A DNA stretch of 52,054 bases from Cryomorpha ignava (GTDB taxonomy: Bacteria; Bacteroidota; Bacteroidia; Flavobacteriales_D; Cryomorphaceae): NCBI RefSeq assembly GCF_010686655.1, contig NZ_JAAGVY010000036.1:1-52054 (forward strand). The letters are read 5' to 3'. Numbering within the stretch: the first letter of the stretch is position 1; every line of letters begins with the position of its first letter. The notes beneath the pieces are model-generated. The model saw only the letters and a program-made list of their open reading frames with translations, did not search any database and was not told the DNA's origin. This document shows positions 1-52,054 of the stretch, in pieces. A program made the translations under genes and the position numbers.

Positions 1-1
1 T

Positions 2-127
2 CAATGGCTAGACTCAAATATTGTAGCTCTTGGGGGAATTAAGCCTAAAACATTATTGGATAGTTCCTTCGGAATCTCAATTCTAAATCAGGAATTAATA
101 AGAATCGAACACGGCGTATTAGCATGA
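2..127 (+). CDS. Xre/MbcA/ParS-type antitoxin, C-terminal part only
   Basis: Only the last 41 codons are in the window; the gene enters from the left edge. The visible end reads QWLDSNIVALGGIKPKTLLD, then a Gly-containing turn, and finishes IRIEHGVLA. This matches the toxin-binding (DUF2384) tail of Xre/MbcA/ParS antitoxins, where a W-L, a Gly-Gly, a K-P-x-x-L-L-D and a final R-I-E-x-G-V are typical. Its TGA overlaps the ATG of the next gene in an ATGA (124-127), the usual layout of antitoxin followed by RES toxin. By family knowledge it binds and neutralises the RES toxin and represses the operon through an N-terminal HTH that lies outside the window. The pairing with a RES protein makes the call firm despite the short fragment. 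Confidence 0.8.
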   Translation, partial: QWLDSNIVALGGIKPKTLLDSSFGISILNQELIRIEHGVLA

Positions 128-585
128 TTGTTTATCGCCTTAGCAAGAAGAAACACAAGAATGAACTTTCCGGTAAAGGTGCTGAAATGAGTGGCGGCAG
201 ATGGAATTCCGTAGGAAATGCCGTTATTTATACCGCCGAAAGCAGAGCGCTTTGTACTACTGAAATTGCTGTCCATACGCCACTTGGAATTGTTCCGAAA
301 GATTATTTTTTAATTTCTATTGAAATCCCTGAAAACATAAAAATTAAACAATGTGAACTTAATAGTCTGCCAAAAAATTGGAGAACTTTCCCACATATTC
401 AAAGCACAAAAAAAGTCGGAGATGAATTTCTGAAGCAAAATGACTTTTTAGTTCTTAAAGTGCCATCAGCGATCATTCAAGATGAATTTAATTACCTCAT
501 TAATCCGGGTCATAAAGATTTTATGAAAATTAAGATCAAAAGTGTAGAACCTTTCACATTTGAAAAGCGATTGTTTGGCAGATAG
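124..585 (+). CDS. RES-domain toxin (NAD+-degrading family)
   Basis: 153 residues, a normal length for RES toxins. The three residues that name the family can be placed: Arg26 in SGGRWNS, Glu47 in CTTEIAVH and Ser115 in LKVPSAII, with Tyr36 (VIYTAES) and the later NP at 127-128 also typical. Characterised relatives deplete cellular NAD+ by phosphorolysis or glycohydrolysis and so arrest growth. The ATG overlaps the antitoxin stop by 4 bases, which implies translational coupling with antitoxin first. No truncation or frameshift is visible, so the toxin looks intact. The gene is followed by about 165 bases without a gene and then an oppositely oriented regulator. The family assignment is strong; activity of this copy is inferred. 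Confidence 0.88.
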   Translation: MIVYRLSKKKHKNELSGKGAEMSGGRWNSVGNAVIYTAESRALCTTEIAVHTPLGIVPKDYFLISIEIPENIKIKQCELNSLPKNWRTFPHIQSTKKVGDEFLKQNDFLVLKVPSAIIQDEFNYLINPGHKDFMKIKIKSVEPFTFEKRLFGR

Positions 586-612
586 AAACACAAGGTGGTG
601 CTAAAGTTTCAC

Positions 613-638
613 AAGATCGCTGCCGTTAAGTTGCAGGC
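613..638 (+). repeat. Intergenic repeat, copy 1
   Basis: AAGATCGCTGC(CGTTAA)GTTGCAGGC lies just downstream of the RES toxin. A near-identical sequence in the same orientation lies at 48968-48992, differing in the middle by a few bases and one base in length. CTGC and GCAG within each copy could pair into a short stem. Function unknown. Confidence 0.5.
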
Positions 639-752
639 TTGATTCGTCCACTCTTTGCTTAGCAGCAAAGCTTCCGGACATGCCGTTGGTTTCAATTTGG
701 TTAGGTTAATTCTCCTGCAAAAGAGCCAAGATAATTTTCATGAATGCATCTC

Positions 753-1358
753 TTAATCCAAACCATCAATCGATGACCTAACCGCAGACTTATTCCTCTT
801 AAACTCTGTTGGTGTCATACCTGTTTCCTTCTTGAATTGCGTCGAAAGATGCGCCACACTGCTATATTCCATTTCATATGCAATTTCAGATAAGTTATGC
901 TCGTCATAAAAAAGCAATTCCTTTACCCGCTCAATTTTTTGGCGCATCGCAAATTTCTCAATCGTAATGCCTTCTACGGATGAAAACAATCGGCTAAGAC
1001 TGGAATAGTCTTGGTGTAAATTATCGGCTAAAAATGTCGAAAGATTTACCTTTAGCTTTTCTTTTTTGTGATGAATTTGGTTGATTATTAACCCTTTAAT
1101 TTGGGAAATTGTTTTTGACCGGTCTGATTCAAGCAATTCAAATCCAAGAATATTGAGTTTGTCGGCTAGCATTTTTCGTTTTGCATCAGGCAAGTCGGTT
1201 TTTAATTCAACTTCGCCGAGTTTTATGGAGTTGTAAGGAATATCAATTTCTTGCAACACAGATTCAACCGCCGCTATACACCGCGGACAAACCATGTTTT
1301 TAATGTGAATGCTTTTATCGGATTCCAAGGATTTACTTTTGTTTTCGAATTTAAGCAA
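753..1358 (-). CDS. AraC-family regulator with N-terminal HMA-like metal-binding domain
   Basis: The N-terminal part (about residues 15-85) looks like a heavy-metal-associated fold, with the pair Cys24-x-x-Cys27 in KNMVCPRCIAAV. The C-terminal part (about 110-190) is an AraC helix-turn-helix region: LSRLFSSVEG, then LSEIAYEMEYSSVAHLSTQF and FKKETGMTPTEFKR. HMA-AraC fusions in Bacteroidota usually sit beside metal efflux or metal-transfer genes, but no such gene is visible here, so the target is not apparent. The listed start is a TTG; the domain would be intact from a start anywhere before residue 17, and the true start is uncertain. Likely role: transcription factor sensing a thiophilic metal such as copper. 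The nearest neighbour is divergent and is a secreted protein. Confidence 0.75.
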   Translation of the reverse strand: MLKFENKSKSLESDKSIHIKNMVCPRCIAAVESVLQEIDIPYNSIKLGEVELKTDLPDAKRKMLADKLNILGFELLESDRSKTISQIKGLIINQIHHKKEKLKVNLSTFLADNLHQDYSSLSRLFSSVEGITIEKFAMRQKIERVKELLFYDEHNLSEIAYEMEYSSVAHLSTQFKKETGMTPTEFKRNKSAVRSSIDGLD

Positions 1359-1500
1359 AGATAAGACAAAGGATAATGGAGCATTCTCTTGTTCTTACCA
1401 TATTCCCAATCCGGCTAATACCTATTAAACCAAAGCCTTAGCCTTACAAACAAAAAGGTTTTTAAGGATGAGTTTTCTCCAAAATGCATTCTTGTTTTCC

Positions 1501-1508
1501 TAAATTTG
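1501..1508 (+). promoter_or_regulatory. Putative -7 element TAAATTTG
   Basis: TAAATTTG fits the Bacteroidota -7 consensus TAnnTTTG and lies 40 bases before the ATG at 1548. It contains the TTG at 1506 that could otherwise be taken as the start codon, which argues for the downstream ATG. No clear -33 TTG at the expected spacing. Confidence 0.45.
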
Positions 1509-1547
1509 ATTGAAATCAACAGCCAATCATCCACCAAAATACAACCT

Positions 1548-2834
1548 ATGACCTATTCAAAAAAACTTCAAACCGCAAGCTTTAGGCTATTCACATCACC
1601 CATGATGTTCCTTATTTTAATAAGCCTTCCGGGCTTCGTTCAGGCACAGTGGAACTATCTGAACTCTCCTGTAACTTATGATTCTTATATGGAAGTGGTA
1701 AACCGTGATACTGTTGTATACTCATACGGCAACACGGGTAAGATTTATCGCACTGTAAATGGCGGCGAAACCTGGTCAGATTTCCAAATGGGATTGGAAT
1801 ATTCCTGGATTTTCGATTTCGATTTTCCCACAAATCAAGTTGGTTATGGATGTGGAGGAACATATTTCGGGAATTTTACCGACGTGATAATTAAGACAGA
1901 AAATGCTGGCGAAACTTGGGATACGCTCTCTACAAATAGTTTTGGGGTTTATACCTTTGACTATATTGACTTTTTAAATGTTGATACCGGTTTTGTGGCC
2001 TCCACATATATACTTTTAAGAACCGAAGATGGGGGTGCGAATTTTACAACATTGGTAATAAATGGTCAAAGCGTAATTCAAATTAGAGATATTTATTTAA
2101 CATCTTCAGGAGTGCTTTTTGCATCTTGTACTGAGCAGATTTCTCCAAATAATCACCATATTTCAATTTACCGTTCAAGCGACTTTGGTGAAACCTGGCA
2201 AGAAGTCTATGCAGACGATATGGAAGATGCCGATAATTTCAACAACCGCTTTGTAGCGACTATGCACTTTCCAAGTCCGCAAACAGGCTATGCTACAGGT
2301 GGTAATGGCTTGCTCTTAAAAACTACGGATGCCGGACTTACCTGGTCGCAAAGTTTTATTAGTCCGTTTACTAATTTATCTACACTTTATTTCACTTCCG
2401 TGGATATAGGATACACCAACAATGCCGGTGGAATACACAAAACTACAGATGGCGGCAACACCTGGGTAGCCCAGAATATGAATGTACCTGCAATTGTGAA
2501 GGATATCCAATTTGCAACTGAAAATACTGGGTACGCTTTAACAGACCAAAAGATTTATAAAACAAGCAATGGGGGAGACGTATTGACTGTTGAAAATCCG
2601 AAACCCTCTGATGGTATATCTGTTTTCCCTAATCCGGCCCGCGATTTGGTTTCTGTTAAAAACGAAAATGGAGATTTAATAAGTGTAAAAATAATTGATG
2701 TAGCAGGCAGAATCGTGAAAACAATCAATCAAAATTTTGAGAATATAAATATTTCAGAAATCGCTTTAGGCAATTATTTCCTTCGAATAGAATCTAATGA
2801 AGGCGTAGTTTCGAGAAAACTGGTCGTTAAATAA
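1548..2834 (+). CDS. Secreted BNR/Ycf48-like repeat protein with T9SS type A sorting domain
   Basis: From the ATG at 1548 the protein has a signal peptide with a hydrophobic stretch MMFLILISLPGFV and a likely cut after QAQ. The body carries six to seven Asp-box-like repeats of the form T/S-x-D/N-x-G-x-T-W: VNGGETW, ENAGETW, EDGGANF, SDFGETW, TDAGLTW, TDGGNTW and SNGGDV. This is a beta-propeller of the sialidase/Ycf48 type. The last 75 residues are a type A T9SS sorting tail: VFPNPARDLVSV, then VKIIDVAGRIV, and a final SRKLVVK. The protein should therefore cross the outer membrane by T9SS and be attached to the surface or released. An in-frame TTG at 1506 would add 14 residues but overlaps a promoter-like box. 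Substrate unknown. Confidence 0.85.
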   Translation: MTYSKKLQTASFRLFTSPMMFLILISLPGFVQAQWNYLNSPVTYDSYMEVVNRDTVVYSYGNTGKIYRTVNGGETWSDFQMGLEYSWIFDFDFPTNQVGYGCGGTYFGNFTDVIIKTENAGETWDTLSTNSFGVYTFDYIDFLNVDTGFVASTYILLRTEDGGANFTTLVINGQSVIQIRDIYLTSSGVLFASCTEQISPNNHHISIYRSSDFGETWQEVYADDMEDADNFNNRFVATMHFPSPQTGYATGGNGLLLKTTDAGLTWSQSFISPFTNLSTLYFTSVDIGYTNNAGGIHKTTDGGNTWVAQNMNVPAIVKDIQFATENTGYALTDQKIYKTSNGGDVLTVENPKPSDGISVFPNPARDLVSVKNENGDLISVKIIDVAGRIVKTINQNFENINISEIALGNYFLRIESNEGVVSRKLVVK

Positions 2835-2876
2835 AACCATTTCTCAAAACCGCAACTTTTCCGGTTGGAACTAAAT

Positions 2877-3509
2877 CTATTTCAAAAACGGATTGTGTTT
2901 TTTCTCGTAGCCAATTGTCGTTTGATCCATATGTCCCGGATAGACCACGGTATTTTCGGGCAGCTCAAAAAGCTGTGTTCTGATAGAATTCAATAAAGTA
3001 TCCATATCTCCACCCGGCAAATCGGTGCGGCCTATGCTCTGGCGAAAGAGCACATCACCCACAATCAGCTGACCCGCCTCGGCGTGATAAAGCGCAATGT
3101 GGCCGGGGCTGTGACCTGGCACAAAAAGTATTTTGAAAACTTCCTTGCCCAATTTAATTTCTTCGTCTTTCAGTATTGTTGGTTTTGGAGAGGGCGTATA
3201 ATCCAGCCCATACATTTCTGCCACGCGGCTCACAGCTTCGAGCATTGGCTCTTCAGCAGAATGAATAACAGGAGTGAGACTGTATTTTTCTGAAACATAT
3301 TTATTTCCAAAAACATGATCGATATGGCAATGTGTATTGACCAATAGCACAGGCTTTAAATTCTTTTTGGTGATAAAATCACTCAACTTGTCTTCTTCCA
3401 CTTTGTCGTAGCATCCCGGATCAATAATCATGCACTCGCCGCTATCGGTATAAACGATATACGTGTTTTCCTGAAAAGGATTAAATGTAAAAGATTGAAT
3501 ATGAATCAT
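2877..3509 (-). CDS. MBL-fold metallo-hydrolase (glyoxalase II-like)
   Basis: 210 residues. The metallo-beta-lactamase metal motif H-x-H-x-D-H is at residues 60-65 (NTHCHIDHVFG), with further ligands in VPGHSPGH, DVLFRQSIGRTD and the last His in VYPGHMD. This is the short glyoxalase-II-like/YcbL type, lacking the C-terminal glutathione-binding extension of true glyoxalase II. Likely a cytoplasmic thioester or related hydrolase; the substrate cannot be told. It faces the T9SS protein upstream, with the two genes ending 42 bases apart, and is divergent from the large gene at 3632. Confidence 0.88.
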   Translation of the reverse strand: MIHIQSFTFNPFQENTYIVYTDSGECMIIDPGCYDKVEEDKLSDFITKKNLKPVLLVNTHCHIDHVFGNKYVSEKYSLTPVIHSAEEPMLEAVSRVAEMYGLDYTPSPKPTILKDEEIKLGKEVFKILFVPGHSPGHIALYHAEAGQLIVGDVLFRQSIGRTDLPGGDMDTLLNSIRTQLFELPENTVVYPGHMDQTTIGYEKKHNPFLK

Positions 3510-3631
3510 AAAATCTGTTTTTTACGGATAGGGTAAATGCTTCCGCAAATGTTATATTGATGTATATATTTAATTTGGGCGCAAGATAAAATAAACACCG
3601 CCCATTTTGGTTATATTTACATCTTCTTCTG

Positions 3632-6600
3632 ATGCAAAAATTTACGCACTACATCTGTCTTTTCATTTTGCTGCTCGTCGGAAGCACTACTTTGCACGCT
3701 CAGTTTTATCAGGGTTCGCAAAATGAATTTGGCAAAAACAGGGTGCAATACCGCGAATTTTTGTGGCAACAATACCGCTTTAAAGAATACGATACTTATT
3801 TTTATGAAGGCGGGCAGCAATTGGCGGCTTTTGCCAGTAAGGTGGCCAAAAAGAATATTCTGGAGCTCGAAGATGTGTTTGATTATACAATCAGCGATAA
3901 AATTCAGTTTGTCGTTTACAATACACACGCCGATTTTAAGCAGAGCAACATCGGTATTACCGGCGATGAGCAGTACAATATAGGTGGTGCTACCCGGATA
4001 GTTGGCTCAAAGGTATTCGTCTATTTTGAAGGCGATTATGTAAAATTTGAACAGCAAATTAAAGACGGTATAGCGCGGGTTTTAGTAGGAACTATTCTCT
4101 ATGGCGGCAATTGGCGCGATGTAATAAAAAGTTCCACATTGCTCAATCTTCCTGATTGGTATATCGAAGGGCTTATAATATACGCTTCCGGAAATCTTGA
4201 TCGCGATGCCGAGAGCCTAATTCGCGACGGTGTAATGGGCGGCAGGTATGAAAAATTTAATCGTCTTCAGGGGCGCGAATCACATATAGCCGGCTACGCA
4301 TTGTGGAAGTATGTGGCAGATACCTATGGTGAAAATATTATCCCAAACATTCTCTACATGTCTCGGGTGAGCCGAAATGTAGAAAGCGGGTTTTTATTTG
4401 TTCTAGGAAAATCGCTCGATACCATTACAAAAGAATTTATAGCCTATTACAAAGGGGAGTACACTGTAGCAGAGCTCTCAAAGCAGCAAATAAAACTTAC
4501 AGAATTACCCATTAAAACCAAGAAAAAGCGGGTTTATACCCAATTTGAAATTAGTCCGGATGGGCGATATGCCGCCTACGTAAGCAATGTCTTAGGCCAA
4601 TACCGTATTTATCTTTACGATATTACAAAAGGCAAACGCAAGAAAATTCTCAAAGCAGAGCATAAGCTTGAAAGAATTGTAGATTACAGCTTTCCCGTTA
4701 TCGCCTGGCATCCCTCTGGTGGCGCGTTTGCGTACATCACCGAAAAGCGAGGCAAACTTGTTCTCAATTCTTATAATATTGACGATAAGAAAACTACCAA
4801 AAGAGAGATTTTTCAGCTTGATAAAGTCCTCTCAATGGAGTACAGTCCGAATGGACAGCAAATTGTTTTTTCGGGAGTGGACAATGGCCAAACCGATATT
4901 TACCTCTACTACAATATTGGAAATAGACAGGAGCGATTAACCAATGATTTTTATGGAGATTTTGATCCCAGTTTTTCTCTTGATGGAAATAGAATCATTT
5001 TCACTTCAAATCGTCCCGACGATACCCTGCGAACTGGAATGGTTCCAAACGTAATACGAGAGAATCGCGATGTATTTGCATTCGATCTCAAATCGCGGTC
5101 GCCTTATTTGGAAAGAATTACTGATACGCCCAATATTATTGAACAGGAACCGTATCAGTACGATAGTATCCGCTACACTTTCAGAGGCGATTTTGAAGGG
5201 GTAATGAACCGATATGTAGCTACTTACGATAGTACGATAAGCCGTATTGACACCACAATTCACTATAGGTTTTTTACTTCGGCAGCGCCATTGAGCAATT
5301 ATCAGCACAATCTGCTCAATTATTCCGTCCATCCCAAAAATGGCCGCTATGCTTCTATGGCTTATAAAAATGGGAAGTATCATTTTTATACCGGATTGTT
5401 TAAAAATGATGTCCTTGATGGAGTAGCACGAATAGAAGATACAGATGAGAATGTTGAAATCGGGCAACGAGAAACCGGTAAAGATATTGATGATGGAATT
5501 GAAACTGTAATTCCGATAAAGATTTACGAAGACGACCCGGATTCAGCGGACGTGGACAATCCGGAAGTAATAGATATTTACAATTACCAATTTGAAGGTG
5601 AGCAAAACTTTGATTTTGAGCGCGAAACGATTACAATAACCGAGGTAGAACCTGACAACCCGAAATACCTGCCCAAAAAAGAAGGGGTGTCGCGACTCGA
5701 TTCACTCATACTACCCGGCGCACGTAATTACAATATTAATTTCACGACCGATTACGTCCTTACTCAGCTCGACAATACGTTTATGACCGATTTTTATCAA
5801 AACCTTTCGGGAGCAGAGAATCTCAATCCCGGATTAAGCGGATTGATGAAGTTTGGCACGAGCGACCTCTTTGAAGATTATAAAATTGTAGGTGGATTTA
5901 GAATAGCCGGAAGTTTTGATAACAATACATTCATGCTCTCGGGCGAAGATCTCAGTAAGCGTCTTGATAAGCGTGTCCAGGCCTTCCGCCAGTCACAACG
6001 CTATTTCGGATCTTTTACCGTAAATCAGGTTGTAACTTATTCGGGTGCTTTTCGAGCTAGCTGGCCAATAAATGAAGTATTCAGTCTTCGCGGTTCTGCT
6101 ATTTTTAGAAATGACCGCATTATTCCACAGGCTACAGACCAGGTTTCAGCTGGGCGAGAAATCACATCTCAAAATTATGCCGGGTTTAAAGCCGAAGTAG
6201 TATTTGACAATGCCCTGAATCTAGGCCTTAATCTACGTCAGGGAATCCGCGCAAAGGCATGGGGCGAATATTATAAAGACCCACTTGATTTTGAAAGAGA
6301 CTTCATGACTTTCGGGGTCGATTTACGCCACTATACAAAGATTCACCGCAACTTGATTTGGGCCAACAGGCTCGGAGCAAGTTCATCTATTGGAAAAGAA
6401 CGGCTTGTGTTTTTTCTCGGTGGGGTAGATAATTGGCTGATTCCAAAACAGGATAATAGCCTTCCTTTAGATCCAGACCAGAATTACAGATTCCAGACTC
6501 AGGGTAGCCCAATGCGTGGATTCTTTACCAACTCCAGAAATGGAAATACTTTTGCCGTACTCAATTCAGAGCTTCGCTGGCCGGTGTTTAGTTACTTTTT

Positions 6601-6904
6601 TAGCAAGCCGCTCAAAAGCGATTTCCTTGAGAATTTCCAGGTTATTGGTTTCGGAGATGTTGGCTCGGCATGGACAGGTCTGACTCCATACTCTGATGAA
6701 AACAGCTTTAATACCACTACCATTGAATCAGGTAACCTGACTATTGAAGTTCAAAATAACAGAGACCCTATCGTTTATGGTTACGGTTTTGGGCTTAGAA
6801 GCAGGGTGCTGGGGTATTTCGTAAGAGTAGATTGGGCATGGGGTGTAGACGATGGCGTTATTCTCGATTCTGTGTTTTATCTATCTTTAGCCTTAGATTT
6901 TTAA
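3632..6904 (+). CDS. 1090-aa envelope protein: degenerate peptidase-MA-like domain, TolB-like propeller, C-terminal beta-barrel
   Basis: A signal peptide (about residues 1-24, ending LHAQ) is followed by a region resembling the peptidase-MA/gluzincin fold. The downstream part of that signature survives as LPDWYIEGLIIYAS (Glu179), but where HExxH is expected the protein reads KDGIARVLVG (145-149 DGIAR), so the zinc site is lost. Residues about 290-500 hold PD40/TolB-type blades (ISPDGRYAAYVS, YSPNGQQIVFSG, FSLDGNRIIFTSNRPDD). The last about 370 residues read as alternating outer-membrane strands ending FYLSLALDF, with an aromatic C-terminus typical of barrels, similar to bacterial surface antigen/Omp85-type domains. 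Probably an outer-membrane protein with a periplasmic propeller. Similar architectures are annotated as TolB-like proteins in Bacteroidota; the function is not known. Confidence 0.75.
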   Translation: MQKFTHYICLFILLLVGSTTLHAQFYQGSQNEFGKNRVQYREFLWQQYRFKEYDTYFYEGGQQLAAFASKVAKKNILELEDVFDYTISDKIQFVVYNTHADFKQSNIGITGDEQYNIGGATRIVGSKVFVYFEGDYVKFEQQIKDGIARVLVGTILYGGNWRDVIKSSTLLNLPDWYIEGLIIYASGNLDRDAESLIRDGVMGGRYEKFNRLQGRESHIAGYALWKYVADTYGENIIPNILYMSRVSRNVESGFLFVLGKSLDTITKEFIAYYKGEYTVAELSKQQIKLTELPIKTKKKRVYTQFEISPDGRYAAYVSNVLGQYRIYLYDITKGKRKKILKAEHKLERIVDYSFPVIAWHPSGGAFAYITEKRGKLVLNSYNIDDKKTTKREIFQLDKVLSMEYSPNGQQIVFSGVDNGQTDIYLYYNIGNRQERLTNDFYGDFDPSFSLDGNRIIFTSNRPDDTLRTGMVPNVIRENRDVFAFDLKSRSPYLERITDTPNIIEQEPYQYDSIRYTFRGDFEGVMNRYVATYDSTISRIDTTIHYRFFTSAAPLSNYQHNLLNYSVHPKNGRYASMAYKNGKYHFYTGLFKNDVLDGVARIEDTDENVEIGQRETGKDIDDGIETVIPIKIYEDDPDSADVDNPEVIDIYNYQFEGEQNFDFERETITITEVEPDNPKYLPKKEGVSRLDSLILPGARNYNINFTTDYVLTQLDNTFMTDFYQNLSGAENLNPGLSGLMKFGTSDLFEDYKIVGGFRIAGSFDNNTFMLSGEDLSKRLDKRVQAFRQSQRYFGSFTVNQVVTYSGAFRASWPINEVFSLRGSAIFRNDRIIPQATDQVSAGREITSQNYAGFKAEVVFDNALNLGLNLRQGIRAKAWGEYYKDPLDFERDFMTFGVDLRHYTKIHRNLIWANRLGASSSIGKERLVFFLGGVDNWLIPKQDNSLPLDPDQNYRFQTQGSPMRGFFTNSRNGNTFAVLNSELRWPVFSYFFSKPLKSDFLENFQVIGFGDVGSAWTGLTPYSDENSFNTTTIESGNLTIEVQNNRDPIVYGYGFGLRSRVLGYFVRVDWAWGVDDGVILDSVFYLSLALDF

Positions 6905-6985
6905 AATGGAGATTGATTTTTCCATACCATTTAGTTTTATTTCAATAGAGCTTTTCACCGGTTCTAATAAATTCTTTTAATCGTT

Positions 6986-8173
6986 TTGATTCGTCCCATT
7001 GATATTCTCTCAAAAGCCGCTTCGGCACGCGAAGCGCTGGTTAAAGACCGGCGACACTTGCATGCAAATCCCGAATTGTCGTTTCACGAAGTAGAAACTG
7101 CTAAATACATTGCCGGAAGGCTGCGCGAAATGGGTATCCCTTTTCAGGAAAATGTAGGCGGATACGGCATTGTGGCGCACGTGGGAAACGATGGCGGAAA
7201 GCTCGTTGCCTTGCGGGGAGACATGGATGCTCTGCCTATTACAGAAGAGAATGAAATAGATTATGCTTCTAAAAATCAAGGTGTAATGCACGCTTGTGGG
7301 CACGATGTACACACAACATGTTTGCTGGGCGCCGCTGAAATATTAAAATCGATGGAGGCTGATTTGAATGGAAAGGTCCGCCTGCTTTTTCAGCCTGCCG
7401 AAGAGCGATTGCCCGGTGGTGCTTCTCTGATGATTGCCGATGGCGCTTTAAAAAATCCAAATGTGGAATTGATTTTTGGCCAGCACGTTTTTCCAGATAT
7501 GGAAGTCGGTCAGGTGGGCTTCCGCCAGGGAATGTACATGGCTTCTGCCGATGAGATTTATATTACCGTAAAGGGAAAAGGTGGCCATGCTGCGCTTCCT
7601 CACACCTGCATTGATCCTGTTTTGGTAACAGCTCAATTGCTCACCGCTTTACAGCAAATGGTGAGCCGCCGCGCCCAACCTGATATGCCTACGGTACTCT
7701 CTTTTGGAAAAGTTATTGCCAATGGCGCCACCAACGTTATTCCCGATAAGGTAATGATAGAAGGTACCATGCGCACGCTGAATGAAGATTGGCGACAGAA
7801 ACTGCACGGACTCATCACCGAATTGGTTCACGGCCTGTGCAAATCTATGGGTGCCGAGGTAGATCTGGAAATCAGAAAGGGGTATCCCTGCCTGGTAAAC
7901 GATCCCGACCTAACGGCGTGGTCGAAGCAAAAAGCTATTGACCTTCTGGGTGAGGAAAATGTGCACGACTTGCCATTGCGCATGACAGCCGAAGATTTTG
8001 CTTACTTCGCACAAGAAGTGCCGGCTTGTTTTTATCGGCTTGGTACAAGCAATACTGCAAAAAAGATAGGAGCACCGCTTCATACTAGCCGGTTTAATAT
8101 TGACGAAGACGCTCTTGAAATTGGAGCTTCGCTTATGGCAACGCTGGCGGCTAAGGCTTTAGAGGAGTATTAA
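6986..8173 (+). CDS. M20-family amidohydrolase (N-acyl amino acid / hippurate hydrolase type)
   Basis: 395 residues, the usual length of the M20D family. Metal-site residues are in place: Cys104 and His106 in MHACGHDVHTT, the Glu pair in FQPAEERLPGG (139-140), His167 in FGQHVFPD, and a late His in PLHTSRFN. The dimerisation domain lies about 180-295. Family members remove N-acyl groups from amino acids or related amides in the cytoplasm, and there is no signal peptide. The start is a TTG preceding IRPIDIL; no ATG precedes the conserved region, so a TTG start is accepted. It converges on the response-regulator gene with a 21-base gap and no evident terminator. Exact substrate not determinable. 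Confidence 0.9.
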   Translation: MIRPIDILSKAASAREALVKDRRHLHANPELSFHEVETAKYIAGRLREMGIPFQENVGGYGIVAHVGNDGGKLVALRGDMDALPITEENEIDYASKNQGVMHACGHDVHTTCLLGAAEILKSMEADLNGKVRLLFQPAEERLPGGASLMIADGALKNPNVELIFGQHVFPDMEVGQVGFRQGMYMASADEIYITVKGKGGHAALPHTCIDPVLVTAQLLTALQQMVSRRAQPDMPTVLSFGKVIANGATNVIPDKVMIEGTMRTLNEDWRQKLHGLITELVHGLCKSMGAEVDLEIRKGYPCLVNDPDLTAWSKQKAIDLLGEENVHDLPLRMTAEDFAYFAQEVPACFYRLGTSNTAKKIGAPLHTSRFNIDEDALEIGASLMATLAAKALEEY

Positions 8174-8194
8174 TTGTATTTATTTCGCATAGAT

Positions 8195-8851
8195 CTAGTC
8201 CGTTTTACGATCGTTTGGTAAACCAAATATTTTATTGATGGCTTCTGTTCGCGACTGTACATGAAGTTTTTCGTATAAATTGTGAACATGAGTTCGCACA
8301 GTTTCCTCGCTTATAAAAAGCTGTGCAGCAATTTCTTTGTATCGAAAACCCCGGCTAAGAAGTTGTAATATTTCTTTTTCGCGGCTGGTGAGTGTTGACA
8401 GAGTGGCAGAAGCTACGTCTGCCTTATTTTGTGCTGATCGAAAGTTGATAACCAGCTTGCGCGCTATGGCAGGTGAAATGGGTGAGCCACCCCGAAAAAC
8501 ATCTTTTACAGATTCTGCAATTTCATCGGTCGCTTTGTTTTTCAGAATATACCCTACTGCCCCCGCTTTAAGGCTATCGAATAAGCGATCGTCATCTTCA
8601 AAAACTGTACACATGTTAAATATTAATTCCGGATATTTCAGTTTCATTTCCCGCACACACTCAATACCCGATGTGCCGGGGAGATGAATATCCATTACCA
8701 CTACCGCACAAGGCGCGCTCTCATACGCAATCATAAACTCTTCGGCTGAACTATATACTCCCACCAGTTCTAATTCAGGATCAGACCTAAGGCTTGAAGC
8801 CAAAAGCTGCTGGAAATCGGGATCGTCTTCAACCAGGCTGACTTTAATCAT
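8195..8851 (-). CDS. NarL/LuxR-family response regulator
   Basis: 218 residues. An N-terminal receiver domain has the acidic pair E8-D9-D10, the phospho-acceptor Asp54 in VVVMDIHLPG and the Lys in YILKNKA. A C-terminal LuxR-type HTH follows (LTSREKEILQLLSRGFRYKEIA, then ISEETVRTHVHNLYEKLHV). The upstream gene on the same strand is a HisKA_3-type sensor kinase ending 45 bases before this start, so the two form a two-component pair. Phosphorylation at Asp54 should drive dimerisation and DNA binding. The regulon is unknown; no target operon is obvious beside it. Confidence 0.93.
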   Translation of the reverse strand: MIKVSLVEDDPDFQQLLASSLRSDPELELVGVYSSAEEFMIAYESAPCAVVVMDIHLPGTSGIECVREMKLKYPELIFNMCTVFEDDDRLFDSLKAGAVGYILKNKATDEIAESVKDVFRGGSPISPAIARKLVINFRSAQNKADVASATLSTLTSREKEILQLLSRGFRYKEIAAQLFISEETVRTHVHNLYEKLHVQSRTEAINKIFGLPNDRKTD

Positions 8852-8896
8852 TATAAATAGTTGTATTAGCTAAAAGTAAAGCTAATTAGCATTTCT

Positions 8897-11878
8897 TTAT
8901 CTCCCACTTTCGTGGTATTTTTGGTGCAGTTGGCCACTTATCGTTATGTGAGTTCCATGTGTATGTGTTGAAATAATGGTGTACTGCATACCCGATGTTT
9001 CTGCACGCTTTCGCATATTCTGCATTCCGTTTCCGCAACATTCTTTTTTCGTGTTAAATCCTACGCCGTTATCAATCCATTCTACTGATAGCAGCCCACC
9101 TGGCGAACAATCAAAGCGAATAATTATTTGTGATGCAGCAGCGTGTTTTACAACATTATTGAGTCCTTCTTTATAAATCATTAGCAAGTTCCGGCGCATA
9201 TCTGGGTCTATCATATACTCTGGCAGCTGTTCAGGACATTCAAAACGAACCCTGATATCTTCCGATTCGAAAAAATCGTAGGCAAAAGTGCGGAACCAGG
9301 CTGCCATTTGCGGCAAGCGATCGTAATCAGAATTAACTGTCCAAACCACTTCCGACAAGCCAGATAATGCTTTTTCAGATAATTTCTGTAGCTTTAAAAG
9401 ATGAGTAGGAACTTTGTGTCCCACCAGCTTTTCTTGTTGCAGCAACATGCGCATCTTTGATAAGTCTGAGCCTACGTCGTCGTGAATATCACGCGAGATA
9501 CGCTTGCGCAGATTGTTCATTTCGTTTTGCTGCTCCAGAATAGCCAGCTTTTTCTGGTACCGGCTAGCTGCTCTTTGGTAAATCCACGTTCCGAATAATA
9601 ATGCAAAACCCAAGATGATGGCGGTAATAAACCACCAGGTACGATAAAAAGGTGGGGCAATGTTAAAGCTTATAAAATATTGCTTACTACCTCGTGAGTC
9701 ATTTTGATTTGAGGTGTACGTATAAAGTTCAAAATCGCCAGGTGGCAGGGCTGTATAACGAATTCTATTTTGGGTATCTAAGGCTATCCACCCCGTATCC
9801 TGGCCGGTAAGTTTACAAGCTAACCTGATTTTTTCGGGATGTGTCCACTCCAAAACATCCCACTCAAAAACAAAGTTTTGTTGCGTACTCATCAACGGGA
9901 CATTGAGTTCGTTCAGGTCGATTTCTTTATCGTTTATCCACGTTTTCTTAAGTATAACATTGGCCTTCGGCAGATCGTTAGAAATGCTTTCAGGAGTGAA
10001 GATATGAAGCCCATTTACTCCGCCAAATACCATCCGGCTGCCAGATAGGTGAGTAAAGCAGCCGCTATTAAATTCATTGGTTCGAAGTCCATCAGATTGT
10101 GTGTAGGTTGAAATATTATCTGTAAGTATATCTAGAGAAAACAACCCTCGGTTTGTGCTCCCCCAAAGTCGGTCTCCATCGCTAAGCACACCATAAACAG
10201 TATTATTCGGTAAGCCCTGATTAATCGTATATTGCTTGAGAATATTGAAGCTTTTTGAATCAATATTCAATAGCCCATTACTGGTGCTCACCCATACTCC
10301 CTTCTCTTCCGAGATGTACAAACTCCTAATTTCGTATTCGGCAATTTGGTTTCCGCCTTCGGCTATTTCAATCATACTGTTGTCAAACACGGTAATGCCA
10401 CTTGTAGTGGCCGTCCAAAGCTCGTTTTGAGTCGGAAAAGCATGTATGAAATTTCCGGGTTTAATCAATCGGGCACCACTATCAGAATCGGGACAAAATG
10501 CGTATAATCCCTGCGATGTGGATACTATAAGGTTGTTTGCAATTCTCGAAAGTTGGCGAGCGTTGTGATTGAGTATTCTTTTGGTATTTGAGGGGTGAAA
10601 AAGCTCTGAGCCTGTCAGCATCCATACACCTGTTTCGCTGCTCAAAAAGAGGGTATCTTCTTTCCATAAAAGAAGAGCGGTAATATCATTTCCCAATGCA
10701 TCGGGATATTTTATTGGTGTGATTTTCTCTTTATTTAAATCGATATTAAACAAACCACTAAGATATGTGCCAAGCAATATTTCATTTGAATTCAACGCGG
10801 CGACACTTCTAATGAATGAATTTGAAAGTCCCGGTAAATACGGATCTTCTTTTGTTATCCATTGAAATTTGCATTCGGGAAAAATACTTACCGCACCCGT
10901 TCCTTCTACACCGAGCCATACCAAGCCGTCATCGGTTTGCGAAATAGTAGAAATGGTTCTGAGATCAATGGCGTCTCTTCCATTTATGCTTATTTCGCGC
11001 ACAAATGGTTCGAGAAGTGCCCCTGATCGATTGAGCCGGCAGAGTCCTTTGCCCAAGAGGCTTACCCATATTTGATCTTTATTTACAAATCCAAATGTCG
11101 ATATTCTACCATCGAAGGAAAAGATTTTTCGCCATTTCCCATTTTCAGTATTGAGACTGTACAGCGAAGAATCTGAGGCTATGTAAATTTCATTTAGAAG
11201 TGAGGGGCCAATTTGGGAAAAATTTTTAAATTCTTCGAAGTCGGGTAGGGGAATGAAACTAGCATCTCCGTTTTCGAGATTTAGTTTCAATAAACGACCA
11301 TCCAGAGTGGCTGTCCACAGAAAATTTTGAACAATAAGGAAAAAATGACTGTCGGCATGGAAAAGCTCTTTAAATAGATATTGACGGGAAATTTTTCCTG
11401 TAGCAGGATCAAGCAAGAATAAACCTAGATTCTGTTTCATTGCCACAATCTGTCCGTTGTAGAATCCTGCTGGGACAATATTACCTTTGGGCAATTCGCT
11501 CCCCTTGTATTTCCGCGTAACCTTCCTTTCATCAAAGGAATAAACATTGAGGCCTCTGTCAGTGCCAATCCAAATATTTCCATTTGGATCTTCAATCATG
11601 CCGCGAATAGCATTGTCATAAAGTCCAGTTTCGTTATTAAAATCTCGCTTAAAAACCTGAACGGATCTTGGTGTTAACTGATTGAGACCATCTCCGGTTC
11701 CAACCCATATGTATTCGTTTTTGTCTTTGAGGATGTGGTAAACTGATGATTGAGATAGCCCATCGTTAGTTGAGTATACCCTAATTGGGTACCTCTGTAG
11801 CCCTTGAGAAAAGGAAAAAGTGACCAGAGAGCTAAACAGGACAATGATTGCCCAGGTAATCGTCTTTCTTGAAGCCAC
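8897..11878 (-). CDS. Sensor histidine kinase with periplasmic two-component-regulator propeller
   Basis: 993 residues. A signal peptide or anchor (ITWAIIVLFSSLVTFSFSQ) precedes a long periplasmic sensor made of Reg_prop blades (YSTNDGLSQSSVYHILKD, GMIEDPNGNIWIGTDRGLNV, NQGLPNNTVYGVLSDGDRLW) and a Y_Y_Y domain near 680-740. One membrane helix (about 748-768, WFITAIILGFALLFGTWIY) leads to a coiled coil and a HisKA_3 dimerisation helix with His799 in RDIHDDVGSDLSKM. The ATPase domain has the N box (IYKEGLNNVVKHA) and the G boxes (DNGVGF, GNGMQNM). Such kinases in Bacteroidota often sense glycans or envelope signals, but no polysaccharide locus is adjacent. The start appears to be GTG. It is transcribed just ahead of the response regulator. 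Confidence 0.9.
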   Translation of the reverse strand: MASRKTITWAIIVLFSSLVTFSFSQGLQRYPIRVYSTNDGLSQSSVYHILKDKNEYIWVGTGDGLNQLTPRSVQVFKRDFNNETGLYDNAIRGMIEDPNGNIWIGTDRGLNVYSFDERKVTRKYKGSELPKGNIVPAGFYNGQIVAMKQNLGLFLLDPATGKISRQYLFKELFHADSHFFLIVQNFLWTATLDGRLLKLNLENGDASFIPLPDFEEFKNFSQIGPSLLNEIYIASDSSLYSLNTENGKWRKIFSFDGRISTFGFVNKDQIWVSLLGKGLCRLNRSGALLEPFVREISINGRDAIDLRTISTISQTDDGLVWLGVEGTGAVSIFPECKFQWITKEDPYLPGLSNSFIRSVAALNSNEILLGTYLSGLFNIDLNKEKITPIKYPDALGNDITALLLWKEDTLFLSSETGVWMLTGSELFHPSNTKRILNHNARQLSRIANNLIVSTSQGLYAFCPDSDSGARLIKPGNFIHAFPTQNELWTATTSGITVFDNSMIEIAEGGNQIAEYEIRSLYISEEKGVWVSTSNGLLNIDSKSFNILKQYTINQGLPNNTVYGVLSDGDRLWGSTNRGLFSLDILTDNISTYTQSDGLRTNEFNSGCFTHLSGSRMVFGGVNGLHIFTPESISNDLPKANVILKKTWINDKEIDLNELNVPLMSTQQNFVFEWDVLEWTHPEKIRLACKLTGQDTGWIALDTQNRIRYTALPPGDFELYTYTSNQNDSRGSKQYFISFNIAPPFYRTWWFITAIILGFALLFGTWIYQRAASRYQKKLAILEQQNEMNNLRKRISRDIHDDVGSDLSKMRMLLQQEKLVGHKVPTHLLKLQKLSEKALSGLSEVVWTVNSDYDRLPQMAAWFRTFAYDFFESEDIRVRFECPEQLPEYMIDPDMRRNLLMIYKEGLNNVVKHAAASQIIIRFDCSPGGLLSVEWIDNGVGFNTKKECCGNGMQNMRKRAETSGMQYTIISTHTHGTHITISGQLHQKYHESGR

Positions 11879-11907
11879 CGGATTGCTGCAGTTTTTTTTG
11901 CGCTATA

Positions 11908-11938
11908 CAAATAAAGTGAATTTTTTAATGTTTGTCAA
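11908..11938 (-). promoter_or_regulatory. Putative promoter of the sensor-kinase operon
   Basis: Read on the minus strand: TTGACA, then TTTATTTG 20 bases after the TTG. This is close to the Bacteroidota -33 TTG / -7 TAnnTTTG arrangement, with one mismatch in the -7 box. The box ends 30 bases before the GTG start at 11878. Confidence 0.5.
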
Positions 11939-12107
11939 CAATATATATTACTTCATCGTATTCCACCGGCTTGGCTTATTGATTTTGCTATTGAAGGTGA
12001 TTCATTGTACTTGAGGGCATGGTATGAGAGCCATGGGTAGAGATGGAGTGGCGATCAAGAAAGTAGCGGCGTAAATCACTACATCGCTTGAAGGATCTCA
12101 AATAAAA

Positions 12108-12142
12108 ATTCCCGGAGCGACTCTTCGAATTGCTCCGGGAAT
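12108..12142 (-). terminator. Rho-independent terminator
   Basis: Perfect 11-base inverted repeat ATTCCCGGAGC / GCTCCGGGAAT around a 13-base loop. On the minus strand it is followed by a T-rich run (TTTTTATTT), so it should end transcripts of the minus-strand gene at 12289-13908, about 150 bases past its stop. Confidence 0.8.
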
Positions 12143-12288
12143 ATGGGTTCCAACAATATCAATAATAAATCCGAATATCAATAATCTGTTGTTGTGCGTC
12201 GAACATTTCCTTTTAAATAACGGTAAATAAGAAGCTTTCTAATAGTCATAAGAGAACTTCTTATTTATCCGAAATCTGTCTAATAATG

Positions 12289-13908
12289 TTAAAGTTTAGC
12301 CTGTCCTACCCAGAGGTTTTTGTATTTCAAATCTCGACCAATATAGGTTATACACCGCTTTTCCTTATTGTAGATGCCTGTAAATTTTTGATTCAGAAAA
12401 TACTTACCGCCGCCTAGTTGATGTAGTGAGGTCATCTCGGCATCTTTCAAATTGATGGCTACTATGCGTGGAAAATATTGAGGATAAAAGGTAGGTACTC
12501 CGTTATATGCATCTGCAAAAGAGTCGTATCCCTTTATGCCTTTTGCATCAAGCACTTCCCAATATATGGTTCCATTTTCGCCCGGATAGAAGTTTTGCGG
12601 AACCTTGAATATTTCACTTTTCTTATCTTCCGATGAACGGCCGAGTCCATATTGTGCTCTTAGGTTGCCTTGCTTATCAAGATGAAAACAAATGAGATCA
12701 TAATATACCTTTCCAATGGCCTCCATACCGACCAGCTGTCCGGCTACAAAATATTCTTCATCGGGTGTAACATGAAATTTGGTAACATTAAACTTTTTTC
12801 CTTTGTAAACAGATGCTCCCTTATCTCCTTTTACGGTTTTGAATTTCTCTTTGAAAGCCTTGGTCGGCGTGGTGGAAGCCATTGCCAATTCATTGCCTGT
12901 AAACTTCAGCAAGTGTAGGTTTTCCATTGTGGCCTCTGAAGACTTTTGCCATTTGAGGTCGACTTTATTCGCCCCGGCTCCGGTATTACCTGGATTAAAG
13001 ATTGGCGCATATTCACTGAAAACATCTTCATAAGCCTTATTACTTTTGCTGGAACTACCGATGAAATAGACGTTTCCGGCATTTTCGGCCATATCGGTAA
13101 CAATCATAGCAGAAGCGGGGCTTTTAAAAGATGACCGATATACTTCGTTGCCTGTCAGGTCGTACTGTAAATAAATATATTCGGCTATGTCTCCGGTACC
13201 TTCCCGGGGGGCGAAAATCATTATTACATTATCATTTTCATCATTTAATTGACCGGAATAAACCAACGAGTAATCTCCACCCAATCTTAATGGCAATGAC
13301 TTTAGTTCTAACTTATCGTTAAACAGTAATATATAAAACGCTTGACTCTCAGCTTTGTCTTTTGTATCAGCTTTGGCCAATACTAAAAGGTCAGTATTTT
13401 TTGGATCTCTTGAATTGTAGGAGGCATAACCCATATATACTTTTCCGTCATCATTTTTGGGTTTAATGTCTTCTTTTGAGATGGTTTTTTTTACTTCATA
13501 GTATTGGTGGGCACGATCCCAAGTCATAAGTTGTACAATTTTGAAAATCTTGAGTTTCATACTCAATACATCAAAAGAGGTAGTACCGCCTACATAGGCG
13601 ATGTACGAAGTTCTTTCATAATCCTCATAAGTACTTTTTGGCTCCTGAGCCTGCTGACTTCCGGTAAATTTCAAATCTTTATCAAAGCTGTAATCTTCGT
13701 AAGAAATGTCATCACTTTTCTTCTTCACCTTCATTTTATAGGTAACGCGAAGTGTGCCGGTCGGATCGATATCGATAGTATTGAGGAAACCTTTAGTCGC
13801 ATCTGCGGAAAGAGGCTGAACGACTTCTTTTAATTCCTGACCCCGTAGTGTGCTGAATGCACTAATTAGGAACAGAATAGTCACGGAAATGATAAATTTT
13901 GTTTTCAT
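12289..13908 (-). CDS. Secreted protein of unknown function, propeller-like
   Basis: 539 residues, not recognised. A clear signal peptide (KFIISVTILFLISAFSTLRGQ) suggests periplasmic or outer-envelope location; there is no lipobox Cys and no obvious T9SS tail, and the protein ends NLWVGQAKL. The body has repeating beta-rich segments with aspartate/glycine turns (for example YVGGTTSFDVLS, VYMGYASYNSRDPK, FHVTPDEEYFVAGQLVG, YIGRDLKYKN), which reads like a six- or seven-bladed propeller without a standard repeat signature. It is a single-gene unit: its own terminator is downstream and the next minus-strand gene upstream is about 120 bases away. Function cannot be assigned. Confidence 0.7.
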   Translation of the reverse strand: MKTKFIISVTILFLISAFSTLRGQELKEVVQPLSADATKGFLNTIDIDPTGTLRVTYKMKVKKKSDDISYEDYSFDKDLKFTGSQQAQEPKSTYEDYERTSYIAYVGGTTSFDVLSMKLKIFKIVQLMTWDRAHQYYEVKKTISKEDIKPKNDDGKVYMGYASYNSRDPKNTDLLVLAKADTKDKAESQAFYILLFNDKLELKSLPLRLGGDYSLVYSGQLNDENDNVIMIFAPREGTGDIAEYIYLQYDLTGNEVYRSSFKSPASAMIVTDMAENAGNVYFIGSSSKSNKAYEDVFSEYAPIFNPGNTGAGANKVDLKWQKSSEATMENLHLLKFTGNELAMASTTPTKAFKEKFKTVKGDKGASVYKGKKFNVTKFHVTPDEEYFVAGQLVGMEAIGKVYYDLICFHLDKQGNLRAQYGLGRSSEDKKSEIFKVPQNFYPGENGTIYWEVLDAKGIKGYDSFADAYNGVPTFYPQYFPRIVAINLKDAEMTSLHQLGGGKYFLNQKFTGIYNKEKRCITYIGRDLKYKNLWVGQAKL

Positions 13909-14029
13909 GGTAGAATAGATTTATTAGTGTAGTTAAATTATAATCAAAAATGGAAAGTCCAGCTGGTTTTCGGCTATGCTTCATTCATTTTATCTAAAAA
14001 TTTACAGTATTTCTTGTCTGTATTTGTAA

Positions 14030-14929
14030 TTAGTACTTCATAAACTTTTGCGAAGCATAGCTTTTTTCAGACCAGGCTTTCAAAATATAAACACCTGATT
14101 TCAATATGGAAATATCTATCAGTGCCTGGGTTGTTGTAAGCTGAAGCTGTCCTAATGAATTATAGATTTCGATTTTAGAAAGCTGTTCTTTATTTATAAT
14201 ATGTAATTCATCCGCGGCCGGATTTGGATATATCTCAATTAATTGGTTGCTGTGAGATACAGGGATACTCATAGAAGTTGATGTGAGTTCCCACAGAACA
14301 AAACCATTACTGCTTCCCTGAAAAAGGGGCACGAGGGGATCCGATTTCCACCAGTTGATAGATGTATTGCCATTGTCATCTGTATTCATACGAATTACTT
14401 CAGTAGTAGTAGATGCGTTGGCAGTGAATGTGCCATATCCATCGTACATATTTATAATAGTTTTTATCTCTTGGTTTTCTTTTTGGTAGGTATCAGTATT
14501 AGATGAATTAAAAGAAAAAGGGAATGATAAAGAAGTTCTGTAATTTAAAAATGACACCGAGTTGGCAGTCCCTACATTATTAGCGACTTCTTCAAAAACG
14601 GATTCAGTAAGGTTAAAAAGACTGTAACTAACTGATGCATCAGATTGTGAAGTAAACTTCATGGCAAAATTGGCTTCGGGATAGGCTGCCGCATAGGGTG
14701 TTTCAGACATCTCGAGAAAATTTACCGATCCAATCAAAGTGGCTGTGGCGCCACTAATATCCCAAGTTATATCAGCTCCTGCTGTTGCCAGATTTGCTAT
14801 ATTTACATTGCTCATTGCGTATAAATTAAATGCTGAGCCTGTTTCTAAGTTATTGCTATTCACGACTGGCTGCGCAGCAAGGGAAGTTGCTATAATTAAC
14901 GTTAAAAGAAAAAAGTAGATTTTTTTCAT
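14030..14929 (-). CDS. Secreted protein with T9SS type A sorting domain
   Basis: 299 residues. A signal peptide (KKIYFFLLTLIIATSLAAQ) is followed by a beta-rich region of about 200 residues without a recognised fold. The last about 75 residues are a T9SS tail: IEIYPNPAADELHI, then KIEIYNSLGQLQ, LKSGVYILKAWS and a final QKFMKY. The protein should be exported by T9SS and displayed or released. No catalytic motif seen. The gene stands between another secreted-protein gene and a gene-free stretch. It may be a surface protein of unknown role. Confidence 0.82.
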   Translation of the reverse strand: MKKIYFFLLTLIIATSLAAQPVVNSNNLETGSAFNLYAMSNVNIANLATAGADITWDISGATATLIGSVNFLEMSETPYAAAYPEANFAMKFTSQSDASVSYSLFNLTESVFEEVANNVGTANSVSFLNYRTSLSFPFSFNSSNTDTYQKENQEIKTIINMYDGYGTFTANASTTTEVIRMNTDDNGNTSINWWKSDPLVPLFQGSSNGFVLWELTSTSMSIPVSHSNQLIEIYPNPAADELHIINKEQLSKIEIYNSLGQLQLTTTQALIDISILKSGVYILKAWSEKSYASQKFMKY

Positions 14930-15387
14930 GGCATGAAAGGTTTAGGTTAAATGAATTTGTTTGAATAATTTGGATTGATTCTGAGTTATTGTTTAATGGA
15001 TTTAAATCCAAAAATAGAATACTATTCAATGCCATAAAATCACCAATTAGTTGTAATTTTCTGAAAGCTGCCGTTGCAAATGACTAGGTTCAGCCATGCT
15101 TTAGTTTCTTAATCAGTGGCAATTATGGCGCAAGAAGTCAGCGGATATTCCGAATGAAGGAGTTCAAAACTATTTTTTACCACTATCTAATATGCCGTAT
15201 AGATTTGGGTAAAGCACTCCGAAAAATGAGTGCTATTTATTTTCATTTCAAAGCGGCATTGCTTTGTTAGCTATTACCAAATGAATATTCTGTTTCGAAT
15301 GAATGGTTAATGCCAAATCGCATTATCAAACAAAAAACCCGAAAACAAAAGTCTTCGGGTTTAAAATATTTAAGAATGTCGATAGGC
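14930..15387. other. 458-base gene-free stretch
   Basis: Contains the recQ terminator at 15332-15362. A second small hairpin (AGCACTC / GAGTGCT, 15213-15234) with a T-rich right side has no plus-strand gene before it. Nothing else recognised. Confidence 0.5.
15332..15362 (-). terminator. recQ terminator
   Basis: Inverted repeat AAACCCGAA / TTCGGGTTT with a 10-base loop. On the minus strand the stem is followed by a run of six T residues. It lies 26 bases past the recQ stop. Confidence 0.88.
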
Positions 15388-17574
15388 TCAATTCGCCACT
15401 TCGCTCATAAACTTAACGCGCATCAGCCGCAGCTGGTCTTCTGTATAGTCACCATCAAACTCATCGTAAGCCTCTTGCAATTCTTCGCTCTCTGCTTCCA
15501 TAAAGTAGGCGTAAATATCTTCCTGATCTTCCTCATCGAGAATATGATTGATGTAGTAGTCAATATTTACTCTGGTACCAGAACCTACAATGGCTTCAAT
15601 TTCGCCGATTATTTCTTCAAGTTCCTTTCCTTTAGCCCGTGCGATATCATCAAGTGGAACTTTGCGGTCGATATTTTGAATAATATGAACTTTGAGGCCT
15701 GATTTATTTACAACAGATTTCACAACAAAATCTTGAGGGCGTTCTATTTCGTTTTCATCAACGTATTTTGAGATTAGTTCAAGAAAGGGTTTACCAAATT
15801 TGCTCGCCTTACCTGCGCCTACACCTACTATATGTGTAAGCTCTTCTTTGGTAATAGGATAATTTGTAGCCATTTCCTGAATAGACGGATCCTGAAAAAT
15901 AACATAAGGCGGAAGACCTTTTTTCGCGCTTATATCTTTGCGAAGACTTATAAGCATTTTATAAAGCGCCTCATCTGATGATGCTCTTCCACCGTCTCGT
16001 CCACCTTCAAAAGCATCGTCCACATCGCTGTAGTCATTTTCTTTAATCAGCATAAATGAAACAGGGTTCTTTAGGAACTCATGCCCTTTTTCAGTAATGT
16101 GAAGGGTGCCGTAAGTTTCAATTTCTTTGTGCAGCAATCCACGTAAATTGGCTTGGCGAATAGCAGCATGCCAATACTTTTCATCTTCATCTTTTCCGGC
16201 ACCAAATATTTCTAGCTCATCGTCACGATATGTTTTTACTTCGGCAGTTTCACTACCCGTTAGTACGTTTAAAATGTGGCGAGCCTTGTGCTTCTCCTTG
16301 GTTTCCTTAATGGTTTCCAATATGAGATGTATGGCATCCTTTCCTTCAAACTCTTCTTTGGGATATCTGCAATTGTCGCACATTCCGCCACAATCATCAC
16401 TGTCAAACTCTTCACCAAAATAATGGAGAATGAATTTTCTGCGGCACATGCTGCTCTCTGCGTAAGAAACTATTTCCTGCAAAAGCTGCCTTCCGATTTC
16501 CATTTCAGAAATATGCTTTCCGTGAAGGAATTTCTCGAGTTTTTCAATGTCTTTATAGCTGTAGAAGGCCAGGCAATCGCCTTCTCCGCCATCGCGGCCA
16601 CCGCGACCGGTTTCCTGATAATAACTCTCTATACTTTTTGGTATATCGTGATGAATTACAAATCGTACATCGGGCTTGTCTATTCCCATCCCAAAAGCAA
16701 TGGTTGCAACAATTACATCTACATCTTCATTTAGAAATGCATCCTGATGATTGCTGCGCTGATTGGCGTCCATACCGGCGTGGTAGGGAAGCGCTTTAAT
16801 GCCATTTACTTTAAGCGCTTCGGCAATTTCCTCAACTTTCTTTCTGCTAAGGCAGTACACAATTCCCGATTTTCCGGGTTTTGTTTTCACGAATTTAATG
16901 ATTTCACGCGCCACATCTTTCTTTGGGCGTACTTCGTAATACAAATTGGGTCGGTTAAAAGATGCCTTAAACACCTTTTCATCGGTCATTCCCAAATTCT
17001 TACGAATGTCCTGCTGCACCTTTTCGGTAGCAGTTGCTGTAAGGGCGATTATCGGTGCGTATTTAATTTCTTCAATAATAGCGCGCAGTCTTCTGTACTC
17101 CGGTCTGAAATCGTGACCCCATTCAGAAATACAATGCGCCTCATCAACTGCAAAAAACGAAACATCGGCTTCTCTCAAAAAGTCAATATAGTCTTGCTTC
17201 GTAAGGCTTTCGGGTGCCATATAGAGCAGCTTGGTAATTCCGCTGTTTACATCGTCTTTTACCCGTTGAATTTCCGATTTATTGAGCGATGAATTTAAGA
17301 AATGCGCAACACCTTCGTGCTCGCTTACGCCGCGTATGGCATCTACCTGGTTCTTCATTAGTGCTATAAGTGGCGATACCACTATAGCTGTGCCAGATCT
17401 CATTAGAGCAGGCAGCTGATAGCAAAGAGACTTTCCGCCTCCGGTAGGCATAATTACGAAAGTGTGATGCCCCGCAAGAATACTCTCTATAATTAGCTCT
17501 TGCTCGCCTTTAAATTGGGTAAAACCGAAATACTTAACTAGTGCTTCTTTCGGTGAAATTGTATCAGTAATCAT
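15388..17574 (-). CDS. recQ: ATP-dependent DNA helicase RecQ
   Basis: 728 residues, normal length for this class. A superfamily-2 helicase core has Walker A PTGGGKS (Lys48), the DEAH box AVDEAHCISEWGHDFRP and motif VI QETGRGGRDG. The RQC zinc-binding region carries the four cysteines C(R)RKFILHYFGE...CGGMCDNC, followed by the winged helix. An HRDC-like segment (about 540-620, LRKDISAKKGLPPYVIF) and a further acidic tail complete the protein. RecQ unwinds recombination and replication intermediates 3' to 5'. The gene is alone on its strand with a strong terminator downstream; its start at 17574 faces away from tatC. Confidence 0.97.
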   Translation of the reverse strand: MITDTISPKEALVKYFGFTQFKGEQELIIESILAGHHTFVIMPTGGGKSLCYQLPALMRSGTAIVVSPLIALMKNQVDAIRGVSEHEGVAHFLNSSLNKSEIQRVKDDVNSGITKLLYMAPESLTKQDYIDFLREADVSFFAVDEAHCISEWGHDFRPEYRRLRAIIEEIKYAPIIALTATATEKVQQDIRKNLGMTDEKVFKASFNRPNLYYEVRPKKDVAREIIKFVKTKPGKSGIVYCLSRKKVEEIAEALKVNGIKALPYHAGMDANQRSNHQDAFLNEDVDVIVATIAFGMGIDKPDVRFVIHHDIPKSIESYYQETGRGGRDGGEGDCLAFYSYKDIEKLEKFLHGKHISEMEIGRQLLQEIVSYAESSMCRRKFILHYFGEEFDSDDCGGMCDNCRYPKEEFEGKDAIHLILETIKETKEKHKARHILNVLTGSETAEVKTYRDDELEIFGAGKDEDEKYWHAAIRQANLRGLLHKEIETYGTLHITEKGHEFLKNPVSFMLIKENDYSDVDDAFEGGRDGGRASSDEALYKMLISLRKDISAKKGLPPYVIFQDPSIQEMATNYPITKEELTHIVGVGAGKASKFGKPFLELISKYVDENEIERPQDFVVKSVVNKSGLKVHIIQNIDRKVPLDDIARAKGKELEEIIGEIEAIVGSGTRVNIDYYINHILDEEDQEDIYAYFMEAESEELQEAYDEFDGDYTEDQLRLMRVKFMSEVAN

Positions 17575-17782
17575 TGATTAAAAAATATGGTACTTAAGAA
17601 ATATATATCAACAACTTAACTCTTGGTTAGCTTCTTTTTACACGATTAAGTTACTACAATAAAATGAAAATGCAACTCAATTAATTCTCTTTTCTTAGGG
17701 GGGAATTTTAAAAGACGATAAAAATACGAAATTTTCTTAATAAGGTTTACATCTTAACGCAACTCAAAGTACTGAATTGTTT

Positions 17783-17790
17783 TACTTTTG
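17783..17790 (+). promoter_or_regulatory. Putative -7 element upstream of tatC
   Basis: TACTTTTG matches TAnnTTTG and lies 31 bases before the tatC ATG. No TTG at the usual -33 spacing. Confidence 0.45.
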
Positions 17791-17821
17791 CAGCCATTAA
17801 CAAATTAGGTCATATTTAAGA

Positions 17822-18643
17822 ATGAGCAGTACCGATCAAATGTCTTTTTTGCAGCACCTCGAAGAGTTGCGATGGCGTGTAATTCGCTCTGCTATTGCTA
17901 TTTTAGTTTTTGCATCAGCGGCATTTGTTTTCAAGGGAATCATATTCGATCAGATTATTCTGGCGCCAAAAAAAGCAGATTTTATTACCTATCGCGCAAT
18001 GTGTGCTGTTTCGCAAAAAGTGGGTATGGCTGATGGTCTTTGCGTAACCGCCGATTTTGAACTGCAAAACATCAGTATGAGCGGACAATTTACCAGCCAT
18101 ATTGTGGTGTCCATTATTGCAGGAATTATCCTAGCGTTTCCTTATGTATTCTTCCAATTATGGTCATTTGTAAGACCCGGACTAAAAGATAAAGAGCAAA
18201 ATACGGCGCGTGGTGTGGTGTTTTTTACTTCGCTTCTCTTCTTAAGTGGCGTTGCATTTGGATATTTTCTTATTGCACCTCTTTCAATACAGTTTTTAGG
18301 AGGGTATAAGGTAAGCGATCAGGTAGATAATATTATTACGCTAAACTCGTTTATTACAACCATTACATCAACCACGCTCGCCAGCGGAATAGTGTTTCAG
18401 TTGCCCATGGTTATTTACTTTCTGGCCAAGATTGGTTTGGTTACCCCACAGTCGCTTAAAGCATACAGAAAGCACGCCTTGGTAGGGGTTTTAATTCTGG
18501 CTGCAATTATTACTCCGCCCGACATTACCAGTCAGATTTTGGTAACTTTGCCCCTTGTTGTTTTGTATGAAATAAGCATACACATTGCCAGAATCGTTGT
18601 GAAAAAAGCTAAACGCAATGAGTTGAAATCTTATAATTCTTAA
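17822..18643 (+). CDS. tatC: Twin-arginine translocase subunit TatC
   Basis: 273 residues with the N-terminal signature FLQHLEELRWRVIRS, where the Glu pair contacts the twin-arginine signal, and six hydrophobic helices. The loop FVRPGLKDKEQ is the conserved TatC motif F-x-x-P-G-L. It forms the receptor of the Tat system in the inner membrane together with TatA/B, which are not encoded in this window. The first periplasmic loop is longer than in E. coli (about residues 40-85), which is usual in Bacteroidota. The DUF5686 gene starts 27 bases downstream on the same strand and may be cotranscribed. Confidence 0.96.
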   Translation: MSSTDQMSFLQHLEELRWRVIRSAIAILVFASAAFVFKGIIFDQIILAPKKADFITYRAMCAVSQKVGMADGLCVTADFELQNISMSGQFTSHIVVSIIAGIILAFPYVFFQLWSFVRPGLKDKEQNTARGVVFFTSLLFLSGVAFGYFLIAPLSIQFLGGYKVSDQVDNIITLNSFITTITSTTLASGIVFQLPMVIYFLAKIGLVTPQSLKAYRKHALVGVLILAAIITPPDITSQILVTLPLVVLYEISIHIARIVVKKAKRNELKSYNS

Positions 18644-18670
18644 TTTTCGTTCAATTTTCACAACCTCAAA

Positions 18671-21169
18671 GTGGTAGCTCAAATAAAATATTGCCTTTAT
18701 GCCCAGATGCGGATGTTGCTACTGCTACTTTGCGTTTTGCCTGCTATGCTTGCCTACGGTCAAAAAACCAATGTGTCCGGAAAAATTTACGATGCAAAAA
18801 CCAGAGAATCACTTCCCTTTGTAAACATAGCCTTTAAGGGAAGTAAAATAGGAACCACTTCTAATATTGAGGGTGAATACAGCATTGAAACCTATTATGC
18901 AGAAGACTCTCTCATGGCCAGCTTTGTGGGGTATAAACCACTGGCAAAAGCGGTTAAAAGAGACCAGAGTCAGGTAATTGATTTTTTTCTCGAGCCCGGA
19001 TCATTTAGTCTGGAGGAAGTGGTGATTAGCGCCAAAGATTTTGAGAATCCCGCTCATATCATTCTTAAAAAAATCATTAAGAATAAACCGATAAATAATC
19101 GCGAAAAACTCGATTCATACCAGTATGAAGTTTACAATAAGATTGAGTTTGATCTGAATAATCTTTCAAAGAAATTTACGGAAAGAAAGGTGTTCAAAGA
19201 CTTTGACTTTGTTTTTGATCGAATAGATTCCACTCTGGGAAAAGTAGCCCTTCCTTTTTTTATGACCGAAACGCTTTCGCATTATTATTATCAGCGGCAG
19301 CCAAAAGGGCGAAAAGAAATAATTCATGCCACGAAAATATCGGGTATTGAGAATGAGAGTATAACCCAGTTTCTCGGTCAAATGTATTTGGATGTCAATA
19401 TCTATGATAATTCGCTGGGCATTTTTGGTAAGAATTTTATCAGTCCTATTTCAAATTATGGACTGGCTTTCTATCAGTATTATCTGGTAGATAGCATGTA
19501 TATTGATAATAAATGGTGTTACAGGCTTGATTTTACCCCTAAAAATGAGAGTGAACTCGCCTTTAATGGTCACTTTTGGGTAAATGATACCACCTATGCC
19601 ATTAAAGAAATAGATGCGCGGATTCTAAAAAGTGCCAACATCAATTTTATCACAGATCTACGCGTGCGCCATCAATACCAGGAAGTAGAGAAAGAAGTGT
19701 GGTTGCTCACTAAAGAAAATATACTGGCCGATTTTACAATTGTTGAAGGCGAAATGGGCTTCTACGGGAAAAAGCTTACCACCTACCGCGACTTTGTGAT
19801 AAATGAGCCCAAAGACAATGCATTTTACGGAGGAGCTGAACACGTAATTTCTGAATCGCAGATTAATGAGAAGTCGGATGAATACTGGCGTGAGGCACGT
19901 CACGAAACCATTACCACTGACCAGCAGGCGATCTACGATATGGTGGATAGCTTAAAGACCAATCCGCGATTTATGACCTATATTGATGTCGTAAACTTTC
20001 TTATTCTTGGCTATAAAGTAGAAGGGCCGCTAGAAATAGGACCCGTATTTACTTTTTTAAGTTACAATGAGGTAGAAGGCTTTCGGCCAAAATTTGGTTT
20101 GCGTACCAGCAATGATTTTAGCACAAACTTGCTGCTGGAGGGATATGTAGCTTATGGAACGCGCGATAAGCGGTTTAAATACATGCTGGGAGGGCAGTAT
20201 TTCCTTAGCAAGAAGCCCAGGCAAGTCGTGGGAGCCTATTATTCTGAAGATCTGGAGTTGATAGGGCAGGTGCCAAATTTATTTCCGCGCGACCACTGGA
20301 TACAGTTCTTAACGTCAAGAAATCCACAAAACCGGCTGATTCTCAATAAGCAGGCACGCATTTTTACCGAAAGGGAGTGGTTTACTGGCTTCTCTACAAA
20401 GTTGGAGTTTAAGCGCAGAGATCTCGCAGCACGTGGCGACTGGAAATTTCAGAAAAATGAAGATATAAATGGCGAAGTGCAACCGGTAGATATTTCCTCA
20501 ATTGTGACTTCAGAAGTGTCTGTAGGAGTGCGGTTTGCTTATCGCGAAAATTTCGTTGAAGGCGAGTTCGAGCGGGTGAGCCTTGGAAGTAACTGGCCTA
20601 TTTTGTCTGTGAATGTCGATTTTGGTATTCCGGGTGTATTTGAAAGTGAATACAAGTATCAGAAACTTACCGCATCGGTTTACGATAAAATTCCACTTGG
20701 CCCTTTCGGTACTTTGCGCTATACACTTGAAGGTGGTAGAACCTGGCAGGCATTGCCATACCCATTGCAGTTTGTGCATGCCGGTAGCGAAAGTATTTTT
20801 CAGAATTCGAATGCTTTTAATACCATGAATTATTTTGAGTTTGTCAGTGATCAATACGTGGCTCTGCGCGCCGAACATCATTTCGATGGTCTCTTTTTCA
20901 ATAAAATACCGCTTTTTCAAAAATTGAAGTGGCGCGAGCTTATTGGGGTAAACGCCATTTACGGAAGTTTTAGCGATAAAAACCTCGATCAAATGCTGCT
21001 GCCGCAATATACGTATGCATTTGATACGCGCCCATTCGCGGAAGCGTACGTGGGAATAGAAAATATTTTTAAATTCGTACGAATCGATGCCATTTGGCGA
21101 TTGACATATTTAGATCACCCGCGAACACAGAACTTTGGCGTGCTTATTGGATTTGACATACAGTTCTAA
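18671..21169 (+). CDS. CarboxypepD_reg-like / DUF5686 outer-membrane protein
   Basis: 832 residues from a GTG; an ATG at 18707 (residue 13) followed by LLLLLCVLPAMLAYGQ is at least as likely a start and gives a tidy signal peptide. Residues about 33-110 are a carboxypeptidase-regulatory-like beta-sandwich (VSGKIYDAKTRESLPFVNIA, GTTSNIEGEYSI, FVGYKPL), the domain also found at the N-terminus of SusC-type receptors. The remainder is DUF5686, with a C-terminal half of amphipathic strands ending LIGFDIQF, as expected for an outer-membrane barrel. It lacks the TonB-receptor plug. Function is unknown. It is followed after 9 bases by the lptB-like gene and preceded by tatC. Confidence 0.88.
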   Translation: MVAQIKYCLYAQMRMLLLLLCVLPAMLAYGQKTNVSGKIYDAKTRESLPFVNIAFKGSKIGTTSNIEGEYSIETYYAEDSLMASFVGYKPLAKAVKRDQSQVIDFFLEPGSFSLEEVVISAKDFENPAHIILKKIIKNKPINNREKLDSYQYEVYNKIEFDLNNLSKKFTERKVFKDFDFVFDRIDSTLGKVALPFFMTETLSHYYYQRQPKGRKEIIHATKISGIENESITQFLGQMYLDVNIYDNSLGIFGKNFISPISNYGLAFYQYYLVDSMYIDNKWCYRLDFTPKNESELAFNGHFWVNDTTYAIKEIDARILKSANINFITDLRVRHQYQEVEKEVWLLTKENILADFTIVEGEMGFYGKKLTTYRDFVINEPKDNAFYGGAEHVISESQINEKSDEYWREARHETITTDQQAIYDMVDSLKTNPRFMTYIDVVNFLILGYKVEGPLEIGPVFTFLSYNEVEGFRPKFGLRTSNDFSTNLLLEGYVAYGTRDKRFKYMLGGQYFLSKKPRQVVGAYYSEDLELIGQVPNLFPRDHWIQFLTSRNPQNRLILNKQARIFTEREWFTGFSTKLEFKRRDLAARGDWKFQKNEDINGEVQPVDISSIVTSEVSVGVRFAYRENFVEGEFERVSLGSNWPILSVNVDFGIPGVFESEYKYQKLTASVYDKIPLGPFGTLRYTLEGGRTWQALPYPLQFVHAGSESIFQNSNAFNTMNYFEFVSDQYVALRAEHHFDGLFFNKIPLFQKLKWRELIGVNAIYGSFSDKNLDQMLLPQYTYAFDTRPFAEAYVGIENIFKFVRIDAIWRLTYLDHPRTQNFGVLIGFDIQF

Positions 21170-21178
21170 AAAGGAATT

Positions 21179-21865
21179 ATGATTTTAAAAACCGGTAGTC
21201 TAATTAAGAAGTACAAAAAGAGAACCGTTGTAAAAGGCGTTTCGGTGGAGGTAGCACACTTTTATATGATTGTGGGGCTGGTGCGACCCAATTCGGGAAG
21301 AATTTTTCTGGATAACGAAGATATTACGGATCGCGCAATGTACGAGCGTGCAAAGCTAGGCATCGGCTATCTGCCGCAAGAGGCGAGCGTATTTAGAAAG
21401 CTTAGTGTAGAAGATAATATCAAGGCCGTACTGGAAATGACAAAGCTCACTAAACAGGAGCAGCATATAAAGCTCGAATCGTTAATTGACGACCTTGGCC
21501 TAGACCATGTTCGCACAAATCGCGGCGATTTTCTATCTGGTGGTGAGCGCCGCCGAACTGAAATAGCACGCGCATTGGCTACAGACCCAAAATTTATTTT
21601 GCTCGATGAGCCCTTTGCCGGGGTAGATCCCATTGCTGTAGAAGATATCCAATCTATTGTTGCAGCTCTGAAAAACAAGAACATCGGGATTCTTATTACC
21701 GATCACAATGTACAGGAAACCCTTTCTATTACAGATCGTGCCTACTTGCTCTTTGAAGGAAATATACTTAAGTCAGGAACGGCCGAAGAGCTGGCCGCCG
21801 ATGAGCAGGTGCGAAAAGTGTATCTCGGTAAAAACTTTGAATTGAGACGGAAGGTTTTTGATTGA
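21179..21865 (+). CDS. lptB: LptB-type LPS export ATPase, Walker A segment missing
   Basis: 228 residues. Apart from one region it matches LptB closely: [19 protein letters not shown] (Q-loop), [15 protein letters not shown] (signature), [16 protein letters not shown] (Walker B, catalytic Glu) and [11 protein letters not shown] (H-loop). LptB normally powers lipopolysaccharide extraction with LptFG in the inner membrane. Here the sequence goes from GVSVEV (Val25) through Ala-His directly to FYMIVGL (Phe28). In the family this gap holds the stretch with GPNGAGKT, about 19 residues, so roughly 51 bases are missing in frame and no P-loop lysine remains. The reading frame is intact and the ribosome site AAGGA precedes the ATG by 3 bases. 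As written the protein should not bind ATP normally. Either a real deletion or a sequence or assembly error. Confidence 0.9.
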
Positions 21866-21867
21866 AA

Positions 21868-22125
21868 TTAGGCAACCAATTCCTTCAGACTAAAACTGTA
21901 CTTCTCCATAATTTGATTGGCAAGCAATTTCTTGCACGCTTCATCAACTTTGGCTTCTGCTTCGCTTTTGTCCTTGGCTTTAACTTTTAGCGTAATGTGC
22001 TTTCCTATACGCACATTCGTAATTTCACTCAAACCCAGGTTTTTCATGCTTCCCGATACTGCTTTTCCTTGTGGATCGAGCAGGGCATCTAATGGCATAA
22101 TGTCAATTTCGGCAGTAAATTCCAT
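21868..22125 (-). CDS. purS: Phosphoribosylformylglycinamidine synthase subunit PurS
   Basis: 85 residues, the full size of PurS. Typical features are the opening beta-strand FTAEIDIMPLDALLDPQGKA, the segment VRIGKHITLKVKA and the C-terminal CKKLLANQIMEKYSF. PurS bridges PurL and PurQ in the FGAM synthase complex of purine synthesis in the cytoplasm. It starts 1 base after the pssA stop on the same strand and ends 2 bases from the lptB stop on the opposite strand. PurL and PurQ are not in the window, so its partners are encoded elsewhere. Confidence 0.92.
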   Translation of the reverse strand: MEFTAEIDIMPLDALLDPQGKAVSGSMKNLGLSEITNVRIGKHITLKVKAKDKSEAEAKVDEACKKLLANQIMEKYSFSLKELVA

Positions 22126-22126
22126 T

Positions 22127-22846
22127 CTATTTCTTTATAAAGTAATCGATTATTGAAAGAATAAAGTACAAAAGTAATATAATTGGCAATGCTTGCACTC
22201 CAAAAGCGATTAGTAATGCAAGGCTTCCAAGAATAAGGATAAAACGCAGCTCGTTTCCGGTCCATTTCAGCGACTTAAATTTCAGCGAGAAAAACCGGAT
22301 TTCAGAAATCATTAGTATGGAAATAACTAAAGCAGCAATGTTTATAGAAATCTGCGATTCAGCGAAAGCCAAATACACGCTACCAAGACCAGAGCTTGTG
22401 TTGCTGTAGGCAAGAATAAGCGGAATGGAAAGCCAGAACAAGGCATTGCTCGGCGAGGCAAGACCTATAAAATCAGTAGTTTGCCTTTCGTCGATATTAA
22501 ACTTGGCCAGCCGGTAAGCAGCGAAAGGCGCAATAATTATGGGAGTAAAGGCCCAAATTGAAAATGCAACGTCATTTGCAAAAGCACCGGCCAGATGCAT
22601 GGCTATAAAAGCCGGTGCAAGACCAAAACTAATGAGATCGGCGAGTGAGTCAAGCTGTTTCCCCATTTCGCCCGACACGCCTAAGAGTCTGGCTGCCAAG
22701 CCATCAAAGAAGTCTAAAAAAGCACCCGCCAAAATTAGAATGGCTGCAAGGGGAAGGTTACCTTGCGTGACGAAATAAACCGATATAGCGCCGCAAAGCA
22801 AATTGCTAAGCGTGATGATATTAGGAATCTGATATTTTACTTTCAT
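22127..22846 (-). CDS. pssA: CDP-diacylglycerol--serine O-phosphatidyltransferase
   Basis: 239 residues from the ATG at 22846 (MKVKYQIPNIITLSNL). The open frame extends 54 codons further up to 23008 but that would overlap the divergent porV-like gene and carries no family homology, so the shorter start is chosen. The CDP-alcohol phosphotransferase signature D-G-x2-A-R-x8-G-x3-D-x3-D is present as FFDGLAARLLGVSGEMGKQLDSLAD. Several membrane helices follow. It makes phosphatidylserine, the precursor of phosphatidylethanolamine, in the inner membrane. Cotranscribed with purS. Confidence 0.94.
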   Translation of the reverse strand: MKVKYQIPNIITLSNLLCGAISVYFVTQGNLPLAAILILAGAFLDFFDGLAARLLGVSGEMGKQLDSLADLISFGLAPAFIAMHLAGAFANDVAFSIWAFTPIIIAPFAAYRLAKFNIDERQTTDFIGLASPSNALFWLSIPLILAYSNTSSGLGSVYLAFAESQISINIAALVISILMISEIRFFSLKFKSLKWTGNELRFILILGSLALLIAFGVQALPIILLLYFILSIIDYFIKK

Positions 22847-22927
22847 TTGCGCGAAATTAATGAATCCAAAAGCAATTTTTTTACGTTCAATTAGTTTTAG
22901 ATCAGAATCGATCGCTAACTTCGAATT

Positions 22928-24022
22928 ATGTTGAAGATTAAATCCCCTCCCGGTTTCGGGTTGATGCTTATATTTCTCATGGGGCTCACCACCCTTTCTC
23001 AAGCGCAAACGCGGAAATACAGCAATGAGTTTTTAAGCATTGGCGTAGGAGCCAGAGCTTTGGGCATGTCGGGTGCCAATGTGGCCAGTGTTACTGATGT
23101 TACTGCGGGTTTCTGGAATCCGGCAAACCTTGTAGATATTAAAGCCGATTTGGAAATAGCCGGAATGCACGCCGAATATTTTGCAGGCATAGCCCAATAC
23201 GATTATGGCGCTATTGCAAAACCTATTGATTCTACCAGTGTGCTCGCACTTTCAGTTATTCGTTTTGGCGTTGACGGAATTCCAAATACCACCCAGCTGA
23301 TTGATGCAGATGGAAATCTAAATTACGATAGAATATCAACCTTTTCGGCAGTTGACTACGGCTTTGTACTTAGCTATGCGAAAAAGCTTAAAGTGCCGGG
23401 CTTATCAGTGGGTGGTAATGTAAAAGTGGTGCACCGCTTTATTGGCGATTTTGCGAAAAGCTGGGGTTTTGGAATAGATCTGGCAGCAACTTATCGCCTT
23501 AAAAATTGGCGATTTTCGGCAATGGGGCGCGACCTCACTACTACTTATAATGCATGGACTTACTCGCTCGACGACGCTACAAAAGATGTATTTGTAGCAA
23601 CAGGAAACGAGCTTCCTGAAAATGGACTCGAAATTACTCTTCCCAAAATAGTGCTTGGAGCAGCCTACAAGAAGGAGCTCAACAAATTTGCTCTTCTGGG
23701 CGAGGTTAATGCAGTGATTTCTACAGACGGCCAGCGCAACGTTTTGCTAAGCGCCGACCCCATAAGTGTGGAGCCGCTGATTGGTTTAGAAGCGAGTTAC
23801 ATAAATTTGATTTACCTTAGAGCTGGACTTGGAAATATGCAGCGGATAAAAACATTTAGAGGTACTGAAGAAATTTCCATCCAGCCCAATCTTGGCGTCG
23901 GGTTAAGGTTAGGAAATTTCCACCTCGATTATGCAATTACCAATATTGGAAATGTGTCGAATACTTTGTACTCGAATATTTTCTCGCTAAAATTCCAGGT
24001 GTTTAAAGCTCCCGGTTCGTGA
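22928..24022 (+). CDS. porV2: PorV/PorQ-family outer-membrane protein (PorV2-like)
   Basis: 364 residues with a signal peptide ending SQAQT. The opening of the mature protein, FLSIGVGARALGMSGANVAS and then DVTAGFWNPANL, is the hallmark of the PorV/PorQ family, which forms FadL-like 14-strand barrels. PorV shuttles T9SS cargo from the secretion pore to the PorU sortase. This copy overlaps the next gene, a large PorU-like C25 protein, by GTGA (24019-24022), which suggests that the two proteins work as a pair. Because the partner is much longer than classical PorU, this is more likely the PorV2-type paralogue than the main PorV. Upstream is divergent pssA, with a TAACTTCG box about 10 bases before the ATG. 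Confidence 0.82.
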   Translation: MLKIKSPPGFGLMLIFLMGLTTLSQAQTRKYSNEFLSIGVGARALGMSGANVASVTDVTAGFWNPANLVDIKADLEIAGMHAEYFAGIAQYDYGAIAKPIDSTSVLALSVIRFGVDGIPNTTQLIDADGNLNYDRISTFSAVDYGFVLSYAKKLKVPGLSVGGNVKVVHRFIGDFAKSWGFGIDLAATYRLKNWRFSAMGRDLTTTYNAWTYSLDDATKDVFVATGNELPENGLEITLPKIVLGAAYKKELNKFALLGEVNAVISTDGQRNVLLSADPISVEPLIGLEASYINLIYLRAGLGNMQRIKTFRGTEEISIQPNLGVGLRLGNFHLDYAITNIGNVSNTLYSNIFSLKFQVFKAPGS

Positions 24023-27000
24023 AAAAAATAGGATTAATCCTTTGGTTCGCTCTTCTTACTGCAGTTTCCTTTGGTCAACCATTTGGAAATGAGTGGATTC
24101 AGTATGGCCAAAAACATTACCGCATTCCTATTTTCGAAGATGGAGTTTACCGCATTACCTACCAGAATTTTGTAGCTGCCGGTATTCCCGTTTCGCTGAT
24201 TGACCCTCAAAATATACAAATGTTTGCCTTTGCGCAAGAAGTTCCCATTTTTGTGAGCGATGGGCAAGATGGCGTTTTTAATTCTGGCGACTATGTTGAA
24301 TTTATCGGCGAGAAGAACGACGGGAGGAGAGAGGCGGGACTATACAATGCTCCGCAAGACCAGGGAAATCCCGATTACAGCCTCTTCAACGACACTGTGC
24401 GGTATTATCTCACCGTAACTCCCGGCGGCAATCACCTTAGGTTCTCAAATGCAAACGACCAGAATTTTGATGCATATGCGCCCGTACCTTATGTATGGAA
24501 ACAGTCGAAACTTGTTTTCTCAAACCGGTATTTCGATCAGCCGCAGCTCCTCGATCAGCCGCCTTCAAATCAGCCAAATTTCAGACTTTCACTCAGTGAG
24601 TTTATTGCCGGCGAGGGCTGGTTGAGCAATCCCATTACACTCAGTAGCACTGCCTTTACGGCAAATGTTCCGACTGCTAATGCATACACCGGATCTGACG
24701 TTCCACCTGCCGAGGCCACAACCGTTGTGGTAGGAGTGAGCGATATGAGCGATACCGGAAACGACCATTTTATTCAGGTAAAGTATGGAGCCGAACAAGC
24801 CTTGGTGGTAAATTATCAGTACAATGGCTACCGCATAAATACATTTGATTTCAATATCCCAAATGCGTCCCTGGGCGCCACTCAAACCCCTATTTTGCAC
24901 CAAGTGGTAAATGCACTAGGCATAACGCGCGACGACCAGGCCATTGCCAAAACCGAAATTACCTATCCACATAGCACCAATTTGGCGGAAGCCGATTTTT
25001 TCCGGTTTCAATACCGCTTAAATACCGCACAGAGTAAAACCCGGTTTGATTTCTCAAATATTTTGGGAGCTAATCCCCGTATTTATACGCTCGGCACCAA
25101 CGCACAGCGGGTTGCCCTTTCGGCAAATGGAGCGAGCTATAGAGGCTTGATAGCCAATAATTTTGACTTGGAAAAATTTGATTGTCTTCTGGTGACGGAT
25201 GCAACCGTGAAATCTATTTCGGGAATAGAAACTACCGGAAACAACGGGTTTTTTACCAATTTTGGTCAAACACAGATAGATTCGGCCTTCGTAATTATTA
25301 CCCATAGTTCGCTGATGGTTCCTGCCCAGCAATACGCCAATTACAGGCAGCAAAAGTTTAACACCATTCTCGTAAATGTCGATGAACTTTACGACCAGTT
25401 TGGTTTCGGAGTTGAAAAAAGCGGAATGTCTATTCGCAATTTTGCTAATTATATTCTTCAAACCTGGTCTTCCACACCGCAGCACTTACTTCTTTTGGGG
25501 AAAGATATTCGTACAGCTTCTATCGGAAGTTTAGCAGGCACACGCCGAAGTCCGGTGCACTTTGCAAATAGCCTTGTTCCATCTCTCGGTTTTCCGCCTA
25601 GCGACAATTATTTAACCCAGGGTCTTGCCAATACCTTTCTGGAGCCCGCAATGCGCACGGGTCGTGTAAGTGCCAAGTCGCCCGAAGAGGTGGAATGGTA
25701 TCTCGATAAACTGCAAACCTTTGAGTCGCAACCACCGGCTATATGGATGAAAAATGTAATGCATTTAGGGGGTGGTGGAAATATAGCAGAGCAAAACCGG
25801 TTTGCAAATCATCTTGCTTCTTATGAAACGGCAATCGAAGATTCGAGTTTTGGGGGAGTTGTGACAACATTTTTAAAGTCAGGTTCAGATCCTATTCAAA
25901 TAAATGTAAGCGAAGAAGTGTCAAATCTTATTGAAAATGAAGGCGTTTCGCTTATGACGTTTTTCGCTCATGCCGGATCTGAAGGTTTTGACCAGTCTAT
26001 AGACAATCCGCAGAATTTTGACTGGAATGGAAAGTATCCGTTTCTTTTAGGAAATGGCTGTTACAGCGGAGATTACCATAGTCCTGGAGCCGGAAGTACC
26101 AGTGAAAAGTATACCATTCTAAACCAACAGGGAGTCATTGGATTTCTGGCTTCTGTAGAGTTGGGGATTGAAGGCGATTTGCACGCATTCAGTTCAGCTT
26201 TTTACAAACATGTTTCAAAATTGAGCTACGCACAAACCATTGGAAGCCAGATTAGAAATTCACTTTCGGATGTAGCAGCACCTACAGTTTTGCGCCGCTA
26301 CCTATGCTATGATATGGGCTTGCAAGGCGATCCTGGCGTGGTGCTCAATTCTTTTCCGTGGCCCGATTTTGAGATAACGGCACAAGATGTCTTTTTTACT
26401 CCACAAGAAATTACGGCCGATATTGACAGCTTTACAGTAAAAGTAGCTGTGAAAAACATTGGGCGAGCTACCAATCAACCATTCGCGGTAACGCTAGAAC
26501 ACCATACACCTGAAGGGATAGGCGACTCAGTGTATGTGTATCAAATGAATGGACTGTACAACCGCGATACAGCCAGTTTCAGGCTTCCGGTAGATTTGCA
26601 GTACGGCGTTGGCCTTCATCAATTTAATGTGTTTGTTGATTTACCCGAAAATGTCATTCGCGAACTAGATGGCTTTGAGCAAGTTAATAATCAAGTCATT
26701 GGCAAGGAGCTTTTTATATCCAATGGCGGTCTTATTCCGATTTACCCGTATCCCTTTGCAGTAATTCCGCAGAAAGATCCCGTTTTGCGTGCATCTACAG
26801 GAAATCCTCTGGCCGAAGAACGCACCTATCGCATTGAGATTGACACCACAGATTTGTTCAATAGCCCGCTTTTGCAAACTACCGAAATAGTAGAGACCGG
26901 AGGTGTAATAGAATGGCAACCCACGCTCAATTATCCCGATAGCATTGTCTATTTCTGGCGCTGCGCCGAGCTTACCGACACTGAAACACTTTGGCGTGAA

Positions 27001-29085
27001 AGCTCCTTTCAATACATTCCTGAAAAATTGGGCTGGGGACAAGCGCAGATATTCCAGTTTAAAAACAACAACTTTTTTCTCACGGAATTTAACCGAACCG
27101 AACGCAGGGTAGATTTTTACAGTGGAACTGTAAATCTGCGCAATCGGGTAATTGGAAACTCTTTTGCGCTTTCTAATAATATTGTACTCAATAATACCGA
27201 AGTTGAATATGGAGCCTGTGGAACCTCGCCGTCGGTGCATTTGGCAGTTTTCGACCCCATTACTTTCGAAGCCTGGGGCACAAATTACGATGGTGCAAAC
27301 CCCGATCATAATTTTGGGAATGCCAACAATGGAGGCGCCTGCCGGGCAAGAGTTGAATATTACTTCATTTATCGACAAAGTTCTGCTACGCAAATGCAGG
27401 CTCTGGCTGATTTGTTGCTATCGGAAACCATTCCAGATGGCCATTATGTGGTTCTCTACACCATCAGGAATGTAAATTACGAGCTCTGGGACAATACACC
27501 CGATATTTATACCGCATTTCAATCGCTTGGAGCAACAATGATAGGTGCCGAATCTGCGCAAGACAGTGTGCCATTCTCGCTTATTCTCCGAAAGGGCGAC
27601 CCGAGCTTTGTATATGAGCAATACGGCGACACGATTAATGAAGTGCTCTTAAACAGCGTGAATATTCCATCAAGCGGAAGCGAAGGCACGATGACGACTC
27701 AAAAAATTGGGCCGTCGAAAAATTGGAAAACAGCCAGCTGGAACACCTTTTCGCTAGACGCAAATGAAGGAGATAATTCACAGATTAAAATTATCGGTAT
27801 CGATGCAAATGGCTTAGAAACAGATATTCCCGGTGGTGAATTCTCTGCCGATGATGATGAAATAGATCTCTCAAATCTGGTTTCTGCAGATCAATATCCT
27901 TATTTACGACTTTCGGCTCATCATGAAGATCCGCAGAATTTAACACCCCTGCAGATTAATCGCTGGCACGTACTTTACGATCAAGTGCCAGAAGCGGCCG
28001 TTGATCCGAATCATTTTTATGTTTTTCAAAATAAAGAATTACAGCAAGGTCAGGCAGGTTATATTGCTGTTGCTATTGCCAATGTAAGCGATCACGATAT
28101 GGATTCACTTCTAGTTAATTACTGGATTGAAGACGGTGATAGAAACCAGGTTGAAATTCCGTATCCGCGGCAAGATTCGCTTCGGAAAGGAGAGGTTTTA
28201 ATCGACACCGTTTACTTCGACACCCGAAATCTTACTGGTAATAATACGCTTTGGGTTGAGGTTAATCCGCGAGGCGATAGCGGTTTATACGATCAGCCGG
28301 AGCAATCGCATTTTAATAATTTGCTTCAGATTCCATTTTCGGTAAGCCGCGACAATCAGAATCCGCTGCTGGATGTCACTTTCGATGGAATTCATATTAT
28401 TAATGGTGAGATTGTATCGCCAAGTCCTGAGGTTTTGATTGTACTAAAAGACGAAAATCCATTTCTTATCATGGACGAACCATCTGATACAGCTCTGTTT
28501 AAAGTGTTTATTTCTTCGCCTGGCGGGCAGTTGGTTCAGCAGTATTTTAATTCGTCGACAGACAATATTCTGGAGTTTATTCCTGCGATAAATTCAAAAA
28601 ATCGCGCTAAAATATTCTACCGACCCAAACTTAAAGACGATGGCAAGTACAGTCTTTTGATTCAGGCAACAGATAAATCGGGAAATCAATCGGCAAATAT
28701 TGACTACCAGATAGAATTTGAGGTCGTAAATGAATCTACAATTTCTGAAGTGCTCAATTATCCAAATCCTTTTTCGACCAGTACCCAGTTTGTTTTTACC
28801 CTTACGGGAACGGAGGTTCCAGATGAATTCAAGATTCAAATCATGACTATAAGTGGTAAGATTGTGCGAGAGATTATGCAACAAGAATTTGGCCCAATCA
28901 GAATAGGTAGAAATTTTTCAGAATACCGCTGGGATGGCCGCGATGAATATGGCGACCGGCTCGCCAACGGAGTTTATTTGTACCGGGTTATTGCGCGACT
29001 CAATGGCGAGAATATTGATAAAAGAGAAAACGCCGCTTCACAGTATTTTACAAAATCGTGGGGCAAGATGGTCCTTTTTAAGTAG
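24019..29085 (+). CDS. porU2: Giant C25-peptidase-type T9SS sortase relative (PorU2-like)
   Basis: 1688 residues from a GTG overlapping the previous stop. Signal peptide ILWFALLTAVSFGQ. The gingipain-type (C25) catalytic domain spans about 430-740, with His651 in TFFAHAGSEGFDQ and Cys681 in LLGNGCYSGDYH, 30 residues apart as expected for this dyad. A CARDB/Ig-like region follows, then a long beta-rich middle. The C-terminus (about 1590-1680) is a FlgD-like Ig domain: LNYPNPFSTSTQFVF, then YRWDGRDEYGDRLANGVYLYRV. PorU proper cuts the sorting signal and attaches cargo to A-LPS; PorU2-type proteins are longer, and their role is less clear. The overlap with a PorV-like gene supports a cargo-processing role at the outer membrane. 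Confidence 0.82.
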   Translation: MKKIGLILWFALLTAVSFGQPFGNEWIQYGQKHYRIPIFEDGVYRITYQNFVAAGIPVSLIDPQNIQMFAFAQEVPIFVSDGQDGVFNSGDYVEFIGEKNDGRREAGLYNAPQDQGNPDYSLFNDTVRYYLTVTPGGNHLRFSNANDQNFDAYAPVPYVWKQSKLVFSNRYFDQPQLLDQPPSNQPNFRLSLSEFIAGEGWLSNPITLSSTAFTANVPTANAYTGSDVPPAEATTVVVGVSDMSDTGNDHFIQVKYGAEQALVVNYQYNGYRINTFDFNIPNASLGATQTPILHQVVNALGITRDDQAIAKTEITYPHSTNLAEADFFRFQYRLNTAQSKTRFDFSNILGANPRIYTLGTNAQRVALSANGASYRGLIANNFDLEKFDCLLVTDATVKSISGIETTGNNGFFTNFGQTQIDSAFVIITHSSLMVPAQQYANYRQQKFNTILVNVDELYDQFGFGVEKSGMSIRNFANYILQTWSSTPQHLLLLGKDIRTASIGSLAGTRRSPVHFANSLVPSLGFPPSDNYLTQGLANTFLEPAMRTGRVSAKSPEEVEWYLDKLQTFESQPPAIWMKNVMHLGGGGNIAEQNRFANHLASYETAIEDSSFGGVVTTFLKSGSDPIQINVSEEVSNLIENEGVSLMTFFAHAGSEGFDQSIDNPQNFDWNGKYPFLLGNGCYSGDYHSPGAGSTSEKYTILNQQGVIGFLASVELGIEGDLHAFSSAFYKHVSKLSYAQTIGSQIRNSLSDVAAPTVLRRYLCYDMGLQGDPGVVLNSFPWPDFEITAQDVFFTPQEITADIDSFTVKVAVKNIGRATNQPFAVTLEHHTPEGIGDSVYVYQMNGLYNRDTASFRLPVDLQYGVGLHQFNVFVDLPENVIRELDGFEQVNNQVIGKELFISNGGLIPIYPYPFAVIPQKDPVLRASTGNPLAEERTYRIEIDTTDLFNSPLLQTTEIVETGGVIEWQPTLNYPDSIVYFWRCAELTDTETLWRESSFQYIPEKLGWGQAQIFQFKNNNFFLTEFNRTERRVDFYSGTVNLRNRVIGNSFALSNNIVLNNTEVEYGACGTSPSVHLAVFDPITFEAWGTNYDGANPDHNFGNANNGGACRARVEYYFIYRQSSATQMQALADLLLSETIPDGHYVVLYTIRNVNYELWDNTPDIYTAFQSLGATMIGAESAQDSVPFSLILRKGDPSFVYEQYGDTINEVLLNSVNIPSSGSEGTMTTQKIGPSKNWKTASWNTFSLDANEGDNSQIKIIGIDANGLETDIPGGEFSADDDEIDLSNLVSADQYPYLRLSAHHEDPQNLTPLQINRWHVLYDQVPEAAVDPNHFYVFQNKELQQGQAGYIAVAIANVSDHDMDSLLVNYWIEDGDRNQVEIPYPRQDSLRKGEVLIDTVYFDTRNLTGNNTLWVEVNPRGDSGLYDQPEQSHFNNLLQIPFSVSRDNQNPLLDVTFDGIHIINGEIVSPSPEVLIVLKDENPFLIMDEPSDTALFKVFISSPGGQLVQQYFNSSTDNILEFIPAINSKNRAKIFYRPKLKDDGKYSLLIQATDKSGNQSANIDYQIEFEVVNESTISEVLNYPNPFSTSTQFVFTLTGTEVPDEFKIQIMTISGKIVREIMQQEFGPIRIGRNFSEYRWDGRDEYGDRLANGVYLYRVIARLNGENIDKRENAASQYFTKSWGKMVLFK

Positions 29086-29260
29086 TCAGTAGTGATTCAT
29101 TTCATTTCGCACTGGTTTTTATCTTTTTCAATAAAACTTTTCCGTTTAATAGCCGTAACCTTTTAGAATTAAAATCACTTTTTAAAATTATTATCATTTT
29201 CTTCTGTGATTAAAATTTTCAATATTGCAGATTAAATTATCTTAGTCCAAAATTTCCCTT

Positions 29261-29962
29261 TTGCATCAAGGAATAGTCATCATACCTACCTACAAAGAGA
29301 AAGGTAATATTAAGCAGATTATCGAAGCGGTACTCGCGCAACCTGTTGACCTGCATATACTTGTTGTGGACGACAACTCGCCCGATGGTACAGCAGATAT
29401 CGTGCGCGAGCTTCAAAAAACATATTCTGAATCGCTTCATTTACTCAATCGCAAAAAGAAGGAAGGGCTTGGAACGGCTTATATCGCCGGATTTAAATGG
29501 TGTTTAGAACGCGAATACACTTATATTTTTGAAATGGATGCCGATTTTTCTCACAATCCCACTGATTTGCCCCGACTCCTGCAAGCTTGTTTAGACGGAG
29601 CGGATATGAGTATTGGTTCGCGCTATGTAAAAGGTGGTGAGGTTTCCAATTGGGATTATACCCGCATTTTAATTTCTTATTTCGCTTCGCTCTATGTGCG
29701 GTCTATTTTGTGGATTGGAATTAAAGATGCTACAGCGGGTTTTGTGTGTTATCACAGAAAAGTACTGGAAGCCATTAATCTCGATAAAATCGAATTTATA
29801 GGATATGCTTTCCAAATTGAAATGAAGTACAACGCCATTCTCGAAGGCTTTAAACTTGTAGAAGTGCCTATTACCTTTATCGACCGCCAGGTGGGCCAAA
29901 GCAAAATGAGCATGAAAATCTTTACCGAAGCCTTTTTTGGCGTTGTGAAGATGCGGTTTTGA
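29261..29962 (+). CDS. Polyprenol-phosphate mannosyltransferase-like glycosyltransferase (GT2)
   Basis: 233 residues. GT2 nucleotide-binding start (VIIPTYKEKGNIKQII, VVDDNSPDGT) and the D-x-D motif in FEMDADFSHNP are clear, as is the acceptor-side GSRYVKGG and the QVGQSKMS motif of dolichol-phosphate-mannose-synthase-type enzymes. It lacks membrane helices at the C-terminus, so it is the soluble form that acts at the inner face of the inner membrane. It probably transfers a sugar, classically mannose, to polyprenyl phosphate. The only usable start is TTG; an in-frame stop lies at 29243. In many Bacteroidota, as I recall, this gene stands directly ahead of pyrC; here three other genes intervene. 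Confidence 0.88.
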   Translation: MHQGIVIIPTYKEKGNIKQIIEAVLAQPVDLHILVVDDNSPDGTADIVRELQKTYSESLHLLNRKKKEGLGTAYIAGFKWCLEREYTYIFEMDADFSHNPTDLPRLLQACLDGADMSIGSRYVKGGEVSNWDYTRILISYFASLYVRSILWIGIKDATAGFVCYHRKVLEAINLDKIEFIGYAFQIEMKYNAILEGFKLVEVPITFIDRQVGQSKMSMKIFTEAFFGVVKMRF

Positions 29963-30343
29963 TTACCTATTTAAATTCTAGCTCAAAATCTTGAATGAGA
30001 ATTCCACTAATTAAATTTATCAAGGTTTTCTTTATTAGCGTTGGCTTTTATTTAAGTTATCTTTATTAAGAAATGGCGTTAATTAAAATTTTGACTGTTT
30101 TCTTTATTAAGGGTTTACACTAATTAAAGATTTATGCCAAAATTTAAATAAGAGTTTATAAATCTTAATTAGATTTTTAATTCAGGTTTGTTGGTGGTTT
30201 AATCGCCTTTCAATAAGGATGATTTTTTTTTTTCAAAACGGGTGATACCAACACGGTCTTTAATTTACTGAATGGGTTTATCTTTTAAATAGATATTTTT
30301 TGCTAAAAAATTACTATATTTCAGGATCCAAAATAATCCATTC
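29963..30343. other. 381-base AT-rich gene-free stretch with short imperfect repeats
   Basis: Strongly AT-rich. TAATTAAA-type words recur near 30008, 30079 and 30121, and TCTTTATTA words near 30029, 30060 and 30101, giving two partly matching units about 71 bases apart. No ORF. A TATATTTC box about 35 bases before the peroxidase ATG is a weak promoter candidate. Confidence 0.5.
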
Positions 30344-31408
30344 ATGAATCTAACCAGAAGCCTAGCCTCACTATCCGTTTTTAGCGTAGTCATTTTTGTG
30401 GCAGTATCCTGTTCAAAAACAGAAGATTTGCCGGAACCGGCGCGCTACTCACTCGAAAATATTGAGCAACTTGAATTGGGAAGAGTATTATTTTACGAAA
30501 AAGCACTTTCAATTAATAATGCCGTTTCTTGCGGTTCGTGCCATAAACAGGTTAATGCTTTTGCAGATAATACTGCCTTTAGTACTGGCTTTGAAAGTGG
30601 AAAAACGACAAGAAATACACCTCCAATCCAAAATCTGAATTCCGGTTTTTTTGAAGGAGATGAATTTTCGGGACAAGCACTCTTTTGGGATGGTCGTACT
30701 CGAAATCTAAACGAACTAGTAATTGCGCCTACTCAAAACCACATAGAAATGGGTATGCGCTCTGCCGATGATCTGGTTTCGAGGTTACGAGGCAAACCAT
30801 ATTATGCCACTCTGTTTCAAAATCGTTTTGGATCGGAAGAAATTACCATCGAAAAGGTTTCAATTGCACTTACGTCTTTTATTAGACAGTTCGAGTCTAT
30901 CAATTCTAAATTTGATATGAGTTTCTTTTTTAATTCATTAGATGACCTAAGTGTTTTGGAAAGTCAAGGTTTTCAGCTTTTTACAGGGAAATATAATTGT
31001 ATGAGTTGCCATGACGTATTATCTAATAGTGGTTATAGCGAGCCGACCGGCGAAGAGTTTGTAAATATTGGACTAAATGTAGATTATGCTGATAAAGGCC
31101 GCGCAGCTGTTACAGGCAATGAAGCGGATAACGGTAAATTTCGAATTCCAAATTTGAGAAATATAGCGCTCACCGCACCATATATGCATGATGGTCGTTT
31201 TAGCACTCTTGAAGAAGTAATAGGTCATTACAGCGAAGATCTCCAGCCAAATATCAATCTCGATTCACGGTTGCGCGAATCGACAGGTGAACCATTGAAA
31301 ATGAATATTTCTGAATCAGAAACCGTGGCTCTCGTTGCATTTCTCAATACGCTTACTGATCAAAACTTACCTCATGACAAACGCTTATCAGATCCGTTTA
31401 TTAAATAA
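30344..31408 (+). CDS. Diheme cytochrome c peroxidase (CcpA/MauG family) lipoprotein
   Basis: 354 residues. A lipoprotein signal ends VAVSC, giving an acylated Cys23. Two heme c sites are present: C63-G-S-C-H67 and C219-M-S-C-H223. Other family motifs include the segment RDxGR-like ADKGRAAVTG and FRIPNLRNIALTAPYMHDGRFSTLEEVI. Family members reduce hydrogen peroxide with electrons from small cytochromes in the periplasm; MauG-like members instead modify proteins or other substrates. It is probably anchored to a membrane by lipid. It is followed by a beta-barrel gene after 2 bases and a Cys-rich lipoprotein gene, so a three-gene operon is likely. Confidence 0.9.
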   Translation: MNLTRSLASLSVFSVVIFVAVSCSKTEDLPEPARYSLENIEQLELGRVLFYEKALSINNAVSCGSCHKQVNAFADNTAFSTGFESGKTTRNTPPIQNLNSGFFEGDEFSGQALFWDGRTRNLNELVIAPTQNHIEMGMRSADDLVSRLRGKPYYATLFQNRFGSEEITIEKVSIALTSFIRQFESINSKFDMSFFFNSLDDLSVLESQGFQLFTGKYNCMSCHDVLSNSGYSEPTGEEFVNIGLNVDYADKGRAAVTGNEADNGKFRIPNLRNIALTAPYMHDGRFSTLEEVIGHYSEDLQPNINLDSRLRESTGEPLKMNISESETVALVAFLNTLTDQNLPHDKRLSDPFIK

Positions 31409-31410
31409 AA

Positions 31411-32133
31411 TTGATAGTGAATAAGAAATTTATAATCCTATTTGTTGCAGTTGTTTTTAGCTCGGTTTACAATACAGATGTATTTGGTCAGGATCTGGAA
31501 GATTCCAAAGAAAAGAGATTCGATCATTTCGTTGGCTTACAAGGAAATTTACTCATCCGCGAGTTCTTCAACTTTGGTGAAGAAAATAACGAAATAGACA
31601 ATCCATATTTACTTACTTATACCATGCGTTCAACAAAATCGGGGTATGCGCTTAATGCGGGTTTCGGTTACAATTCTACTAACCGGGAAAATGATGACGG
31701 AGTGAGGATAAGTCAACAAATAGTTGATATTCGCTTTGGCCCTGGCTATCAGTTCAAGACTGGCAAATTTGAGTTTGGTGTGGGTGTAGATGTTATTTAC
31801 CGAGGCCGATCTATTGATACCTTTTCACGACAGGTAGTGGAGTTTAGCAATGCAGTAGATTCAACAGTGGCTACCACACGATCAGCAATTCAGGGTTTTG
31901 GAGGTGGAATTCAAGCCACTGGCAGGTTTTATTTGTCAGACAGATTTCTAATTGGTACTGAAGCAAGTTTCAACTATATTTCGGGAAACGAAAAATTCAA
32001 CTCGGAAAATATTAATTATGTTGTTTTTCAGGGTGTTACTACTACCACTTATCAAGTTGAAAATGAAAAGGCTGATGTTGAGTCATGGCAGTTTAAATTG
32101 CCTGTGGTCATTTATTTAATAGTTAAATTTTAG
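31411..32133 (+). CDS. Outer-membrane beta-barrel protein
   Basis: 240 residues from a TTG that lies 2 bases after the peroxidase stop; a GTG at 31417 (VNKKFIILF) is an equal alternative. A signal peptide with a cut after VFGQ is clear. The mature protein shows alternating strands with aromatic ends (FDHFVGLQGNLLIREFF, SGYALNAGFGYNST, VDIRFGPGYQF, FEFGVGVDVIY, GFGGGIQATGRFYL) and ends with a strand PVVIYLIVKF, as in small porin-like barrels. It probably inserts in the outer membrane. No specific family is recognised. Tight spacing to both neighbours points to a shared transcript. Confidence 0.75.
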   Translation: MIVNKKFIILFVAVVFSSVYNTDVFGQDLEDSKEKRFDHFVGLQGNLLIREFFNFGEENNEIDNPYLLTYTMRSTKSGYALNAGFGYNSTNRENDDGVRISQQIVDIRFGPGYQFKTGKFEFGVGVDVIYRGRSIDTFSRQVVEFSNAVDSTVATTRSAIQGFGGGIQATGRFYLSDRFLIGTEASFNYISGNEKFNSENINYVVFQGVTTTTYQVENEKADVESWQFKLPVVIYLIVKF

Positions 32134-32135
32134 AA

Positions 32136-32675
32136 ATGAATACCACTCGTATATTGATAGTTTTATTCACCTTAGTAATTATCTCTGCTTGCGAGCGCGA
32201 AGGTTGTACTGATAAAGATGCCTTAAATTTTGATATTAGCGCTGATAACGATGACGGCTCTTGTATACATTGCCCGGCTGGAAGTGGTGCTTCAATTCTT
32301 CTCGATTACGGTATTGTTAAGGAGATGCGTCCTAATTCAGATTATTTGGATATGGATATTTTAGATATTGAAATTGAGCAGGTTGGTGTGAATATTTCAG
32401 ATATTGCAAATTGCAATTCCATTGAGCAGTCGTGTATGTTACAAATTACTTTTAAGAATGTTAGCGGTGTTACCTTACAAAATTTTCAGGTTTACATATC
32501 GGCTTCCAACTCTCAAATTGCTATCGAGAATAATTTTTATCTCAATACTCTGAATCCAAATACTCAGGCACAACAAAACATTTTTGTTGGTGGTGGAGGA
32601 GGAATGCAAGAATGTATTCCTATTACAGAATATGGGAATTTAAATTTTTATATTTCAGGCGGTTATTATCAGTAG
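32136..32675 (+). CDS. Cysteine-rich lipoprotein with CTD..DDGSC motif
   Basis: 179 residues. A lipobox VIISAC gives an acylated Cys near residue 19. Directly after it stands GCTDKDALNFDISADNDDGSC, a motif common in surface proteins of Bacteroidota and also present twice in the T9SS protein at 47057. The rest is beta-rich (about 65-179) with further cysteines (IANCNSIEQSCMLQITF) and resembles an Ig-like or FN3-like sandwich, but no family is recognised. It starts 2 bases after the barrel gene. A role beside the diheme peroxidase is suggested only by operon position. Confidence 0.72.
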   Translation: MNTTRILIVLFTLVIISACEREGCTDKDALNFDISADNDDGSCIHCPAGSGASILLDYGIVKEMRPNSDYLDMDILDIEIEQVGVNISDIANCNSIEQSCMLQITFKNVSGVTLQNFQVYISASNSQIAIENNFYLNTLNPNTQAQQNIFVGGGGGMQECIPITEYGNLNFYISGGYYQ

Positions 32676-32811
32676 GGTTTCACTTCCGTTAAAGCGCTTC
32701 GGGCAAATCTAAGCGTACTCAATCCAATTGTCCTCATGCTTATTGATTCTTACTTCAATTTATTTGGAGCTGTCAAAGTTGTATCAATATTATTTTCAAG
32801 AATCATTTAGC

Positions 32812-32819
32812 TAACTTTG
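32812..32819 (+). promoter_or_regulatory. Putative -7 element upstream of pyrC
   Basis: TAACTTTG matches TAnnTTTG and lies 19 bases before the pyrC ATG. It suggests pyrC is transcribed apart from the peroxidase operon. Confidence 0.55.
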
Positions 32820-32838
32820 TCTACCAGAAATCACACCA

Positions 32839-34176
32839 ATGGCAAAATATCTCATAAAAGGAGCGAAAATTGTAAACGAAGGCACCCAAAAAATTGCCGA
32901 TGTATTAATTACTGATGGATTAATTCAAAAAATCGCCTCTGAAATCGAAGCGCCCGCGCATTGTGAAATAATTCATGCCGAAGGACTTCATCTTTTGCCT
33001 GGCTTAATTGACGATCAGGTACACTTCAGAGAACCGGGTTTCACGCACAAAGGTGATATTGAAACCGAGAGCAGAGCTGCCGTGGCCGGCGGAGTGACCA
33101 GCTTTATGGAAATGCCAAATACGGTTCCCAATACGCTTACCCAGGAACTGCTCGAAGAGAAATACCAGCGCGCCGCGGAAGTGAGTCGGGCCAATTATTC
33201 TTTTTTTATGGGAGCTTCCAATGATAATCTCGATGAGGTTGTGAAAACTGATCCCAAGCGAGTTTGCGGAGTTAAAGTTTTTATGGGTTCTTCTACAGGT
33301 AATATGTTGGTTGATAATCAAACAGCTCTTGAAAACTTATTTAAGGAGAGTCCGACAATAGTGGCTTCCCATTGTGAAGATGAGCAAACCATAAGAGAAA
33401 ATATTGCGCATTACAAAAGTCGCTACGGCGAGGACGTTCCTATGTGGGCGCATCCGCTTATCCGTTCGGCAGAAGCTTGCTACCGCAGCTCTTCGCGCGC
33501 CATAGAGCTTGCCACAAAATTTAATGCCCGCCTGCATATCCTTCATATTTCTACCGAAAGGGAAACCATGCTTTGTTCAAATGATATTCCACTCGAAGAA
33601 AAGCGGATTACAGCCGAAGCCTGCACCCATCACCTTTGGTTTACCGATGCGGATTATGAAACAAAGGGCAGCCTGATAAAATGGAATCCGGCGGTAAAAA
33701 CCTACGAAGATCGAAATGCCATTCGCGCAGCAGTAAATTCAAATAGAATTGATGTCATAGCGACAGATCACGCTCCGCATACTCTTGAAGAGAAGCAAAA
33801 TTCCTATTTTAAAGCTCCTTCAGGCGGACCGCTAGTACAACACACCTTGCCGGCATTGTTAGATTTATACCACACCGGAGTTTTTACACTCGAGAAGATC
33901 GTTGAGAAAACCAGCCACAGCGTGGCCCGTCTTTTCGAAATTGAAAACCGTGGTTTTATTCGCGAAGGTTTTGCTGCCGATCTCGTTTTGGTCGACCTCG
34001 ATTCTCGCAACGAAGTATTGAAGTCAAATCTTTTATACAAATGCGGCTGGAGTCCTTTTGAAGGCCATACGTTTAAATCGGCAGTTAAGTACACTTTCGT
34101 GAATGGTGAAGTAGCATTTAAAAACGGCGCAGTAATTGATTCCATCCGCGGTAAGCGATTAAGTTTCAAACGATGA
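32839..34176 (+). CDS. pyrC: Dihydroorotase
   Basis: 445 residues, class I dihydroorotase length. It cyclises carbamoyl aspartate to dihydroorotate in pyrimidine synthesis in the cytoplasm. Family motifs: GLIDDQVHFREPGFTHKGD, the carbamylated Lys region CGVKVFMGSSTGNM, metal-ligand His in VASHCEDE and LHILHISTE, and catalytic Asp in IATDHAPH. The first His of the usual H-x-H metal pair is Gln here (DQVHF); from memory this occurs in some flavobacterial dihydroorotases, but that was not checked. The gene overlaps the DUF4296 gene by ATGA, which suggests coupling. Confidence 0.93.
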   Translation: MAKYLIKGAKIVNEGTQKIADVLITDGLIQKIASEIEAPAHCEIIHAEGLHLLPGLIDDQVHFREPGFTHKGDIETESRAAVAGGVTSFMEMPNTVPNTLTQELLEEKYQRAAEVSRANYSFFMGASNDNLDEVVKTDPKRVCGVKVFMGSSTGNMLVDNQTALENLFKESPTIVASHCEDEQTIRENIAHYKSRYGEDVPMWAHPLIRSAEACYRSSSRAIELATKFNARLHILHISTERETMLCSNDIPLEEKRITAEACTHHLWFTDADYETKGSLIKWNPAVKTYEDRNAIRAAVNSNRIDVIATDHAPHTLEEKQNSYFKAPSGGPLVQHTLPALLDLYHTGVFTLEKIVEKTSHSVARLFEIENRGFIREGFAADLVLVDLDSRNEVLKSNLLYKCGWSPFEGHTFKSAVKYTFVNGEVAFKNGAVIDSIRGKRLSFKR

Positions 34177-34625
34177 TAAAAAACATTTTTTTTCTTTTTT
34201 TTGCGGTTCTCCTCGTGAGCTGCGGTGGCGATAAGGAAGTTGAAATACCCGAAGGTTTGATTGATTCAAACACATTTACAGCTATTATGATAGATGTGCA
34301 GCTTACAGAAGGTATGAACACCCAAAAAAATTATGTGCGCAATAATTCATCTAACGATCAGGCAGGCGCCGATCCTTATACTCCAATATTTAAAAAACAT
34401 GGTGTAAACGCCGAAGAATTTAGACGCACCTATGATTTTTATAGCCGTAATCCACGGAAGATGGAGATGATTTACGAGCAGGTTTTAGATAGTTTAAATA
34501 AGCTGGATGTAGAAATTAAGCAGAAATACACCCAGGATGAGCGCGCTAAAAACGATAGTACAAGAGCGGCTAATCAAAAAAGGAGCGATAGTATAAGAGG
34601 GATTCCCCGACCGGGACGAAATTAA
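34173..34625 (+). CDS. DUF4296 lipoprotein
   Basis: 150 residues. A lipobox LLVSC gives an acylated Cys near residue 17. The segment LIDSNTFTAIMIDVQLTEGM followed by FKKHGVNAEEFRRTYDFYSRNPRKMEMIYEQVL is the DUF4296 signature. The tail is charged and low in complexity (DERAKNDSTRAANQKRSDS). Function unknown. The start overlaps the pyrC stop by 4 bases. The 3' end overlaps the 3' end of the opposite-strand epimerase gene by 56 bases. Confidence 0.85.
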   Translation: MIKNIFFLFFAVLLVSCGGDKEVEIPEGLIDSNTFTAIMIDVQLTEGMNTQKNYVRNNSSNDQAGADPYTPIFKKHGVNAEEFRRTYDFYSRNPRKMEMIYEQVLDSLNKLDVEIKQKYTQDERAKNDSTRAANQKRSDSIRGIPRPGRN

Positions 34626-35571
34626 TTTTTAGGGTTTCTGATATTTTTGAATTGCTAAAGGTGTTTTCTCTTGATGCGCTTCTTGCAGTTTCGCGGGTTA
34701 CTTTTGGCTTGCCGCCTGTAATTGCTGCCCAGCCTTTAGCGCCTATCCACGCCAGTGAAAGCATCCAAGGGCTTAATTTAATTTTTGGTTTTGAGTTTCC
34801 GAATATTCCAGCTGCTGTATCGAGCAGGGTTTTAAAGTTTAGATTTTCAGCATTTAAGAGATATCGCTTGTTTTGTATCTCACTATCCATAAGCGATATA
34901 CATGCTTGACTTACATCGCGAACATCAACATATCCGGCAATTCCCTCAGGGTAAAATGCGACGCCTTTTCGCAATAGCGACATAAGCATACCGCTGCTTT
35001 GATGCGATTTGGCGGGGCCTAAAATAATGCTGGGATTCACAATTACTGCAGGCAAACCTTCTGCTGTCCCACGCCAGACTTCGCGCTCAGCCATAAATTT
35101 GCTCAGGCCGTAAATCGAGTTGTTGTCATCGCGATTCCAGTAATCATTCTCGTCGGTAAGGCTACCCGCTTTCGCTCTTCCCAAAGCAGAAACAGAGCTT
35201 ATATGGCAAATCTTTAAAACTCCCGCTTCAATTGCAAGGTTCACCACATTTTCGGTTCCTTCGGCATTTACTTCCAGCAATTTTTCACGGTAGCTCGAAT
35301 CGTACGAAACTAGCGCTGCTGAATGGTAGCAATATTTGATATCTTTAAATGCTGCCTCTAAAGATTCGATGTCGGTTATGTCGCCATCACACCATTCAAT
35401 TTTATTGTAATAGGTTTCACCATTTTTTGAATCGTAAAATTGAAAAACCCGTTTTACAAATTCTGTATCGCTGTCTTTCCGCTTTAGCGCACGCACTTGC
35501 TTCCCCAATTTTATAAGGTCGAATAATAATCGTGTACCTACAATTCCTGTGCTGCCTGTTACCAGAATCAT
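34570..35571 (-). CDS. NAD(P)-dependent epimerase/dehydratase family protein
   Basis: 333 residues, extended short-chain dehydrogenase. The nucleotide-binding GSTGIVGTRLL (G-x-x-G-x-x-G) opens the protein, and the catalytic Ser with Tyr-x-x-x-Lys appears in ISSVSALG and IYGLSKFMAE. Likely acts on a nucleotide sugar or a sterol/flavonoid-like ketone; the substrate is not clear. The ATG at 35571 is only 5 bases from a TACTTTTG box, so the transcript may be nearly leaderless. Its end runs 56 bases into the DUF4296 gene on the other strand. Confidence 0.9.
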   Translation of the reverse strand: MILVTGSTGIVGTRLLFDLIKLGKQVRALKRKDSDTEFVKRVFQFYDSKNGETYYNKIEWCDGDITDIESLEAAFKDIKYCYHSAALVSYDSSYREKLLEVNAEGTENVVNLAIEAGVLKICHISSVSALGRAKAGSLTDENDYWNRDDNNSIYGLSKFMAEREVWRGTAEGLPAVIVNPSIILGPAKSHQSSGMLMSLLRKGVAFYPEGIAGYVDVRDVSQACISLMDSEIQNKRYLLNAENLNFKTLLDTAAGIFGNSKPKIKLSPWMLSLAWIGAKGWAAITGGKPKVTRETARSASRENTFSNSKISETLKINFVPVGESLLYYRSFFD

Positions 35572-35575
35572 GGTG

Positions 35576-35583
35576 CAAAAGTA
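35576..35583 (-). promoter_or_regulatory. Putative -7 element very close to the epimerase start
   Basis: On the minus strand TACTTTTG ends 4 bases before the ATG. With the usual 5-7 base distance to the transcription start, the mRNA would begin at or just before the start codon. Confidence 0.5.
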
Positions 35584-35772
35584 AGGTATAATTATGTACG
35601 TATTCGCTCGAAATTAGCGTTCTTGACTCATCTTTTTGCTAAATTAGCAGATTCTAAGTGTGAAAATGACAATATGAAAACGAGCCGTTTTTATCAATCG
35701 CCAATTTTCATGCTTTTATAGATTAAAACCAATGTTTAAGACATCATGCTTCCAGCTTAATCAAATCTGCTT

Positions 35773-37692
35773 ATGACCTCCGAAACCGTAATCTCCCACA
35801 GTATTTTTTCTGATTTTGATATTTCCCTTTTCAAATCAGGCAAGCATTTTAAGCTCTATGAAAAAATGGGCAATACCCAATTGGAAATAGATGGACAAGC
35901 GGGAACCTATTTTGCAGTTTGGGCTCCAAACGCACTGGAATTGTCTGTAATGGGGTCTTTTAACCAATGGAACCGGCAGAGTCACAAGTTGAGCGCGCGC
36001 TGGGATGGTTCGGGAATCTGGGAAGGTTTTATTCCTGGAGTTCAGGTAGGAGCAGTGTACAAGTACGCTATAAAAATGCGAAAAGGTGGATATATCGAAA
36101 AAGGCGATCCGTATGCAGAGCAATGGCAGATTCCACCAGAAACAGCATCGGTAGTATCAGAGTTTGACTACAAGTGGAGCGATAAAAAATGGATGAGTAG
36201 CCGAAAGGAAAAAAATGCGCTCGACGCACCTATTTCGGTTTACGAAGTACATACAGGCTCATGGAAACGCAAAGGCGAAGATGGAAACAGATCGCTCTCG
36301 TACCGCGAGCTTGCTGCCGACCTTGTGCCTTATGTAAAAGAAATGGGCTTTACCCATGTAGAGCTTATGCCTGTAATGGAACATCCGTTTTTTGGATCGT
36401 GGGGATATCAGATTACCGGCTATTTTGCACCGAGCAGTCGCTATGGAAGTCAGGAAGATTTTGCCTTTTTGGTGAATGAATTTCACAAAAATGGAATTGG
36501 CGTTTTTCTTGATTGGGTGCCAAGTCATTTTCCCGGTGATGTACACGGGCTCTTCCATTTTGATGGCACCTCCCTCTATGAACACAGCGATTACAGGCTT
36601 GGATACCACCCTGATTGGAATAGCTATATTTTTAACTACGGACGAAATGAAGTGCGCGCTTTTTTAATTAGCAATGCCTTGTACTGGCTTGAGCGTTATC
36701 ATATTGACGGAATACGCGTTGATGCCGTGGCTTCAATGCTTTACCTCGATTATAGCCGCAAAGAAGGCCAATGGATTCCCAATAAATACGGCGGTCGTGA
36801 AAATCTGGATGCCATATCGCTCTTGCGAGAAATGAATCAGGCGATTTATAAAGAATTTCCCGATGTACAATGCATTGCCGAAGAAAGTACCTCGTGGCCC
36901 ATGGTTTCAAAACCGGTTAGTGTCGGTGGACTCGGCTTTGGAATGAAGTGGATGATGGGCTGGATGAATGATATGCTTGCATTTTTTAAACGCGAGCCCA
37001 TTTACCGCCGCTTTCATCAAAACGAAATTACATTTAGCCTGGTATATGCTTTTAGCGAAAACTTTATGCTTCCGCTTTCGCACGATGAGGTGGTACACGG
37101 AAAAGGCTCTATTTTGAGCCGGATGCCGGGTGATAACTGGCAGAAATTTGCCAACGTGCGCACACTATATTCATGGATGTTTTTTCACCCGGGAGCGAAA
37201 CTGCTCTTTATGGGAAATGAGTTTGCCCAAAAATCTGAATGGATGCACGACCACAGTCTTTCGTGGAACGAGCTCAACAACGAATCGCATAAAGGGATTT
37301 CTGAATTGGTGAAAAGCCTGAATAAACTCTACAAAAATGAACCTGCACTGTATGAACTTAGTTTCGATTATAAAGGGTTTGAATGGATAGATTACGGAGA
37401 TTCAAAAAACTCGATAATAGCCTTTTACCGAAAGGGAAAAGATGATAATTCACTGCTTGTAATTGGCAATTTTGGGGTGAAAGCACACGATGTTTATGAA
37501 CTTGGCGTTGATGAAGAAGGCAAGTTTAAAGAGGTATTTAATAGCGATGAAAAGCAGTTTGGAGGAAGCGGGTTTGTGAACGGAGCGCTGCTTGAAACGG
37601 TAAACTTCGCAAAACACAGCAGAGACAATACCCTTTCGCTGCGTATCCCGCCGATGGGTTTTGCCGTATTAAAGCATCAGAAAACAATATAG
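35773..37692 (+). CDS. glgB: 1,4-alpha-glucan branching enzyme
   Basis: 639 residues, the shorter GlgB form with one CBM48 domain (about 35-125, FAVWAPNALELSVMGSFNQWN). The GH13 barrel shows the nucleophile Asp317 (GIRVDAVASML), the acid/base Glu370 (IAEESTSWP) and the stabilising Asp438 (LSHDEVVHGKG). It introduces alpha-1,6 branches into glycogen in the cytoplasm. A GH57 glucan enzyme follows after 24 bases on the same strand, so the two likely form an operon. No glgA or glgC is visible. The start ATG reads MTSETVISHS. Confidence 0.97.
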   Translation: MTSETVISHSIFSDFDISLFKSGKHFKLYEKMGNTQLEIDGQAGTYFAVWAPNALELSVMGSFNQWNRQSHKLSARWDGSGIWEGFIPGVQVGAVYKYAIKMRKGGYIEKGDPYAEQWQIPPETASVVSEFDYKWSDKKWMSSRKEKNALDAPISVYEVHTGSWKRKGEDGNRSLSYRELAADLVPYVKEMGFTHVELMPVMEHPFFGSWGYQITGYFAPSSRYGSQEDFAFLVNEFHKNGIGVFLDWVPSHFPGDVHGLFHFDGTSLYEHSDYRLGYHPDWNSYIFNYGRNEVRAFLISNALYWLERYHIDGIRVDAVASMLYLDYSRKEGQWIPNKYGGRENLDAISLLREMNQAIYKEFPDVQCIAEESTSWPMVSKPVSVGGLGFGMKWMMGWMNDMLAFFKREPIYRRFHQNEITFSLVYAFSENFMLPLSHDEVVHGKGSILSRMPGDNWQKFANVRTLYSWMFFHPGAKLLFMGNEFAQKSEWMHDHSLSWNELNNESHKGISELVKSLNKLYKNEPALYELSFDYKGFEWIDYGDSKNSIIAFYRKGKDDNSLLVIGNFGVKAHDVYELGVDEEGKFKEVFNSDEKQFGGSGFVNGALLETVNFAKHSRDNTLSLRIPPMGFAVLKHQKTI

Positions 37693-37716
37693 TAAAAAGA
37701 CGACGGAGAAAGTAGT

Positions 37717-40149
37717 ATGAAGAAATATATTTGTGTCCATGGGCACTTCTATCAGCCACCCAGAGAGAATGCGTGGCTGGAAAAGATTGAATATCAGGAG
37801 TCAGCTACGCCATATCACGATTGGAATGAGCGAATTACTCAAGAGTGCTACGGCCCGAATGCGGTATCTCGAATATTAAATGATGAGCGACGAATAGTAG
37901 ATATCGTAAATAACTATGCGCGGATGAGTTACAACTTCGGTTCTACGCTACTAAGCTGGCTTGAAGTACATCGTCCTAAAACGTATCAGCGAATTATCGA
38001 CTCGGATAAAGAGAGTATGACCCATTTTGGAGGTCATGGATCTGCAATGGCGCAGGTATACAACCACATTATTATGCCTTTGGCAAATCGCCGCGATAAA
38101 GAAACCCAGGTTATTTGGGGCTTGCGCGATTTTGAAAAACGATTTGACAGAAAAGCTGAAGGAATGTGGCTGGCTGAAACTGCCGTAGATACCGAAACCC
38201 TTGAAGTACTGGCAGAGCAGGGGTTAAAATTTACCGTTTTAGCACCGCGACAGGCTAAACAATACCGCCTTATCGGCGAAAGCGAGTGGACAGAAGGAAT
38301 AGATTCGAAGATGCCTTATTTGTGCAAGTTGCCATCTGGAAAACAGATTAATCTATTCTTTTATGATGGTGATAGATCGCAGGCGGTGGCCTTTAAAGGA
38401 TTGCTGAAAGACGGAAAAGAATTTGCTGCTTATCTCTACGCAGCTTTTGATAGCCGAACAGAAAATCAATTGGTGCATATCGCGACAGATGGCGAGAGCT
38501 ATGGCCACCACCACCGAAACGGCGACATGGCTCTGGCCTATTGCATGCGCTTTATTGAGTCAAATGATCTGGCTACAATTACCAATTACTCTCAGTATTT
38601 AGAGCTGGAACCACCTAAATACGAAGTAGTGATTCACGAAAATTCATCGTGGAGCTGTGTGCACGGTGTCGAGCGCTGGCGTGCCGATTGCGGCTGTAGC
38701 TCTGGGGGGAAGCCAGGCTGGAATCAGCAATGGCGTGTTCCCTTACGCGAAAGTCTGGACTGGCTGCGCGATGAACTCGCAAAGCTCTATGAAGAAAGCA
38801 TGGGAGCATATCACAAAGACCCGTGGAAATTGCGCAATGAATACATTGAAATTATACTTGATCGCAAGAAAGAAAGAGTTGATAATTTCCTGAAAAATAA
38901 TTTTGCAGAACTCGTTCCGCGCGAGCGAACCCACGTGATGAGGCTGCTCGAAATGCAGCGTCACGAGTTGCTAATGTACACCTCGTGCGGATGGTTTTTT
39001 GACGAAATATCGGGAATTGAAACGATTCAGATTCTTCAATATGCTTCGCGTGCCATACAGCTTGGCGAAGGTGAAAGCGATTATGAGCTGGAAGGTAAAT
39101 TTGAGGAAATGCTCAGCGTGGCAAAATCAAATATTCCAGAGCTTGGATCGGGTAAGGACGTGTATATTAAAAAAGTGAAACCTTCAAAACTTTCGCTTAC
39201 GCAAATAGGAATGCACTATGCAGTTTCATCGCTTTTTGCAGAAGATCCCGATGAAATTTCGGTTTTTAATTATTCGTGTAAGTCAACAGATTTTAGAAGA
39301 ATTGTACAGGGCACACAGCGGCTTGCCGTTGGCCGAACCCACGTAAACTCACGAGTTACCCTTAGCAATAAAGATTTTAGCTTTGTGGTGCTTTATATGG
39401 GCCAGCATCACTTGGTGGGAATAGCTTTTGAGCAAATTCCTGTTGATGAATTTAAGGAGTTTACCGATAATGTAATCATTGCATTTCAGGAGTCTAATCT
39501 CTCTGAAGTATTTGATTTGTTTAAGAGATATCCGGAAAACCGCAGCTTTTCATTTTTTGATATGTTTAAAGATGAGCAAATAAAAATGCTCAACCATATT
39601 CTTGATAGCAGCCTTGACTTAGCCTCTTCATCTTATAAAAAAATCAATGATCGCAATTACAATTTACTGAATGTAATGAAGTCAACACACCTTCACCTTC
39701 CGCCTATGCTTGTGCGAAATTTGGAGTTGGTGGTCAATAACGAATTGCGAAGCCTGTTTACAGATTGTATCGATAAGGTTGATATTTCTGGGTTGAAAAG
39801 GGTTGTCGGCGAGATAAAAAAATGGGATTTTAAAATGGATCATGCCGAGCTGAATTTTCTCTGTGCCCAAACGCTTGACGATATGCTTTCGCGATTAGGC
39901 ACTCTAACAAATGGAAATGCCGACAAAGCGCGAGAATTACTAAAAAATACCCAAGAAGCATTAGAGCTACTGGCCAAGGTTGGTATTAAGCCCGATTTAA
40001 ACGAAATTCAGGATGTTATCTTTACACATCTAGTAGATCTCGATCCTGAAATTCCGGTTGACATTAAAGAACAGCTCAAAAGTTTTGGAGCCTATATCAA
40101 TTTCGATGTGGATTTAATTTTAAATAGAAAACAGCCTGCTTCTGTATAG
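37717..40149 (+). CDS. GH57-family glucan hydrolase/transferase with DUF3536
   Basis: 810 residues. The N-terminal half is a GH57 barrel: KYICVHGHFYQPPRENAWL at the start, MWLAETAVDTETLEVLAEQG with the probable nucleophile Glu, and ATDGESYGHHHRNGDMAL with the catalytic Asp region. The C-terminal half is the DUF3536 domain that accompanies this subgroup. GH57 members cleave or transfer alpha-glucans; its place after glgB points to glycogen breakdown or remodelling in the cytoplasm. An AAGGA-like purine stretch is absent, but GGAGAAAG lies shortly before the ATG. A bidirectional terminator follows. Confidence 0.9.
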   Translation: MKKYICVHGHFYQPPRENAWLEKIEYQESATPYHDWNERITQECYGPNAVSRILNDERRIVDIVNNYARMSYNFGSTLLSWLEVHRPKTYQRIIDSDKESMTHFGGHGSAMAQVYNHIIMPLANRRDKETQVIWGLRDFEKRFDRKAEGMWLAETAVDTETLEVLAEQGLKFTVLAPRQAKQYRLIGESEWTEGIDSKMPYLCKLPSGKQINLFFYDGDRSQAVAFKGLLKDGKEFAAYLYAAFDSRTENQLVHIATDGESYGHHHRNGDMALAYCMRFIESNDLATITNYSQYLELEPPKYEVVIHENSSWSCVHGVERWRADCGCSSGGKPGWNQQWRVPLRESLDWLRDELAKLYEESMGAYHKDPWKLRNEYIEIILDRKKERVDNFLKNNFAELVPRERTHVMRLLEMQRHELLMYTSCGWFFDEISGIETIQILQYASRAIQLGEGESDYELEGKFEEMLSVAKSNIPELGSGKDVYIKKVKPSKLSLTQIGMHYAVSSLFAEDPDEISVFNYSCKSTDFRRIVQGTQRLAVGRTHVNSRVTLSNKDFSFVVLYMGQHHLVGIAFEQIPVDEFKEFTDNVIIAFQESNLSEVFDLFKRYPENRSFSFFDMFKDEQIKMLNHILDSSLDLASSSYKKINDRNYNLLNVMKSTHLHLPPMLVRNLELVVNNELRSLFTDCIDKVDISGLKRVVGEIKKWDFKMDHAELNFLCAQTLDDMLSRLGTLTNGNADKARELLKNTQEALELLAKVGIKPDLNEIQDVIFTHLVDLDPEIPVDIKEQLKSFGAYINFDVDLILNRKQPASV

Positions 40150-40173
40150 ATTTTAGAACCCAATTTGCGGTAT

Positions 40174-40209
40174 AAAAAAATCCGCCGGGCATGTGCCAGG
40201 CGGATTTTT
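40174..40209. terminator. Bidirectional terminator
   Basis: AAAAATCCGCC / GGCGGATTTTT with a 12-base loop, A-rich on the left and T-rich on the right. It separates the converging GH57 gene and the CBM48-like gene and can serve both strands. Confidence 0.9.
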
Positions 40210-40230
40210 ATCAAAGGGGTAGTAGTAAGA

Positions 40231-40536
40231 TTAAAGACTTACCACAGAGTTTTCTTCAAAGGTCATTTTATTGGGTACGTAAGCATCAGCTTCCCAATCA
40301 TTTGCCCATTTTTTACCATCTATCAGGTAACGGAACTCATAGTTTTGACCTTTTGCAAGATCAACAGTAGTTTTAAATTCGCCGCTTTTCGTTTTCTTCA
40401 TTTTGATAGGCGATTCACTCCATTTGCTGAAGTCTCCTACCAATTCTACGTTCTTAGCGTCGGTTGCTGCTTCAGCTGTTAGAGTGAAGGTTACTTTACA
40501 AACCGGTTTCGATTTTAGAAACTGTTTTTTAATCAT
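40231..40536 (-). CDS. Stand-alone CBM48/isoamylase early-set domain protein
   Basis: 101 residues forming a single domain: VTFTLTAEAATDAKNVELVG, then DFSKWSESPIKMKK, YEFRYLIDGKKWANDW and a final NSVVSL. This is the AMPK-beta/isoamylase N-terminal (E-set) glycogen-binding fold, as in the CBM48 of branching enzymes but with no catalytic part. By position beside glgB and the GH57 gene it may bind glycogen or tether another enzyme. It has the best promoter in the window (TTG-N19-TACTTTTG) and shares a terminator with the GH57 gene. Confidence 0.88.
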   Translation of the reverse strand: MIKKQFLKSKPVCKVTFTLTAEAATDAKNVELVGDFSKWSESPIKMKKTKSGEFKTTVDLAKGQNYEFRYLIDGKKWANDWEADAYVPNKMTFEENSVVSL

Positions 40537-40563
40537 GACTTTATTGTTCTAGTAATTTGGGCG

Positions 40564-40593
40564 CAAAAGTACTGTAAATGTTTTGTTTAACAA
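40564..40593 (-). promoter_or_regulatory. Promoter of the CBM48-like gene
   Basis: On the minus strand TTG, 19 bases, TACTTTTG: a full match to the Bacteroidota housekeeping pattern. The -7 box ends 28 bases before the ATG at 40536. Confidence 0.7.
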
Positions 40594-40702
40594 TAAAATA
40601 CAAGCAGAAATTTTGCAAATTTCGCTGATTGCTTGAACGAAGGAGCTGAAGATGATGAAATCGTATTGATGTAAATGGCATCTAAACTTTCTCTGCAAAT
40701 AC

Positions 40703-40710
40703 TATCTTTG
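40703..40710 (+). promoter_or_regulatory. Putative -7 element of tyrS
   Basis: TATCTTTG followed by CG, 17 bases before the tyrS ATG, matches TAnnTTTG exactly. No -33 TTG at the usual spacing. Confidence 0.6.
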
Positions 40711-40727
40711 CGCCAAAATATACACCC

Positions 40728-42002
40728 ATGAATTTGATTGAAGAGCTTGCATGGCGCGGTCTTATACAAGATATAACTCCCGAAACTGAAGAACAACTCA
40801 ACAAAGAGCTTACCAGTGGTTACGTGGGTTTTGATCCTACTGCCGACTCGCTTCATATTGGAAATTTGGTGCCAATTATGCTCCTAACTCATCTTCAGCG
40901 CAGTGGCCATAAACCGTTTGCTCTTATTGGTGGTGCAACCGGTCGTGTGGGCGATCCTTCCGGAAAAACCCAAGAAAGACAACTTCTAACTACCGAAATT
41001 ATTGAGCACAATCTTGCTTCACAGAAAAAGCAACTCGAGCAATTTCTCAAATTTGGCGATGGACCTACAGATGCCGAGATCGTAAATAACTACGAGTGGT
41101 TTAAGAAATTTACATTTTTAGATTTCATTCGCGATGTAGGTAAGCATATCACTATCAATTATATGATGAGCAAAGATTCGGTTAAGAACCGACTCGAAAG
41201 TGGTATGTCTTTTACAGAATTCTCCTACCAGCTTATTCAGGGATATGACTTTTACTATCTGAATAAAGAGAAAAACATCAAGTTGCAAATGGGTGGAAGC
41301 GACCAATGGGGAAACATTACAACCGGTATAGAACTTACACGCCGCATGGGTGGTGGCGATACTTTTGCAATAACCGCTCCGCTTGTTAAAAAAGCCGATG
41401 GAACCAAATTTGGAAAATCTGAAGGTGGAAATGTTTGGCTTGATGCCGAAAAAACCAGCCCTTACAAATTCTACCAGTTTTGGCTTAATGCTACGGATGA
41501 GGATATTGAAAATTTTATAAAAGTTTTCTCCCTGCTTTCGCGATCAGACATTGAAAAGCTTATAGCAGCACACGTTGAAGCTCCACATCTGCGCCTGTTG
41601 CAGCGTACACTTGCAGAGGAATTAACCCTCCGTATTCATGGAGCGCATGCGCTCGAAATGGCCATAGAAGCCAGCAGTATTCTCTTCGGTAATGCAACCG
41701 CCGAAAACTTAAAGAAACTTTCAGAGCGCGATTTTCTCGATGTTTTTCAAGGGGTAGAGCAGGTAGAAGTTGCGCGCTCGCTGATTGAAGCGGGAGTTGA
41801 TATTGTTGAGATGCTATCAGAAATCTCCGGGTTTTTATCATCAAAAAGCGAAGCACGCCGTTCCCTAAAAGAGAATGCGATAAGCGTAAACAAAGATAAA
41901 GTTGGTGAAGATTATAAAGTATCTGCTTCAGATCTTATTAGCGATGCTTATATTCTACTTCAGCGCGGAAAGAAGAAGTATTTTGTTGTGAGAGCTGTTT
42001 AA
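40728..42002 (+). CDS. tyrS: Tyrosyl-tRNA synthetase
   Basis: 424 residues. Class I synthetase motifs: HIGH as DSLHIGNLVPIM and KMSKS as KFGKSEGGN, with the tyrosine-site YLNKEKNIKLQMGGSDQWGN. A C-terminal S4-like RNA-binding domain (about 355-424, SEARRSLKENAISVNKDKV) completes it. It charges tRNA-Tyr in the cytoplasm. Its stop codon is followed at once by a GGCAATAAGCAAT repeat and, about 100 bases on, by a hairpin with TTTTA. Confidence 0.97.
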   Translation: MNLIEELAWRGLIQDITPETEEQLNKELTSGYVGFDPTADSLHIGNLVPIMLLTHLQRSGHKPFALIGGATGRVGDPSGKTQERQLLTTEIIEHNLASQKKQLEQFLKFGDGPTDAEIVNNYEWFKKFTFLDFIRDVGKHITINYMMSKDSVKNRLESGMSFTEFSYQLIQGYDFYYLNKEKNIKLQMGGSDQWGNITTGIELTRRMGGGDTFAITAPLVKKADGTKFGKSEGGNVWLDAEKTSPYKFYQFWLNATDEDIENFIKVFSLLSRSDIEKLIAAHVEAPHLRLLQRTLAEELTLRIHGAHALEMAIEASSILFGNATAENLKKLSERDFLDVFQGVEQVEVARSLIEAGVDIVEMLSEISGFLSSKSEARRSLKENAISVNKDKVGEDYKVSASDLISDAYILLQRGKKKYFVVRAV

Positions 42003-42041
42003 TTGGCAATAAGCAATAAGCAATTTGCAATTGGCAATGAG
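42003..42041 (+). repeat. GCAATTTGCAAT repeat, left arm
   Basis: Short tandem GGCAATAAGCAATAAG followed by CAATTTGCAATTGGCAATGAG (42021-42041). The last 21 bases are inverted at 43128-43148 with one mismatch. The repeat starts directly after the tyrS stop. Confidence 0.75.
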
Positions 42042-42064
42042 AATTTTGTTGGGATGGAATAATC

Positions 42065-42101
42065 TCTCGAAATCGGCAAGCTTTTGGCTTGGGGATGTAT
42101 A
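42065..42101 (+). repeat. 37-base diverged direct repeat, copy 1
   Basis: Matches 42913-42949 at about 28 of 37 positions (TCTCGAAATCGGCAAGCTTT... against CCTCGCAATCGCCAGGCTAT...). The two copies flank the nucleotidyltransferase module. Confidence 0.5.
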
Positions 42102-42102
42102 G

Positions 42103-42124
42103 TCGGGCGTCTTGCCCGATTTTA
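42103..42124 (+). terminator. Probable tyrS terminator
   Basis: TCGGGC / GCCCGA stem with a 5-base loop followed by TTTTA. The short T run makes it a modest terminator; it could also be part of the flanking repeat element. Confidence 0.5.
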
Positions 42125-42173
42125 GTGGGAGAACTTAAGTCATAACTGACTTTAATTCTTGACTGCTAAAAAC

Positions 42174-42653
42174 TCATTCTTCATTTTCTTTAATCCGCTT
42201 TAGTTCTTGGATGTCTAGTAAATCTTTTGGTCTTCCGGCTTTTATTTTGCTTGTTATTAAATCGTTGTAAGAAAGCACGCGCCAGCGGAATAGAGAGTTT
42301 TCTTTAATTGTGATTCGCTCGGCTTCATCATAAGCTTCATCAAAGGTTTTATTAACTGAAAATTTGGTTATTAATTCAAGATTGAGATCTGCCGGGGAAA
42401 ATTTAATTGAAATATTTTGCATTTCGTTTTTTACTGAATTTGGAAAGTCATCAATGTCGTATCCTAGCGCTTTGAATGTATTAATCAGTTTTTGAAGATT
42501 TTCAGGTTTTGTATCTATCCAAAAATCTACATCTGCCGAATGGCGCTGATATCCATGAAAATTTACTGCTCCTCCGCCAACCATGATCATTCTAACTTCG
42601 AATGCATTGGCTTGGGTAATAAAATCATCGATCATACCACTCCAAATCTTCAT
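42174..42653 (-). CDS. Nucleotidyltransferase-fold protein (MNT/AbiEii-like)
   Basis: 159 residues. The polymerase-beta-type nucleotidyltransferase signature is visible as MVGGGAVNFHGYQRHSADVDFWID: the Gly-Gly helix start, then Asp41-x-Asp43 with Asp47. A later LNLELITKF may give the third acidic position. The C-terminal part (WRVLSYNDLITSKIKAGRPKDLLDIQEL) resembles AbiEii/DUF6036 proteins. Such proteins often act in toxin-antitoxin or phage-defence pairs by transferring nucleotides to RNA or protein. The ATG overlaps the stop of the 62-residue gene upstream (42650-42653), which implies coupling. Whether this pair is a toxin-antitoxin system is inferred. Confidence 0.78.
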   Translation of the reverse strand: MKIWSGMIDDFITQANAFEVRMIMVGGGAVNFHGYQRHSADVDFWIDTKPENLQKLINTFKALGYDIDDFPNSVKNEMQNISIKFSPADLNLELITKFSVNKTFDEAYDEAERITIKENSLFRWRVLSYNDLITSKIKAGRPKDLLDIQELKRIKENEE

Positions 42654-42838
42654 AAATCAGAAACTTTTATCTCGATCATAAAGTTGTTTTTCTTCTCGTT
42701 TTTGGCTTTCGTTGGAAAATCTTTCATTCTTTCTATCATTGCAAAAAATGAATAAACGCGCTCGGTTGGTGTAAGTGCCAAAAATGCCTTTTCCTGGTCT
42801 GCCTTGCTTTGTTCTTTTGTTTGAAATTTTATTTCCAT
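42650..42838 (-). CDS. Small partner protein of the nucleotidyltransferase
   Basis: 62 residues, rich in Lys and Glu (EIKFQTKEQSKADQEKAFLA), with a helix-like middle LTPTERVYSFFAMIERMKDF. I do not recognise a domain, but small proteins of this composition are found ahead of AbiEii/DUF6036-type nucleotidyltransferases in Bacteroidota. It overlaps the next gene by ATGA, so both are translated together. Possible roles are antitoxin or specificity partner. Confidence 0.7.
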   Translation of the reverse strand: MEIKFQTKEQSKADQEKAFLALTPTERVYSFFAMIERMKDFPTKAKNEKKNNFMIEIKVSDL

Positions 42839-42912
42839 TGATGACTAATTGGGTAAGGTGAAATTAAGAAATTATTCGCTATTTCACATGAAGTGTAGAG
42901 GTAAAGATTGTC

Positions 42913-42949
42913 CCTCGCAATCGCCAGGCTATTAGCTTGAGGATATATT
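42913..42949 (+). repeat. 37-base diverged direct repeat, copy 2
   Basis: Partner of 42065-42101, same orientation, about 28 of 37 positions equal. Confidence 0.5.
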
Positions 42950-43023
42950 GTTTGACGTATAACCCTGTTTTGGTTGAAGAACTTTACTTAAAAATTAATT
43001 TAAAAGTGAAAACAAAATATGAT

Positions 43024-43038
43024 CTGGCGTAACGCCAG
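43024..43038. repeat. Perfect short palindrome
   Basis: CTGGCG-TAA-CGCCAG with TTT to the right. Too short a T run for a confident terminator; it may be a repeat-element hairpin. Confidence 0.5.
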
Positions 43039-43120
43039 TTTAAGAATAGCCTAGCGGGACGCAAGCCTGTGCCCTCAACTTCAACTTCGGCACATTCGCC
43101 ATTTAATTTATGCATAAAGT

Positions 43121-43148
43121 CTCATTGCTCATTGCCCATTGCAAATTG
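43121..43148 (-). repeat. GCAATTTGCAAT repeat, right arm (inverted)
   Basis: CTCATTGCTCATTGCCCATTGCAAATTG; bases 43128-43148 are the inverted copy of 42021-42041 with one mismatch. It ends 2 bases from the stop codon of the LuxE-like gene. Confidence 0.75.
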
Positions 43149-43150
43149 AC

Positions 43151-44134
43151 CTAAATCATCAAATTACAACCCCGCATATCGCTGTAATCAAACCGACCCA
43201 AAACCTCCACTTTTCCATTTTCAAGCGCTCGTCCCAGATCTGAAGTGGCAATAAAACTGCAACTGTAAAGGTTTGCAAGGTCGATTACATTCAAGCCGCC
43301 GGTTTTTCCTATCGGTGCTGCGCCAAACGGATCATTGGTATCGCGAATTAACAGCTTCATCCAGTTTGGGCACTCAAATTCGCCATTCGCGGAAGCGTAA
43401 GCCTGAGAAAGCAACTCGGTCATACCATATTCAGAATGAATTGATGCCACACCAAAACCCGATTTGAGTATTTCGTGCAACTCATTGCGTGTGAGTTCTT
43501 TTCGGCGACCTTTCATGCCTCCGGTTTCCATAACTACAGTGTTCTTTAATTGCATTGTACCCTCTTCAACCAAGTCGAGAAGGGCAAAGCTTACACCAAT
43601 GAGCAGGGTCTTTTTGTCGCTTTCGTTCTGCAGTATCTTGCGCAAGCTTGCAGTGTCGTCTAAGAAAAAGCCACTTTCGGGATGTTTGCTTTCTAAAATC
43701 AACTGATTGGCCATATAGACCAGCGATGAGCCAGATCGCTCGAGGTAATTTGGGAGCAAGGCCAGGATTCTATAATCTTCGGGATTTCCATAAAATTGCC
43801 TAAAAGCTTTTGAAAAAGATTCTTCGTAAATGACTGTGCTGAGCAAATGATGTTTTGATGTGGCCGCACCGGTTGTGCCACTGCTTTCAAATGTGAATTC
43901 TATTTTACCATTTCCCGAAACGATGCGATGGTTCTTAAAAAGCTCTATGGGTAAAAATGGAATTTGTTCTAAACGGCCAACATTGTTGGGGTTTGCACCC
44001 AAATAATCGCAAAATTGTTGGTAAACTGCATTGTTCTCGTACTGAAATGAAAATATTTCAAGCGTTAAGGCGTTGAATTCATCTCTGCTGCTGATTGAGA
44101 AAATGCGATTTTTTAATGCTTCAAGATTTAGCAA
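43151..44134 (-). CDS. LuxE-like acyl-protein synthetase / acyltransferase
   Basis: 327 residues. The segment FTFESSGTTGAATSKH is the nucleotide-binding loop of the adenylate-forming (ANL) superfamily, and HSEYGMTELLSQAY is its usual Y-G-x-T-E motif. In luxE this fold activates fatty acids for a reductase, but no luxC, luxD or luciferase genes are present, so another acyl or carboxyl substrate is probable. The short length means the mobile C-terminal domain is reduced. The start appears to be TTG (44134); a TATCTTTG box lies 35 bases upstream. The stop sits beside a dispersed repeat. Confidence 0.85.
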   Translation of the reverse strand: MLNLEALKNRIFSISSRDEFNALTLEIFSFQYENNAVYQQFCDYLGANPNNVGRLEQIPFLPIELFKNHRIVSGNGKIEFTFESSGTTGAATSKHHLLSTVIYEESFSKAFRQFYGNPEDYRILALLPNYLERSGSSLVYMANQLILESKHPESGFFLDDTASLRKILQNESDKKTLLIGVSFALLDLVEEGTMQLKNTVVMETGGMKGRRKELTRNELHEILKSGFGVASIHSEYGMTELLSQAYASANGEFECPNWMKLLIRDTNDPFGAAPIGKTGGLNVIDLANLYSCSFIATSDLGRALENGKVEVLGRFDYSDMRGCNLMI

Positions 44135-44169
44135 GTAGGGATGCGGTTAGATTATTTGTACTTTTACTA

Positions 44170-44177
44170 CAAAGATA
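44170..44177 (-). promoter_or_regulatory. Putative -7 element of the LuxE-like gene
   Basis: On the minus strand TATCTTTG, an exact TAnnTTTG match, 35 bases before the TTG start at 44134. Confidence 0.5.
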
Positions 44178-44184
44178 ATGACAC

Positions 44185-44703
44185 TTGACGACCTTGGGCA
44201 GTAGATATTTAATTTTAGCGTTTGTAACCGTGCTTTTTGCAGGGATTATTTCGTCGTGCGAGCGCAGTAAAGATTTTCCAGACGAGCCGGTAATTAATTC
44301 GCTTGAGTTTGATTCGGTAAATAAAGCGTTGATTATCAATTTTACAGATGGCGATGGTGATTTTGGAATTGACAGCGATGCTCCGCCATTTCAACAATAT
44401 TTAGACGCTGACAGCACAATTCTAAATCCGTACTACTATAATTTGTGGCTTGATTATTACGAAAAACGCGATGGCGAATGGGAGCTGATAGAAACTCCGA
44501 GTACCTTCAATTTTCGGATTCCTGTACTCACGCCTGCCGGCCAAAATAAGCAGCTTGACGTAAAAGTTACTTACGATATGGACTTTGATTTGCCTTTGCC
44601 CACCGCGGAAAGCGATACCATTAAGTTTGGTGTTACACTGGTAGATAGAGCTAAAAATTCAAGCATTCCCAAAGAAACTTCTGCAATTGTACTTGCGGAC
44701 TAA
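44185..44703 (+). CDS. Putative lipoprotein of unknown function
   Basis: 172 residues. A lipobox IISSC gives an acylated Cys near residue 25. The mature part opens with PVINSLEFDSVNKALIINFTDGDGDFGIDSD, a calcium-loop-like acidic stretch, followed by beta-rich sequence ending IPKETSAIVLAD. This resembles an Ig-like or cadherin-like sandwich; no exact family is recognised. The start is a TTG, with a second in-frame TTG 9 bases on. It is divergent from the LuxE-like gene with 50 bases between starts and overlaps the TspO-like gene by 4 bases at its 3' end. Confidence 0.72.
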   Translation: MTTLGSRYLILAFVTVLFAGIISSCERSKDFPDEPVINSLEFDSVNKALIINFTDGDGDFGIDSDAPPFQQYLDADSTILNPYYYNLWLDYYEKRDGEWELIETPSTFNFRIPVLTPAGQNKQLDVKVTYDMDFDLPLPTAESDTIKFGVTLVDRAKNSSIPKETSAIVLAD

Positions 44704-45488
44704 TCGTTCCAACTTTTAGTTTGCGGAAGCGTGGCTTTGCGCTGTGAAGCGTGATATCCCGAATAAATTATCAGTACAGCCGAGCCAATTATTGCGGCGT
44801 ATTGAAGCAATGGATAAACACCCCAATGACGCACCGCAATTGCGATTAATGCCCAGACAATAACCATCGAAAACTCGCGCATATTGCGTTTGAAGATCAT
44901 AAAAAGACCTAGCAAAGTGGCCATACAAATCATGATTAATGCCCAAGTGCTTTCCTGAATTCCACCTGTCCAACCCATTTTTGCCAGCATAGCCGAAATA
45001 TTGGCAATAGTAGCTACGGCAATCCAGCCGCTATAAAGGCAAATAGGCCACCAAATAAATACAATGATTTTGAGCGGGGCATCCCATTTTTCCATATTGG
45101 TGCTTACCACTACCGAGAGTAAAATGATGAGAAGCAAAATCATAATTACCACCGAGATACCGGTATATTCATTAAGCCAGGCATAAAGCCAGCTAATATT
45201 AAACAGGTTGGCAAAGAATATCCCCAAGCCGATTTGGGTGATTGGCGTTTGATCTTTTTCGGGTTTAAAGGAGCGCACAAGAAGAAAAATTGCTTGAACT
45301 AAAAGCGCGAGAAAGATGACTCCCCAAATCGCGAAAGCATAACCCGCCGGAGTAAAAAGATTATCATATTTATCGCTTAGCGAGCCCACGGTATTTCCAT
45401 TTATTCCTTGCGCATTGAGATAATAATTGAAAAAAATAACTGCGACAACACCGATTAAATTGATGATTGAATATCCTTTTGAATTCAT
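44700..45488 (-). CDS. TspO/MBR-related tryptophan-rich membrane protein
   Basis: 262 residues with about seven or eight hydrophobic helices. FTPAGYAFAIWGVIFLALL and FNISWLYAWLNEYTGISV are typical of the tryptophan-rich sensory (TspO-related) family, as is the WWPICLYSGWIAVATIANISA stretch. Members sit in the cytoplasmic membrane; TspO proper binds porphyrins and other ligands, but this longer form has no assigned role. It starts inside the stop of the flavoprotein gene (overlap 45485-45488), so the two are translationally coupled, and the operon order is flavoprotein then this gene. Confidence 0.8.
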   Translation of the reverse strand: MNSKGYSIINLIGVVAVIFFNYYLNAQGINGNTVGSLSDKYDNLFTPAGYAFAIWGVIFLALLVQAIFLLVRSFKPEKDQTPITQIGLGIFFANLFNISWLYAWLNEYTGISVVIMILLLIILLSVVVSTNMEKWDAPLKIIVFIWWPICLYSGWIAVATIANISAMLAKMGWTGGIQESTWALIMICMATLLGLFMIFKRNMREFSMVIVWALIAIAVRHWGVYPLLQYAAIIGSAVLIIYSGYHASQRKATLPQTKSWND

Positions 45489-46870
45489 TTTTTCGTTGAT
45501 TTTAGTTCATTTAAATCTTGCAACATGGTTGGGATTAATTCTGAAACCGTGGGATGCGTTTGTACAGAATCGCGTAGTGTTTTATAAGATGCTCCGGCAT
45601 ACATGGTGGCAAGAAATACGGCAATTATTTCATCACCGCCGGTACCAAGAACTGTTGCTCCTAATATCTTTTCGGATTTTTTGTCAATCACCACTTCCAT
45701 AAAACCTTGAGTTTCGCCTTTTTCAATGGCTCTTGCTACGTGGCTCATTTCCATACGGCCATATAAAATGTCAATTCCTTGATTTAAAGCCTGATCGCGA
45801 CTCAATCCCACCCTACCCATTGGCGGATCGATATAGAGCGCATAATTTGTATACCGATCACTTAATTTGCGGTTTCCACCATTCAAGTAGCTATTTACAA
45901 TTTCAAAATCATTGTATGCGGTATGTGTAAATGCCCCTTTTCCATTGCAATCACCCACGGCAAAAATGTTTTTCACATTTGTTTCGCAGAACTCATTGAC
46001 ATGGATATGGTTGTGCCCATCGTGCTTAATTCCAGCGTTGTGCAGAGCCAATAGGTCGGCGTTGCTTTGCCTTCCCGTCGCCATAAGTATTGCGCTTCCG
46101 CGAATGCTGCGTTGCTCACCGGAACAATGAAGCTGAACCTCTACACCGTCTTCGCCGTAAGGCTTTCCGCCAATGCATTTAGCGCCAAGCTCAAGCTCAA
46201 TTCCCTCATTTTCCAGTATGTTGGCAATGATTTTTGAGGTTTCCACATCTTCGCGACTAATGAGCCTGTCGTTCATTTCAACAATGGTGACCTTGCTGCC
46301 AAAGCGACTAAAAATCTGTGCAAACTCAAGGCCGATATAGCTTCCGCCAATGACAATAAGCTTTTCGGGAATTTCGTCAATTTCGAGGAGAGAAACATTT
46401 GTGTAAAATTTCACTTTTTCAAACCCTTCTACTATGCGTGGACGGGCACCCACGTTAATAAAAATCTGATCAGCTGATAGCTTTTGGCCATTTACTTCAA
46501 CCGTTTTTGCATCGGCAAATTTGGCCGCACCACGAAACAAGTGAATCTGAGATTTTTCATCTACCATATTGATGAGCCCGGTACGCGACTTTTCTACGAT
46601 TTTATTCTTTCGCGCCTTAATTGCTTTCAGATCAACTTTTACTTCGCTAACATTTACACCTAAATTTTTAGCATTTCTCGCAGCCCAGGCCGCTCGCGCC
46701 GACGCTACATATGTTTTTGTAGGTGTACATCCATTATTCACACATACACCGCCAAGTTTATCCTTCTCGATTAATGCCACTTTTTTTCCCGCTTTCGCGA
46801 AAGCTGAGGCGAGTGGGTTTCCGGCCTGACCGGAACCGATAATTATTGCTGCGAAATGTTGTGTTTCCAT
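45485..46870 (-). CDS. Mercuric-reductase-like FAD/NAD(P) disulfide oxidoreductase
   Basis: 461 residues, class I pyridine-nucleotide-disulfide oxidoreductase. FAD loop IIIGSGQAGNPLASAFAKAG, redox pair Cys43-x4-Cys48 in GGVCVNNGCTPTK, NAD(P) loop VIGGSYIGLEFAQIF, and C-terminal dimerisation domain with HPTVSEL. The N-terminal HMA domain and the C-terminal Cys pair of true mercuric reductase are absent, so metal reduction is not supported. It probably reduces another disulfide or quinone-like substrate in the cytoplasm. It is cotranscribed with the TspO-like gene. Confidence 0.9.
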   Translation of the reverse strand: METQHFAAIIIGSGQAGNPLASAFAKAGKKVALIEKDKLGGVCVNNGCTPTKTYVASARAAWAARNAKNLGVNVSEVKVDLKAIKARKNKIVEKSRTGLINMVDEKSQIHLFRGAAKFADAKTVEVNGQKLSADQIFINVGARPRIVEGFEKVKFYTNVSLLEIDEIPEKLIVIGGSYIGLEFAQIFSRFGSKVTIVEMNDRLISREDVETSKIIANILENEGIELELGAKCIGGKPYGEDGVEVQLHCSGEQRSIRGSAILMATGRQSNADLLALHNAGIKHDGHNHIHVNEFCETNVKNIFAVGDCNGKGAFTHTAYNDFEIVNSYLNGGNRKLSDRYTNYALYIDPPMGRVGLSRDQALNQGIDILYGRMEMSHVARAIEKGETQGFMEVVIDKKSEKILGATVLGTGGDEIIAVFLATMYAGASYKTLRDSVQTHPTVSELIPTMLQDLNELKSTKK

Positions 46871-47056
46871 AAAAGGTTAAAATTGAAAAGTGTGGTATGG
46901 AAACGTAAAGGAGCGGTGGATTGTTGAGAAAGTAGATTTGGTTTTACAAACAGCGAGCGCATTTTCAAAAGCGTTATGATCAACAAAACCTGAAATTCCT
47001 TTCAATTGACCTCATATTAGTTACGAGAATTTCTTAACTTGTGCTAAAATCAATTC

Positions 47057-48586
47057 ATGAAAAAGCTAACCGGTTTCCTCATCTTATTCTCACTCTTTTT
47101 TGTTCAAACAGGTTATTCTCAGTTTTGTAATGATCCAGAAGCTTGGAATTACTCACCAAGCGGAGATACCGATACGTCCTGCGTTTATCTTTTAGACTGT
47201 GGAGAAAATGAAGTAAACAGATTGTTTCAGTTGTTTCCAATGCCAAATCTACATGGTGCAAATATTTATATGGTTTCATTAAATGAACTTGATACGCTGG
47301 CGCACATGGTGGCTAACGTTCAACAGAATTTGCCATGGGACATAAATACAATGGTAGCTTGTATGCATGTCGATTCTTGTTATTACATTGATGTTTATCC
47401 CACTCAACCAGATAGCGGAGGAGTTCATTTTTCATGGCTTTATCCGGATACCTTGGCTTATCAAGGCGGCTATGGAGCAATTCCAGGGACCTCAAATCCG
47501 TATCGGCTTCTTGTAGGCGCTGAACAGAATACCTGTGGCGTAATTGGCTGCACAGACTCTACGGCTATAAATTATTCTCCGTCGGCAACTATAAATGCAG
47601 GCTGTGAATATTGCGAAGATAATGCTGTGTTTTTAACTCCGAATTTCGTCTTTAACAATCAATCTATTAGTTGGCAGATACAACAGAATGGCGAATCTGT
47701 TGCCGGCGATGTTTTAGGTACTTCTATGTATAATAATTTCGATTTAGCATGTCTGCCAGATGGTTGTTACGAGCTTGTGTTAGATGGTGATGCCTGGCTT
47801 TTTAGTACGATTACATTACACCTGAATAATGATACAATTCTAACCGCAGGACTTACTCACGATGGAGAAGTTAGAGTACCCTTTGGTATCAATTCAGAAC
47901 CTTGTCTTGACTCAGCAGAAATATATGGCTGCACCAATCCCTTGGGGCAAAATTACAACCCCCAAGCTACTATTGACGATGGAACTTGCGATCTTCAGAA
48001 TGAAGAATGTAATCTGGGTATAGAAATGTATCAGGATTCGATAACTGGTGCAATTCATTTCGATATTGATATTTACAGTACAGATTACCCCATTGATATT
48101 TTTTGGGATTTTGGCGACGGTAGCCCCATTAGCAGTGAGTGGTGGACGCAACATACATATGACAGTATTGGCACGTATCAGGTATGTGCAACCCTTTATG
48201 CACAACAGTTTTTTGAGCAAGAACCATTGTGTTACGATGAAACTTGTATTACCATTACTCCAGATGATTTTGGTCTCAATGGCTCTGGTCTCATTATTTT
48301 TAATGGAGACGATACTGGGATTAAAACTATTTCAAACGTAAGTGAATTGAGTCTTTCTCCCAATCCGGTTAGAGACATTATTCGTTTGACATTGCCACAA
48401 AATCAATCGCTGAAAAAAATCAAAGTGTATAGCTTAGATGGAAGGCTCGTAATGGGTGTTCCTGATTTGCAAAGTAATAATCAGCAAGGAGAATTAAATG
48501 TTTCCCAACTCGCCAGCGGCTCATACATTTTACGTGCAGAAGGAACAGGTGGGAATTTATATTCAGGAAGGTTTGTGAAATTGTAG
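47057..48586 (+). CDS. T9SS-sorted protein with PKD domain and CTD..DDGTC motifs
   Basis: 509 residues. A signal peptide ends GYSQ. The protein has a motif C-x-D-x-x-A-x-N-Y-x-P...C three times (FCNDPEAWNYSPSGD, GCTDSTAINYSPSATINAGC, GCTNPLGQNYNPQATIDDGTC). A PKD domain follows (about 330-395, VDIFWDFGDGSP-like, HTYDSIGTYQVCATLY). A type A T9SS tail ends the protein: LSLSPNPVRDIIRL, IKVYSLDGRLV and a final SGRFVKL. It should be a secreted or surface protein; the ligand is unknown. It is a single-gene unit with long gene-free DNA downstream. Confidence 0.85.
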   Translation: MKKLTGFLILFSLFFVQTGYSQFCNDPEAWNYSPSGDTDTSCVYLLDCGENEVNRLFQLFPMPNLHGANIYMVSLNELDTLAHMVANVQQNLPWDINTMVACMHVDSCYYIDVYPTQPDSGGVHFSWLYPDTLAYQGGYGAIPGTSNPYRLLVGAEQNTCGVIGCTDSTAINYSPSATINAGCEYCEDNAVFLTPNFVFNNQSISWQIQQNGESVAGDVLGTSMYNNFDLACLPDGCYELVLDGDAWLFSTITLHLNNDTILTAGLTHDGEVRVPFGINSEPCLDSAEIYGCTNPLGQNYNPQATIDDGTCDLQNEECNLGIEMYQDSITGAIHFDIDIYSTDYPIDIFWDFGDGSPISSEWWTQHTYDSIGTYQVCATLYAQQFFEQEPLCYDETCITITPDDFGLNGSGLIIFNGDDTGIKTISNVSELSLSPNPVRDIIRLTLPQNQSLKKIKVYSLDGRLVMGVPDLQSNNQQGELNVSQLASGSYILRAEGTGGNLYSGRFVKL

Positions 48587-48967
48587 TGGGCGCATTTTAT
48601 CGGTTAACTCCATCGAGTAGAGAAGATTAAAACAGGAAATTCTAATTGCTTGTTTCGTCGCAAACATCTTTTCCGGCGGTCATCTCATCTCTGCAGATAT
48701 CTTGTATAGAAATCAGTTCGCTTAAAAAATGATCCAAATAAATATTTGATTATCAACGTTATGAGATCTCAAAGGCTTCCAAAATCTTTGGGGTCTGATC
48801 CTACAAATCTATTTAGTGAAATCAAAAAATGTCGACTTATAGTTTGGCTTATCGCTCAAAGTTACCACATAGGGATGAGAGTCCTTCGTTTAGTTCAAAT
48901 TTGCTTAATTTCCTGTTGCTCTTTTGCCTTCACCACATGCTCTTTGCCTATTATTCCCTAAGGTCCT

Positions 48968-48992
48968 AAGATCGCTGCGCTATGTTGCAGGC
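48968..48992 (+). repeat. Intergenic repeat, copy 2
   Basis: AAGATCGCTGCGCTATGTTGCAGGC, same orientation as the copy at 613-638. Confidence 0.5.
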
Positions 48993-49009
48993 GGCCAATT
49001 ATATCCACC

Positions 49010-49095
49010 AATTGCTCTTGCCTATTGCAAATTTTGCAGCAGATTAAATCCTGATTCCAAAAATCCTTTGCGAATTGCTTATTGCCAATTGCCTA
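49010..49095 (-). repeat. GCAATTTGCAAT-type repeats, third locus
   Basis: AATTGCTCTTGCCTATTGCAAATTTTG and, further on, GAATTGCTTATTGCCAATTGCCTATT. Both read on the minus strand as CAATTTGCAAT- and CAATTGGCAATAAGCAAT-like words of the repeats at 42003-42041 and 43121-43148. The block ends directly at the stop codon of the Na/Pi gene. Confidence 0.65.
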
Positions 49096-51171
49096 TTAAA
49101 TCTCCCCCGCCAAAGCTTCCGAAACATTAATAATATGATCGCCTGCTTTTTCGAGCGACGAGAACAAATCGCTGTAAACGGATCCGCTGCGCATATTGTA
49201 ATTTCCACTTTCTATGCGACGGATGTATTCGTGCTTCAAATGATTGCGCATTTTGTTGAGTTTGCGCTCCAGGTCTTTCGCGTAATTGATATCTATCTCT
49301 TCAGATTCGTCTTTTTCCAAATTATTGAGCATATTGGCCAAAGCCTTGTTAATCAGATCAAACATTTCCAATAAATTAATGCGCTGGTCAGGTGTAAACC
49401 AAATTTTGGCTGCCGATTTTCGTTCAATAGTCGATGACATTTTATAAAATACATCTCCCAGGCTTTCCAGATTGTTACTAATGCTCAATATGGCTCGTAC
49501 CCTTTCAGAAGCCAGATTACTTAACTCCATTCGCGATAAGCGGGCGCAGTAATTGGCTATTTCAACTTCCATCTTATCCGTAATTTTCTCATACTTTTGA
49601 ATGCGTTTGTGCATATCATCCTGCACATCAGAATCTGTTTCGGTAAGTAGCTTTCGCACAAAACTGCACATGCGCATAGTTATGTCGCCAAATTTTACTA
49701 ATTCGTTCTTGGCTTCTACCAGCGATATCTCCGAAATTTGAATAGCTGTATCAATATACTCCAGCCTGAAAGTCTCGTCATCACGCCCGCGGGAGCGAAC
49801 CGTTTTGGTAGCAAGTTTTACCAATTGGGGCACAAACCATATGAGCAGTAGCACGTTAGTGAGATTAAAAACGGAGTGAAAAGCAGCTAGTCCGATAGTC
49901 GCTGCTTGATGTCCCGCATCTGTATTGCTGTAAGGATCGGCGGCTAAGAACTTACCGATAAGGGGCAGCACATATGGAATTAAAAACACCATCCACAGGG
50001 CGCCAATAATATTGAAAAGAGTGTGAATTCGTGCACTGCGCTTAGCGTGAACATTGCCTACCAGAGCCGCTACTTCGGCGGTAGCCGTTGTTCCAATGTT
50101 TTCACCCAGAACCATAGCAGCAGCAGCTTCAAAAGGAATTACACCTGTGGCACAAAAAGCCATTGTTAGCGTAATTGCTGTTGACGAACTTTGTACAATT
50201 AGCGTAATAATTATTCCTAAAATCACAAACATGATCACCCCTAAAACGGGAATATTTGCGTAGGAAATAATAAGCTGAACGAACCCCGAGTTTTCGCTAA
50301 AAGTGGGCACCGTTTCTTTCAGAAATCCCAATCCCATAAAAAGTAATGCAAAGCCGGTGAGCGCTGTGCCCCACGATCTGAATTCGGTTTTGCGCATAAA
50401 GAGCAGGGGAGCGGCTACAGCCAATATGGCCAGTGCATAAACCGTAATATCTACTCTAAATCCGAGCAACGAGACAATCCATCCGGTTATGGTGGTTCCC
50501 ATATTTGCCCCCATCATGATACCCGCCGATTGTGCTAGAGAAATAAGCCCGGCATTGACGAAACTTACCGTCATGACAGTTGTTGCACTCGACGATTGAA
50601 GAACGCCCGTGAGCAAAAATCCAGAAAGTACGCCGGTTACCCGGTTTTTGGTCATGGATTCCAAAATTTGCCTCAGCCGAATTCCGGCAGAGGCCTGAAT
50701 ACCTTCGGTCATGGTTTTCATTCCGAAAATAAAAAGGCTCAGGGCGCCAATCAAAAATAAAAACCGTGTGGCACCCCAGGGCATCTTTGTTTCAAACCGC
50801 TCGCGCGAGCTCCAGATATAATTTTCAGGGATTTTTTCCAAACCGGGATTTTTTAGATACCCCAACTGGTAAACATAAGAAGTAGATGGATTTAAGTCTT
50901 TTAGCTCCAGATGTCCCGCGGAATAGGGTGCAGGATCGGAGTATTTCCAGACCTCTCCTTTATTGGCGAGCACCACAGAACGGTTAAATCTGATCACAAT
51001 TTCTTCAGGTGCTTCGGGCGAAGTGCAATCGACCATCCAGCTAATAATTACATTCTCTTCCTGAATAATCGGCCCGTGAAGTTTTACCACATCGGCAGCC
51101 GAGGCAGCGAGTGTAAAAAGCATCGCTAAAGCGATACCCGTGAAACGTAAGTAGAAATTTCTGAACGGCAT
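49096..51171 (-). CDS. Na/Pi cotransporter-family protein with N-terminal FN3-like domain and C-terminal PhoU domain
   Basis: 691 residues from the ATG at 51171 (MPFRNFYLRFTGIALAML); an upstream TTG at 51186 overlaps a promoter box and is disfavoured. After a signal peptide (cut near AASAA) comes a beta-sandwich of about 95 residues (VVKLHGPIIQEENVIISWMV, LKDLNPSTSYVYQLGYL) that looks like a fibronectin type III domain in the periplasm. The membrane core holds the two QSSS repeats of the family, TGVLQSSSATTVMTVSFVNAG and LIVQSSSTAITLTMAF. A PhoU-like helical domain (about 480-691) is cytoplasmic. The family imports phosphate with sodium; the substrate here is not shown. Confidence 0.88.
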   Translation of the reverse strand: MPFRNFYLRFTGIALAMLFTLAASAADVVKLHGPIIQEENVIISWMVDCTSPEAPEEIVIRFNRSVVLANKGEVWKYSDPAPYSAGHLELKDLNPSTSYVYQLGYLKNPGLEKIPENYIWSSRERFETKMPWGATRFLFLIGALSLFIFGMKTMTEGIQASAGIRLRQILESMTKNRVTGVLSGFLLTGVLQSSSATTVMTVSFVNAGLISLAQSAGIMMGANMGTTITGWIVSLLGFRVDITVYALAILAVAAPLLFMRKTEFRSWGTALTGFALLFMGLGFLKETVPTFSENSGFVQLIISYANIPVLGVIMFVILGIIITLIVQSSSTAITLTMAFCATGVIPFEAAAAMVLGENIGTTATAEVAALVGNVHAKRSARIHTLFNIIGALWMVFLIPYVLPLIGKFLAADPYSNTDAGHQAATIGLAAFHSVFNLTNVLLLIWFVPQLVKLATKTVRSRGRDDETFRLEYIDTAIQISEISLVEAKNELVKFGDITMRMCSFVRKLLTETDSDVQDDMHKRIQKYEKITDKMEVEIANYCARLSRMELSNLASERVRAILSISNNLESLGDVFYKMSSTIERKSAAKIWFTPDQRINLLEMFDLINKALANMLNNLEKDESEEIDINYAKDLERKLNKMRNHLKHEYIRRIESGNYNMRSGSVYSDLFSSLEKAGDHIINVSEALAGEI

Positions 51172-51183
51172 AGACCTGACTTG

Positions 51184-51191
51184 CAAAGCTA
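51184..51191 (-). promoter_or_regulatory. Putative -7 element of the Na/Pi gene
   Basis: On the minus strand TAGCTTTG, an exact TAnnTTTG match, 12 bases before the ATG at 51171. It contains the alternative TTG start. Confidence 0.55.
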
Positions 51192-51334
51192 AGGCCGGTG
51201 TATAATTTCCATCTTTCCGGCAGGTTAAGAAAATGTTAAGTGATGATTTACTTGGTTTGGCTTTTCGAGTTTTTGTAATATTTTGAAGGATTAAAGAAAG
51301 TTGGTGAGAAAAATGTAACTTCGAAAATAACTAA

Positions 51335-51741
51335 ATGATAAAAATGGACTACATATTGGTGTTATTTAGAAAGTGGAAAGGACAAAGAATCTTTGGCTTT
51401 CTGCTATTAAGTATGTGTGCTTTATTTAGTAAAGCACAGCTTCCGACTTATACAATAGATAACAACGTTAACACGAATAGTGTATTTAAGAATTTCTTAG
51501 CGGTTACCGATTTTCATTTTCTTAACGATGGTAGAATATTGGTTGGTGGTGGTTTTGATAATGAATTCGCCCGCGATTTAGGAATGATAGATAGGTAACG
51601 GTGAGCTTGACAATAGTTGGGGAGGATTTGGACTTTACAATGTATTAGAAATCATTGCCCAAGACGACGGATATGTTTATCCAACCATTTATGGAATTTC
51701 CAAGTTACTGTTGAATGGCATACCCTGGCATGTCGCTTACA
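51335..51741 (+). pseudogene. Truncated, frameshifted delta-60-repeat secreted protein
   Basis: The first 87 codons (51335-51598) give a signal peptide (IFGFLLLSMCALFSKAQ) and then TDFHFLNDGRILVGGGFDNE, the start of a delta-60 repeat. The frame ends at TAA 51596. The expected continuation, GELDNSWGGFGLYNVLEIIAQ, is in another frame from 51600, so a small indel lies at about 51590-51600. In that frame the sequence stays repeat-like (DDGYVYPTIYGISKLLLNG) to about 51740, where it meets transposase sequence. Intact relatives are long T9SS-exported beta-propeller proteins. This copy cannot give a full product unless the sequence is wrong. End position is approximate. Confidence 0.7.
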
Positions 51742-52054
51742 ATGACTGGTTTTCCCAACGCTACTCTGGTAAGCGATTGTTGGAAAAGCCACTTTAAGTC
51801 AGGTGCTTGGCAACACCAAATTTGCTTGGCACATCTACTTAGAGAACTCAATTATTTTGACGATCAATACAAATCGCCGTGGGCAAAAAAATGTAAGAAG
51901 CTATTGGTAAGTGCCATAAAGATCAAAACCCAAATGGAATCAGGAGATTACCTAAACCACCACCCGCCACGATCATCGGTAGAATCTGACATGGACTTAT
52001 TGCTTACCGAAGACATCGATGCAAAGCACAAAGAGGTCGTAACATTTAAAAAGC
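51742..52054 (+). mobile_element. IS66-family transposase, internal fragment running off the window
   Basis: Frame from about 51742: GFPNATLVSDCWKSHFKSG, then WQHQICLAHLLRELNYFDDQY, SPWAKKCKKLLVSAIKIK. This is the middle of an IS66-type DDE transposase: the V-S-D acidic residue, the C-x-A-H-L-L-R-E-L block and the basic helix after it. The N-terminal part (zinc finger and first catalytic region) is missing, and no inverted terminal repeat was seen at the junction. The right end is cut by the window. The piece abuts the broken delta-60 gene and was probably involved in its disruption. Confidence 0.8.

Follow-up and report, generated by a model that had tools for sequence, protein, structure and literature searches.

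The question raised by this locus is whether the cells of Cryomorpha ignava carry an lptB gene, encoding the ATPase of the LPS export ABC transporter, without its Walker A loop, or whether the deposited sequence is at fault. The window analyzed here, 52,054 nucleotides of contig NZ_JAAGVY010000036.1, was the subject of an earlier note made from the sequence alone, which offered three explanations: a sequence or assembly error, a second lptB, or a degenerate copy that persists in a structural role. The first is our best reading, though not proven; the second found no support and the third is disfavored. We consider it likely that the absence of 51 bases is an error of assembly, gap-joining or consensus in the deposited record: the genome's ordinary single lptB would have lost its P-loop segment from the contig in this way, and the living cells most likely carry a complete gene. 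An option absent from that note, a genuine, very recent loss-of-function allele, is second most likely after record error. The probabilities that we attach to all these readings are judgements. The gene and its surroundings comprise the following features:

17822–18643, + strand: tatC (Pfam), syntenic in those relatives whose contigs reach it
18671–21169, + strand: upstream neighbor, a CarbopepD_reg_2 and DUF5686 protein (Pfam), syntenic in relatives
21179–21865, + strand: lptB, 228 residues, LPS export ABC transporter ATPase without 17 residues (TIGR04406, 310.2 bits; 89% identity to the nearest relative)
21251–21262, + strand: deletion junction GTA GCA CAC TTT (V25-A-H-F28), with 51 nt missing by comparison with relatives' sequences
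21260–21865, + strand: intact remainder, with Q-loop, LSGGE signature, Walker B, H-loop and C-terminal VYLGxxF (alignment of LptB proteins)
21868–22125, − strand: downstream neighbor purS (Pfam), adjoining lptB in 7/9 relatives
22127–23008, − strand: CDP-alcohol phosphatidyltransferase (Pfam), found in the same 7/9 relatives as purS

The reading frame at 21179–21865 contains no internal stop, and the contig in the whole-genome record carries a sequence identical to the window at lptB. The best curated family for the 228-residue product is TIGR04406 (LptB), whose cut-off of 240 bits it exceeds, so that it belongs to the family by score; only residues 27–222 are aligned, on profile positions 43–239. 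Solved examples of LptB include PDB 8frp, 6mjp, 6mit and 6mgf. In an alignment of 20 LptB proteins, the segments that we take to be the Q-loop, the signature (LSGGE), Walker B (ILLDEP) and the H-loop (TDH) are all present, in keeping with the note's description of the remaining ABC motifs as intact and LptB-like. The C-terminal VYLGxxF, treated as an LptB feature in an account of the E. coli protein (PMC6703430), is likewise kept (Y215, L216, G217 and F220). The protein is therefore like other members of TIGR04406 in score, locus and these motifs, but differs from them in lacking 17 residues that include the whole of Walker A (GxxGxGK[ST]), the one motif among those checked at which it falls short of a functional ABC ATPase. 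Its closest full-length counterpart, encoded in the nearest genome (G004; locus L013, 1498–2232, − strand), has the same neighbors but contains QGEIVGLLGPNGAGKTTTF and scores 374.5 bits against TIGR04406.

In the same alignment of 20 proteins, V25-A26-H27 and F28 are separated by a single clean gap; the relatives' sequence at this place is V-x-Q-GEIVGLLGPNGAGKTT[S/T]-F. A MAFFT alignment of 87 loci shows exactly 17 columns missing, equal to 51 nt, with the consensus GEIVGLLGPNGAGKTTS; the lost segment takes in the entire P-loop, together with a core strand and the beginning of the helix that follows. Translation and alignments thus agree with the note that Val25-Ala-His-Phe28 stands in place of the P-loop stretch and that about 51 bases are gone without loss of frame; its place, size and frame were right. 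G[PE]xGxGK[TS] is carried by every one of the 86 related loci (six from within the family, plus the best 80 of 585 confirmed matches among genome contigs), and the window alone lacks it; the genus is represented in this comparison set by one genome only. An order-wide search at E 1e-60 found matches in 371 of 399 genomes and none in 28. Every listed match other than the window's own begins at residue 25 or 26, as expected if the 17 residues are present and interrupt the alignment. Within the family, lptB was found in six of the seven other genomes; the seventh (G005, estimated completeness 96%) gave no match at E 1e-60. The relevant contig of that genome (C214) ends inside the DUF5686 gene, before the lptB position, and a draft gap has probably swallowed the gene.

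Gene order identifies the window gene as the orthologous lptB at its conserved genome position. Stretches from nine relatives all contain an lptB match, adjoined by the DUF5686 protein in all eight that reach that side; the ninth (L109) falls short of it, ending about 90 bp upstream. Against these relatives, the window's lptB shows 17 gap positions in seven comparisons and 18 in the other two, versus 0–5 in the neighbors tatC, DUF5686 and purS. Higher counts occur in the phosphatidyltransferase (up to 15) and in a long ORF at 24019 (1,692 residues, up to 46 gap positions), where the gaps appear to be spread among less conserved sequence.

Turning to function, several properties described for E. 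coli LptB bear on the missing segment. The account in PMC6703430 describes the ATP-binding domains shared with other ABC ATPases as essential, proposes that ATP binding triggers transport, and places Tyr234 of the C-terminal domain in contact with Walker A residues G36 and P37; the window protein keeps the matching Tyr but is without its Walker A partners. Some single substitutions in or near Walker A (G33A/C, L35Q, T43S and T45A) are also described there as suppressors, so that point changes in this region can be tolerated. Loss of the entire P-loop is another matter: such an LptB presumably cannot bind ATP, and so could not drive LPS extraction, and our best reading is that the deposited lptB is no working allele. 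LptB, LptF and LptG are reported to be essential in E. coli (PMC5548808). In this lineage, too, LptB is presumably needed. If the protein is inactive and the function needed, the sequence would not be what the cells carry. Some caution comes from Neisseria meningitidis, described as viable without LPS (PMC6598057): LPS is not essential everywhere, and we count this against an error in the record.

Predicted structures are consistent with a compromised protein. By the numbering of the full-length model, the gap takes out strand 30–34 and the P-loop and cuts off the beginning of helix 39–49. The window protein was modeled with a pLDDT of 57.5 and a pTM of 0.49 (five models, 47.4–57.5); for the nearest full-length relative the same 20 sequences gave 81.7 and 0.75 (five models, 44.5–81.7). 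With so shallow an alignment, and with the control's models varying so widely, this comparison is supporting only. The genome also contains a gene for LpxC and two LptF/LptG genes (PF03739 matches). Together with the single LptB match in the genome, the P-loop in all 86 relatives, the order-wide matches, the normal constraint on the gene outside the gap and the poor model, these genes are counted in favor of a record error.

The main alternative is a genuine and very recent in-frame deletion, such that the sequenced clone or dominant strain has a dead or crippled lptB, with LPS export dispensable or intact cells coexisting. We regard this as possible but unlikely. It accords with the open frame, the single copy and the otherwise clean assembly, and the undecayed remainder of the gene fits a young event. 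Outside the gap, pN between the window and six family members is 0.083–0.133, compared with 0.068–0.144 among those six, the synonymous sites being near saturation. At 89 near-invariant positions the window departs twice (E to D and F to L), while among the 86 relatives 50 depart nowhere, 30 once and six twice or more. This count, slightly above the relatives' average, leans a little toward a recent deletion, although both substitutions are conservative and two close relatives also have the Leu. Judged from these comparisons, the gene outside the gap seems as constrained as those of its relatives and does not look decayed; the deletion would therefore be young or not real. Retention of the LpxC and LptF/LptG genes speaks against a real deletion. 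Riemerella anatipestifer, which we take to belong to the same phylum as the source genome, offers a further comparison. In that species, an lptD deletion is described as not obtainable (PMC6598057), which also argues against a tolerated loss.

The junction itself bears on both readings. The pattern used was fitted by 81 of 87 loci; of these, 18 have C as the third base of the codon preceding Phe, none has CAC there, and 78 have CAA or CAG following x. From these codons, the likeliest reading of GCA CAC TTT is that a Gln codon is broken off after its CA and joined to the third base of a Ser/Thr codon, and the missing 51 nt are most simply placed between 21258 and 21259. The lost bases themselves are not in the record; judged from the relatives' codons, the junction ends seem to share no bases, unlike what slippage would leave. 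This speaks against slippage, and hence against that origin for a recent deletion, and equally against an overlap-based mis-join, which is no more favored. No hairpin cause emerged, with a DNA fold z-score of 0.43 and no inverted repeats in 21100–21400. No direct repeat adjoins the junction, but this says little, because a repeat-mediated loss would leave one copy. Base composition around the site is unremarkable.

The quality of the assembly weighs on the other side. A random error keeps the frame about one time in three, and we count the kept frame against an error. Gaps of at least eight residues on the source-genome side were confined to lptB, both against G001 (126 non-overlapping ortholog-like pairs, 43,794 aligned residues) and against G004 (19 pairs, 8,703 residues); G001 itself has four such gaps in its comparison with the source genome. 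These counts span 1.24 Mb of G001, 0.42 Mb of G004 and about 0.85 Mb of the source genome, with antisense shadow ORFs left out. As lptB is the sole large gap on the source-genome side in both comparisons, a generally bad assembly finds no support, and the otherwise clean assembly counts against an error in the record. Contig ends near lptB point the other way. Three family drafts end contigs about 90, 270 and 480 bases upstream of the gene (G002, G007 and G005, the last figure assuming the window's spacing), and in G023, of the same order, the first base of contig C33 lies two bases ahead of the Gln codon at the head of the lptB P-loop segment, so that an assembly has broken at this place. These ends suggest a place awkward to assemble, but are weak evidence, having been spotted after the fact. 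A literature search found nothing on an LptB Walker A deletion as an assembly error, nor on LptB Walker A K42.

Should the record be in error, as we favor, its users would need caution: a normally essential gene is miscoded while its frame stays open, and checks for broken frames would accordingly pass it. A real deletion would instead make the organism a natural test of whether this lineage can dispense with LPS export.

It is very unlikely, in our estimation, that the organism has another, intact lptB that the assembly has missed. The assembly (5.0 Mb in 149 contigs) is 99.85% complete, but completeness is only an estimate and so many contigs leave gaps. Searches of these 5.0 Mb with the window protein, a full-length relative and the family model found no second LptB, so that the note's suggestion of another copy elsewhere in the genome finds no support in this assembly. 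The window protein matched 42 sequences, its own among them, the next best being 35% identical; the top model for that next-best match is a betaine/proline/choline-type ATPase, although its score lies under that model's cut-off. The full-length relative gave 55 matches, of which the second-best is 30% identical, and the family model gave a single match over its cut-off of 240 bits (300.8 bits, the next scoring 153.6). Moreover, the order-wide search, with seven candidates scored per genome, gave one match per genome at E 1e-60 among the matches listed, and it is the window's copy that occupies the syntenic position.

Walker A is present in all 11 other ABC ATPases checked (of 41 other genome matches to the window's LptB), which rules out a genome-wide loss of the motif. 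A degenerate but maintained LptB, for instance one whose role is structural while a different ATPase of the genome supplies catalysis, would fit both this observation and the survival of the LptB C-terminus and every other motif, but is more improbable still: a core strand is lost and the model poor, this is the sole copy found and sits at the conserved lptB position, the short form occurs in none of the 86 relatives, comparison with them revealed no clear compensating change, and LptB is described as acting as a homodimer (PMC6703430) while no second LptB was found. That a single-copy LptB still supports LPS export without a P-loop, powered by some other ATPase or in a different way, is the least credible proposition of all.

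Beyond the genome sets, no near-identical sequence was found among the viral contigs scanned, which yielded two relatives, 49% and 26% identical. The closer one lies near the edge of a contig filed as viral (IMGVR_UViG_3300024268_002860), which is possibly host DNA. No tRNAs were found in the window. Past the phosphatidyltransferase, two ORFs (22928–29085) keep their order in those family members whose contigs reach that far; the first has no Pfam match, and we take the pair to resemble PorV and PorU of type IX secretion.
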